NCBI GenBank assembly: GCA_020061125.1
Contig: JAGUYV010000218.1
Location: forward strand, 1-26,868
Length of the DNA stretch: 26,868 nt
Direction: 5' to 3'
Source: a bacterium
Lineage (GTDB): Bacteria; UBP15; UBA6099; DSWB01
In this document: piece by piece, positions 1-26,868 of the stretch
Position numbering within the stretch: the first letter of the stretch is position 1
Layout: each line of letters opens with the position of its first letter
Position numbers and translations under genes: made by a program
The notes under the pieces: model-generated
What the model saw: only the letters and a program-made list of their open reading frames with translations
Told to the model about the DNA's origin: nothing
The model's database searches: none

Positions 1-63
1 ATCATCAGGCAACTTTGCGAACTGCCGCCCCTGGCCGCGTCGCTCCGGGGGGCCGCTAAATGA
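1..63 (+). CDS. C-terminal tail of an upstream gene (partial)
   Basis: Frame 1 is open from the first base to a TGA at 61-63 and encodes a 20-residue tail ending in LRGAAK. That stop overlaps the ATG of the next gene as ATGA, the usual arrangement of translationally coupled genes, which is the main reason to believe this frame. Frame 3 is also open up to a TAA at 57-59, so the choice is not certain. Too little is present to name the product. Confidence 0.45.
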   Translation: MIRQLCELPPLAASLRGAAK

Positions 64-809
64 CACAGCACTCATGCCGCATCATCGCAACTGGCGCCGT
101 GGATCTGCATCACGCTCCCGATCCAGCCCTGGAACTGCGCGTTGCCGCTCACGCGCGCGCCATAGACGATGTGTGGAATCAGGCGCGATCCAAAGGCGAC
201 ATCCTGCTCTACAACGGCTCCCTGCTGGTGTACACCAGACATGAAACGCTCTCGGGCCGAACGCGCGTAACCGGACATTTCGCGGAATACAAGCACTTCA
301 TCGCTCACCGCAACGATCCCGCCCTTGGCCTGGACATCAACCCCATTGGCGTAAGCGGTCTTGTCACCGGACTGGACAGGGGCGAGCCGTTCACCGTGTT
401 CGCGCGCCGCGCGCCCAACTGCAGCACATACGGCGGCTATTATGAACTCGTGCCCTCGGGCGCTATCGCCCTGTGCGACGCGCTCCCGGACGGCCGCGTG
501 GATTTCGCCCGAAGGCTGCTCCTTGAATTCGAGGAAGAAGTCGGCCCTGTGCCCGAGGCCGCGCGGTGCGCGGTCTCGCCCATGGCGTTTCTGCACGACG
601 CCGCGGGCGGTGTGTACGATGTGTGCTGTCTCGTGGAAACGGATCTTGCGCCTGCATTTTTCAAAGCGCACATGTCGCAGTCAGACGAATATTCGGGCGC
701 GGAATGCGTGCCGCTTATACACGCACGCGAATTCGCCAGCGCACACATCAGCGAAATCATCCCCACAACTCTCGGAATCCTCGACGCTTTTTTTTCACAG
801 TCGAAATAA
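60..809 (+). CDS. Nudix-like hydrolase, degenerate Nudix box
   Basis: A 249-residue soluble protein with no signal peptide or membrane segment. Residues 150-162 (ARRLLLEFEEEVG) resemble the helix of the Nudix box (consensus REUxEExGU), which binds the metal and the diphosphate in enzymes that hydrolyse nucleoside diphosphates linked to another moiety. The three acidic residues E156, E159 and E160 and glycine G162 are in place, but the usual arginine before the first glutamate is L155. The PSGAI stretch at 132-136 may take the place of the upstream glycine region. The protein is longer than a minimal Nudix domain (about 140-150 residues); the first 90 residues are not recognised. The start overlaps the upstream stop by four bases, so it is probably the last gene of an operon. 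The substrate cannot be inferred, and a non-hydrolytic Nudix homologue is possible. Confidence 0.5.
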   Translation: MTQHSCRIIATGAVDLHHAPDPALELRVAAHARAIDDVWNQARSKGDILLYNGSLLVYTRHETLSGRTRVTGHFAEYKHFIAHRNDPALGLDINPIGVSGLVTGLDRGEPFTVFARRAPNCSTYGGYYELVPSGAIALCDALPDGRVDFARRLLLEFEEEVGPVPEAARCAVSPMAFLHDAAGGVYDVCCLVETDLAPAFFKAHMSQSDEYSGAECVPLIHAREFASAHISEIIPTTLGILDAFFSQSK

Positions 810-921
810 CAACGATACATGCATGATTCGCAATCCCTGTTTCGTCCGGCCCCCTGGGCATTCATTTTAGCAAAGCGTTATGTCCGGCAAAACATTCCGT
901 CTGTTCCCAAGGCTTTTTTTC

Positions 922-950
922 TTGATCACCACTCATGCCGGGCATAGAAT
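922..950 (+). promoter_or_regulatory. sigma70-type promoter candidate for the formate dehydrogenase fusion
   Basis: TTGATC (922-927) and TAGAAT (945-950) are separated by exactly 17 bases, 4/6 and 5/6 matches to the -35 and -10 consensus. Transcription would start near 957 and give a leader of about 180 nt before the ATG at 1137. The 810-1136 gap holds no convincing gene, and I see no clear Rho-independent terminator for the upstream Nudix-like gene. Confidence 0.45.
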
Positions 951-1136
951 TTGTAAAGTATTCTCATTTCTAGGTGGAGCTTCGGTTCCATCCGATTGCG
1001 ACACGCGCGCATGCCTGCGGATCACCACACACTCGCACATCCCAAACACCCAGCATCACTCCCGGCGTGCGCCTCCTCGGTGCTCATCATTCATTTTGCT
1101 CCATAGATAACTGAACGGGGAAAGGACCGGAACACA

Positions 1137-4100
1137 ATGCCAACAGTCGTAATTGACGGGAAAAAATACCAGACGGACGCGGGCAGGACCATACTCGAAG
1201 TCTGCCGCGAGAACGGGGTGCACATTCCCACGCTCACGGATTACCCGAATCTCGAAGCCGAGGGGTCGGGCTGGATGAGCGTGGTCGAGGTGCAGGATGT
1301 GGGCCTCACGCCCGCGCGCACCACTTTTGTGGGCGACGGCATGGTCATCAACACACAGAGCGAAAAGGTCGTGCAGACCCGGACGCGCATCCTCGAAAAA
1401 CTGCTGCAGCGCCACTATGGGGACTGCGTGCCTCCGTGCCAGGAAGCCTGTCCCGCGCACATAGACATCCAGGGCTATCTGCAACTCGTAGCCAAGGGCC
1501 GCCCGCACGAGGCCATGGAACTGATCCGCGAGACCAACCCCATTCCGTCCATCATCGGCCGCATCTGCCCGCGGCCGTGCGAGGCCGCTTGCCGCCGCAA
1601 CCTGGTGGACCAGTCCCTGGCCATCTGCTGGATTAAACGCTTCGCGGGCGACAAGAGCCTGCTCAACGGCGGACGCCCGCTGCCTAAAATGGAACCCAAA
1701 AACGGGATTAAAGTCGCCATCATCGGCTCCGGCCCGGCCGGTCTGTCCGCCGCGTTCTATCTGCGCAAGATGGGCTATGAGCCGACCATCTTCGAGGCCC
1801 TGCCCAAGCCCGGCGGCATGCTCCGCTTCGGCATCCCCGAATACCGTCTGCCCAAAACCGGCGTGCTCGACAAGGAAATCAAGACCATCACCGACATGGG
1901 CGTGAAGCTCATCTGCAACAAGAAATTCGGAACCGACATTACTTTTGACAGCCTCAAGAAAGACGGGTTCAATGCCACCCTCATCGCCGTGGGCGCGCAC
2001 AAGAGCTTCGGACTGGGCCTGGACGGCGAGGATAAACTGTCCGGCATTTATCTGGGCATTGATTTCCTGCGAGACCTGGGACTGGGCAAGAAACCCAAGG
2101 TCGGCGAAAAAGCCGTCATCATCGGCGGCGGCAACACGGCCATGGACGCATGCCGCACGGCTCTGCGCCTGGGCGCGAAAAAGGTCACTGTGGTGTACCG
2201 CCGCTCGCGCACCGAGATGCCCGCCAGCGTGTGGGAAATCGAAGAAGCCGAACAGGAAGGCGTGCGCTTCCACTACCTGGCCGCGCCCATCGCGCTCAAA
2301 GGCGAAGGCGGGAAAGTCACGGCCATCCGCTGCATCAAAATGGCGCTCGGGGAACCCGACGCCAGCGGACGCCGCCGCCCCGTGCCGCAGCCCGGCTCCG
2401 AGTTCGACATCGAGTGCGACACCGTGATCTCCGCAATTGGCCAGGGACCGGACCTGTCCTTCATGTCGGAGAAAGGCAACGCCCTGCCCGCCAAACAGGA
2501 ACTCACCACGCAGCGCGGCAACCGCATCACCGCGTGCCAGCAGACCATGAGCACCAGCGTGCCCGGCGTATTCACGGCCGGCGACTGCCAGCGCGGCGCC
2601 GCCACCGCCATCTGGGCCGTGTCCGACGGACGCAAGGCCGCGCTCGCCATGGACCAGTATCTGCGCACCGGCCAGGTCGAAAAGCCGAAACGCAAATTCA
2701 CATTCAAGAAGGCGCAGGAACTCAAGGACATGGACCCGGCCGAGTTCGCGCACTTCGAGCGCAGAAACAAGGCTCACATGTTCTGCCTGCGGCCCGATGA
2801 ACGCAACACCAACTTCAGCGAGATTGAACAGGGATTTGACGATCACACCGCAGCCGAGGAAGCCACGCGCTGCCTGGAATGCGGATGCCGCGCGGGCGAC
2901 TACTGCGTGCTGCGCGACCTGGCCGACGAACTCAATGTCAAACAGCCCGAGATGGAGCAGGGCTTTGAGAAGCAATGGCCGAACCGCTCCATGGTGGTGG
3001 AGCGCGACCCCAACAAGTGCATCCGCTGCGGTCTGTGCGACGAAGTGTGCCGCACGGTCATGCACATCGGCGCGCTCGGGCGCAGCATGGATTCAGGAGT
3101 GCCGCCCCAGTTCTTCGACCAGAACCTGTGCGTGTCCTGCGGACACTGCATCGAGGTGTGTCCCGTGGGCGCCATCGTGTTCAACTCCAGCATCAAGCCG
3201 GACAAGACCACGACTACATTCTGCCCCTACTGCGGCGTGGGCTGCGAGCTGCATGTGAACACCCGAGGCGATCTCATCCTGAATGCCACCGCTGGCAACG
3301 GCCCAGCCAACCGCGGCGCGGCCTGCATCAAGGGCCGATTCGGACTCGAATTCGTCAGCTCGCCCGAGCGCCTCACGACCCCGCTCATCCGCAAGAAAGG
3401 CAAACTCGAACCCGCCACTTGGGACGAGGCACTCTCTCTGGTCGCCTCGAAATTCAAGAAATACAAGGGCAAAGAGTTCGGCCTGTTCGCTTCCGCCAAG
3501 GTGACGAACGAAGAAAACTACCTCATGCAGAAATTCGCGCGCGCCGTACAGAAAACCAACAATGTGGACCACTGCGCGCGCCTGTGCCACGCCAGCACCG
3601 TGGCCGGCCTGGCCAACACCCTCGGCTCCGGCGCCATGACCAATTCCATCAACGAAATCTCCGATGCTTCGTGCATCTTCGCCATCGGCTCAAACACCAC
3701 CAAGGCGCACCCGGTCATGGGCTCGCTCATCAAGGGCGCGGCCAAAAAAGGCTCAAAACTCATCGTAGCCAATCCCAAGCGCATTGAGCTTTGCAACTAC
3801 TCCACGCTCTTCATGCAGCATCATCCGGGCACGGATGTAGCCCTGGTCATGGGCATGCTCCATCACATCTTCAAAAAGGGACTCCAAAACGACAAGTTCA
3901 TCGAGGAGCGCACAGAGAATTTCGAGGCGTTCAAGGAATCTCTCAAGGCGTTCGACCTGAAGACCGTATCCAAAATCACCGGCGTGCCCGCGGACCTCAT
4001 CGCCAGAGCCGCCGAGATCTACGCCACAAGCGAGACCTCGTCCGTGGTGTACTCCATGGGCATCACCCAGCACAGCCACGGCACCGAAAATGTGTTCGCC

Positions 4101-5231
4101 CTGGCCAACCTGGCCATGGCCACGGGCCAGATCGGCCGGCCCAGCACGGGCATCAACCCTCTGCGCGGCCAGAACAATGTGCAGGGCGCTTGCGACATGG
4201 GCGCGCTGCCCAATGTGTACCCGGGCTACCAAGCTGTCATCAACCCCGACTTCAAGGCCAAGTTCGAAAAAGCCTGGGGCGTCAAGGGCCTGGACGACAA
4301 GATCGGCCTCACCGTCACGCAAATGCTCGGCCCCGAGGGCAAGGATCTCAAAGCCGTGTACATCATCGGCGAGAACCCGGCCATGAGCGAACCGGACTGC
4401 ACCCACGCACGCAAAGAACTTCAGGACATCGAGTTCCTTGTGGTGCAGGACATCTTCCTCACCGAGACGGCAATTTACGCGGATGTGGTGCTGCCCGCGG
4501 CCGCGTTTGCGGAAAAAGACGGGACATTCACCAACACCGAGCGCCGCGTGCAACTTCTGCGCCAGTGCGTCAAACCCGTGGGCGACGCCATCGAGGACTG
4601 GAAGATCTTCGGCATGCTCGCCAAAAAGATGGGCGTCAAGGGCTTCGACTTCAAGAGCGCCAAAGAAATCATGGAAGAGGTCGCGAGCGTGACACCGAGC
4701 TACGGCGGCATCACGCACGAGCGCATCGCCGAAACCGGCCTGCACTGGCCCTGCCCCACCAAGGATCACCCTGGCACGCCCTACCTGCACGCCACGGCTT
4801 TCCCACGCCCCAGCGGCCGCGCCCTTTTCTCGGCCCTCGAATACAAGCCCTCCAAGGAACTGCCGGACGACGACTATCCGCTGTACCTCACCACGGGCCG
4901 CAGTCTGTATCACTTCCACACAGCCACCATGAGCCGCAAGAATGTGGCCACCAATTACATGCACCCCGAAGAGCTGGTGCAGATCAATCCCGAGGACGCG
5001 GCAAGACTCAAGATCGAGGACGGAGCGCTCGTCACGATCACTTCGCGCAGAGGCGCCGTAACCTGCCGCTGCGAAGTGACAAACAAAGTGGCCCCGGGCC
5101 TCACCTTCATGACATTCCACTTCGCCGAGGCCTGCGCCAATGTGCTCACCAATAAGGCCCTCGACCCCATCGCCAGAATCCCCGAATTCAAGGTCTGCGC
5201 GGTCAAGGTCGAACCCGCGGCCCAGGCGTAG
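1137..5231 (+). CDS. formate dehydrogenase alpha subunit fused to a GltD-type NAD(P)H oxidoreductase
   Basis: A 1364-residue cytoplasmic multidomain enzyme predicted to couple formate/CO2 to NAD(P)H. Order: residues 1-90, a [2Fe-2S] ferredoxin-like fold whose four cluster cysteines are replaced (T34, G45, S48, R61); 95-155, GltD-type iron-sulfur region (C97, C101, C105, C144, C148, C152); about 190-510, flavoprotein with FAD motif GSGPAG at 197-202 and a second Rossmann motif GGGN at 330-333 followed by a VYRRSR...MPA stretch typical of NADPH-binding GltD-like proteins; two 4Fe-4S motifs (C628/631/634/638 and C665/668/671/675); then the molybdopterin domain with C696/C699/C703/C730 as its 4Fe-4S ligands. 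The active-site motif ARLCH puts C817 where E. coli FdhF has selenocysteine, followed by the conserved H818. The start is preceded by GGAAAGGA. No diaphorase or membrane subunit is adjacent, which suggests a self-contained enzyme. Physiological direction is unknown. Confidence 0.9.
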   Translation: MPTVVIDGKKYQTDAGRTILEVCRENGVHIPTLTDYPNLEAEGSGWMSVVEVQDVGLTPARTTFVGDGMVINTQSEKVVQTRTRILEKLLQRHYGDCVPPCQEACPAHIDIQGYLQLVAKGRPHEAMELIRETNPIPSIIGRICPRPCEAACRRNLVDQSLAICWIKRFAGDKSLLNGGRPLPKMEPKNGIKVAIIGSGPAGLSAAFYLRKMGYEPTIFEALPKPGGMLRFGIPEYRLPKTGVLDKEIKTITDMGVKLICNKKFGTDITFDSLKKDGFNATLIAVGAHKSFGLGLDGEDKLSGIYLGIDFLRDLGLGKKPKVGEKAVIIGGGNTAMDACRTALRLGAKKVTVVYRRSRTEMPASVWEIEEAEQEGVRFHYLAAPIALKGEGGKVTAIRCIKMALGEPDASGRRRPVPQPGSEFDIECDTVISAIGQGPDLSFMSEKGNALPAKQELTTQRGNRITACQQTMSTSVPGVFTAGDCQRGAATAIWAVSDGRKAALAMDQYLRTGQVEKPKRKFTFKKAQELKDMDPAEFAHFERRNKAHMFCLRPDERNTNFSEIEQGFDDHTAAEEATRCLECGCRAGDYCVLRDLADELNVKQPEMEQGFEKQWPNRSMVVERDPNKCIRCGLCDEVCRTVMHIGALGRSMDSGVPPQFFDQNLCVSCGHCIEVCPVGAIVFNSSIKPDKTTTTFCPYCGVGCELHVNTRGDLILNATAGNGPANRGAACIKGRFGLEFVSSPERLTTPLIRKKGKLEPATWDEALSLVASKFKKYKGKEFGLFASAKVTNEENYLMQKFARAVQKTNNVDHCARLCHASTVAGLANTLGSGAMTNSINEISDASCIFAIGSNTTKAHPVMGSLIKGAAKKGSKLIVANPKRIELCNYSTLFMQHHPGTDVALVMGMLHHIFKKGLQNDKFIEERTENFEAFKESLKAFDLKTVSKITGVPADLIARAAEIYATSETSSVVYSMGITQHSHGTENVFALANLAMATGQIGRPSTGINPLRGQNNVQGACDMGALPNVYPGYQAVINPDFKAKFEKAWGVKGLDDKIGLTVTQMLGPEGKDLKAVYIIGENPAMSEPDCTHARKELQDIEFLVVQDIFLTETAIYADVVLPAAAFAEKDGTFTNTERRVQLLRQCVKPVGDAIEDWKIFGMLAKKMGVKGFDFKSAKEIMEEVASVTPSYGGITHERIAETGLHWPCPTKDHPGTPYLHATAFPRPSGRALFSALEYKPSKELPDDDYPLYLTTGRSLYHFHTATMSRKNVATNYMHPEELVQINPEDAARLKIEDGALVTITSRRGAVTCRCEVTNKVAPGLTFMTFHFAEACANVLTNKALDPIARIPEFKVCAVKVEPAAQA

Positions 5232-5275
5232 CCGCCGCATGTTTGCCTTCCGGCAACGCTATTTTTAGCCGAATT

Positions 5276-5310
5276 AAAAACCCCGCCCGGTCCGCCGGGC
5301 GGGGTTTTTT
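5276..5310. terminator. strong bidirectional intrinsic terminator
   Basis: A perfect 10-bp GC-rich stem (CCCCGCCCGG at 5281-5290, CCGGGCGGGG at 5295-5304) with a four-base loop, followed by six T on the plus strand and preceded by five A at 5276-5280. It ends the formate dehydrogenase transcript 45 bases after its stop. The A-tract gives a U-tract on the other strand, so it can also stop the convergent transcript of the giant secreted protein. Between 5311 and 5516 I see no further gene. Confidence 0.93.
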
Positions 5311-5516
5311 GTATGGTGCACCGTCGAGCGAATCGAATGCAAATTCAACAAGTCATTCAAGTTGCGTGGCATTAGGGCAGTTGAAATGCCATAAGGGCCT
5401 GGGAAATCCACGCGGGTTTCACATGAACGGTTTTGAAATGAAGGACAAACAACTTGCATTTGCGTCGTTCCGGGCAACTCCGGATAACTGGCGCAGGTGT
5501 TTCGACAGCTTCGCCT

Positions 5517-8500
5517 TTACGGTTTTGCGAATATCACCGTTACATTGTCGGCCAGAACCTTGATTGCATAGCCATGCCAGGGCACAAGCGGGAAGAGTGA
5601 GCCAGCCTGCCCAGGCACAAATGCCTGGCGGCCTGGGTCGTAGAACCAAATCCCAGCGCTGATCAGCCCCGTAGACACGGCCTGGGAAAGCGGAGCCGGA
5701 GCGCCGGACGCTTGCTTTACGGAGATGTAATCGTCGCTCCAGAAAATGTTGGACGGATAAGGATTTGCAATGCCGTTCCAGCCGCGCGGCAGGGCTATCG
5801 CAAAGGTGTCACTCGTAATGGGCTGCAAGCCGGCCAACGCCGGAATCGCGCCGGATTCCGGCTGATAGATCCAGTAGGCTTTTGCCGGAACCATGTCCGG
5901 ACCGGATACGGAGATGATCCTTGGCGGCGAACAAGAGAAGATCTGGTATCCTGCCGTGACGAGTGCGGATTGCGCGTTCCGGACATCCGTCGTGGTGTGC
6001 GGGACCGAGAACAGATTCCAGCCTGCGGTAAACGGCATCTGGTTCCGGGGGATGGCCGTTTGGTGTTCAAACGAGCAGTTCCCGGCCTGGTCGCAGGCGA
6101 ACAGCGTGTAATAGAATATCGTGCCGTTCGCAAGGCCCGTGTCGTTGTACGCCTCGCTTGTGCCCGAGTAGACCTGTACGCCGTCCGAAGGTGTGGCGGG
6201 AAAAGCCGTGGTTGAGCGGATCAGGCGGCAGAGAGAGAAGTCGGCGTCGTCTGGGTTTTTCCATGCCAGCGATACGGCCGAATCAACAGGCATTGCAATG
6301 AAATTTTCAGGAGCGCCGGGCGGCGTTACATCGAAAAGCGTGGGTTGCGCATCCCTTGTTATTGAGTTGGATTCCTCTTGTCCCAGAGAATCCATTGCGC
6401 GCACGGCAAAGGTATGCGTTGCTCCGTTCGGTAAATTTGAAATCATGGTTTCCAGCACACCGCTGACCTGGGCTTGCGGACTTGCGAAATTCAACGGGGT
6501 TCCCTGAAGCGCGTAATAGATGTTGTAGATCACGGGCGTGGCGTGGTCTCCCGCAGCCGGCCAGGACAGACGCACCTGGCCTCCAAGTCCCGTGTCTTGC
6601 GCATCCGCTATGCCGGAGAACTCGGGAGGGATTATGTCGTACACGAATCCGTTGGAGCGCACAGGCTCGCTGAACTTGCCGGTCAGCTTTTCTGCTTTCA
6701 CCCAAAGATAATAAAAATGTCCATGACTAAGGCGGCCTGTGAGGTCCACGACATAATGAGAAAACGGGCCGGTCATGATCCAGTCCTGCACATCCATGGT
6801 TTGCGTGGCTGATGTGTGAGAACTGACGGCTATCCAGTACCGGTCCGCGAATGTGGAAGGGGTCCAGGACATGGAAATCATTTCGGTGGAGGTTGCGACC
6901 TGGTCGGTCCAATGGCCGTCATAAACCAATCGGGGCGCGGGCAGAATGGAAGTATCAATCATTTGTCCGTTGGAACAGGTGGGCGGGCCTGAAAGGCCCG
7001 CGCTGTTCATTGCTGCTACAGTCACATAATAGGAAGCGCCGCCGGCGAGGGTCAGATCGTTCACGGTGATGAAAGTGTTGGTGGCCGTGAGGCCATGAGC
7101 CACATCCGTGCTCCAGGCGGTCGTGCCGATGGATACTGCGTAGTATGCAATGCCGCTATCTTCGTCCTCGGCGGCTCCCCAGTTCGCGGAAATGCTGTCA
7201 AGAGATTGATTGTAACTGATGTCGCTGCCCAGCCCGTCGTTTACGAAGGGTATGGCGCCAGGCGGCGTGGCGTCAAGGGCCATGCCGTTGGACACAATAG
7301 GCGTCGTGTAATACCCGGCGCCGGACCGCGCGCGCACGGTGATGTAATATGTCTGGCCCGGCTGCATGTTGTACACGCCGCTGTGGGAAGTTGAGACGCC
7401 GTTTGACAGTTCGCTGACTGTGACCTGGGCGCCTCCGGGCGTGGTTCCGATTTTGTACCTGTACTCGATTATTCCGGATTCCGGATCCGTGGCAGGATCC
7501 CAGTTGGCGCTGTACTTGGCGTCACCCGTGAAATCCTTGTCGGCAGGGCCGAGGCCGTCCCGGATTGCGGCCGGGGGTAGCGGCACGGTTGTGTCAATTG
7601 TTGTCGTGCGGTCCAGGGTGCCGGTAGCCGTCAGCCCCGCGCCGTTTACTGACACAAGACGGTATGTGTAGGTTTCCCCGTTGACCACGCTTATGTCGGA
7701 CCAGCTCTGGGTAGAGGGGTTACGGGTCTGAATCAGCGCAAATTCTCCGGTTCCCGTTGCGCGGTAAATTCGCGTTTCCGACAGCCTGCTGTGCGGGTCG
7801 CTGGACAAATCCCAATACAGGAACACGGTGTTCGTGGTTGTAAAAGCCGCAAGCGGATCTATGTTCACGGCAGAAGGAGGCGTGTAGTCAAGTTTATATT
7901 CAATGGTCTGCGTGGGGTTCCGGTTGCCTGCATTGTCCTCGGAGAACAGGGTGGCGAGATACGCTCCTTGCTGATCCAAAGCTATGGGCGCATTATATGT
8001 GAGCCAATTGTGGCTGATGAAGCTGGACATACTCGAAGGCGTAGTTCCCCATTTATCCTTGCCATTGATGCCGTCACCCTTGTTCACGCCCGCAACAGGA
8101 TAGCTCAATATGCCCGAAACTTTAAAATTCCACACTATAAGGCCATTGGGATGCAGCACGATCTGGAATGTGGACGGATTGGTGGTGTATCCGCTGTAAT
8201 AGACTTTTTCCCATTGAACAATGAAACGGTCGGGATTGGAAAGGCGCTTGTAGAATACCGCGGAATCCGCTCGGATGGAGAAGAGGTTGGCAAGGGCTGC
8301 GATTGTGTACGCGAAGTCCGCGCTTGGGAATGAGGAAGGCGTGGAAGTTCCGGAGTATGAAAAGCTGACAAACCCGTTGCGGAAAATTCTGATTGTGTCA
8401 AATGTCGATCCATAGAACGGGAACGAGAATCCCAGGGAAATGCCGTCAACCGATGCAATGGAACTGGTGAGGCCCGTGTTTGTGCCGTCCGAGATCTCGA

Positions 8501-11285
8501 TCCAGGAGTAAGCGTTGCTCGCCAACTCGTAGCCGCCGGACGACACGGCATAGAATGTTGATGCCAGGCCAGAACCGCTGTCCATGGCCGACAGGGAGAG
8601 CTGTCCCGGTGTGAGATACCAACCGTTTTGTGCGGGATCACCCGGCGTAAGGGTAGCCGTTGTCACCGGCGGCATGGTGTCCGCGGTCATGGTGAGCGCT
8701 GCGCTGTAATCACTGCTGTTGCTTGCGCCGCTCGATGCGCGAACTCGCCAGTGGTAAGTAACCCCATGCATGAGCGCTTGCGGACCGCTTGCGTCCAACT
8801 GGTATGTTTGTGTGGCGATGCCGTAAATTTGAGCGTGAATCGTGGAAAACGAAGCATCGGCGCTGATTTGAATGTCATATGTCACTTCGCCGTCTGCGGT
8901 TCCGTTCCACATCAGAACCGGGTCCGCTTTCACGAATGTCCCGTTCGGAGCTGTGGGCTGCGGGACCGGAATGCTGGGATCCACTCTTGTGAAGACCTGG
9001 GATGACTCCGCGGAAAGCCCGGCCTGGTTGTATGTCACGATTTTATAGGTGTATGTTGCGCCGAACTCCAGAGCCGTATCGGTCCACGCTGTGCTGCTTC
9101 CGGCCGCGGCCGTGTGGACCAGGGTGAATGGCCCTGCGTCCGTCGCGCGCAGGATCTGGTATTCGAGCAAGGGCGCTGCGTAATCCGACCCTGGAGAACC
9201 CGTCCAGTTGATCGTCACGCCGGTGTCCGTTGCAAAAGTGAACAACGGCAAAGCCGACGGCTGCGCCGGAACCGGCGGTGTGGTATCAATGGGAACTTCA
9301 ACAATCAGAGGGGTCTCCGCGTTTGCCGCGGCATCCACGGAGTAAACCGAAAAGCGGTGGCGCGCGTCGCCCGAAACCGTCACGGGACCGGTGTATGCCT
9401 GTGGCTGGTTGGCGATAATGAGGCTGGAAAGGGACGCGGGCACGCTTCCATAATTCCAGGCAACGCCCTGGACGCCGTCGCCTTTGTTCACGCCAACCGT
9501 GACCGTGGTGACGCCGGCGATGCTCTTGAACGACCACACAATAAGGCCGTTCTCGTGCAGAACGACCTGAAAATGGATGGGGATGCTGCCGCCCATTTTC
9601 CTCACTCCTGCAAACTCCACCACGAACCGGTTTGGCCCGGTGAGGCTTAAATATTTGATTTGTCCTGTGCCGACCTCGAGATCGTCCCACAATGCGGCTA
9701 TGGTGTAGCCCATGGTAGGGTTCGGGAAATTGATATTGTTATACGACGCGCCAGTGTATGTAAAACTTATAAAACCGTTAGTGCAGATGTTGACGGCGCT
9801 GAAAGAACTGTCGTAAAAGGGGAAATTGAACCCAATCGGGATTCCTGTCACGGTGTTGTCGTCACCGGAAAGTCCCGTGTTTGTTCCACCCGCAGTGTCA
9901 ATCCATGCATAGCTGTTCGCGACGATCAAGGTTCCTGTTCCCACCGGGCCGGACATGGTGTAATATGTCGCGGCGACGCCCGAGCCTGCGCCATCGCTTG
10001 CGGACAGGATCATGTCGCCGGCCGTTGTGTGCCATCCGTTCAGTCCAGCCACGCCCGTGAAGCTGTCAAATGAGGTTGTGGGCGGCGTTGTGTCCACGGT
10101 GAAAGAGCGGGCCGCGGTGAACCCGCTGGTGTTGGATGCGCCGTCCCATGCGCTCACCCGCCAGGAATAAACGCTCCCTTCAGCCAATTGTTCCGGCGGT
10201 AATCCCGATAGGGTGTACGAAGCGGATCCGATGTTCAGGATATCCATGTCCACGGCGGAAAAAGAGGGATCCAGCGAGATTTGCAACTGATATGCGACGC
10301 CGCTGGAGTCCGTCACCGGGGACCATGCAAATTGTTGCAGCGCTGATGTGGCGTAACCAGCATCCGCGGGTGAAATCAGCCCCGGCATGGGCGGCGCCTG
10401 GGTGTCGGCCACGCTCTGGTAAGTCCAGGGGTTTGGGACAGTGCCGGTTGCAAGCGCGTTCCCCACCAAATCCGTGCCAGTGATTTGCGCGGTGTACACT
10501 CCCGCCGGTGCGGGCGCCGCGTGCGTCCAGGTGGCCGCGTCGCTGCCGGCATTCCATTCCACTGCCCACGGTCCGATTTCCGGCGTCACTGATATCGCCA
10601 CCGACGCAGGATTCATGGCTTCGCTGAACGCCACGGAAACGACTGCGTCATGCGCAACTTCGGTTTCCTGGTCCGCTGGGGCCGTGGATAAAATCTGTGG
10701 AGGCGTGGTGTCGCTTTGCACAAGAATGTCGTCAATATGCCAGCCCAGAAAATTGTTCGATACTTCATCAATCGAATCAAAATAAAATCTTATTTGGATG
10801 ACATTACCCGCATAGCTTGATAAATCGAGTGTCTTCTCTCGCCACTGATTCATCGCGTCGCCGCTTAGCTGTTGCAGGGTAATCCACGAGGATGAAGGAG
10901 TCGGCTTGATCTGAATGATTCGCTTATCGTAACCCGTTCCCGTGGTTTCGGTCTGGTAGAAATACCAGAATGAAAGCTGTGCGTTCGAGTATGCGGTCAG
11001 ATCTATCTGCGGCGAGGTGAGATACCCGCTGGTTGTGCTGCCGGTGCTGTAGGTGCATGTCAGGTCAACGCCATAATACCAGCTTGTTGAGGGAGAATGA
11101 CTGTGCGCACAGGGTGATGCGCCGTCGGCCATGTGCCACAGACCGGTTGCGGTCCATCCGTTCTGGCCGGATTCCATATCGTCGGACCATGGCAGCGCAT
11201 ACGCCGAGGCGCACACAATCATCGCAAATGCGCATACGATCAACGCACATTTTGCATGTGGACGCCCAGATGCATGTCCGCTCAT
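5517..11285 (-). CDS. giant secreted FN3/Ig-like multidomain protein
   Basis: 1922 residues. A signal peptide (1-30, hydrophobic core at about 13-28, probable cleavage after AYA at 28-30) predicts export. About 31-192 is a jelly-roll/MAM-like domain ending in a GWHIDDI motif; 193-290 is a SbsA-type Ig-like domain; FN3-like sandwiches follow at about 295-397, 668-868 and 1135-1747. Two longer units (about 400-665 and 871-1133) look like OmpL47-type domains (NGW, then SGxxxTxY) interrupted by a module of about 175 residues carrying FPFY, NGFxSF and GVNKGDG motifs. The last 170 residues form a separate module with repeated GWN motifs and a PWHGYAIKVL-like end. There is no membrane anchor, LPXTG or catalytic motif, so adhesion or an envelope structural role is a guess. 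An AAGGAAA ribosome site lies 8 bases before the ATG. By eye the gene looks less GC-rich than its neighbours. Confidence 0.85.
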   Translation of the reverse strand: MSGHASGRPHAKCALIVCAFAMIVCASAYALPWSDDMESGQNGWTATGLWHMADGASPCAHSHSPSTSWYYGVDLTCTYSTGSTTSGYLTSPQIDLTAYSNAQLSFWYFYQTETTGTGYDKRIIQIKPTPSSSWITLQQLSGDAMNQWREKTLDLSSYAGNVIQIRFYFDSIDEVSNNFLGWHIDDILVQSDTTPPQILSTAPADQETEVAHDAVVSVAFSEAMNPASVAISVTPEIGPWAVEWNAGSDAATWTHAAPAPAGVYTAQITGTDLVGNALATGTVPNPWTYQSVADTQAPPMPGLISPADAGYATSALQQFAWSPVTDSSGVAYQLQISLDPSFSAVDMDILNIGSASYTLSGLPPEQLAEGSVYSWRVSAWDGASNTSGFTAARSFTVDTTPPTTSFDSFTGVAGLNGWHTTAGDMILSASDGAGSGVAATYYTMSGPVGTGTLIVANSYAWIDTAGGTNTGLSGDDNTVTGIPIGFNFPFYDSSFSAVNICTNGFISFTYTGASYNNINFPNPTMGYTIAALWDDLEVGTGQIKYLSLTGPNRFVVEFAGVRKMGGSIPIHFQVVLHENGLIVWSFKSIAGVTTVTVGVNKGDGVQGVAWNYGSVPASLSSLIIANQPQAYTGPVTVSGDARHRFSVYSVDAAANAETPLIVEVPIDTTPPVPAQPSALPLFTFATDTGVTINWTGSPGSDYAAPLLEYQILRATDAGPFTLVHTAAAGSSTAWTDTALEFGATYTYKIVTYNQAGLSAESSQVFTRVDPSIPVPQPTAPNGTFVKADPVLMWNGTADGEVTYDIQISADASFSTIHAQIYGIATQTYQLDASGPQALMHGVTYHWRVRASSGASNSSDYSAALTMTADTMPPVTTATLTPGDPAQNGWYLTPGQLSLSAMDSGSGLASTFYAVSSGGYELASNAYSWIEISDGTNTGLTSSIASVDGISLGFSFPFYGSTFDTIRIFRNGFVSFSYSGTSTPSSFPSADFAYTIAALANLFSIRADSAVFYKRLSNPDRFIVQWEKVYYSGYTTNPSTFQIVLHPNGLIVWNFKVSGILSYPVAGVNKGDGINGKDKWGTTPSSMSSFISHNWLTYNAPIALDQQGAYLATLFSEDNAGNRNPTQTIEYKLDYTPPSAVNIDPLAAFTTTNTVFLYWDLSSDPHSRLSETRIYRATGTGEFALIQTRNPSTQSWSDISVVNGETYTYRLVSVNGAGLTATGTLDRTTTIDTTVPLPPAAIRDGLGPADKDFTGDAKYSANWDPATDPESGIIEYRYKIGTTPGGAQVTVSELSNGVSTSHSGVYNMQPGQTYYITVRARSGAGYYTTPIVSNGMALDATPPGAIPFVNDGLGSDISYNQSLDSISANWGAAEDEDSGIAYYAVSIGTTAWSTDVAHGLTATNTFITVNDLTLAGGASYYVTVAAMNSAGLSGPPTCSNGQMIDTSILPAPRLVYDGHWTDQVATSTEMISMSWTPSTFADRYWIAVSSHTSATQTMDVQDWIMTGPFSHYVVDLTGRLSHGHFYYLWVKAEKLTGKFSEPVRSNGFVYDIIPPEFSGIADAQDTGLGGQVRLSWPAAGDHATPVIYNIYYALQGTPLNFASPQAQVSGVLETMISNLPNGATHTFAVRAMDSLGQEESNSITRDAQPTLFDVTPPGAPENFIAMPVDSAVSLAWKNPDDADFSLCRLIRSTTAFPATPSDGVQVYSGTSEAYNDTGLANGTIFYYTLFACDQAGNCSFEHQTAIPRNQMPFTAGWNLFSVPHTTTDVRNAQSALVTAGYQIFSCSPPRIISVSGPDMVPAKAYWIYQPESGAIPALAGLQPITSDTFAIALPRGWNGIANPYPSNIFWSDDYISVKQASGAPAPLSQAVSTGLISAGIWFYDPGRQAFVPGQAGSLFPLVPWHGYAIKVLADNVTVIFAKP

Positions 11286-11307
11286 TATCCGTTTTCCTTA
11301 AACAATA

Positions 11308-11365
11308 TAGTGCCATTATATCACAAACATCCGCATTGAAATGCTGATAAGTAAATTTTTTTTTT
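11308..11365 (-). promoter_or_regulatory. extended -10 promoter with A-tract for the giant secreted protein
   Basis: On the minus strand TGATATAAT forms a perfect extended -10 (TATAAT at 11320-11315). No good -35 is visible, as often with extended -10 promoters. A run of ten A on the minus strand (11365-11356) would fall at about -48 to -57, where an UP element acts. The predicted start near 11308 leaves a leader of about 23 nt containing the AAGGAAA site at 11294-11300. Confidence 0.55.
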
Positions 11366-11551
11366 CGGGAATGCGGTAAAATATATCGCGCTGTAATTTC
11401 AGATTTTTCATGCAATTCCATCATGCAGCAAGGCTTCAACCCGCATGTTGCGAAATCTCGCTTGATCGATCATTCGATAGTCTGATGCCAGAAGCGCCGC
11501 ATATGCTGTGTGCGGTCCCGACTGCGTTCCAACCGTGTTTGACGAAACAAG

Positions 11552-11580
11552 GGGACAATCGCGGCGATTTGCCCGATAAT
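11552..11580 (+). promoter_or_regulatory. promoter candidate for the PAP2 phosphatase gene
   Basis: GGGACA (11552-11557) and GATAAT (11575-11580) are 17 bases apart (4/6 and 5/6 consensus). The start would be near 11587, giving a leader of about 30 nt before the ATG at 11617. The 11286-11616 gap is thus a divergent promoter region; I see no gene in it. Confidence 0.4.
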
Positions 11581-11616
11581 AATTGAGACACGGAAAGGGC
11601 GCACAAAAAGGCGCTT

Positions 11617-12225
11617 ATGGAAACTATGGAGCAACACAAGGAGACTGTGCGGCACGCGGACATGCCCCGGCTGCCAGGCGCACTGGAGCGTTGGGATGTG
11701 ATTCTGTTCCGCAGGCTGTACTTTGGTACGCGCAACCGTGCGTTCAATGTGCTCATGCCCGCGTTGTCCATCGTGGCGAACCGGGGCGCCGTGCACATCA
11801 TCGCCGGGTCGCTGATGATTTTCGCGGGACATCTTCAGGGCGACGCGCGCCTGCAACAGGCGGGAGCGGTGATGATGATCGCGGCCATGTTCGCGGGCAT
11901 CCTTGCTGAAGGCACGGTCAAATTCGTGTGGAAACGGCTGCGGCCGTTTCAGGTCATGAACGATGTGCAGCCCCTTGTGCCCGCGCGGCGGCTGCGCAGG
12001 CGGCCTTCGTTTCCGTCCGGGCATTCCGCGGGCTACCTTGCTGCGGCGATGTCCGTAACCCTGTTCTACCCCACGGCCGGTTTCGTGCTGGTGCCCGTTG
12101 GCGTGCTGGGGTCGTTTTCGCGCATTTACAACGGGGTGCATTACCCGTCCGATGTGCTGGCCGGCATGCTCGTGGGCGCGGGCTGCGCTTTACTCGCCGT
12201 GCGCTTTATCCCCCCTCTGTTTTAA
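11617..12225 (+). CDS. PAP2-family membrane phosphatase
   Basis: 202 residues, an integral membrane phosphatase of the type-2 phosphatidic acid phosphatase family, which includes undecaprenyl-diphosphatases (BcrC-like) and PgpB-like lipid phosphatases. All three signature motifs are present: K102-x6-R109-P110, PSGH at 133-136, and S168-R169-x5-H175, the last two supplying the catalytic histidines. Hydrophobic segments at about 43-72, 80-100, 138-165 and 180-200 fit a small member of the family. The substrate could be undecaprenyl diphosphate, phosphatidate or phosphatidylglycerol phosphate; cdsA lies two genes downstream of the next promoter, which makes a lipid role plausible. The first 20 residues are polar; an AAAGGCG site precedes the chosen ATG, and a second ATG at 11626 is an alternative start. 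Confidence 0.88.
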   Translation: METMEQHKETVRHADMPRLPGALERWDVILFRRLYFGTRNRAFNVLMPALSIVANRGAVHIIAGSLMIFAGHLQGDARLQQAGAVMMIAAMFAGILAEGTVKFVWKRLRPFQVMNDVQPLVPARRLRRRPSFPSGHSAGYLAAAMSVTLFYPTAGFVLVPVGVLGSFSRIYNGVHYPSDVLAGMLVGAGCALLAVRFIPPLF

Positions 12226-12258
12226 TGTTGCTGCATGGTTTGACGCCGCCTGTTTTCA

Positions 12259-12286
12259 TTGACAAAAAACCCATCCCTGCTATAAC
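12259..12286 (+). promoter_or_regulatory. sigma70-type promoter of the flavoprotein-surE-cdsA operon
   Basis: A perfect TTGACA (12259-12264) is followed after 16 bases by TATAAC (12281-12286). Transcription would begin near 12293, giving a leader of about 65 nt. It lies in the only sizeable gap between the PAP2 gene and the next gene, so the three downstream genes probably form their own transcript. Confidence 0.65.
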
Positions 12287-12302
12287 ATGAACCGTCCGGG
12301 CA

Positions 12303-12335
12303 GAGGCGGCGCGAGCAGCTCGTGAACCGCGCCTC
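12303..12335 (+). other. possible hairpin in the operon leader
   Basis: GAGGCG (12303-12308) and CGCCTC (12330-12335) can pair, and CGAGC/GCTCG lies between them. The structure sits wholly in the predicted leader just before a start codon that has only a weak GGGG ribosome site at 12351-12354. It could influence translation, but it matches no riboswitch class I know. Confidence 0.25.
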
Positions 12336-12358
12336 CGGCCTGTTCGAATCGGGGTTTC

Positions 12359-13723
12359 ATGGCTCAAAAAAATTCGTATGACGTGATAATCATAGGCGCA
12401 GGACCGGCGGGCATTTTCGCAGCCCTGGAACTTACGGCCGATTCGGTCGCGAAGCGCCCCCGTGTGCTGCTTCTCGAAAAAGGCAGAGACCTGGATGCAC
12501 GCAAGAAATGCGACATCCTGTGCGGCTGGGGCGGCGCAGGCGCGTACAGCGACGGCAAGCTGAACCTGTCTCCGGCCGTGGGCGGACAGCTCGAAAAATT
12601 CGTGCCCCTGTCCACACTCGCGGATCTCATCGCCTCCGTGGACCGCACTTATGTGCAATACGGAGCGGACTCAATCATTTACGGCGACGACCCGGACGCT
12701 GTATCGCGCATCAAGCGCAAGGCGTCCCTGTCAGGGCTGAAGCTCGTGGCCAGCCGCATCAGGCACATCGGTACGGAAAAGTGCCTCGATGTGCTTTCCG
12801 GACTGCGCAAGCATCTCGACGACAGGATCACCTTCCTGCCGGACACGCCGGTGGAGAACATTCTGGTGCACGGCGGACACGTATCGGGCGTGCAGGCCGG
12901 GGGCAGAGAATATCAGGCGCAGTTCGTGATCGCCGCTCCCGGCCGCGAAGGCGCGGAATGGCTGACACAACAGGCAGACCGCCTCAACCTCGAACGCATC
13001 AACAACCCGGTGGACATCGGCGTGCGCGTGGAGGCGCCGGCCGCGGTCATGGAACCGCTCACCGAGTCCCTGTACGAAAGCAAGCTGTACTTCAACACCC
13101 CGGGATTCGACGATCAGGTGCGCACTTTCTGCATGTGCCCGAACGGCGAAGTGGTGCTGGAAAAACACGACGGCGTCACGACCGTAAACGGCCACAGCTA
13201 CGCATCCAAACGCACGGACAACACAAATTTCGCATTGCTTGTAAGCACCAACTTCACCAAGCCGTTCCACGAGCCAATCGCGTACGGAAAATACATCGCG
13301 AGCCTGGCCAATCTGCTGGGCGGCGGCGTCATCGTGCAGAGACTGGGCGACCTGCGCAGCGGACGGCGCAGCACGCCCCGGCGCATCGCGCACGGCGCGG
13401 TGTCGCCCACTCTGCCACAGGCCACGCCAGGCGATTTGAGCTTCGCGCTCCCTTACCGCCATCTGCGCGATATCCTCGAAATGATTGCGGCCCTCGACGG
13501 CGTGGCGCCGGGCGTGAACGATCGCCACACCTTGCTGTACGGCGTTGAAGTCAAATTCTATTCCACGCGGCTGATGACCAGCCAGAGCCTTGAAACCGGT
13601 CTGCCCAATCTGTTCGCCGCGGGCGACGGAGCGGGCGTGACCCGCGGTCTGGTGCAGGCGTCCGTGTCCGGCATGATCGCGGCGCGCGCCGTGCTCGAAA
13701 AGATGGGAGCCGCAAACGCATGA
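12359..13723 (+). CDS. FAD-dependent dehydrogenase, COG2509 type
   Basis: 454 residues with an N-terminal dinucleotide-binding motif (GAGPAG at 13-18) for FAD. The stretch at 51-71 (CDILCGWGGAGAYSDG then KLNLS) is characteristic of the uncharacterised FAD-dependent dehydrogenases of COG2509, found in many anaerobes. A C-terminal FAD-contacting motif (FAAGDGAG) is followed by an amphipathic helix near residue 430. The protein is soluble and has no signal peptide. Its reaction has not been established to my knowledge. It is the first gene of the predicted operon and overlaps surE by four bases (ATGA), so the two are probably translated together. I see no truncation or missing core motif. Confidence 0.85.
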   Translation: MAQKNSYDVIIIGAGPAGIFAALELTADSVAKRPRVLLLEKGRDLDARKKCDILCGWGGAGAYSDGKLNLSPAVGGQLEKFVPLSTLADLIASVDRTYVQYGADSIIYGDDPDAVSRIKRKASLSGLKLVASRIRHIGTEKCLDVLSGLRKHLDDRITFLPDTPVENILVHGGHVSGVQAGGREYQAQFVIAAPGREGAEWLTQQADRLNLERINNPVDIGVRVEAPAAVMEPLTESLYESKLYFNTPGFDDQVRTFCMCPNGEVVLEKHDGVTTVNGHSYASKRTDNTNFALLVSTNFTKPFHEPIAYGKYIASLANLLGGGVIVQRLGDLRSGRRSTPRRIAHGAVSPTLPQATPGDLSFALPYRHLRDILEMIAALDGVAPGVNDRHTLLYGVEVKFYSTRLMTSQSLETGLPNLFAAGDGAGVTRGLVQASVSGMIAARAVLEKMGAANA

Positions 13724-14487
13724 ACATTCTGATGACCAACGACGACGGCGTGCACGACCCGGGCATCTGGGCGCTGGCGCGCGCCCTGGTTGCGCGCGGC
13801 CATGCCGTCACCATCGTGGCGCCCGAGAGCCAGCGCTCGGCCGTGAGCCACGCCATCACATTGCACAAGCCCCTGCGCCTCACTCCGCACTTCGAATACG
13901 AGAGCGAGAAGAACATATCCGTGTACTCATCCAATGGCACGCCCTCGGACTGCGCCATGCTTGGCGTGCTCGAAGTGCTGCCCGGCGCGGACATCCTTAT
14001 CAGCGGCATCAACGGCGGCCCGAACCTCGGCGAGGACACCATATACTCGGGAACCGTGGCCGCGGCCATGGAGGGCGCGCTGCTCGGCGTGCGCGCCATG
14101 GCCGTGAGCATGTCGGAATACGGCATGGGCGACTATGGCCTGGCTGCGTCGTTCTCCGCGGGACTCGCCGAACAGCTCAACAATCCGGAGTTGCCGAAGC
14201 GCACTCTCTGGAATGTAAATGCGCCGCCCGTAGCCGCGGACCAATACAAGGGATTCCGCATCACGCGCCTGGGCACGCGCAAGTACACGGACATCCTGCA
14301 AAAACGCATTGACCCGCGCGGGCGGCCCTATTACTGGATCACCGGCCAGCTCGTGCGGGACCTGGACGACGAGGACACGGACAATGCGGCCACGGCCGCG
14401 GGAATGGTGTCCGTCACGCCCATGCTTATGGATCTCACCAATCACGAGCTTAAGAACTCGCTGTGCATCACGGATCCCATGTCCTGA
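13720..14487 (+). CDS. surE: 5'/3'-nucleotidase SurE
   Basis: 255 residues, a full-length SurE: a metal-dependent phosphatase that removes phosphate from nucleoside 5'- and 3'-monophosphates and helps survival in stationary phase. The metal ligands are visible as D8-D9 in NDDG, S40 in the SQRSAVSH segment and N98 in SGINGGPN, followed by the conserved YSGTVAAAMEG stretch. The NGTPSDC motif (72-78) is also intact. The start overlaps the preceding stop by four bases. In many bacteria surE lies beside pcm or other stress genes; here it lies between a flavoprotein and cdsA, which says little about function. Confidence 0.97.
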   Translation: MNILMTNDDGVHDPGIWALARALVARGHAVTIVAPESQRSAVSHAITLHKPLRLTPHFEYESEKNISVYSSNGTPSDCAMLGVLEVLPGADILISGINGGPNLGEDTIYSGTVAAAMEGALLGVRAMAVSMSEYGMGDYGLAASFSAGLAEQLNNPELPKRTLWNVNAPPVAADQYKGFRITRLGTRKYTDILQKRIDPRGRPYYWITGQLVRDLDDEDTDNAATAAGMVSVTPMLMDLTNHELKNSLCITDPMS

Positions 14488-14518
14488 CGGTCGCACGGAT
14501 CCTCAACCTGGAGCATGT

Positions 14519-15385
14519 ATGAAATCATCCATGGCAAAGAAATCCATAATCGGTCTTCTCCTGTCCGCGTTCATTCTCACGGTCATCATCATCGGGGACT
14601 GGGTGTTCGCGGCCGTAATCGCGGGCGGCGCGGGCATGGGCATGTACGAGTATTTTCAGCTTCTGCGCAAAAAGAAGGGCAACCCGATCTCGATTCTCGG
14701 AATCGCCGTGGGCGTTGGCTTCATCGTCATGGCATGGTACAACACCCGCCACGGCAACCTGCTGCGCGCCAACGCGGGATTCGGCGCAGTCATCACTTTT
14801 TTTGTGCTCCTGGTGCTCATTATCCAGTTTTTCCAGTTGCTGAACCGCCGCGAGCGCTACTCCATTCATGACCTCTCCATCACCGTGTTTGGCGCCATTT
14901 ACATCGGCGGATTCGGCAGCATGCTCATTCTGCTCATGGGCATCGGAGAAACCCTGTTCGACGACAATGCGGCGCTGGCCCGCCTGGTCATCCTGCTGCC
15001 CATGTGGGCTGCATGGGGTTCGGATGTGGGCGCGTATTTCGCAGGCAGTTTCTGGGGCAAAACCAGACTGTTTCCTGACATCAGCCCCAACAAAACCCTT
15101 GAAGGCTGCGGCGGGGGCGTGGTGTTCAGTTCCATGCTTTTCATCACTTCCGCCGTGTTCCTGAAAATCCCCATCGGACACGCCCTGCTCCTGGCGCCCG
15201 TGGCCAGCATCTGCGGACAAATCGGCGACTTCAGCGAATCCGCGTTCAAGCGGGAGCTGGGCGTCAAGGACTCGGGCACCATCTTCGGTCCTCATGGCGG
15301 GTTCCTCGACCGCATAGACAGTCTGCTCTTCACCACGCCCGTGGTGTATTTTTATTTCATCTGGTTCTATCCCTGGCCTTCCTGA
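14519..15385 (+). CDS. cdsA: phosphatidate cytidylyltransferase (CDP-diglyceride synthase)
   Basis: 288 residues from the chosen ATG, an integral membrane enzyme that makes CDP-diacylglycerol from CTP and phosphatidate, the branch point of phospholipid synthesis. The signature is complete at about 241-267: S-A-F-K-R-x4-K-D-S-G, then PHGGFLDRIDS. Hydrophobic segments along the chain fit the usual seven to eight membrane helices. The frame is open further upstream inside surE, but the ATG at 14519 is preceded by GGAG (14510-14513) and by the 31-base gap after surE, so this start is preferred. A competing ATG at 14515 is in another frame. It is the last gene of the predicted operon; I see no classical terminator directly after it, only the repeat element beginning near 15413. 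Confidence 0.96.
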   Translation: MKSSMAKKSIIGLLLSAFILTVIIIGDWVFAAVIAGGAGMGMYEYFQLLRKKKGNPISILGIAVGVGFIVMAWYNTRHGNLLRANAGFGAVITFFVLLVLIIQFFQLLNRRERYSIHDLSITVFGAIYIGGFGSMLILLMGIGETLFDDNAALARLVILLPMWAAWGSDVGAYFAGSFWGKTRLFPDISPNKTLEGCGGGVVFSSMLFITSAVFLKIPIGHALLLAPVASICGQIGDFSESAFKRELGVKDSGTIFGPHGGFLDRIDSLLFTTPVVYFYFIWFYPWPS

Positions 15386-15412
15386 AGAGTGCTGCGCAGG
15401 TTTGCATTTCGC

Positions 15413-15600
15413 AAAGGATACCGCGGAGACGCGGAGAAATACGGGTATGTAATTTGCGTTTTGTTTCACGGAGAACACGGAGGAGCACGGAGAATGAGTA
15501 TTTCAGCGCGGCCTGTGGCCGCGCTTCTTCGATCTTCGTGATCTTCGTGATCTTCGTGTCCTTCGTGGTTAAATCATTGCCTTTGCCCTTCTTGATTGCT
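15413..15600 (+). repeat. dispersed intergenic repeat, copy 1
   Basis: A non-coding element of about 190 bp. It contains a conserved block (15413-15475), CACGGAG-type short repeats (about 15467-15492), a palindrome AGCGCGGCC-TGT-GGCCGCGCT (15505-15525), then GATCTTCGT direct repeats and a CTTCGTGG tail. The conserved block matches the inverted copy at 19800-19862 with 6 mismatches in 63 bases, and the palindrome and the TTCTTGATTGCT end also recur there. The left CACGGAG and right CTTCGTG repeats are roughly complementary, so the element can fold into a long imperfect hairpin. The rest of the 15386-15819 gap (15601-15736) is C/T-rich, has similar short motifs and holds no gene. Confidence 0.85.
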
Positions 15601-15731
15601 ACCCAGCGGCGTCATTCGGCGATGCCGCCCTTCTTTTCTGTAAAATCACAGATGCAATGAGTCTTTCCTCTGCGGCCTCCGCGCGTCATTGCGCCCTCTG
15701 CGTCAATCTTTTCCCATGTCTTTCTCGCCAA

Positions 15732-15768
15732 TAAAAACGGCCCCGCGCCTTATAAGGAGCGGGGCCGT
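15732..15768 (-). terminator. intrinsic terminator after the thiolase gene
   Basis: A 10-bp GC-rich stem (ACGGCCCCGC at 15737-15746, GCGGGGCCGT at 15759-15768), extended by CCT/AGG inside the loop. On the minus strand it is followed by a T-tract (the complement of the A run at 15733-15737). It lies about 50 bases beyond the thiolase stop codon. Confidence 0.88.
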
Positions 15769-15819
15769 TGTGCCTTGGCTGCAAGGCGGCGCCTGTTGAT
15801 TCCGATTATACCGCCTGTT

Positions 15820-17001
15820 TCAGATGTTCTCAATAAGAACGGCCTTGCCCATACCTCCGCCCACGCACAGCGAGGCGATTCCGTTCTTGAGGCCGCGGCG
15901 CTTCATTTCATAAATGAGGCTCGTGGTGACGCGCGCGCCCGTGCATCCCACGGGGTGGCCGAGCGCCACGCCGCTGCCGTTCACATTCGTGATGTCCCGG
16001 TTCAGGCCCAGGCCCTTTTCACATGCCAGATACTGGGCCGCGAACGCTTCGTTGACCTCGAACAACTGAATGTCGTCCAGGGACATGCCGGTCTTCTTGA
16101 GCAGTTTGTTGATGGCTGGCACGGGGCCGTAGCCCATGCGCTCCGGCTCGACCCCGGCCACGGCGTGGTCCACGATGCGGGCCAGGGGCTTGAGGCCTTC
16201 CTTTTCCGCGCGTTTGGCGCTCATGAGCACCACGGCGGCCGCTCCGTCGTTAATGCCGCTGGCGTTGGCCGCGGTCACGGTTCCGTCCTTCTTGAATGCG
16301 GGTTTGAGCTTGCCGAGCTTTTCCATGGACAGGCCATCGCGCGGATGCTCATCAGTGTCGCACATGATGGGATCGCCCTTGCGCTGCGGCACGGGAACGG
16401 GCACGATCTCATCCTTGAAGCGGCCTTCCTTGATGGCGGCTACGGCGCGGTTCTGGCTGGTGAGCGCCAGTTCGTCCTGGTCTTCGCGAGAGATGCCGAA
16501 TTCCGCGGCAAGGTTTTCGGCCGTGATGCCCATAAGAAATCCACCCAGGGGATCGGTGAGGCCCTGGAACAGGCTGTCCACGCACGCCACATCGCGGTTG
16601 CGCGCGCCCCAGCGCATTTCATACAGCACATACGGGATACGGCTCATGCTCTCGGTGCCGCCGGCCACCACCACTTCGTGCTCGCCCGTCTGGATTTGCT
16701 GCATGCCGAACACGATGGCCTGCATGCCGCTGGCGCACTGGCGCTGAACGGTCATGCCCGGCGTGGTGAACGGAATGCCCGCCTTGAGCAACACGGTGCG
16801 GCCGATGTTGATTTCATCGTTGCGCATGAAGCACTGGCCCAGGATCACATCGTCAATGATCGAATAATCCTCGACCCCGGCCCTTTTGAGAGCTTCTTTG
16901 ACCGCTACAACGCCCAGGTCGCAGCTCGAAATGTCCTTGAACATGCCGCCGAAATCGCCTATCGGCGTCCTTGCCGCTCCAACAATGACTACCTCTTCCA
17001 T
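15820..17001 (-). CDS. acetyl-CoA acetyltransferase (thiolase)
   Basis: 393 residues from the chosen start, the normal length for the family. The enzyme condenses two acetyl-CoA to acetoacetyl-CoA or, in reverse, cleaves 3-ketoacyl-CoA. Catalytic residues are C89 (QRQCASGMQ), N317 (VNEAF), H349 (GHPVG) and C379 (SLCVGGGMG), at nearly the same numbers as in the Zoogloea enzyme. The frame is open for 13 more codons upstream, but the ATG at 17001 has a GGAGG site (17007-17011) seven bases away at typical spacing and begins directly with the conserved [14 protein letters not shown] strand. It follows the hydroxyacyl-CoA dehydrogenase gene by 77 bases on the same strand, so the two probably form an operon. 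Whether it works in synthesis or degradation cannot be told; acetoacetyl-CoA is the likeliest substrate. Confidence 0.95.
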
Positions 17002-17078
17002 GTCTACCTCCGGGATATTTGCTTTTGTCCGCCGTTTCAAAACATTGATTTATCTTTTAAAAACCGGACGGGTGAATT

Positions 17079-18191
17079 TCAAATAATAAACGCGCCGCCG
17101 AATTTTTGGGCGTATTCGCGGATGCGTTCATCCATGGCCTGCGCGCCACCTGTTTCCCCGGTGTATGCGAACGGAGGCTTTTTGAACAAAGCGCCGTTGC
17201 GCATGGCGGTGTCAATATCCTCTTTCGAAGCCACGCCCTCGGCGGCCATGCGCCGCGCCTCGGCCACCACAGCCGTGAGTACGCGCGCCACCACGAGGTC
17301 CCGGTTTTCCTCGGAACCCGTGGGCTTGACCGCCGCCGGATCCCTGTGATCATACAAGCCTCGGCCCGTGCTTACGCCCAGGTCGCCCGCGGCCACGCGC
17401 TCGCGGATCTCCACGGGCACCGCGAACCGGGGACCGAACGCCGCGTTCAGGATGCCGATCACTTCGGCCAGCAGCGCCAGTCCGAGTTGATCCGCCATGC
17501 GAAACAGTCCCACGGGCATGCCGCCCTCGGGCTTGACCAGGAACGAATCAATGTCGCGCCGGTCCGCCAGGCCCTCCTGCTCGCAGCGCATGGCCTCAAG
17601 CATGGCCGCGCACAACAGCCGGTTCACGATAAACCCGGCCGAATCCCTGCACAGCACCGGAGTCTTGCCCATGGCCTGCGCCACAGCGAATACCGTGCGT
17701 GCGGTTTCGTCGCTGGTTTGCTCCGCGCGAATGACCTCCACAAGCGGCATCATGGATGCAGGATTGAAAAAATGCATTCCGGCGACACGGTCGCGGCGGC
17801 CTGTCTTCTCGCCAATGGCCGCAATGGACAGCGCGCTCGTGTTGCTTGCAAGCACTGTATGCTCCGGGCATTCGCGGTCCAGTTCCGCGAACACGGCCTG
17901 CTTGATTGAGAGCTTCTCGGGCACGGCTTCAATCACCAGATCCACATCCGCGAACGGGCCGTAATCCAGCGCTGGCTCAATGAGCGCGATTTTCTCTTCC
18001 ATATCTTCAGCGGTCATGCGGCGGCGCCTGACCTTGAATTCATACACCTGGCGGCAGCGCGCCACGCCCGCGTCAAGAAACCGCTTGTCCACATCCTTGA
18101 GCGCCACGCGCAGTCCTGCCTGGGTGGCCACGAACGCCAGCTCCCCGCCCATGACTCCCGCGCCCGCTATCCCGATCTTTTTCACTTCCAT
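17079..18191 (-). CDS. 3-hydroxyacyl-CoA dehydrogenase
   Basis: 370 residues, a soluble NAD(P)-dependent enzyme interconverting 3-hydroxyacyl-CoA and 3-ketoacyl-CoA. The N-terminal Rossmann domain has GAGVMG at 10-15; the catalytic motif is H140 in HFFNP with E152 in VEVI, and the SNTS motif is at 116-119. The first C-terminal 3HCDH domain ends near 282 with the characteristic TGRGLYD motif. About 88 further residues follow that resemble part of a second 3HCDH domain, so the protein is longer than the usual 280-290-residue Hbd and more like the dehydrogenase part of FadB/FadN-type proteins. No enoyl-CoA hydratase domain is present. It is the first gene of a two-gene unit with the thiolase, with GAGG just before the ATG and GGGAGG 11 bases upstream. 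Confidence 0.93.
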   Translation of the reverse strand: MEVKKIGIAGAGVMGGELAFVATQAGLRVALKDVDKRFLDAGVARCRQVYEFKVRRRRMTAEDMEEKIALIEPALDYGPFADVDLVIEAVPEKLSIKQAVFAELDRECPEHTVLASNTSALSIAAIGEKTGRRDRVAGMHFFNPASMMPLVEVIRAEQTSDETARTVFAVAQAMGKTPVLCRDSAGFIVNRLLCAAMLEAMRCEQEGLADRRDIDSFLVKPEGGMPVGLFRMADQLGLALLAEVIGILNAAFGPRFAVPVEIRERVAAGDLGVSTGRGLYDHRDPAAVKPTGSEENRDLVVARVLTAVVAEARRMAAEGVASKEDIDTAMRNGALFKKPPFAYTGETGGAQAMDERIREYAQKFGGAFII

Positions 18192-18222
18192 GCCTCACAA
18201 AACCTCCCGCGAGAATTGCGGC

Positions 18223-18252
18223 ATTATAACGCGCCGCAGCGAACGCCCGCAA
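18223..18252 (-). promoter_or_regulatory. promoter candidate for the dehydrogenase-thiolase operon
   Basis: On the minus strand TTGCGG (18252-18247) and a perfect TATAAT (18228-18223) are 18 bases apart. The start would be near 18216, about 25 nt before the ATG at 18191. This suggests that the two acyl-CoA genes are transcribed apart from the upstream gfo/idh gene. Confidence 0.5.
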
Positions 18253-18288
18253 CCGTGCGCCTCGCCCTCTGGATTCCGCAAATTCGAA

Positions 18289-19344
18289 TTAAACCGTGAT
18301 GTCGTCCGGGCGCACGGGTTCGCCCGAGTTCGAGCTTTTGATGGCTGCGTGCGCAAACTGGAGCACCTGCCGCCCGCGCTCGCCCGTGAGGCGCGGCTCC
18401 CCGCCGTCCAGTAGCACGCCAATATAGTGCAGCGTGGAATCCGTGAACGAATCCACCCAGTCGTCGCGCAAATCCTCGAACGCCGTAGTCACGCCCCCGC
18501 GGCACAGGGTCAGCACTGGCTCGTCCAGAAGCCGCGCCGTGCACCGTGACAGATACAGAACGCCCTCGGATCCGGTTATCTCCACGCGCTCGTCCGCAGT
18601 GTAATATTTCGATTTCATGGTCATGTGCGGAGAAAAGGTGCTATCCAGGTAACCGGCCATGCCGTTTTTGTACTTCCAGGAAATCATGGCCGGTGCGTCC
18701 ACGATGCCGAACGAGCGGTCCACCCACCCGTTGACCGACTCGATGGGGCCGAAGAAATCAATGGCGATGGAGAACTTGTGGTATCCATCGTCGAAGATGT
18801 TGGGGCCGCCGCCGCAGGTCTGCTCGTTGAGCCGCCACAGCCATGCGGACAGAGGCACCTTCCATCCGCCCCGCGCGCCGCCTCCGAGGTGGATGCGCAC
18901 ACTCAACGGCTGCCCAATGGCACCGTCCTCGATCAGTTCTCTGGCTTTGACATAAGGAGGATAAAAATCAAAATTCTCGAACACCTTGAGTTTGACATTG
19001 TTCTCGCGCGCGGCCCGGATCATGGCGTCGCACTCGGACACGGTGAGGGCCATGGGCTTCTGCACGGACACATGCTTACCCGCCTCGCATGCGTCCACGC
19101 AAACCTGTTTGTGGAGATGGTGCGGCACGATGATTTCCACGGCCTGCACATCCGGGTCGGCAAGGAGCTTGTGATAGTCCGTGTAAACGCGTTCCGCGCC
19201 CCACTCGGCCCCGCGCCGCGCCGCCAGCTCCGGGTTCACATCGCACACTGCGAAAATCCGCGCCCTGCGGCTGCGCGCGTATCCCGGCGCATGCAGATCC
19301 GTAATCCGGCCGCACCCTATGATTCCCACATTCAATTCCGTCAC
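18289..19344 (-). CDS. Gfo/Idh/MocA-family oxidoreductase
   Basis: 351 residues from a GTG start. The family binds NAD(P) in an N-terminal Rossmann domain (GIIGCG at 7-12) and oxidises or reduces sugars, inositols or related polyols in a C-terminal alpha/beta domain. The usual EKP motif is QKP here (Q95-K96-P97), keeping the catalytic lysine; a DDGYHK segment supplies the expected histidine. No signal peptide, so cytoplasmic. The frame extends upstream to an ATG at 19404, but a promoter (TTGCCC/TACAAT) overlaps that stretch, whereas the GTG at 19344 has GAGGG four bases away, AAGGA ten bases away and the Rossmann strand directly after it. The substrate cannot be inferred. The sugar isomerase-like gene upstream on the same strand is a possible pathway partner. 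Confidence 0.9.
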   Translation of the reverse strand: MTELNVGIIGCGRITDLHAPGYARSRRARIFAVCDVNPELAARRGAEWGAERVYTDYHKLLADPDVQAVEIIVPHHLHKQVCVDACEAGKHVSVQKPMALTVSECDAMIRAARENNVKLKVFENFDFYPPYVKARELIEDGAIGQPLSVRIHLGGGARGGWKVPLSAWLWRLNEQTCGGGPNIFDDGYHKFSIAIDFFGPIESVNGWVDRSFGIVDAPAMISWKYKNGMAGYLDSTFSPHMTMKSKYYTADERVEITGSEGVLYLSRCTARLLDEPVLTLCRGGVTTAFEDLRDDWVDSFTDSTLHYIGVLLDGGEPRLTGERGRQVLQFAHAAIKSSNSGEPVRPDDITV

Positions 19345-19375
19345 AATGCCCTCATCCTTCCCGGAAATCTGCCCT

Positions 19376-19404
19376 ATTGTACACGCGCGGCCTCGGCCGG
19401 GCAA
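19376..19404 (-). promoter_or_regulatory. promoter candidate for the Gfo/Idh gene
   Basis: On the minus strand TTGCCC (19404-19399) and TACAAT (19381-19376) are separated by 17 bases (4/6 and 5/6 consensus). The start falls near 19369, giving a leader of about 25 nt to the GTG at 19344. The ATG at 19404 lies inside this -35 and would not be transcribed. Confidence 0.5.
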
Positions 19405-19430
19405 CCCTGCCGCCCCCGCGCCCGGTTGCC
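19400..19430. promoter_or_regulatory. inverted repeat overlapping the Gfo/Idh -35 region
   Basis: GGCAACC (19400-19406) and GGTTGCC (19424-19430) form a perfect 7-bp inverted repeat with a 17-base spacer. One half-site overlaps the predicted -35 box. A regulator-binding site is possible; a chance hairpin in GC-rich DNA is equally possible. Confidence 0.3.
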
Positions 19431-19580
19431 TGTTCGCGTACGGCTCTTATTATGTATGGAAAGAAGACATGCGTGCTGCATGGAACCGCACCAAGTGTTT
19501 TCAAAAAAGGTGTTTGAATCCTGCGGCAATGGGTAAATAAATATCAGCAGGAACGGACCTTTTCATAACCTCCTTGGAAA

Positions 19581-19610
19581 ACCCTCCCGCCACAGGGAGG
19601 GTATTTTTTT
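19581..19610. terminator. intrinsic terminator hairpin
   Basis: ACCCTCCC (19581-19588) pairs with GGGAGGGT (19595-19602) across a 6-base loop, followed by ATTTTTTT on the plus strand and by TTTT on the minus strand. The nearest gene that could use it is the minus-strand sugar isomerase ending at 19897. The stronger T-tract is on the plus strand, which has no nearby upstream gene. Confidence 0.6.
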
Positions 19611-19645
19611 GGGTGCAGGGTGCAGGGTGCAGGGTGCAGGGTGCA
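19611..19645. repeat. five tandem copies of a heptamer
   Basis: GGGTGCA is repeated five times without error over 35 bases, immediately after the terminator T-tract and followed by an A run. It is non-coding. Such heptameric short tandem repeats are prone to copy-number change by slippage. Confidence 0.95.
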
Positions 19646-19683
19646 AAAAATCAAGCGGTCTCTATGAATGGAGCCACCGTAAA

Positions 19684-19862
19684 AGCAATCAAGAAAAGCA
19701 AAATCAATGAACACCACGGAGGCCACAGAGGGTCACAGAGGGCGCGGCCAGGGGCCGCGCTCAAAAGATCTTTCTTCGTGTCTTTGTGATTTCTTTGCAT
19801 TCTCCGTGAAACAAAACGCAAATGACATCCCCGCATCTCTCCGCGTCTTCGCGGTGTCCTTT
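19684..19862 (-). repeat. dispersed intergenic repeat, copy 2 (inverted)
   Basis: On the minus strand this element parallels copy 1: the conserved block (19862-19800, 57 of 63 bases identical), CACGAAG-type short repeats, the palindrome GCGCGGCC-AGG-GGCCGCGC (19742-19760), CTCTGTG/CTCCGTG repeats and the TTCTTGATTGCT end (19695-19684). The middle part diverges in repeat number and base composition. It lies 34 bases beyond the stop of the sugar isomerase gene and faces copy 1 across about 4.2 kb. Confidence 0.85.
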
Positions 19863-19896
19863 ACGGACAGATCGAGATCAGGGCTCAAGGTATTGC

Positions 19897-20781
19897 TTAT
19901 TCCTCGTCCAGTTCGATTAATATCTGTCGGATCCAGTTCATGCCTTCGAGGATGAATTCATTGCCCTGGCTCTTGTCGGGCCGGAATTCGAAATTGATGA
20001 CGCAAGCCGGATTGGCGCGCAGCACCGCAGACACAACGCTGCGGATGTCCACCCAGCCATCGCTCGGTTTTTGCGAGGGATGAACGGGGATTTTCCAGGG
20101 CCGCGGGGCCGTGGGATGCGTGGGGCCGAACGAATTCTGGAGATGCACGGCGCGGGTGCGCGGCGCCAGCGCCTGTACAAATTCCATAATGTTGATGCCG
20201 AAGCGGCGTGCGTCCATGTCCAGGTGCCCGACATCCAGGCAGAATCCGAGTTGCGGAAACGCATCAAGCACTTCGAGGTAGTGCGCGGCCGAGTAAAAGG
20301 TGGCGTTGTCCATGAGGTTTTCGAGAAGCACAGGCACGCCGGTTCTATCGCTGTGCGCGGCCAGAACCTCGGCGCTCAACAGCGCCATGCGCATAGCCTC
20401 GCGCTCACGGAACGCGCCCGGCGCCGCGCCTGCGAACTGCTCGGGCCGTTGCACATGCACCACGGTGTATTCGCCGCCCAGTTCCGCGGCCAGATCCATG
20501 TTGTGCATCATCAGCCCCACGGCGTGGCAACGCCGGTCGTCGTCTGGATCCACGATGCACGCGAGCAGCGGATTCTCGGGATAGTCTTCGGGCATGAACA
20601 TTGGGGTATGCACGCTGAACCGCAGGTCCGTGCCGCGGATATATTCCAGGAGCGAGCCGCGGGTCGCGGGATCGAAAATCACAAATTCTGCGCGCCGCAA
20701 ACCAAACGCATCAAGCCGCCACAGGTTTTCCACCCGCGCCACGACCATGCCCAGATTCTCGAACTGCGGCGCTACCGCCAT
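19897..20781 (-). CDS. sugar phosphate isomerase/epimerase-like TIM-barrel protein
   Basis: 294 residues from the chosen ATG. The fold is that of the xylose isomerase-like/AP endonuclease 2 TIM barrel, with the expected metal-site residues at strand ends: E in LLENLMD, D and H in CLDVGHLD, H in AVHLQNS and E in INFEFRP. Cytoplasmic, no signal peptide. Members isomerise or epimerise sugars or polyols, often beside Gfo/Idh oxidoreductases as here, but the substrate is not predictable. An upstream ATG at 20853 would add 24 poorly conserved-looking residues; a TATAAT at 20835-20830 lies between the two starts, so the ATG at 20781 is preferred. An endonuclease IV role is unlikely because the DNA-repair signatures are not evident. 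Confidence 0.8.
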   Translation of the reverse strand: MAVAPQFENLGMVVARVENLWRLDAFGLRRAEFVIFDPATRGSLLEYIRGTDLRFSVHTPMFMPEDYPENPLLACIVDPDDDRRCHAVGLMMHNMDLAAELGGEYTVVHVQRPEQFAGAAPGAFREREAMRMALLSAEVLAAHSDRTGVPVLLENLMDNATFYSAAHYLEVLDAFPQLGFCLDVGHLDMDARRFGINIMEFVQALAPRTRAVHLQNSFGPTHPTAPRPWKIPVHPSQKPSDGWVDIRSVVSAVLRANPACVINFEFRPDKSQGNEFILEGMNWIRQILIELDEE

Positions 20782-20829
20782 GCCGCGCAACCCCCGCCGG
20801 AGCGGTTCGCTCCCGCCCTCATTTGTGGT

Positions 20830-20835
20830 ATTATA
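20830..20835 (-). promoter_or_regulatory. -10 element for the sugar isomerase-like gene
   Basis: A perfect TATAAT on the minus strand, about 48 bases before the preferred start codon. The best -35 candidate is TTTCCA with a 19-base spacer, which is weak. It lies just after the topA terminator hairpin, where a new promoter is expected. Confidence 0.4.
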
Positions 20836-20860
20836 ACCAATCCCGCGGCGCAAATGGAAA

Positions 20861-20883
20861 GCGCCCGGCTGTGTGCCGGGCGC
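20861..20883 (-). terminator. terminator hairpin after topA
   Basis: GCGCCCGGC (20861-20869) and GCCGGGCGC (20875-20883) form a perfect 9-bp stem with a 5-base loop, about 40 bases after the topA stop on the minus strand. The following T-tract is short (TTTCCATTT), so efficiency is uncertain. Confidence 0.65.
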
Positions 20884-20922
20884 CCATGGAATCTTGTGTG
20901 GAGATTTTGCGAACCAACAGGC

Positions 20923-23217
20923 CTATTCCCTGTCTTCCCTGTCTTCCCGGTCTTCCTTTTTCTCGTCTTTAGGCATTTCATACACGGCGCCGCAGGCTTC
21001 GTTGGCGCATTTCTTGACGGTCTTTCCCTTGAGGCTCGCGCGTGTCATGAACGCTCCGCACTTCTCGCATTTCTCGTCCTCGATGGGCGGATACCAGGAC
21101 ACATAATCACAATCGGGATATTTTGAACATCCGTAAATCGTCTTGCGCTTCTTGGTGATCTTTTTGACGACTTTCCCGTCGCAGCCTGGCTTGGGGCAAT
21201 CGAAATCGCCGATGTACGGCTTGATGTTGCGGCACTTGGGATAACCCGAGCAGGCCATGAACTTGCCGTACCGGCCCTCGCGAATCAGGAACTCGCTGCC
21301 GCACTTGTCGCAGAACTCGCCAGTGGGCACGGGTTCGGATTTCTTGGTTGCGCCCTTGCTGCGCCCGGAAATGGGATCGAACGGCTCGGTGTAGGTGCAG
21401 TCCGGGTATTTCGAGCAACCCAGGAACAGCCCGTAGCGCCCGGCCTTTATGACCATGTTCGCCCCGCACTCCTTGCACTTGACATCGGTCTCTTCCTCGT
21501 ACTTCATGTTGTGCTCGGCCTTGTCGAGTTCCTTGACGAAGGTTTCGTAGAAATCCGCAACCACCTTCTGCCACTCGATGTCGCCCTCTTCAACCTTGTC
21601 CAGGTTGTCTTCCATGCGGGCGGTGAATTCGTCGTCCACGATGTCCTTGAAGTTCTTGCTCAACAACTCGGTGACGATGAAGCCCCACTTGGTGGGGATG
21701 AAGGAACGCTTCTCCATGGTCACATAGCCGCGTTTTTTCAAAGTCTCGATGGTTGGCACGAAAGTGCTGGGGCGTCCGATGCCCTTTTCTTCGAGCACGC
21801 GCACCAGCGAGGCTTCGGAGTAGCGCGGAGGCGGTTTGGTGAAGTGCTGTTTGAGGACAAGATTCTCCATGTTCACAAGCTCGCCCTCGGAAACCTGGGG
21901 CAGCTTCTGCTCTTCCTTTTGTTCCTTGTCTCCGTTGCCGCCGTTCTCTTCCTTCACGGCTTTGATGACCTTCTGCCAGCCGTCAAAAATCAGCACGGAG
22001 CCGGTGGCGCGGAAGATGTAATCGCCGCCCGCGATGTCTATGCGCGTGATGTCCACCACCGCGGAGCGCATCTGTGAGGCCAGAAACCGGTTCCAGATGA
22101 GTTCGTAAAGGCGGTATTGATCGCGGGACAGATTGTCCTTGATATGTCTGGGTTCGTAAGCCACATTGGTGGGTCGCACGGCTTCGTGCGCGTCCTGCAT
22201 GCCCGCTTTACCCTTGAACACATTGGGCTTGGACGGAATGTAATCCGTTCCGAATTTGTCCTTGATGTAGTCTCGCGCCTGGTCCTGGGCATAGGAAGAA
22301 ACGCGTGTGGAATCCGTTCTCATGTAGGTGATGAGACCGACCACGCCTTCACTGCCCAGTTCCACGCCTTCATAGAGTTGCTGGGCGATGGTCATGGTTT
22401 TTGACGCCGAGAAGTTGAGGCGCCGGGCCGCGTCCTGCTGCAAAGAGCTGGTGATGAACGGCGCGGGCGGGCGGCGTTTTTCGCGCCGCGTAGTCACAGA
22501 ATCCACTTTATAGGACAGAGCGCGCAGTTCGGTTTCAAATTTCCGGGCCTGCTCTTCATTTTCGACTTTGATTTCCCCGTCCCTGTTGCCGTGGAACTGG
22601 GCCTGGATGCCGCCCGGACCCTGTTCGCGCGAGAAATCTCCGGTGAGCGACCAGGATTCGTCGGGCACGAACTGGTTGATTTCTTTTTCGCGATCGCAGA
22701 TGAGGCGCACGGCCACGCTCTGCACGCGCCCGGCGCTCAAGCCGCCTTTGAGAAATTTCCACAGCAGCGGGCTGATCTTGTAACCCACCAGTCTGTCCAG
22801 CACGCGCCGCGCCTGCTGCGCGTTCACAAGCCGCATGTCTATGTCCGTGGTGTTCTGCAACGCTTCCCGGATCGCCTTTTCCGTGATCTCGTTGAAGCGC
22901 ATGCGCTTGATGGGTTTCTTGCTGTCGAACAGCCTGGACAGATGCCAGGCGATGGATTCGCCCTCGCGGTCAGGGTCGGTTGCGAGGATGACTTTGTCGC
23001 ACTGCTCGCCGCTTTTTTTCAGGGAGCTGATCAGCTTGCCCTTGCCCCGCACCTGCACATAGCGCGGCTTGAAGTCCTTCTTGATATCAATGCCCAGTTC
23101 CTTTTCAGGAAGGTCATAGATATGTCCCAGGCAATAGTGCAGGACATACTGCTCCCCCACGATTTTGCCGATGGACTGCACCTTGGCTTTTGATTCCACA
23201 ATGATCATATCTGGCAT
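20923..23217 (-). CDS. topA: DNA topoisomerase I
   Basis: 764 residues from the ATG. The type IA enzyme relaxes negative supercoils. With ATG numbering, the Toprim domain has E8 (VESKAK) and D81-P-D-R-E-G-E87, and the catalytic tyrosine is Y298 in LITYMRTDSTRVS. Four C-terminal four-cysteine zinc ribbons follow; the first two carry the common CSxYPxC end and the last is CEKCG...CANEAC. The protein ends with a charged tail of repeated DRE triplets. A GTG four codons upstream (23229) is an alternative start; the ATG at 23217 is preferred because AGGTG lies nine bases before it. It follows dprA on the same strand, a pairing common in bacteria. Upstream, a GATCA-N5-TGATC palindrome lies at 23247-23261. 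Confidence 0.97.
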   Translation of the reverse strand: MPDMIIVESKAKVQSIGKIVGEQYVLHYCLGHIYDLPEKELGIDIKKDFKPRYVQVRGKGKLISSLKKSGEQCDKVILATDPDREGESIAWHLSRLFDSKKPIKRMRFNEITEKAIREALQNTTDIDMRLVNAQQARRVLDRLVGYKISPLLWKFLKGGLSAGRVQSVAVRLICDREKEINQFVPDESWSLTGDFSREQGPGGIQAQFHGNRDGEIKVENEEQARKFETELRALSYKVDSVTTRREKRRPPAPFITSSLQQDAARRLNFSASKTMTIAQQLYEGVELGSEGVVGLITYMRTDSTRVSSYAQDQARDYIKDKFGTDYIPSKPNVFKGKAGMQDAHEAVRPTNVAYEPRHIKDNLSRDQYRLYELIWNRFLASQMRSAVVDITRIDIAGGDYIFRATGSVLIFDGWQKVIKAVKEENGGNGDKEQKEEQKLPQVSEGELVNMENLVLKQHFTKPPPRYSEASLVRVLEEKGIGRPSTFVPTIETLKKRGYVTMEKRSFIPTKWGFIVTELLSKNFKDIVDDEFTARMEDNLDKVEEGDIEWQKVVADFYETFVKELDKAEHNMKYEEETDVKCKECGANMVIKAGRYGLFLGCSKYPDCTYTEPFDPISGRSKGATKKSEPVPTGEFCDKCGSEFLIREGRYGKFMACSGYPKCRNIKPYIGDFDCPKPGCDGKVVKKITKKRKTIYGCSKYPDCDYVSWYPPIEDEKCEKCGAFMTRASLKGKTVKKCANEACGAVYEMPKDEKKEDREDREDRE

Positions 23218-23246
23218 AAGAGCGTTCACCTGTTCCCGTTCGGTTC

Positions 23247-23261
23247 GATCACAATTTGATC
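23247..23261. promoter_or_regulatory. small palindrome between dprA and topA
   Basis: GATCA (23247-23251) and TGATC (23257-23261) are perfect inverted repeats around CAATT in the 68-base gap before topA. It could be an operator, but the gap is AT-richer than its surroundings and the half-sites are short. Confidence 0.2.
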
Positions 23262-23285
23262 ATTTTGCACGATTTGTCCCATAAA

Positions 23286-24386
23286 TCAACCCGGCTTCAC
23301 AAACAATTTGCCGGGCAACTGACGGACCAGCCCCTTCATCTCCAGCATTGTGAGCGCTGGCAAAGCGCGGGACGCGGGCGCCCCGCAACGGCGGCACAGC
23401 GAGTCCAGGTCCTGGGGCGCGGCCGATATTTCATTATAAAAAAGCTCCTCATCCCCGGTCAGCCGCGGTCCCAGTTCCAGTGTGGTTTGCCTTGGCGCGA
23501 AGTTGAGGGCATCCAGAATGTCGTCCACGGATTCGACCAGGCACGCGCCCTCGCGGATGAGGCGGTGCGGTCCTGCGTTGAGGCGGTTTTTCACATTTCC
23601 GGGCACGGCGAACACATCCCTGCCCTGCTCCGCGGCCATGGCCGCGGTTATGAGCGCGCCGCTCTTGTCCGGCGCCTCTATCACCACCACCCCGCGGCAC
23701 AGCCCGCTCACGATGCGGTTGCGGCGCGGGAAATTCCATTTCTCCGGCCCCGTGTCCATTGGAAACTCGGAGGCCAGCCCGCCGCCGGCGTCAAGGATCT
23801 CCTGTGTCAGGCGCTGATTCACGGACGGATATATTACATTCAACCCGGAACCGAGCACGGCCAGAGTGTGACCGCCCGCGCGCACAGCGCCCTGATGCGC
23901 CGCAGTGTCAATTCCGTGCGCCAGGCCGCTAATCACGCTGATGCCTGCGCCGGCCAGCGCGCCGCCCAGCTCGCGCGCCATATCTCGCCCGTAGCCGCTG
24001 CACTTGCGCGTTCCCACGATGGCTACGGCGCGGTCATAATCCTCGGGCAGAGCGCCGCGCACATATAGCACCGGCGGCGGGTCCGGAATCCGCGTCAGGG
24101 GATGCGGGTACTGCGCGGAATCAGGCGTGAGCGGCTCCGCTCCGGCGGCCAATGCGAAATCGAGTTCCGCGCGCGCTCGGTCCCAGTCGCCCCGTTCTTC
24201 GAGCACATGCTTGAGAGCCGCGGGGGTGAGGAATTCGCAGGCTTCCAGGGCGCGGGCGTCCGCTTCGCACACCTGCCGCGCTCCACCGAACCGCTCCACA
24301 AGCTGCGGAATCACGGCCGTGGCCAGATTCGATATGTTGTTGAGTGCGATCCAGGGCAGCCTGGGGTCCTGTTTGCCTTTGGTCAT
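23286..24386 (-). CDS. dprA: DNA-processing protein DprA
   Basis: 366 residues. DprA binds incoming single-stranded DNA during natural transformation and loads RecA. The Rossmann-like core shows the family motifs: GTRKCSGYG (125-133), SGLAHGIDTAAH (153-164), a GSGLNVIYP segment (179-187), FPRRNRIVSGL (219-229) and SGALITA (242-248). An N-terminal helical segment of about 100 residues and a C-terminal winged-helix-like domain (about 305-366) complete the usual long form. No clear Shine-Dalgarno site precedes the ATG; a TATAAT lies only eight bases before it. The gene starts 34 bases after the glycosyltransferase gene on the same strand and is followed by topA. dprA is widespread in bacteria, so alone it does not prove competence. 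Confidence 0.96.
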   Translation of the reverse strand: MTKGKQDPRLPWIALNNISNLATAVIPQLVERFGGARQVCEADARALEACEFLTPAALKHVLEERGDWDRARAELDFALAAGAEPLTPDSAQYPHPLTRIPDPPPVLYVRGALPEDYDRAVAIVGTRKCSGYGRDMARELGGALAGAGISVISGLAHGIDTAAHQGAVRAGGHTLAVLGSGLNVIYPSVNQRLTQEILDAGGGLASEFPMDTGPEKWNFPRRNRIVSGLCRGVVVIEAPDKSGALITAAMAAEQGRDVFAVPGNVKNRLNAGPHRLIREGACLVESVDDILDALNFAPRQTTLELGPRLTGDEELFYNEISAAPQDLDSLCRRCGAPASRALPALTMLEMKGLVRQLPGKLFVKPG

Positions 24387-24420
24387 GACTGCTTATTATA
24401 AAGGATTTATTTATTATTCA

Positions 24421-26868
24421 TCACATTTGTTTATTTTGGATTTCCGAAGAGGAGTTGGCCGGAGCGGCTGCCGGGGCGTTTTCCTGCTCCAGTTTATCCG
24501 CGTAAAGCTTGGCGTTGTGCGCCACCTTGATGTCGTTGGATTCTCCGGCAAGGGTTTTGAAGAATTTCTCGGCGTCATCCAGGCAGATAGCCGCATCCAC
24601 ACAGATTGCGTTGTAACGCTCAAGTGACGCCAGAGCGATGCCCTGCGCCAGAGTTCCATGGATGCGCTGGCGCGCGGCTCGCGCAAAAAACTCCGCAGCC
24701 TCGGGATAATCGCCTTTGCCTTCATATACCAGCCCGAGATTGTAAAGACCCATGACCGAATCCGGCTGCATTTCAAGATGCTTTTCGAGCGCCACGATAG
24801 CATCGTAAAAACGCCCGTATTTCAAATAATGCGCGCCGAGTCCGTTGTAATAAAGCGCCATGTTCGGCGACAGCTCGATGGCCTTTTTGTAAGCTGACTC
24901 GGCTTCGGCCTCGCGGCCCATGAGATCATAAGTGAGCGCCATGTTGTTATATGCCGTGGACGCGTCCGGCTGCAGCTTGAGGATGTCCCGGTACATGGTC
25001 AGCGCTTTCGCGTACTCGTAGCTCTGCTGGTACAGGTTGGCGAGGTTGAGCATGGCGTCAAGCTTGTTGGGCGTGAGTGCCAGTGCGTTGCGGTAGTTGT
25101 CCTTGGCCTTGTCCAGTTCGCCGCGCTGCATGTAGACATCGCCAAGTTTTGCGTAGGCCTGGGAATATGTCGGGCAGAAGGAAATGGCCTTTTTGAACAT
25201 CTCTTCGGCCGAGCTTGTGGAATCGTATCGAAGAAGCAGGCTGCCGATCATGACGGATATCAGGGCCGAGCCTTCCATGCGGTCCGCCACGCGCGTGAGG
25301 CGAAGCAGCGCGGTGCGGTTGTTCTCGCGCACGAAATCGCACTGCGCCCAGTTGGCCGCGATCAGAACCTCGAGGGTGTCGGTGTTGAAATCCCGTGTGC
25401 GGCCCGCCGAGGAATAATCTCCCTGCGGCCCCTCCCACAGGCCCAGATCGCAGCCCCGCGCGCGGCCCACTTCGAAAAGCGGACCGAGGTTATAGGTGTC
25501 GAACCCGTTCATTTCCGGAAACAGTTCGCCCGTGGAATACACGCGCCGCGCGGGCAGATTCTTGACCGTGGCGTCATGCACGATCTGCGACATGTTCACG
25601 AAGCTGAATTCGTGGCCGATGAGTTCGTAATTTTTTTTCACCGCTGTGCCATGGTTGTCAATAAGCAATATGTCCCTGCGCAGGCCGCGCGCCGTGTGCG
25701 CATAGCCGACCACCGGAACAGTGATGGACCCATGCATGAAATACAGGCCGTCGCGCCTGATCACCCGTAGGTTGTCCAGCGCAAAGCGCACGGGCCGCGT
25801 CTCATTCTGCCACGAGTTGTATGGCAGGTTCTGCGCTATAGGCCAAAGGCACAGCAGAACCAGAGCCGCGCCCGCAGCGTTCGCCCATGCCGCGCCGCCA
25901 ATCGCTTCGCGAATGCGCTTCAGCAGACCTTCCATGCCAAACGCCATAAACAGGGCGCACACCAGGTGCGCTCCGATGAAAAACACCTTGAACACATAAA
26001 TCTGGTGCAGCGCGAAATGGAAGTTTATGAACAAAATAATGCCAACGGTCTGAACGGCCAGCAGATATGCAAGAAACAGAAATACGCGGCGGCGCTCCAT
26101 GGCCGTGAGCAACGCGCCCAGTAATCCGAAGAATACGAACGCGGGCGAAAATTCCGCGGGCAGCCCCTTGATGAACAGCATGAAATACGACCACTTGGTG
26201 GGCCAGTGGAACCAGGCGAGCTGGTTCTCCCAGGCCGCGAACTGCGAACGCCGCAGCAATTCCGCAAATCCCGTAAATGTTTCCGTGTGGTTGCCCCAGT
26301 TCAGTTCCGGGATCAACACGGCCCGCAAAGGAATGTAGAGCAGCACGCAGAGACATGCGGCGAACGCCAGCGCGCCCGCGGCAATGACCGGAGCGCGCAC
26401 GCGAAGACGCACGGACGGCAGCAGGGATGCGGCGAACGCCGCAGGCGCCGCGCCCGCTCCCGCCGCGATATAGCGCCATATGGGTTTCAGCCCCATCAGC
26501 GGGCCGAACAGGAAAATCATGATCACGCACCATGCGGCCACGCCCGCCGCGGCGCACGCAATCTCGGACCACACCGGCGCGCGCCACGGATCCTCACGAT
26601 CCCGCAGCCGCAACACACACAGGGCGACGGCCGGCGCCAGAGTGAAAAATGCGATGTAATGGTTCAGAAAACACAGCGCCAGGAGAATGAGCGCTGCAGG
26701 CAGCAGGCGCTGTTCGCGCCGCATGACCAGCAATGTGATCACCAGAATGGACGCGCCCGTGAGCAGCACGGTCAGCCCGTACACTTCGGGGATCACGGCC
26801 TGCGCCCACAAAGTGCGCGTGGCGCCGAACACCAGCGCGGCGGCAACAGCCGAAGCGCGCCCAAGCCC
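24421..26868 (-). CDS. DUF2723/TMEM260-like membrane glycosyltransferase with TPR tail (partial)
   Basis: At least 815 codons; the N-terminus lies beyond the window, since the frame stays open to 26868. The visible part begins in the DUF2723 core (TLWAQAVIPEVYGL), with roughly eight to ten hydrophobic membrane segments before residue 330 (numbered from 26832), and has the family pattern YIPLR...NWG...RRSQF at 166-198. A soluble stretch of about 200 residues precedes about six TPR repeats (522-725). Human TMEM260, a DUF2723 protein with C-terminal TPRs, is a protein O-mannosyltransferase acting on Ig-like IPT domains; bacterial members are mostly uncharacterised. Missing upstream are the first roughly 100 residues, where the family has acidic and HPPGYP-like motifs. 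It precedes dprA by 34 bases. Function as a protein or envelope glycosyltransferase is inferred from family and architecture only. Confidence 0.8.
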   Translation of the reverse strand, partial: GLGRASAVAAALVFGATRTLWAQAVIPEVYGLTVLLTGASILVITLLVMRREQRLLPAALILLALCFLNHYIAFFTLAPAVALCVLRLRDREDPWRAPVWSEIACAAAGVAAWCVIMIFLFGPLMGLKPIWRYIAAGAGAAPAAFAASLLPSVRLRVRAPVIAAGALAFAACLCVLLYIPLRAVLIPELNWGNHTETFTGFAELLRRSQFAAWENQLAWFHWPTKWSYFMLFIKGLPAEFSPAFVFFGLLGALLTAMERRRVFLFLAYLLAVQTVGIILFINFHFALHQIYVFKVFFIGAHLVCALFMAFGMEGLLKRIREAIGGAAWANAAGAALVLLCLWPIAQNLPYNSWQNETRPVRFALDNLRVIRRDGLYFMHGSITVPVVGYAHTARGLRRDILLIDNHGTAVKKNYELIGHEFSFVNMSQIVHDATVKNLPARRVYSTGELFPEMNGFDTYNLGPLFEVGRARGCDLGLWEGPQGDYSSAGRTRDFNTDTLEVLIAANWAQCDFVRENNRTALLRLTRVADRMEGSALISVMIGSLLLRYDSTSSAEEMFKKAISFCPTYSQAYAKLGDVYMQRGELDKAKDNYRNALALTPNKLDAMLNLANLYQQSYEYAKALTMYRDILKLQPDASTAYNNMALTYDLMGREAEAESAYKKAIELSPNMALYYNGLGAHYLKYGRFYDAIVALEKHLEMQPDSVMGLYNLGLVYEGKGDYPEAAEFFARAARQRIHGTLAQGIALASLERYNAICVDAAICLDDAEKFFKTLAGESNDIKVAHNAKLYADKLEQENAPAAAPANSSSEIQNKQM

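Follow-up and report, generated by a model that had tools for sequence, protein, structure and literature searches.

Gene and Domain Organization

The window, by which we mean the whole 26,868-nucleotide stretch of DNA that was analysed, contains at positions 1137–5231 of the forward strand an open reading frame that is intact and encodes a protein of 1364 aa. The domain order obtained from Pfam and NCBIfam is Fer2_4 (residues 3–75), Fer4_20 with a GltD/NfnB-like FAD/NAD(P)H module (97–510), [4Fe-4S] motifs (579–675), and FdhF (~690–1360). The features are the following.

1137–1415, forward strand: N-terminal NuoG/HydA-type [2Fe-2S] ferredoxin domain without ligands, residues 1–93 (Pfam Fer2_4, domain model)
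1236–1238, forward strand: T34 (ACG), cluster Cys1 position; Cys in all other complete domains except the truncated L180
1269–1271, forward strand: G45 (GGC), cluster Cys2 position (codon read, alignments)
1278–1280, forward strand: S48 (AGC), cluster Cys3 position; Ser also in L151 and L153
1317–1319, forward strand: R61 (CGC), cluster Cys4 position (codon read, alignments)
1413–1451, forward strand: HxxxCxxxCxxxC motif (H93, C97, C101, C105), intact (sequence, 58-fusion alignment)
1425–2666, forward strand: Fer4_20 and GltD/NfnB-like FAD/NADPH module, residues 97–510, intact (Pfam Fer4_20 and Pyr_redox_2, fold match)
2871–2906, forward strand: CxxCxCx5C cluster motif (C579, C582, C584, C590), intact (sequence, alignment)
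3018–3161, forward strand: two [4Fe-4S] clusters (C628–C675), intact (Pfam, alignment); region 621–690 is fast-evolving here
3204–5216, forward strand: FdhF molybdopterin formate dehydrogenase domain with [4Fe-4S] cluster (C696, C699, C703, C730) (TIGR01591, Pfam)
3585–3587, forward strand: C817 (TGC), Mo/W-ligand position (codon read, 58-fusion alignment)

The FdhF part scores 821.6 bits against TIGR01591 (formate dehydrogenase alpha, FdhF), for which the curated cut-off is 666.25; its Mo/W ligand is present as Cys and its [4Fe-4S] Cys quartet is complete. The GltD/NfnB-type module was identified by Pfam (Fer4_20, 72 bits; Pyr_redox_2, 118 bits) and by its fold, with a Z of 40 to NfnB (5jca_L). 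Among solved structures, the large subunits of NfnABC/StnABC transhydrogenases (9bov_A, 8oh5_C, and 9n5u_A) match best over the full length, both in sequence and in fold. The full-length structure model of the fusion has a pTM of 0.51.

Just upstream of the fusion gene, a protein of 249 aa without a Pfam match at E 1e-5 is encoded at 60–809 (forward strand). Directly downstream, at 5517–11285 on the reverse strand, lies the gene of a 1922-aa protein with fibronectin type III and bacterial Ig-like domains.

The N-Terminal Ferredoxin Domain

The initial annotation had taken residues 1–90 for a [2Fe-2S] domain with a ferredoxin fold, and this assignment, including its limits and coordinates, was right. 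Fer2_4 matches residues 3–75 with 46 bits (Pfam cut-off 22.8), and residues 1–96 match solved [2Fe-2S] domains from 9bov_A, HydA1, CpI, and complex I, the best E values being 1e-10 to 1e-8. The structure prediction that had been proposed as a check on the fold was performed on the domain alone with 42 homologues and gave a pLDDT of 85 and a pTM of 0.73; superposition on the N-terminal domain of CpI hydrogenase (6nac) gave Z 14.9 and rmsd 2.0 over 88 residues, values which support compatibility with a ferredoxin fold, short of proof, as the underlying alignment consists of Cys-bearing relatives. Profile matches and the predicted structure together confirm that the protein starts with a real NuoG/HydA-type [2Fe-2S] domain.

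The columns of T34, G45, S48, and R61 are occupied by Cys in 19/19 other sequences of the first MAFFT set, which bears out the reported replacement of the four cluster cysteines. Judged by its ligands, the domain is thus no longer a [2Fe-2S] domain, all four having been replaced. No cluster Cys was found at a shifted position in the aligned domain, where the only other Cys is C23 in the helix 'ILEVCREN'. A sequencing or frame error as the cause was rejected: the substitutions are in frame and one codon, ACG, differs from both TGC and TGT at all three positions, which scattered miscalled bases would hardly explain. In pairwise alignments, the window genome's other four Fer2_4 proteins (L001–L004) keep their cysteines; the ligand loss is therefore specific to the fusion protein and not organism-wide. 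The other Fe-S motifs are intact, as had been stated, the remaining ligands (22 cysteines and H93) all being present. Alignment and model thus confirm a fold that is kept while all four cluster ligands are lost.

Ligand Loss among Related Fusions

The survey alignment comprised 58 full-length fusions of ferredoxin, GltD-like FAD/NADPH module, and FdhF, the window protein included. The four [2Fe-2S] columns are all Cys except in the window protein, L151, L153, L180, and L164. Substitution of 4/4 ligands occurs only in the window protein, and the full loss is therefore represented by one sequence. The sisters L151 and L153 have Cys3 changed to Ser and two residues inserted before Cys1. L180 (G323:C1:3053700-3058900) is a second fusion copy, in a genome which also has an intact one; its truncated N-terminus lacks the first half of the ferredoxin domain and three ligands. 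In L164 the domain is missing since the sequence begins at that point, apparently cut by the end of a contig. Apart from this cut sequence, none of the 58 fusions deviates at any of the 23 [4Fe-4S] ligands, which serve six clusters.

In a tree calculated from the rest of the protein, the [2Fe-2S] deviations (window, L151/L153, and L180) fall in separate clades. Since it was the window protein that prompted the survey, independent support comes from the other two loss events alone; the chance of both hitting the [2Fe-2S] cluster would be ~0.02 if losses were random over the 27 ligands. Extra losses suggested by pairwise alignments (L043, L069, L071, L060, L001, and others) were dismissed as gap artefacts, and L043, L069, and L071 have all four Cys upon rechecking with MAFFT.

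Whether the loss is clade-wide had been left as a question, and the answer is no. The fusion is absent from the other genomes of the window's order (seven genomes, the window's own included), and all four Cys are present in the nearest relatives (L007, L042, L122, L123, and L130). The fusion occurs at full length in each of the three genomes from the phylum of G030, in Poribacteria, Photobacterium, and Electronema, and in roughly 45/395 genomes from the phylum to which a Desulfobulbaceae genome belongs, while a survey of 400 Chloroflexi genomes yielded no further full-length fusion. As far as tested, complete cluster loss with a kept fold is unrecorded in this fusion family.

Evolutionary Rate and Constraint

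A site was counted as conserved when 93% or more of the other fusions agree. Of such sites, the window protein is changed at 1/85 in FdhF, 2/47 in GltD, 3/33 in Fer4_20, and 5/13 in Fer2, where the five are the four ligands and G54. Within Fer2, 4/4 ligands are changed versus 1/9 other conserved sites (hypergeometric p about 0.007), in agreement with the earlier observation that the fold residues around the cluster site are kept; the FdhF and GltD counts likewise uphold the view that the protein is not in general decay. When its branch is compared with that of the remaining protein, Fer2 of the window protein has a ratio of 0.80 (median 1.88), which ranks 4 of 48, among the lowest; the domain is therefore not evolving freely. 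Relaxed constraint on the domain was tested on this basis and rejected, there being no acceleration.

Region 621–690 (window 2997–3206), the double-cluster, ferredoxin-type part, is the most accelerated of the 48 fusions with a ratio of 3.71, and region 511–620 ranks 46 of 48. Near region 621–690, H618, which is conserved in 54/55, is Ser in the window protein. The acceleration of these stretches may reflect refitting around the missing cluster.

Cysteine and Selenocysteine at the Active Site

The Mo/W-ligand codon is an in-frame TGA (Sec) in 48/58 fusions, including the nearest relatives, and TGC (Cys) in the window. In the window genome, which is 79% complete, no selB scored above its curated cut-off. 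Other fusions with an active-site Cys exist among the 58; one of them, L128, lies on a 2.1-Mb Photobacterium replicon that is absent from the PLSDB gene table. A different substitution is seen in L192 (G263:C68:24300-29000), in which Ser takes the place of the Mo/W ligand, 28 of the conserved FdhF sites are changed, and the four [2Fe-2S] Cys are kept. From its sequence, L192 is possibly a dead formate dehydrogenase heading toward an StnC-like role.

Partner Genes

In NuoG/HydA/FdsA-type proteins, the NADH-binding subunit is joined through the [2Fe-2S] cluster, an arrangement shared by complex I, bifurcating hydrogenases, transhydrogenases, and formate dehydrogenases. Partner genes were searched by tblastn with NuoF from an StnC-type locus. 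Where the flank is long enough, almost all StnC-type fusions have NuoF as their immediate upstream neighbour. None was found beside the fusions with strong FdhF scores (window, L007, L042, L122, L123, L128, L130, and L043), some of whose upstream flanks are short, and at a further 50 loci, mostly with 0.4–1.5 kb of flank, NuoF matches occurred only inside the fusion itself. Apparent NuoF hits in L143–L192 were discarded, as they correspond to ferredoxin residues within the fusion and not to a NuoF gene. The window contains no NuoF/StnB/FdsB-like gene. NuoF-like genes are present elsewhere in the window genome, and an unlinked NuoF-like partner of the fusion is conceivable.

Comparison with Known Systems

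All of the domains are known individually, and their arrangement corresponds to an StnC in which the formate dehydrogenase is live. StnC/NfnA of NfnABC-type transhydrogenases (8oh5_C, 9bov_A, and 9n5u_A) has the same order of Fer2, GltD-like FAD/NADPH module, cluster domains, and FdhF-like domain. There, the FdhF part is catalytically dead, a NuoF-like partner is encoded by an adjacent gene, and electrons make use of the [2Fe-2S] cluster, whereas in the window FdhF scores as a true formate dehydrogenase, NuoF is missing, and the [2Fe-2S] site is lost. In StnC, NADPH/FAD electrons reach the StnAB module via clusters including the [2Fe-2S] cluster C4, the path being listed as C7, C6, C5, C4 ([2Fe-2S]), and C3, with the FdhF branch dead; contacts in the StnC tetramer include the N-terminal domains (PMC10482914). 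The His-Cys motif HxxxCxxxCxxxC has been described for StnC (PMC7483475).

FdsA of the NAD-dependent formate dehydrogenase of R. capsulatus (6tg9_A) resembles the window protein in that a single chain carries Fer2, the His-Cys motif, [4Fe-4S] clusters, and FdhF; unlike it, FdsA has no GltD module and its electrons pass through the [2Fe-2S] cluster A5 to FdsB. The chain of this formate dehydrogenase is Mo-A1-A2-A3-A5-B6-FMN, in which A5 is the N-terminal [2Fe-2S] cluster and B6 resides in the NuoF-like FdsB, while the His-Cys cluster A4 is off the direct chain and within transfer distance of A3 (PMC7171172).

The closest counterparts are the stand-alone, full-length Fer2-GltD-FdhF fusions (L007, L042, L122, L123, L128, and L143–L192) of Poribacteria, Photobacterium, Electronema, and the phylum of the Desulfobulbaceae genome. 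They share the formate dehydrogenase-like active site and have no NuoF gene in the examined flanks, but almost all have the four Cys and most have Sec, both of which are absent from the window protein. A limited search of the open-access literature found no paper on the stand-alone fusion.

Domains that outlast their cofactors have precedents. The thioredoxin-like domain of StnB (StnB/HndC) has lost two of four Cys and is retained (PMC7483475). The mFDX-like protein of plant complex I (C1-FDX bridge) has no bound cluster, and complex I supercomplexes depend on it (PMC10069907). Like the window domain, it is a ferredoxin fold outlasting cluster binding, with a structural role; it differs in being a separate subunit of mitochondrial ferredoxin type, with one to four Cys lost, in an unrelated complex.

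Proposed Electron Path and Alternative Explanations

We consider it probable that the window protein is a stand-alone formate:NADP(H) oxidoreductase which has lost its [2Fe-2S] exit port and kept the ferredoxin fold as a scaffold. Such an enzyme would act on formate and NADP(H), with electrons running between the Mo/W site and NADP(H) through the FdhF [4Fe-4S] cluster, the two ferredoxin-type [4Fe-4S] clusters, the His-Cys cluster, the GltD-side clusters, and FAD. In the parent family, the N-terminal [2Fe-2S] cluster would be a side exit to a NuoF-type NADH-binding partner, and in the window enzyme this port would have been lost through replacement of the four cysteines, no partner gene adjoining. 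By analogy, the [2Fe-2S] position would then lie off the main path: the cluster layouts of the R. capsulatus enzyme and StnC, when combined, imply that an enzyme with live FdhF and GltD could bypass it. This suggests that the [2Fe-2S] cluster is an electron side exit which is dispensable for a one-protein enzyme. The ferredoxin domain is envisaged to pack against the neighbouring cluster domains, for which reason, we propose, its fold has been kept, and it probably makes subunit contacts as well. The initial annotation had suggested a structural or docking element; retention for a reason other than electron transfer stands and a structural role appears likely, but the usual docking subunit has no gene in the window, which makes scaffold or oligomer contact the better reading than docking.

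Several observations weigh against a sealed port, the chief one being that all 53 judgeable NuoF-less relatives (excluding L151, L153, L180, and L164) carry the four Cys; the cluster thus has some use there, e.g., toward an unlinked partner or ferredoxin. NuoF-like genes exist elsewhere in the window genome, and the full loss is seen in a single sequence. Moreover, if the order given for StnC is taken literally, C4 connects the ferredoxin-type clusters to the GltD side, and the wire would be broken without it. On that literal order (PMC10482914), the [2Fe-2S] cluster would be on the sole GltD–FdhF route and its loss would leave an NADPH diaphorase and a formate dehydrogenase using outside carriers, e.g., ferredoxin. 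The acceleration of region 621–690 beside the lost site, the strongest of 48, looks as if rewiring had taken place and fits this uncoupling. However, the His-Cys cluster of the R. capsulatus enzyme is within transfer distance of A3, bypassing the [2Fe-2S] cluster (PMC7171172), and the intact ligands on both sides together with the barely changed conserved sites of FdhF and GltD would be unexpected in an uncoupled protein, which leaves uncoupling unlikely.

Still less probable is that the domain has acquired a new binding role, with a different metal, a small molecule, or another protein partner in the place of the lost cluster. The slow evolution of the domain would suit such a role and the plant clusterless ferredoxin holds a single metal ion (PMC10069907), but T, G, S, and R make no obvious metal site, no new conserved feature is recognisable from one sequence, and no partner gene adjoins. 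The least probable of the explanations is early decay, by which the gene would be losing its function with the ferredoxin domain going first. It is favoured by the single occurrence in a fragmented, 79% complete genome and by the replacement of Sec with Cys where no selB exceeds the cut-off. The frame is nevertheless intact over 1364 aa, FdhF and GltD are changed at hardly any conserved site, the Fer2 domain is not accelerated, and an active-site Cys is also found in other fusions.

The reading may extend beyond the window protein. We see an even chance that single-chain formate:NADP(H) oxidoreductases of this kind are widespread as a class, with a wire that bypasses the [2Fe-2S] cluster, and that three or more clades have lost this ancestral exit port. 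Were this true, the window protein would be the cleanest natural knock-out of the port, with the cofactor gone, the fold kept, and the six-cluster wire intact. A fold without its cofactor separates the structural from the electron-carrying role of the domain, and the protein offers a ready test of which clusters make the formate–NADPH wire. Soluble single-chain formate:NADPH enzymes would also have practical appeal for reducing CO2 and regenerating NADPH.

Neighbourhoods of Related Fusion Genes

The Photobacterium fusion (L128) is followed by a formate/nitrite transporter gene with CBS domains, a formate-related setting that favours the proposed activity, and the Poribacteria fusion gene adjoins [NiFe]-hydrogenase genes. 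Beside another fusion gene, an ORF (L133:9143-10582) combines an EF-Tu-type GTP-binding domain with a sulfatase C-terminus and may be a misassembly.
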